From Candidatus Sumerlaeota bacterium (GTDB lineage: Bacteria; CG03; SLGR01), in NCBI GenBank assembly GCA_007136585.1, contig SLGR01000025.1:1-11033 (forward strand): a stretch of DNA of 11,033 nucleotides, given 5' to 3'. Shown here in pieces: positions 1 to 11,033 of the stretch. Position 1 is the first letter of the stretch; every line of letters starts with the position of its first letter. The position numbers and the translations under genes are program-made. The notes under the pieces were generated by a model. The model had not been told where the DNA came from and did not search any database. It saw only the letters and a list, made by a program, of their open reading frames with translations.

Positions 1-1
1 A

Positions 2-43
2 ACGCTGCAACTTAAATACAAAGGGAAAGGTGCGTACCAATGA
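2..43 (+). CDS. Possible 3' end of an upstream gene (partial, off the left edge)
   Basis: One frame is open from the left edge to a TGA at 41-43 and would encode the last 13 residues (TLQLKYKGKGAYQ) of a protein. Its stop overlaps the lemA start in an ATGA arrangement, the same coupling seen between two other genes in this window (at 5627-5630). That arrangement is the only argument for it. The piece is too short for family recognition and could be untranslated leader instead. If real, the LemA/M48 pair would belong to a longer operon starting outside the window. Confidence 0.3.
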   Translation, partial: TLQLKYKGKGAYQ

Positions 44-630
44 GAACTTTTTTTCTGATTTTATTTTTTCTGGTTGTTGGGGGATTATTTGCGTTTATGT
101 TTTTTTACAACAAGCTTATCACCCTCAGGCACCGTTTCAGGGTTCTCTTTTCCAACCTGGAAATTTACCTCAAGCGCAGGTATGCCATCATACCGGACCT
201 TGTTTCAAACGCGAAACCTCAAATGGAAGAAGAGAGCGATATCCTTGACACCCTCCTGAGCGCAGGGAGCCGGGCCGAAGAATCTATAGAAGAGGTCTCC
301 GAACACCCCGAAGACCCAGAAATAATGGGACCCTTCATTGAAGCGGAAAAACAGGTGACCGTTTCTCTCAAAAAAATCTCGGATGCCGTCAAAGAAAACC
401 CGGCTGTAAAAGCCGACCCCACGATACTGGAGCTCCTTGATAAGATCTTTTCTACCGACAAACTAATGATTCGCGGAATCCGCGAGTATAATGAGACTGT
501 TGAAGAGTATAATGAACTCCGCAGAATCTCACCTTACTCTATCCTGGCTGAAAAGCTTAATTTACCGGAAGCTGTCTCTTTCTATACCGTAGACGAAGAT
601 AAAGAGCAGCTTGAGCCCGGAGAAGAGTAA
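40..630 (+). CDS. lemA: LemA family membrane protein
   Basis: This 196-residue protein has one N-terminal membrane segment (about residues 3-22) followed by the helical LemA domain. Family hallmarks are visible: a YN start of the domain (Y23-N24), a YLKRRYAIIPDLV stretch at 43-55 matching the family's LKRRxxLIPNLV signature, and the paired YN motifs at 150-151 and 157-158. A SPYSILAEKLNLPE segment and an FYTVDED tail near residues 180-187 follow, the usual C-terminal pattern. LemA proteins sit in the cytoplasmic membrane; their biochemical role is not settled, but they are commonly encoded beside M48 peptidases, as here (8-base gap to the next gene). An AAAGG at 26-30 lies about 9 bases before the chosen ATG. 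The acidic tail (ending EPGEE) is unremarkable. Family assignment is firm; function is not. Confidence 0.9.
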   Translation: MRTFFLILFFLVVGGLFAFMFFYNKLITLRHRFRVLFSNLEIYLKRRYAIIPDLVSNAKPQMEEESDILDTLLSAGSRAEESIEEVSEHPEDPEIMGPFIEAEKQVTVSLKKISDAVKENPAVKADPTILELLDKIFSTDKLMIRGIREYNETVEEYNELRRISPYSILAEKLNLPEAVSFYTVDEDKEQLEPGEE

Positions 631-638
631 AAAACTGG

Positions 639-2528
639 ATGGATTTTTTTGAAAGCCAGGAAGCAGCCCGCCGTAAGTCAGGGCTGCTTATCTTTTATTA
701 CGTTACCGCAGTAGTTCTTATAATTCTGGGCGTTTACACCGTATTTTCACTTCTCATTAATGCGAACGGGAACGGGTTCTGGGACCCCGCTCTTTTTCTT
801 TATGTGGGAGGGGGGACACTCCTTGTGATAGCCTCCGGAACTCTTTATAAGGTCAGCCAGCTCTCGGCCGGGGGGAGCAAAGTAGCGGAACTTCTGGGGG
901 GAAAACCTGTTGATCCGCATACTATCGAACCCGCGGAACGTATGCTTATTAACATTGTTGAGGAGATGTCCATCGCATCCGGACTTCCGGTACCTCAGAT
1001 ATACATACTTGACCGGGAAAAAGCCATAAACGCCTTCGCCTCCGGGCTTACTCCGGATGATGCCGTAATAGGAGTAACCAGAGGCAGCCTGGAGTCCTTT
1101 TCACGGGATGAGATGCAGGGGGTTATCGCCCACGAGTTCAGCCACATACAATACGGGGATATGCAGCTTAATATAAAACTTATGGGTGTTCTCCACGGTA
1201 TACTTATCATTGCCCTTACAGGATACGCCCTTCTCCGATCTTCCCTGTACAGGCGGTCTTTCGGTCAAAGGTCAAGAGACAACAGAATGCCTGTAATCCT
1301 TCTCGGCCTCGCCCTTGCCGCGATAGGATACATAGGAGTTCTTTTCGGAAATATCATAAAAAGCGCCGTATCCCGGCAGCGTGAGTACCTGGCGGATGCC
1401 GCGGCGGTGCAGTTCACCAGAAACCCCGCCGGAATAGCGGGAGCTCTTAAAAAGATAGCAGGTCTTCCCGCCGGGTCGGAGGTGCGCAGCAGCCACGCGC
1501 AGGAAGCCAGCCATCTTTTTTTCTCAAACGGCGTCAGATCAGCCTTAATGAACCTTATGGCCACGCACCCTCCGGTAAGGGAAAGAATAAAAAGACTGGA
1601 CCCGTCTTTCCGCGAAGAGGATATACAGGCGGAGAGTCTGCTGGAAGAGACCGGGGGGGCGGCAGAGGATATTTCCGGGGAAAAAAGAAGTATAAGAGTG
1701 CGCCCGGAGGAGATCCTTGCCACAGCCGGGACAATACTCCCGGAGCACCTGGAATACGCTTCAGAGGTAATCAGGAATATTCCGGATAACCTTCTGAAAT
1801 TTGCCCATGATCTGCCGGGAGCAGAGGCCGTCGTCTACGCTCTTCTTCTCAGCCGGGATGATATGATAAAGGCGGGACAGATTCAGAAAATAAGGCAAAA
1901 GACATCTCCGGAGGCTTTCAGCATAACAAATATCATATCCGCAGAGGCTTTCTCCCTGCGGGAGGAATACCGAATACCTCTCCTTGACCTGGCGATATCA
2001 TCGCTTAAGAAAGATACGAGGGAATCATACCTGAGATTCAGCTCAAATATACGAACTCTCATTGAGGCGGACGGGAAAGTATCATTGTTTGAGTATATGG
2101 TACGGACCATGCTCCTGCGCCACCTGGGCCCGGCTTTCAGTAGACCTCATCCTCCAACGGTAATGTACAGAACGCTGAGAAGCCTGAAACCGGAGTGCCG
2201 CCTGATTCTCTCTCTTCTTGCCCATTACGGTGTTGACGAAGAATCGGAAAAATCTGCCGCTTTCGCGAAGGGGGCCGGAAAAACCGGGGTTATAGACCCC
2301 GGGAGTCTTCTTCCGAAAGATAAGTGCCGATTCAAAGATCTTGAAAAGATTCTCGGAAAACTCGCCCTCACCGCGCCTCTTCTGAAAAAACAGCTGCTTG
2401 ACGCCTGTATAACCTGCGTTGCTTCCGACGGCTACATAACCGTAAGGCAGGCTGAACTCATACGGGCAACCGCAGATACCCTCGGGTGCCCCATTCCCCC
2501 GGTGCTCCCAGGAAAAATTCAAGGGTAA
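639..2528 (+). CDS. M48 family membrane metallopeptidase (HtpX/Ste24-like) with TerB-like helical C-terminus
   Basis: This 629-residue zinc endopeptidase of the membrane carries the M48 active site HEFSH at 165-169 (zinc ligands H165 and H169, catalytic E166). The likely third ligand is E249, in SRQREYLAD, about 80 residues downstream as usual. Hydrophobic segments lie near 14-40, 52-70, 180-200 and 217-241, bracketing the active site. The N-terminus MDFFESQEAARRKS matches the usual start of this subfamily, which supports the ATG at 639. The ATHPPVRERIKRL segment at 308-320 is typical of the end of the peptidase domain. Residues from about 350 to 629 are an added helical region with two acidic-loop motifs, EADGKVSLFEYM (476-487) and ASDGYITVRQAEL (595-607), resembling TerB-like repeats. 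HtpX alone is about 290 residues, so half this protein is extension. It is co-transcribed with lemA. It probably acts in membrane protein quality control, but the substrate is unknown. Confidence 0.9.
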   Translation: MDFFESQEAARRKSGLLIFYYVTAVVLIILGVYTVFSLLINANGNGFWDPALFLYVGGGTLLVIASGTLYKVSQLSAGGSKVAELLGGKPVDPHTIEPAERMLINIVEEMSIASGLPVPQIYILDREKAINAFASGLTPDDAVIGVTRGSLESFSRDEMQGVIAHEFSHIQYGDMQLNIKLMGVLHGILIIALTGYALLRSSLYRRSFGQRSRDNRMPVILLGLALAAIGYIGVLFGNIIKSAVSRQREYLADAAAVQFTRNPAGIAGALKKIAGLPAGSEVRSSHAQEASHLFFSNGVRSALMNLMATHPPVRERIKRLDPSFREEDIQAESLLEETGGAAEDISGEKRSIRVRPEEILATAGTILPEHLEYASEVIRNIPDNLLKFAHDLPGAEAVVYALLLSRDDMIKAGQIQKIRQKTSPEAFSITNIISAEAFSLREEYRIPLLDLAISSLKKDTRESYLRFSSNIRTLIEADGKVSLFEYMVRTMLLRHLGPAFSRPHPPTVMYRTLRSLKPECRLILSLLAHYGVDEESEKSAAFAKGAGKTGVIDPGSLLPKDKCRFKDLEKILGKLALTAPLLKKQLLDACITCVASDGYITVRQAELIRATADTLGCPIPPVLPGKIQG

Positions 2529-2537
2529 CCACCCGGT

Positions 2538-2566
2538 TTGATAATTTTTTCCGTTTGGATTATAAT
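2538..2566 (+). promoter_or_regulatory. Near-consensus sigma70 promoter for tRNA-Leu
   Basis: The -35 box TTGATA (2538-2543) is separated by exactly 17 bases from a perfect -10 box TATAAT (2561-2566). Transcription would start near 2573, only a few bases before the mature tRNA 5' end at 2577. One mismatch in the -35, ideal spacing and a perfect -10 are what a stable-RNA promoter looks like. Since no terminator is evident after the tRNA, the same promoter may also feed the GspE/PilB gene downstream. Confidence 0.8.
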
Positions 2567-2576
2567 AACCGCGTCG

Positions 2577-2664
2577 GCCGGGATGGCGAAACTGGCATAC
2601 GCAGCAGATTCAAAATCTGCCGGAATCTGATTCCATGGGGGTTCGAATCCCCCTCCCGGCACCA
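2577..2664 (+). tRNA. tRNA-Leu (anticodon CAA), CCA encoded
   Basis: The sequence folds into a class II tRNA. The 7-bp acceptor stem is GCCGGGA (2577-2583) with TCCCGGC (2654-2660), followed by discriminator A2661 and a genomically encoded CCA (2662-2664). The anticodon stem GCAGA/TCTGC (2604-2608 with 2616-2620) closes the 7-base loop TTCAAAA, giving anticodon CAA at 2611-2613, which reads the leucine codon UUG. The long variable arm (2621-2636) forms a GGAAT/ATTCC stem with a CTG loop, as expected for leucine tRNAs. The T arm has a 5-bp GGGGG/CCCCC stem and TTCGAAT loop. No intron or mismatch is visible in these stems, so the gene appears intact. Confidence 0.97.
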
Positions 2665-2736
2665 GCGGGGTTTAATTAAATCTGGCTCACTTATGAAAGA
2701 AACAATATTGGAGATTAAAACGCAGGGTACCAGAGT

Positions 2737-4491
2737 ATGTTCACTCAAAAAACAGGGTTAAAGGATTTTCTTGCAGGCGAGAACCTTATAGACTCCCAGA
2801 CACTTAACAGCCTGGAACTCCGCGCAAAACAGCTTGGCAAATCCCTTGAACAGATCATCGTAGACACAGATACCATACCTAAAGGGGAGTTCCTTCAGGC
2901 CCTGAGCAGAAAATGGGATGTCAAACCCGTAGACCTGGACTCCCTTGAGATAGATACCGATTCGGCCCGTCTCGTACCTGAAACAACCGCCAGAAGATAT
3001 CTGGTTCTGCCCTTTGCAAAATCCGAGACTGAGCTTTACACCGCTATGGCCAGGCCCTGGGACCTTACCGCCATTGAGGACCTGCACCTTAGAACCGGAT
3101 ACAGCATAAAACCCTTCCTCGCTCTGCCGGCGGATATTGAGAAAGGACTGGCCTCTGTATTTACCCAGGACTCAAAGCTGAGTGATTATATTTCCGGCAT
3201 AGCGGGATCCGAAACTTCCCAGAAAGACCTTGTGGAGGAGGATGATGCCAGGGAAGAGATAACGATGGAAAGGTCTGGGGACGATGAAAAACAGGCCAAG
3301 CAGCTCGCAAACGCTATCATACTTGAGGGGCTGAAGCGGGGGGCCTCGGATATCCACATAGAACCCTTTGAGACAGTGCTTCTCATAAGATACCGCATAG
3401 ACGGACAGCTCCACAAATCATCGTTTAACGTGCCAAAGAAACTGGTTAACGCCATCATAGCCCGCATAAAGATAATGTCCCGGACAATGGATATTACCGA
3501 GAAAAGAATGCCCCAGGACGGCAGGATTCAGATAACTTTCCAGTCCCGCCCCATAGAGTTCAGGGTCAACACCATTCCCACGGCTTACGGTGAGAGCTGT
3601 GTAATGAGAATACTTGACCGAACAAGCATAAAGGTGGATCTTCCCAAGCTGGGATTTCTGCCGGATACGCTGAGTACTTTCCAGGAAATTTTGAGGAAAC
3701 CTTACGGGATAATACTGGTCTCCGGTCCGACCGGAAGCGGTAAATCCACGACCCTTTACTCATGTCTGAATTACCTGATACAGGAGTCTAAAAAGAACCC
3801 GGACGGAAAAGACCGGGACGTTACCCCGAAAAAAATACTTACTGCCGAAAACCCGGTGGAGTATGACCTCGGGGAAGTCGTACAGCTTAATATCAACCCG
3901 GAGATAGGGCTTAACTTTGCCGAGGCTATGAGAGCATTCCTCAGGCAGGACCCGGATATCATAATGGTAGGGGAAATAAGGGACCGTGAGACAGCCCAGA
4001 TAGCTATGGAAGCTGCCCTGACCGGCCACCTGGTCCTTTCCACAATACATACGAACGATTCCCCTACCTCGGTATCCAGGCTGGCCGAGATGCAGGTCCC
4101 GTCCTATCTTATATCTTCCACAATTGAGGCGGTCCTGGCCCAGAGATTGATACGCATGATCTGCCCCGCCTGCAGCAGGCGCCAGGAAAAGATCCCTCCG
4201 GAGCTTCAGGAGGAGTTCTCAAAACTGGGTATTCCCGAGGATCAGATCAAGATGCGGCAGGGAACCGGGTGCAAGGAGTGCGGGGGGTCAGGGTACAAGG
4301 GCAGAAGCGGAATACACGAGCTCCTGGTTATGGACAGTGACGTAAGGGATCTGCTGCTTGAAGAGATAGCTGCAGGGCCCCTGAAAAAACTTCTTGCCCA
4401 AAAGGGTATGCGGACCCTCTGGCAGGACGGCATAATGAAAGTGGCGCAGGGAAAGACAACTTACGAGGAAATTTTAAGGGTGAGTCAATAA
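2737..4491 (+). CDS. GspE/PilB family type II secretion / type IV pilus assembly ATPase
   Basis: This 584-residue hexameric motor ATPase acts on the cytoplasmic face of type II secretion or type IV pilus machines. Order of parts: N-terminal MshEN domain (about 5-145), an acidic linker (about 160-182), the N2 domain (about 185-300, with RGASDIHIEP at 201-210), then the RecA-like core. Walker A is GPTGSGKST at 330-338, the Asp box TAENPVEYDL at 369-378, Walker B ending in GEIRD at 412-416, and the His box STIHTND at 435-441. A tetracysteine zinc motif is complete (C476, C479, C512, C515). The MshEN c-di-GMP motifs are eroded: the Arg, Gly and Gln positions are not conserved. AGGG at 2724-2727 sits 9 bases before the ATG. 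No gspF/pilC, pseudopilin or secretin gene is in the window, so GspE versus PilB cannot be decided. Its stop overlaps the next start by one base. Confidence 0.93.
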   Translation: MFTQKTGLKDFLAGENLIDSQTLNSLELRAKQLGKSLEQIIVDTDTIPKGEFLQALSRKWDVKPVDLDSLEIDTDSARLVPETTARRYLVLPFAKSETELYTAMARPWDLTAIEDLHLRTGYSIKPFLALPADIEKGLASVFTQDSKLSDYISGIAGSETSQKDLVEEDDAREEITMERSGDDEKQAKQLANAIILEGLKRGASDIHIEPFETVLLIRYRIDGQLHKSSFNVPKKLVNAIIARIKIMSRTMDITEKRMPQDGRIQITFQSRPIEFRVNTIPTAYGESCVMRILDRTSIKVDLPKLGFLPDTLSTFQEILRKPYGIILVSGPTGSGKSTTLYSCLNYLIQESKKNPDGKDRDVTPKKILTAENPVEYDLGEVVQLNINPEIGLNFAEAMRAFLRQDPDIIMVGEIRDRETAQIAMEAALTGHLVLSTIHTNDSPTSVSRLAEMQVPSYLISSTIEAVLAQRLIRMICPACSRRQEKIPPELQEEFSKLGIPEDQIKMRQGTGCKECGGSGYKGRSGIHELLVMDSDVRDLLLEEIAAGPLKKLLAQKGMRTLWQDGIMKVAQGKTTYEEILRVSQ

Positions 4492-5630
4492 TGGATAACT
4501 GCAAAGAATGCGGAAAAATCATCTTATCTGATTACAGGTTCTGCCCCAGGTGCGGGCTCTCTATTTTCGGGGATGCCCCGAAGGGAAGAGATTCAAATGA
4601 CGGGAATGAACCGGAAGGCGATGCGGCCTCAAGGTTCTTCAGCCTGGCCAGAGAACTAAGCGAGGCCGCCAATATAGACGCGCTCCTTAAAAAAATCGGC
4701 GGGGCCATAGAAGAGATCCTCTGTGCGGAACGTTCTTCAATCCTTCTGCTGGACGAGACAGGGGAAAACCTTTATTTCAAGACCGCAACAGGTGAGGATA
4801 TATTAAAGACGCTGAGACTCCCCATCGGCAAAGGTATCGCCGGGTGGATAGCCCAGCACAGGGAATCCCTTCTGGTTAATGACCCCTACAGCGACGAGCG
4901 GTTCTCTCCGGAGACCGATAAGAAGACGGGTTTCAGGACAAAATCCATAGCCGGGGTGCCTATGATATTCAACTCCCGCCTTATAGGTGTATGCGAAGCT
5001 ATAAACAAGAAATCCGGAGATTTTACCGAGAGGGATATTGAGACTCTCTGCGGGTTTTCCGGGCTGGCGGCCGTCAGCATCGCCAATCTCCAGCTCCGGG
5101 CCGACCAGAAGAACTTATACTCAAACCTCATTGAGTTTATAGTGATGGCCGCCGACTCCCTTTCCCGGCCGGAACCATCTCCCCGGGGGCACGCCTGGGA
5201 AATGGCCCGGATGGCCCCTCTTATGGGGAAAGAACTGGGGATGCCGCTTCATACACAGCAGCTCCTCCAGCGGGCAGCGCTGATACACGATATAGGTTTC
5301 CTGGGACTTGAGTACCCGGAACTGATCGGCATAAACATCGACCGCAAGCTCAACAACGATGCCAGGTACCGGCTCCACACCGTGGTAGGATCCGAGATGA
5401 TCAAAGGGATAAAGGTGATGAAGGAACTTCGCCCCTTTATAAGCTGCCATCACAGGTACCGGAACGGCGAAGGGTTCCCGGAGAAGATAAGCCCGGAGAC
5501 TATTACCCTGGAAACCGAGATAATAGCCATACTTGAGGATCTGATGCTAAAAGGAGACAAAGCCGCGATTGATCCCGGGCGGTATACCGGCGAGGTTTTT
5601 GAAGCGCTTAACAAAATAACCTCCGGATGA
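4491..5630 (+). CDS. Zinc-ribbon, GAF and degenerate HD-GYP domain protein
   Basis: This 379-residue cytoplasmic protein has an unusual order of parts. A small N-terminal zinc ribbon has two CxxC pairs (C4/C7 and C18/C21). A GAF sensor domain follows (about 46-200), with the typical NKKSGDFTERD close at 172-182. An HD-GYP-type phosphohydrolase domain spans about 205-375. In it the metal-ligand histidines look present (H234, H266-D267, H296, H320-H321) and GEGFP at 326-330 stands for the GYP loop. However, the lysine of the HDIGK motif is F270, the usual glutamate after HH is absent, and the late VAD aspartate region reads ILED with the following Y-R motif missing. HD-GYP proteins hydrolyse c-di-GMP; this one may be weak or purely a sensor. 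AAGGGTG at 4476-4482 is its RBS inside the ATPase gene, so translation is coupled to it, suggesting it modulates that motor. Confidence 0.82.
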   Translation: MDNCKECGKIILSDYRFCPRCGLSIFGDAPKGRDSNDGNEPEGDAASRFFSLARELSEAANIDALLKKIGGAIEEILCAERSSILLLDETGENLYFKTATGEDILKTLRLPIGKGIAGWIAQHRESLLVNDPYSDERFSPETDKKTGFRTKSIAGVPMIFNSRLIGVCEAINKKSGDFTERDIETLCGFSGLAAVSIANLQLRADQKNLYSNLIEFIVMAADSLSRPEPSPRGHAWEMARMAPLMGKELGMPLHTQQLLQRAALIHDIGFLGLEYPELIGINIDRKLNNDARYRLHTVVGSEMIKGIKVMKELRPFISCHHRYRNGEGFPEKISPETITLETEIIAILEDLMLKGDKAAIDPGRYTGEVFEALNKITSG

Positions 5631-6616
5631 AGGTCCCCAGGAAAATTCTTACGGCATCCGGGATTTTCCTGAGCCTGCTTTTTCTTTATTTTGCTTTCAG
5701 AAATGTAGAATGGGAAAATATTTTCCTGCTTTTCCGGGAAACAAATTATTTTTACCTTATCCCAATAGTAGTTTTCTTCTTCGCGGATTTCTCGCTCAGG
5801 GCCCTGCGATGGAAATTTCTGCTCCTTCCTGTAAAAAAATGCGGACTGTTGAACCTGCTCAGCTCTGTATTTATAGGTTTTTTTGCCAATAACCTTCTTC
5901 CAATGCGGGCCGGGGAGGTGATCAGGGCGTTTCATATCGGCATCCGCGAAAAAATATCAAAGATGAGCGCCCTGGCTTCTATCGCCGTAGAGAGAGTTCT
6001 GGACGGATACACTGTGCTCCTGGCCCTTGTTATAACTTTTTTTATCTTTCCTTTTGACCCCGCAGTAAGAAATATCCTTATCGCGGGAGCGGCATTTTTC
6101 TCCGCCTGCGCTTTTATTTTCTACTTTCTCCTCTACTGCCGGGAGCTTGAGACAGGGATACCCGGTAAGATCAGGGGATACCTGGTCAAAAACAGGGAAA
6201 AAGCTGCCTGCTCAGTGGTATCCTCTTTCATTATAGGACTGGGAGGTCTTAAATCCAGGCAGCTGCTCCCTTCGGCTCTTCTTTCCGCAGTCTCCTGGGC
6301 CCTGAACGCCCTGGTCTTTCTCCTTACAGCAAGGGCTATGGGGATCGCGATATCCTACCCGGGAGCTGCTTTTGTAATGGCGGTCACATCTCTGGGTATA
6401 TCAATCCCGTCTTCACCGGGGTATATAGGCGTTTTTGAATATTTCGGGATACTCGCTGCTACAACCATAGGAATTCCGAGGAACGAGGCGGCGGGATACA
6501 TCCTTTTCTGCCGGATTATACAGACAGGTCTTATAAGTATCGCGGGAAGTTTCTTTCTTTTAAGGGAAAATATATCTGTTTTTCAGCTGGGCAGGAGGGC
6601 TGAAGCGGAAACCTAA
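5627..6616 (+). CDS. Lysylphosphatidylglycerol synthase TM-region / UPF0104 (YbhN-AglD-like) membrane protein
   Basis: This 329-residue polytopic membrane protein has roughly eight hydrophobic segments and no soluble catalytic domain. Family motifs are in order: LRALRWKFLL at 57-66, NNLLPMRAGEVIRA at 88-101, ERVLDGYTV at 122-130, and PSSPGYIGVFEYF at 261-273. This is the flippase-like module also found at the N-terminus of MprF. Stand-alone members are generally thought to handle lipid or lipid-linked intermediates, but the substrate of this one cannot be read from the sequence. Its ATG overlaps the preceding stop as ATGA, indicating translational coupling. There is no strong RBS of its own, so reinitiation is likely. 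Its stop overlaps the stop of the convergent gene by four bases. Confidence 0.88.
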   Translation: MKVPRKILTASGIFLSLLFLYFAFRNVEWENIFLLFRETNYFYLIPIVVFFFADFSLRALRWKFLLLPVKKCGLLNLLSSVFIGFFANNLLPMRAGEVIRAFHIGIREKISKMSALASIAVERVLDGYTVLLALVITFFIFPFDPAVRNILIAGAAFFSACAFIFYFLLYCRELETGIPGKIRGYLVKNREKAACSVVSSFIIGLGGLKSRQLLPSALLSAVSWALNALVFLLTARAMGIAISYPGAAFVMAVTSLGISIPSSPGYIGVFEYFGILAATTIGIPRNEAAGYILFCRIIQTGLISIAGSFFLLRENISVFQLGRRAEAET

Positions 6617-7062
6617 TAGTTGTTTTCCAGGGCTTTTTTAATCTCTTCCTCGGAGGTTATATAGGGCTCAACCTCAAATCCGGTAAGTATTGATATAGCC
6701 GAGCATATCTCGCTCTCCTGCGGGTCGGTCATAGCGATCAGAAGGGTCTCTCCTTTTTTTTCAAACGGAACAAGCATATGCTTTTCGGCAATACTCCTTG
6801 GTATAAGCCTTGTAAGCTCTCCCGGTATATGACCGTACTCGGAAACCTTTATGTACGGATGCCCCAGCTGTTTTCCTATAAGCGATAGGAGTATCTCCTT
6901 ATCAACGTACCCCATTTGGGTAAGGACCTCTCCCAGCCTGAGTTTTGACTCCTTCTGCTTCTCAAGAATCTCTTCAAGCTGGCTGTCATCAAGAAGGTTC
7001 AGGGATTTCAGTATCTCTCCCAGGCGCTGCTTTTTAATATTTTTTTTAGACTGCGGTACCAT
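6613..7062 (-). CDS. Stand-alone MshEN (T2SSE_N) domain protein, probable c-di-GMP receptor
   Basis: This 149-residue protein is a complete MshEN domain with no ATPase attached. In the MshEN family c-di-GMP is bound by two 24-residue motifs of the form RLGxxhhxxGhhxxxxLxxxLxxQ joined by a 5-residue spacer. Here motif one runs R13-Q36 (R13, L14, G15, L23, L24, L29, L33, Q36 match; N22 replaces Gly). The spacer is 37-41, and motif two runs R42-Q65 (R42, L43, G44, G51, L58, Q65 match). The C-terminal half shows the usual pattern, with LVPF (97-100), IAMTDPQES and ILTGFEVEPYI. In-frame TAG lies four codons upstream of none other than this ATG context (ATA TAG TAT CTT ATG), so no longer start exists. 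There is no Shine-Dalgarno, and a promoter lies immediately upstream. It probably acts as a diffusible adaptor or competitor for a GspE/PilB-type ATPase; the partner is inferred. Confidence 0.85.
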   Translation of the reverse strand: MVPQSKKNIKKQRLGEILKSLNLLDDSQLEEILEKQKESKLRLGEVLTQMGYVDKEILLSLIGKQLGHPYIKVSEYGHIPGELTRLIPRSIAEKHMLVPFEKKGETLLIAMTDPQESEICSAISILTGFEVEPYITSEEEIKKALENNY

Positions 7063-7069
7063 AAGATAC

Positions 7070-7098
7070 TATATAGCAGAAGCTTTGATAAAAGTAAA
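7070..7098 (-). promoter_or_regulatory. Probable sigma70 promoter giving a leaderless mRNA for the MshEN gene
   Basis: On the minus strand the box TTTACT (plus coordinates 7093-7098) is separated by 17 bases from TATATA (7070-7075). Seven bases separate the -10 box from the ATG at 7062, so transcription would begin at or next to the start codon. This agrees with the lack of any Shine-Dalgarno before that ATG. The evidence is sequence match and spacing only; the MshEN gene might also be read through from the kinase gene 53 bases upstream. Confidence 0.5.
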
Positions 7099-7115
7099 CC
7101 CGGGCAAATTCAGCG

Positions 7116-8237
7116 TCAAAGACTCTGCGAAAGAGGCAGTTTTACAGTAAACTCCGTCCCTTCCCCTTCCCGGCTTTCCACAGATATTTCACCCTTGTGA
7201 TGTTTAATTATATCCCTTACAGTTGACATACCCAGACCTATACCCTTCTGCTTGGTGGTATAGAGAGGCTCAAATAACCTTTCCAGGGTTTCCTTATTCA
7301 TCCCGGTTCCGACGTCTCTCAACTTAACTTCTACCGAATTTTCCTTACATTCAGCCTTTATAGTTATAGTTCCTCCATCCGGCATAGCTGATACAGAATT
7401 AGAAAGAAGATTCTGAAAAACCTGTTTCATCTTATCATAATCCGCCTCTACAAAGCAGCCCTCATCCGGGAGCGCAGATTCTACAAGAATATCCTGCGGT
7501 ATATTTGAAGTTCTTACCGCTTCTTCTATGGGGTCGCAGATATTAATTCTCTCTCTGGCTAAAGTGGTGGCTTTTGAGAAATTAAGCAGGTCTGAAAGTA
7601 TTCTTTCGGCCACTTCGGTTTCCATTGAAAGCGTCTCAATATACTCTTTCACTTCGGGCTCATCTGTATTTAAATAATTCTGAAGGTAGTAAACCGAGTT
7701 TCGTATATTTGTCAGGGGGTTTTTAAGTTCATGCCCGACCCCTGAAGCAAGTTTTCCGATAGCTGAAAGCCTCTCGTTTCGGAGAGCCAGATCACGAGCC
7801 TCCCTGAGTTTCCTGTTTGACTCTTCCAGTTCCTGCGTGTACCGGAGTTTCTCTTTCTCAAGACCCGCGATTTCCATGTTCTTTTTAACACTCCGCAGGA
7901 ACTCTCCGGTTTCAAACGGCTTAGTAATATAATCCGAGGCCTGAGCTTTTACAGCCTTTATCGGAACTTCCTGGCTGGCATACCCAGTTATCACCATTAC
8001 CTGGCTCTGATCCCCGTTCTTCTGAATCTCCCGAACATGCTCAATAAATTCCAGACCGTTCATATCCGGCATCCTTACATCCGTTATAATAAGCTCGTAA
8101 AACTCACTCTCTACCTCTTTAATTGCCTCACGGCAGTTATCTAAAGCTTTGACTTCATACCCTTCGCGTTTCAGCGCCTTTTCCAGGCTTTTGAGAAAAA
8201 GCCTGTCATCATCAAGTAAAAGTATCTTATAACTCAT
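7116..8237 (-). CDS. Hybrid receiver-histidine kinase (REC-HisKA-HATPase)
   Basis: This 373-residue soluble two-component protein begins with a receiver domain (about 3-120). It has an acidic pocket D9-D11, phospho-acceptor D53 in ITDVRMP, T84 and K106. A predicted coiled coil (about 125-160) leads to the dimerisation/phosphotransfer helix with H169 in GHELKNPLTNI. The ATP-binding domain follows, with the N box NLLSN (N276, N280), G1 box DVGTGM (D308, in place of the more usual DNG), F box LFEPLYTTK, and G2 GIGLGM (332-337). No membrane segment or DNA-binding domain is present, so it is a cytoplasmic relay element whose kinase output is probably gated by receiver phosphorylation. The start ATG is preceded on its strand by GGGG about 7 bases away. 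It lies 25 bases after the GAF-kinase gene, so the two are probably co-transcribed and may act as donor and receiver. Confidence 0.92.
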   Translation of the reverse strand: MSYKILLLDDDRLFLKSLEKALKREGYEVKALDNCREAIKEVESEFYELIITDVRMPDMNGLEFIEHVREIQKNGDQSQVMVITGYASQEVPIKAVKAQASDYITKPFETGEFLRSVKKNMEIAGLEKEKLRYTQELEESNRKLREARDLALRNERLSAIGKLASGVGHELKNPLTNIRNSVYYLQNYLNTDEPEVKEYIETLSMETEVAERILSDLLNFSKATTLARERINICDPIEEAVRTSNIPQDILVESALPDEGCFVEADYDKMKQVFQNLLSNSVSAMPDGGTITIKAECKENSVEVKLRDVGTGMNKETLERLFEPLYTTKQKGIGLGMSTVRDIIKHHKGEISVESREGEGTEFTVKLPLSQSL

Positions 8238-8262
8238 CTGGTTACCCCGGGTTCTTTCCCTG

Positions 8263-9492
8263 TCACTCCTTTAACTGCCGGCTGTATCCGGGCAGTTTTA
8301 CTATAAATTTTGTCCCTTTCCCCAGTTCTGATTCAACCTCTATTACACCTTCATGTTCCTTTATTATATTATAACTTATATACAGCCCCAGTCCGGTCCC
8401 GGAGCTCACTTGCCTGGTTGTGAAAAAAGGATCAAAAAGTCTGGTAAGGTTTACCGAGGGAATCCCCTGCCCGTTATCTTCTATACTGGTTATGATAAAC
8501 CCGTTTTCCTCAAGGGTACTGAAAAAGATCTCGCCCCTTTCTCTCTCATCCTCATTTATTGCGATTATTGAATTTAATGCCATATTCGTAAAAACCTGCT
8601 GAAGCTGGGCGGAGTTTCCCCAAACTGTAAGCGGTCTGGTAAGATCTTTTTTTACAGATATCCCGTGCTTCCGGGCCTGAGGGGAGACCAGAAGCAGAGC
8701 TTCCTCAATCACCTCGTTTATATCCAGGGCCTGCTTTGGACTTTCCTCTGATATCCTGGAATAGGAAAGCAGCTTCTGAACTATTTCCCTGCACTTTCTG
8801 GCAGCTTCCTGAATAACCTGCAGTGTTTCCCTGGTATCCTCATCCTTCTCATCAAACTCTATAAGAAGGGTCTGCACGCTTGTAAGTATAGCGCCCACAG
8901 GGTTATTTATTTCGTGGGCCATTCCTCCTGCGAGTGTCCCGATGGAAGAGAGCTTATCCGCCCGGGTCAGTTTCTCCTCCGTATCCTGCAAACGTTTCCT
9001 CATCCGGGAATGAATCCGGGTTTTTTTGAGCACTGTTGATAAACTTTCAGCAACAGACTCAGCTAATGTTATATCTTCTTCCGTAAAAGCCCCGGGAATT
9101 TTTTTATCTATATATATTAACCCTCTTATCCTGTTTCCCTGCCACATGGGGATACAGGCGGCGGCTCTTATCTTACTTGATAAGAGGTCGGTATCATAGG
9201 CAAACCGGTCATCCGCCAGGATATCGGAAACATAAATTGTCTTTCCGGTCTTCAGCGCTTCTTTCACAAAAGCCCGGCTCCTGAGTTTCTCCGCACCCGT
9301 CGTATCCCTGGATATTTCAGTATGCAGTTTTCCCTTACTATCCACCATAATAAAGCAACCTGAATCGGCTTTCAGGAGATCAATAACAGTATCAACACTC
9401 TTTGAAAGAAGCAGCCCGGTATCCGTCTCGGATACCATTAATTTCATTAACCCGGCCAACTCCGCTTCTCTTGAATTTTCTCTTACAGCCAT
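8263..9492 (-). CDS. GAF domain sensor histidine kinase
   Basis: This 409-residue cytoplasmic kinase has an N-terminal GAF domain (about 15-155; note GAFTEEDITLAESVAESL at 134-151, the usual closing helix), a short coiled-coil linker (about 155-182), and a HisKA/HATPase core. The phospho-acceptor is H193 in AHEINNP. The N box is FTNMALNS (N303, N307), G1 is EDNGQGI (338-344), the F box LFDPFFTTR is at 352-360, and G2 is SGTGLGL (364-370). All expected catalytic residues are present, so it should be active. No receiver, HAMP or membrane segment is seen; the signal is presumably a cytoplasmic small molecule or redox cue sensed by GAF. The only usable ATG is at 9492, because an in-frame TAG lies three codons upstream. 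AGGGG ends just 3 bases before it, a tight spacing, and it overlaps the stop of the ANL gene. The adjacent receiver-kinase is the obvious candidate partner, by inference. Confidence 0.92.
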   Translation of the reverse strand: MAVRENSREAELAGLMKLMVSETDTGLLLSKSVDTVIDLLKADSGCFIMVDSKGKLHTEISRDTTGAEKLRSRAFVKEALKTGKTIYVSDILADDRFAYDTDLLSSKIRAAACIPMWQGNRIRGLIYIDKKIPGAFTEEDITLAESVAESLSTVLKKTRIHSRMRKRLQDTEEKLTRADKLSSIGTLAGGMAHEINNPVGAILTSVQTLLIEFDEKDEDTRETLQVIQEAARKCREIVQKLLSYSRISEESPKQALDINEVIEEALLLVSPQARKHGISVKKDLTRPLTVWGNSAQLQQVFTNMALNSIIAINEDERERGEIFFSTLEENGFIITSIEDNGQGIPSVNLTRLFDPFFTTRQVSSGTGLGLYISYNIIKEHEGVIEVESELGKGTKFIVKLPGYSRQLKE

Positions 9493-9498
9493 ATACCC

Positions 9499-10938
9499 CT
9501 AACTTATATTAATTATATCCGGCACTTTGTATGAAGCCAGCCGTTCCACGGCAAAAGATTTTATCTCGTCACAGGTAAGATCCTTGCCGAGTTTCACATC
9601 AGCCTTTAACTTGCCCGAAGCCCCTACTTCTCCTTCAGCAAAAACCCTCACATCCCTGATACAGGGATGTGAGATCAGAACCCTTTCGATCTCCGCAAGA
9701 TCAATCTTTCTCCCGTTTGAAGTCGTGGTGCGCTCCCCGGGGGCGCAGTAAAAGAGAAACCCGTCTCTGTCAAGTTTCCCTGTATCCCCCGTGTCAAGCC
9801 AGTCTTCCCTGAGCACCCGGTCTGTATCTTTATTCCTATTGTAAAACCCCTTCATCAGACCGGGGCTTTGAATATAAATCCTGCCTTTCACATTCACTCC
9901 CGCCTCAAGGCCCGATCCGGGAATAATAATCCTGAGTTTGACTTCAGGGGCGGCAGAACCGACAGCGCCGGACCTTACCCGGTCCGGACGGCTGCAGGCA
10001 ACAAACGAGCCCTCACTCAGACCGTATGCGGGAAGTATCTCAATCCCCAGAACTCTTTTTGTCTCTTTACTAGAAAAACCGGGGGGCAAATTTCCAAAGG
10101 AGATCGGATATTTAAGACAGGTGATATCTTCCCCGTTTTCATAATCCCTGTAAAGGCGCGTGTACATTTCCGGATAACTGTATAAAAAATCTATTCTTTC
10201 CGAACTGATATATCTGAATATCTCAGCGGATGAATGATTTCTTGTTAAATACGAGGTTCCTCCCAGGGTAAACGGCGCCAGAACCCCGGCTGCCAGAGAA
10301 AGCGGGTCGGAAAACGGTAAGAGGCTGAGAAAATTTTTCGAGGAATCCGCCAGAGAAGCCATTACATCAGCTGTATGCCTGTAGCCGTCTTGAGTAATAA
10401 CAGCACCCACGGGATACCCCCATCCGCGGAAGGTGTAATTCAAAGCAGCCGGAGAACCGGAATCTTCTTTTATTACCCCGGAACCTGCTTCTGAGGACAG
10501 TTCTGCGAAACAGCATGAACCGGGGTATTTTCTTTTTATCCAGGGGTCGCTGTCGGAAATTATTACCTGTCTCTCCCTGATAAGGAATTCATCATACCCC
10601 AGCACTTTAAGTATTATATGGGAACTTGTTATCAGAACCTCAGGGCTGCAATCCTGAAAGATCTCCCTGTATTCCCTTAAGGTAAGAACAGGCTCAAGGG
10701 GCACGACGATTGCTCCTACCGCTATAAGCGCAAAAAATATAATTATGAAGTCGGGGGAGGCCGGAAGGATTACCGCTGCCTTATGACCTTCCTTTACCCC
10801 GGATTTTCTTAAACCCTGCTCAAGCCGTTTTACAGATTCCCAGAGTTCCCTGTACGTAAGTTCCCTCTCATTCTCTTTAACCGCTATTCCTGCGGGGTTT
10901 TTTTCAGCGGCTTCTTTAATAATACAGGACAAGTTCAT
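9499..10938 (-). CDS. AMP-binding acyl-CoA synthetase-like (ANL) protein with degenerate motifs
   Basis: The 479-residue protein has the overall pattern of an adenylate-forming enzyme: N-terminal DNLSCIIKEAA-like start region, LTYRELW near 27-33, VILPASPDF (56-64), A5 motif YGLSE at 305-309, and A7 LDTGDTGKLDRDGF at 381-394. The usual A3 P-loop TSGTTGxPKG, however, is replaced by YTFRGWGYPVGA (168-179). The A8 hinge reads GERTTTSNGRK (401-411), and the chain ends at YKVPDIINIS, just before where A10 and its catalytic lysine would sit. Checking the other frames after the stop shows no hidden A10, so this is not a simple frameshift. Normal enzymes run about 500-550 residues. It may bind acyl-AMP or an acid without making CoA thioesters, or may follow a distinct subfamily. 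GGGAG lies 8 bases before the ATG, and 6 bases separate it from the GAF-kinase gene, so it heads the operon. Confidence 0.8.
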   Translation of the reverse strand: MNLSCIIKEAAEKNPAGIAVKENERELTYRELWESVKRLEQGLRKSGVKEGHKAAVILPASPDFIIIFFALIAVGAIVVPLEPVLTLREYREIFQDCSPEVLITSSHIILKVLGYDEFLIRERQVIISDSDPWIKRKYPGSCCFAELSSEAGSGVIKEDSGSPAALNYTFRGWGYPVGAVITQDGYRHTADVMASLADSSKNFLSLLPFSDPLSLAAGVLAPFTLGGTSYLTRNHSSAEIFRYISSERIDFLYSYPEMYTRLYRDYENGEDITCLKYPISFGNLPPGFSSKETKRVLGIEILPAYGLSEGSFVACSRPDRVRSGAVGSAAPEVKLRIIIPGSGLEAGVNVKGRIYIQSPGLMKGFYNRNKDTDRVLREDWLDTGDTGKLDRDGFLFYCAPGERTTTSNGRKIDLAEIERVLISHPCIRDVRVFAEGEVGASGKLKADVKLGKDLTCDEIKSFAVERLASYKVPDIINIS

Positions 10939-10961
10939 AAATAGAACTCCCGGGGCACTTT

Positions 10962-10985
10962 GGAACCGGTCGCGGAACCGGCTCC
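10962..10985 (-). other. Leader hairpin upstream of the ANL gene
   Basis: On the minus strand GGAGCCGGT (plus 10977-10985) pairs with ACCGGTTCC (10962-10970) around a 6-base loop, forming nine pairs with one G-T wobble. On the plus strand the same site has an A-C mismatch, so the structure favours minus-strand RNA. It lies between the ANL start and a stop codon at 10994-10996. No T-run follows it, so a terminator call is weak; a leader or attenuator structure is equally possible. A second, mutually exclusive 6-bp hairpin using plus 10980-10994 shares one arm with it. Confidence 0.45.
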
Positions 10986-10993
10986 TTCGGAAC

Positions 10994-11032
10994 CTACTGT
11001 TTTTCCTTCATTATATTATTTATAATGTCCAT
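10994..11032 (-). CDS. Possible 3' end of a gene entering from the right edge
   Basis: Reading leftwards on the minus strand, an open frame at the window edge ends at TAG (plus 10994-10996) and gives MDIINNIMKEKQ as its last residues. The ATG at 11030-11032 may be internal. It is too short to recognise. The same AT-rich bases also contain TATAAT (plus 11010-11015 on the minus strand), so the alternative is a promoter -10 element whose -35 would lie outside the window. I cannot choose between the two. Confidence 0.25.
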   Translation of the reverse strand: MDIINNIMKEKQ

Positions 11033-11033
11033 A

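Follow-up and report, generated by a model that had tools for sequence, protein, structure and literature searches.

The stretch of 11,033 nucleotides analysed here (the window) carries a gene for a 149-residue protein made of an MshEN domain alone, facing the operon of a GspE/PilB-type ATPase whose own MshEN domain has lost the c-di-GMP contacts. This arrangement is a real, conserved and clade-specific variant. We propose, with a confidence that falls a little short of even, that the stand-alone gene encodes a single-domain c-di-GMP receptor, which would most probably act in trans on a type IV pilus/T2SS-like machine, with the neighbouring ATPase as the first candidate. The features concerned are listed in Table 1.

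Table 1. Features of the window, with their positions, strands and supporting matches or sequences.
Feature	Position	Strand	Evidence or sequence
GspE/PilB-type ATPase, degenerate MshEN, intact Walker A/tetracysteine	2737..4491	+	PF00437 9.8e-124, PF05157 4e-17
Degenerate motif region of the ATPase, residues 7-59	2755..2913	+	0/6 Arg/Gly/Gln contacts; NF053729 12.8 bits
Zinc-ribbon/GAF/degenerate HD-GYP protein	4491..5630	+	PF01590, PF13487; start overlaps ATPase stop
LPG_synthase_TM / flippase-like membrane protein	5627..6616	+	PF03706 1.5e-45; TIGR00374; conserved 8/8
Stand-alone MshEN protein, 149 aa	6613..7062	-	PF05157, NF053729, AlphaFold2 model, 8/8 order orthologs
c-di-GMP motif I, R13-Q36	6955..7026	-	RLGEILKSLNLLDDSQLEEILEKQ
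5-residue spacer, residues 37-41	6940..6954	-	KESKL
c-di-GMP motif II, R42-Q65	6868..6939	-	RLGEVLTQMGYVDKEILLSLIGKQ
Two histidine kinases (RR-histidine kinase nearest the MshEN gene)	7116-8237, 8263-9492	-	

The open reading frame of the stand-alone protein is real. PF05157 (MshEN) matches residues 79-149 (1e-15, 57.9 bits, for a cut-off of 23.1 bits), and no T2SSE ATPase core with Walker motifs is found in the protein by Pfam. The NCBIfam model NF053729, 'c-di-GMP_motif', matches residues 13-65 over its full length (model positions 1-53; 48.3 bits, E 6.5e-13, curated cut-off 38 bits), and the two 24-residue motifs with a spacer of exactly five residues are placed as in the preliminary description. 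The AlphaFold2 model of the protein alone has a mean pLDDT of 73.7, the N-terminal 60 residues being weaker; it contains a four-helix bundle and an alpha/beta subdomain, and its top Foldseek match is 5htl, i.e. MshE with c-di-GMP bound (TM 0.67). By sequence, motif layout and fold, the 149-residue protein is thus an MshEN domain protein, and it is no motor. All six polar or glycine contacts are present. Motif I departs from the published consensus at K19 (position 7) and N22 (in place of Gly at position 10), and motif II at T48 (position 7), Y52 (position 11) and I62 (in place of Leu), so that the protein lacks the full consensus, in which both motifs have Gly at position 10. A perfect motif is, however, perhaps unnecessary for c-di-GMP binding (PMC5013675), and the residues that are kept make such binding likely for the protein of the window.

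The collection holds 16 genomes of the phylum, eight of them in the order of the window, which consists of uncultured bacteria and is labelled Elusimicrobia by NCBI. The stand-alone gene is present in all eight genomes of the order and in none of the eight other members of the phylum. No ortholog was found beyond the order in 386 genomes from 327 genera, where the best matches are nearly all N-domains of ATPase-sized proteins, and a scan of the contigs of named genomes retrieved only Elusimicrobia records and one weak match. Orthologs within the order are 53-60% identical to the protein of the window. In the two closer pairs of orthologs, dN is about 0.045 and 0.17 for a dS above 1, i.e. near saturation, a sign of purifying selection on the protein. 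The co-occurrence that had been asked for in related genomes is also observed, the stand-alone MshEN and the degenerate ATPase being found together in 8/8 genomes of the order; co-occurrence within one order is nevertheless one evolutionary event, not eight.

The ATPase itself gives 552.6 bits with the PilB model TIGR02538, below the cut-off of 675.65. Its translation contains a Walker A motif (GPTGSGKSTT) and a zinc tetracysteine (two CxxC pairs), so the motor core looks intact and active. At its N-terminus, the positions aligned with the ligand contacts are G7/K9/A30 and S36/E38/K59, as first read, and the conclusion that these contacts are eroded holds, since none of the six is kept. ATPase orthologs do not exceed 15.5 bits on NF053729 where a score was returned. 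When six polar or backbone positions are counted per protein in the alignment, with Lys accepted for Arg, the Arg/Lys, Gly and Gln contacts are kept at 44/48 positions in the stand-alone proteins versus 0/45 in the ATPases. The model of the ATPase N-domain retains the MshEN fold (pLDDT 85.5, best match 5htl), and this domain is therefore folded but probably blind to c-di-GMP. Loss of the motif is common in GspE/PilB proteins, as in XpsE and in PilB of Xanthomonas and Pseudomonas (PMC5013675, PMC8389850), and its loss in the neighbouring ATPase need not be compensated.

The stand-alone gene was initially described as lying beside that of the ATPase. It does face the ATPase operon, in convergent orientation, but it is not adjacent to the ATPase gene, as two operon genes lie between them. 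The first of these encodes a protein whose HD-GYP domain has Phe for the Lys of HDxGK, Glu for the final metal-binding Asp and GFP for GYP in all aligned orthologs; this protein may be a further regulator acting on that motor. The LPG-synthase-like gene is the last of the motor operon, and its 3' end overlaps the MshEN gene at 6613-6616. The block formed by the ATPase, GAF/HD, LPG-synthase-like and convergent MshEN genes is found in 8/8 genomes of the order, divided between two contigs in G002 and G006, and the 3' ends of the MshEN gene and of the facing operon are separated by -4 to +2 nt, i.e. overlap or abut, in every one. This tail-to-tail linkage could be kept for mechanical reasons.

In the mechanism that we favour, the four-helix half of the free MshEN would bind one c-di-GMP between the two motifs, as in Vibrio cholerae MshE, and the alpha/beta half would serve as a docking surface, as it does for partner contacts in PilB/GspE. 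The protein would then act in trans on a pilus-type machine, the simplest target being the neighbouring motor, whose built-in N-domain keeps the fold but has none of the nucleotide contacts. Each genome of the order contains 3-13 GGDEF matches, nine of them in that of the window, which also encodes one PilZ protein. Nucleotide binding, the physical partner and the direction of the effect are what we infer; what is observed between the separate protein and the motor is a conserved gene linkage. A wider interpretation, possible but doubtful in our view, is that sensor and motor have been uncoupled into two genes that share one domain type; a free MshEN that binds c-di-GMP would then dock on the hexameric motor or on its stator, either in place of or beside the blind MshEN of the motor. 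Such an uncoupling would have happened in more than one lineage, namely in this order and in a GGDEF-containing pil operon of another small phylum, with the decayed-core proteins (see below) as possible intermediates.

The free MshEN could alternatively be a c-di-GMP receptor for another pilus component, such as a motif-bearing or other PilB, the PilM stator or PilC, its place by the ATPase being retained synteny. Such targets are available, as the genome of the window encodes four MshEN ATPases, two PilC-like platforms and one secretin. Another of its PilB proteins (contig C9) scores 62.4 bits on NF053729, above the small protein, and a further MshEN ATPase (C73) scores 43.9 bits despite the loss of the motif I Arg and Gly. 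Direct sensing by a motor has thus not gone from the cell, and the C9 PilB could respond to c-di-GMP itself. Moreover, the stand-alone domain is of the PilB type, and stop codons lying so close together in all eight genomes would make the two genes hard to separate. However, gene rearrangements across the order have changed the remaining neighbours and left this block intact, and we hold this explanation to be unlikely. The two PilC-like platform genes lie about 3 kb apart on another contig of this genome (G000:C64:5149-9827), outside the window.

That the free MshEN is a non-binding relic or a structural domain for protein-protein docking, no longer in need of c-di-GMP, like GSPII-A of Thermus PilF, seems to us distinctly improbable, but it has to be weighed against the contact residues of the whole order. 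The four losses counted in the stand-alone proteins are all Q36 to His, in half of the orthologs (G004-G007); position 10 of motif I (residue 22) is Asn or Asp in 8/8 and never Gly, and Val or Ile occupies two Leu positions of motif II among the orthologs. All eight are above the NF053729 cut-off (39.1-48.3 bits), several of them only just. The copy of G002 (L010:1438-1884, minus strand) is interrupted downstream of the motif region by two in-frame TAA codons, which could reflect either a pseudogene or an assembly error; they fit the relic reading. On the other hand, all eight orthologs retain G15, G44, Q65 and Arg or Lys at positions 13 and 42, purifying selection is strong, and the protein of the window has its full set of polar and glycine contacts. 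R42 is Lys in 6/8 orthologs; in GSPII-B of PilF, Lys and Leu replace the two Arg, and the affinity is still 6 nM (PMC11731258). In GSPII-A, a His at the matching Gln is one of the substitutions whose reversion was required for measurable binding (PMC12002112), and Gln-to-Glu mutants have been solved with c-di-GMP bound, according to PDB titles (9gl5, 9glg). Judging from these residues, c-di-GMP binding by the His36 orthologs is uncertain.

The last alternative, i.e. that the free MshEN serves the two upstream histidine kinases as an input or output module, is very improbable: the MshEN gene is on the same strand as the RR-histidine kinase gene, with a 53-bp gap, so that both probably belong to one transcript in the genome of the window, but the relatives with enough upstream sequence (the shortest contigs being left out) have MazG, ferritin/rubrerythrin or other genes there and no kinases, and in G002 a receiver-domain gene lies upstream with another gene in between. 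As the outer neighbours differ and the operon is constant, the association with the kinases appears local and that with the motor operon old; a functional tie to the kinases was dropped for this lack of conservation.

The proposed receptor of the neighbouring motor can be compared with several known systems. It shares with V. cholerae MshE (PDB 5HTL; PMC5013675) the whole domain, both 24-residue motifs, the 5-residue spacer and the fold, but the domain is the N-terminus of the motor there and a free 149-residue protein here. In the PilB-PilZ-FimX system of Xanthomonas and Pseudomonas (PMC8389850), the MshEN of the motor is degenerate, the Xanthomonas PilB N-domain also being devoid of the motifs, and a separate protein reads c-di-GMP, as we propose here; FimX, however, reads it by an EAL domain and reaches PilB via PilZ, whereas the separate protein of the window is itself an MshEN. 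Thermus thermophilus PilF, with its GSPII-A/B/C domains (PMC11731258, PMC12002112), likewise combines binding and non-binding copies in one machine, but all in one polypeptide, whereas the copies are split over two genes here. Finally, MshEN domains outside motors are found in the Bdellovibrio response regulator Bd2402 (PMC5013675) and in small MshEN ORFs (156-322 aa), most of which, in contrast to the single domain of the window, are fused to further domains or are longer. The relay from c-di-GMP-bound MshEN to the pilus motor has been described as poorly understood (PMC11656802). With the receiving domain as a separate soluble protein of 149 residues and the copy of the motor probably blind, this question becomes testable, since ATPase assays can be run with or without the receptor and the protein that it binds can be sought directly. 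If true, our proposal would extend the PilZ-FimX principle beyond Gammaproteobacteria, with a different receptor.

A search of the literature outside subscription journals found no description of a 'stand-alone MshEN', and the literature search found nothing on Elusimicrobia pili with c-di-GMP. Of about 150 top-scoring c-di-GMP-motif matches listed for the 386 genomes, one frame is of 200 aa or less, about a dozen are of 200-330 aa and the others are longer. Near the small MshEN ORFs of 156-322 aa, ATPase-core genes, which have no MshEN of their own, were seen in 1/12 loci opened. In another small phylum, L103:4604-10876 (minus strand) contains a complete-looking pil operon, PilM-N-O-Q-GGDEF-MshEN-PilB-PilC (apart from PilB, the genes were named by inspection of their translations), with a stand-alone MshEN of 177 aa that scores 58.3 bits on the c-di-GMP motif. 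A free MshEN adjoining PilB is kept in 4/5 genomes of this phylum (relatives L122-L124). The L103 PilB lacks the Arg and Gly in both motifs, yet it still scores 49.3 bits on NF053729, which makes this operon only a partial parallel to the window. A small MshEN frame of G228 (L102) was rejected as a stand-alone case, since it belongs to an ATPase truncated at the end of the contig.

The trees bear on the origin of the free domain. The tree of the stand-alone protein and that of the ATPase N-domain both pair G004 with G006 and G005 with G007, as vertical descent predicts. In a wider MshEN tree, the long branches of which call for caution, the stand-alone domains are placed apart from the N-domain of the neighbouring ATPase, itself on its own long branch. 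When the latter is left out, in a smaller tree, they join with 99/95 support the L105/L106 group of another phylum. Here, as in L162 and L164, proteins (L105:615-2051, L106:206-1738) combine an intact-looking MshEN with a shortened and decayed T2SSE core, matched by PF00437 only from position 115 on; decayed ATPases of the L105/L106 type are kept in 4/5 genomes of their phylum. This grouping points, though it is no proof, to an origin of the stand-alone protein from a motor paralog through loss of the motor part.

The initial idea that c-di-GMP sensing moved from the motor to a small protein is therefore only partly sustained: the free domain has the motif that its neighbour has lost throughout the order, but it does not look like the own domain of that motor relocated, and motif-bearing motors in the same genome, the frequency of motif loss and the His36 orthologs all speak against a simple transfer. 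The L105/L106 decayed ATPases were also considered as sharing the gene cluster of the window, and this was dropped, no synteny being found. In G003 (contig C76; L048:2500-3100, minus strand), which belongs to the same order as the window, a PilB paralog is interrupted between its core and its MshEN, the latter a 165-aa frame; fusing the halves takes two changes of frame, and not a single frameshift, so this could be a natural fission.
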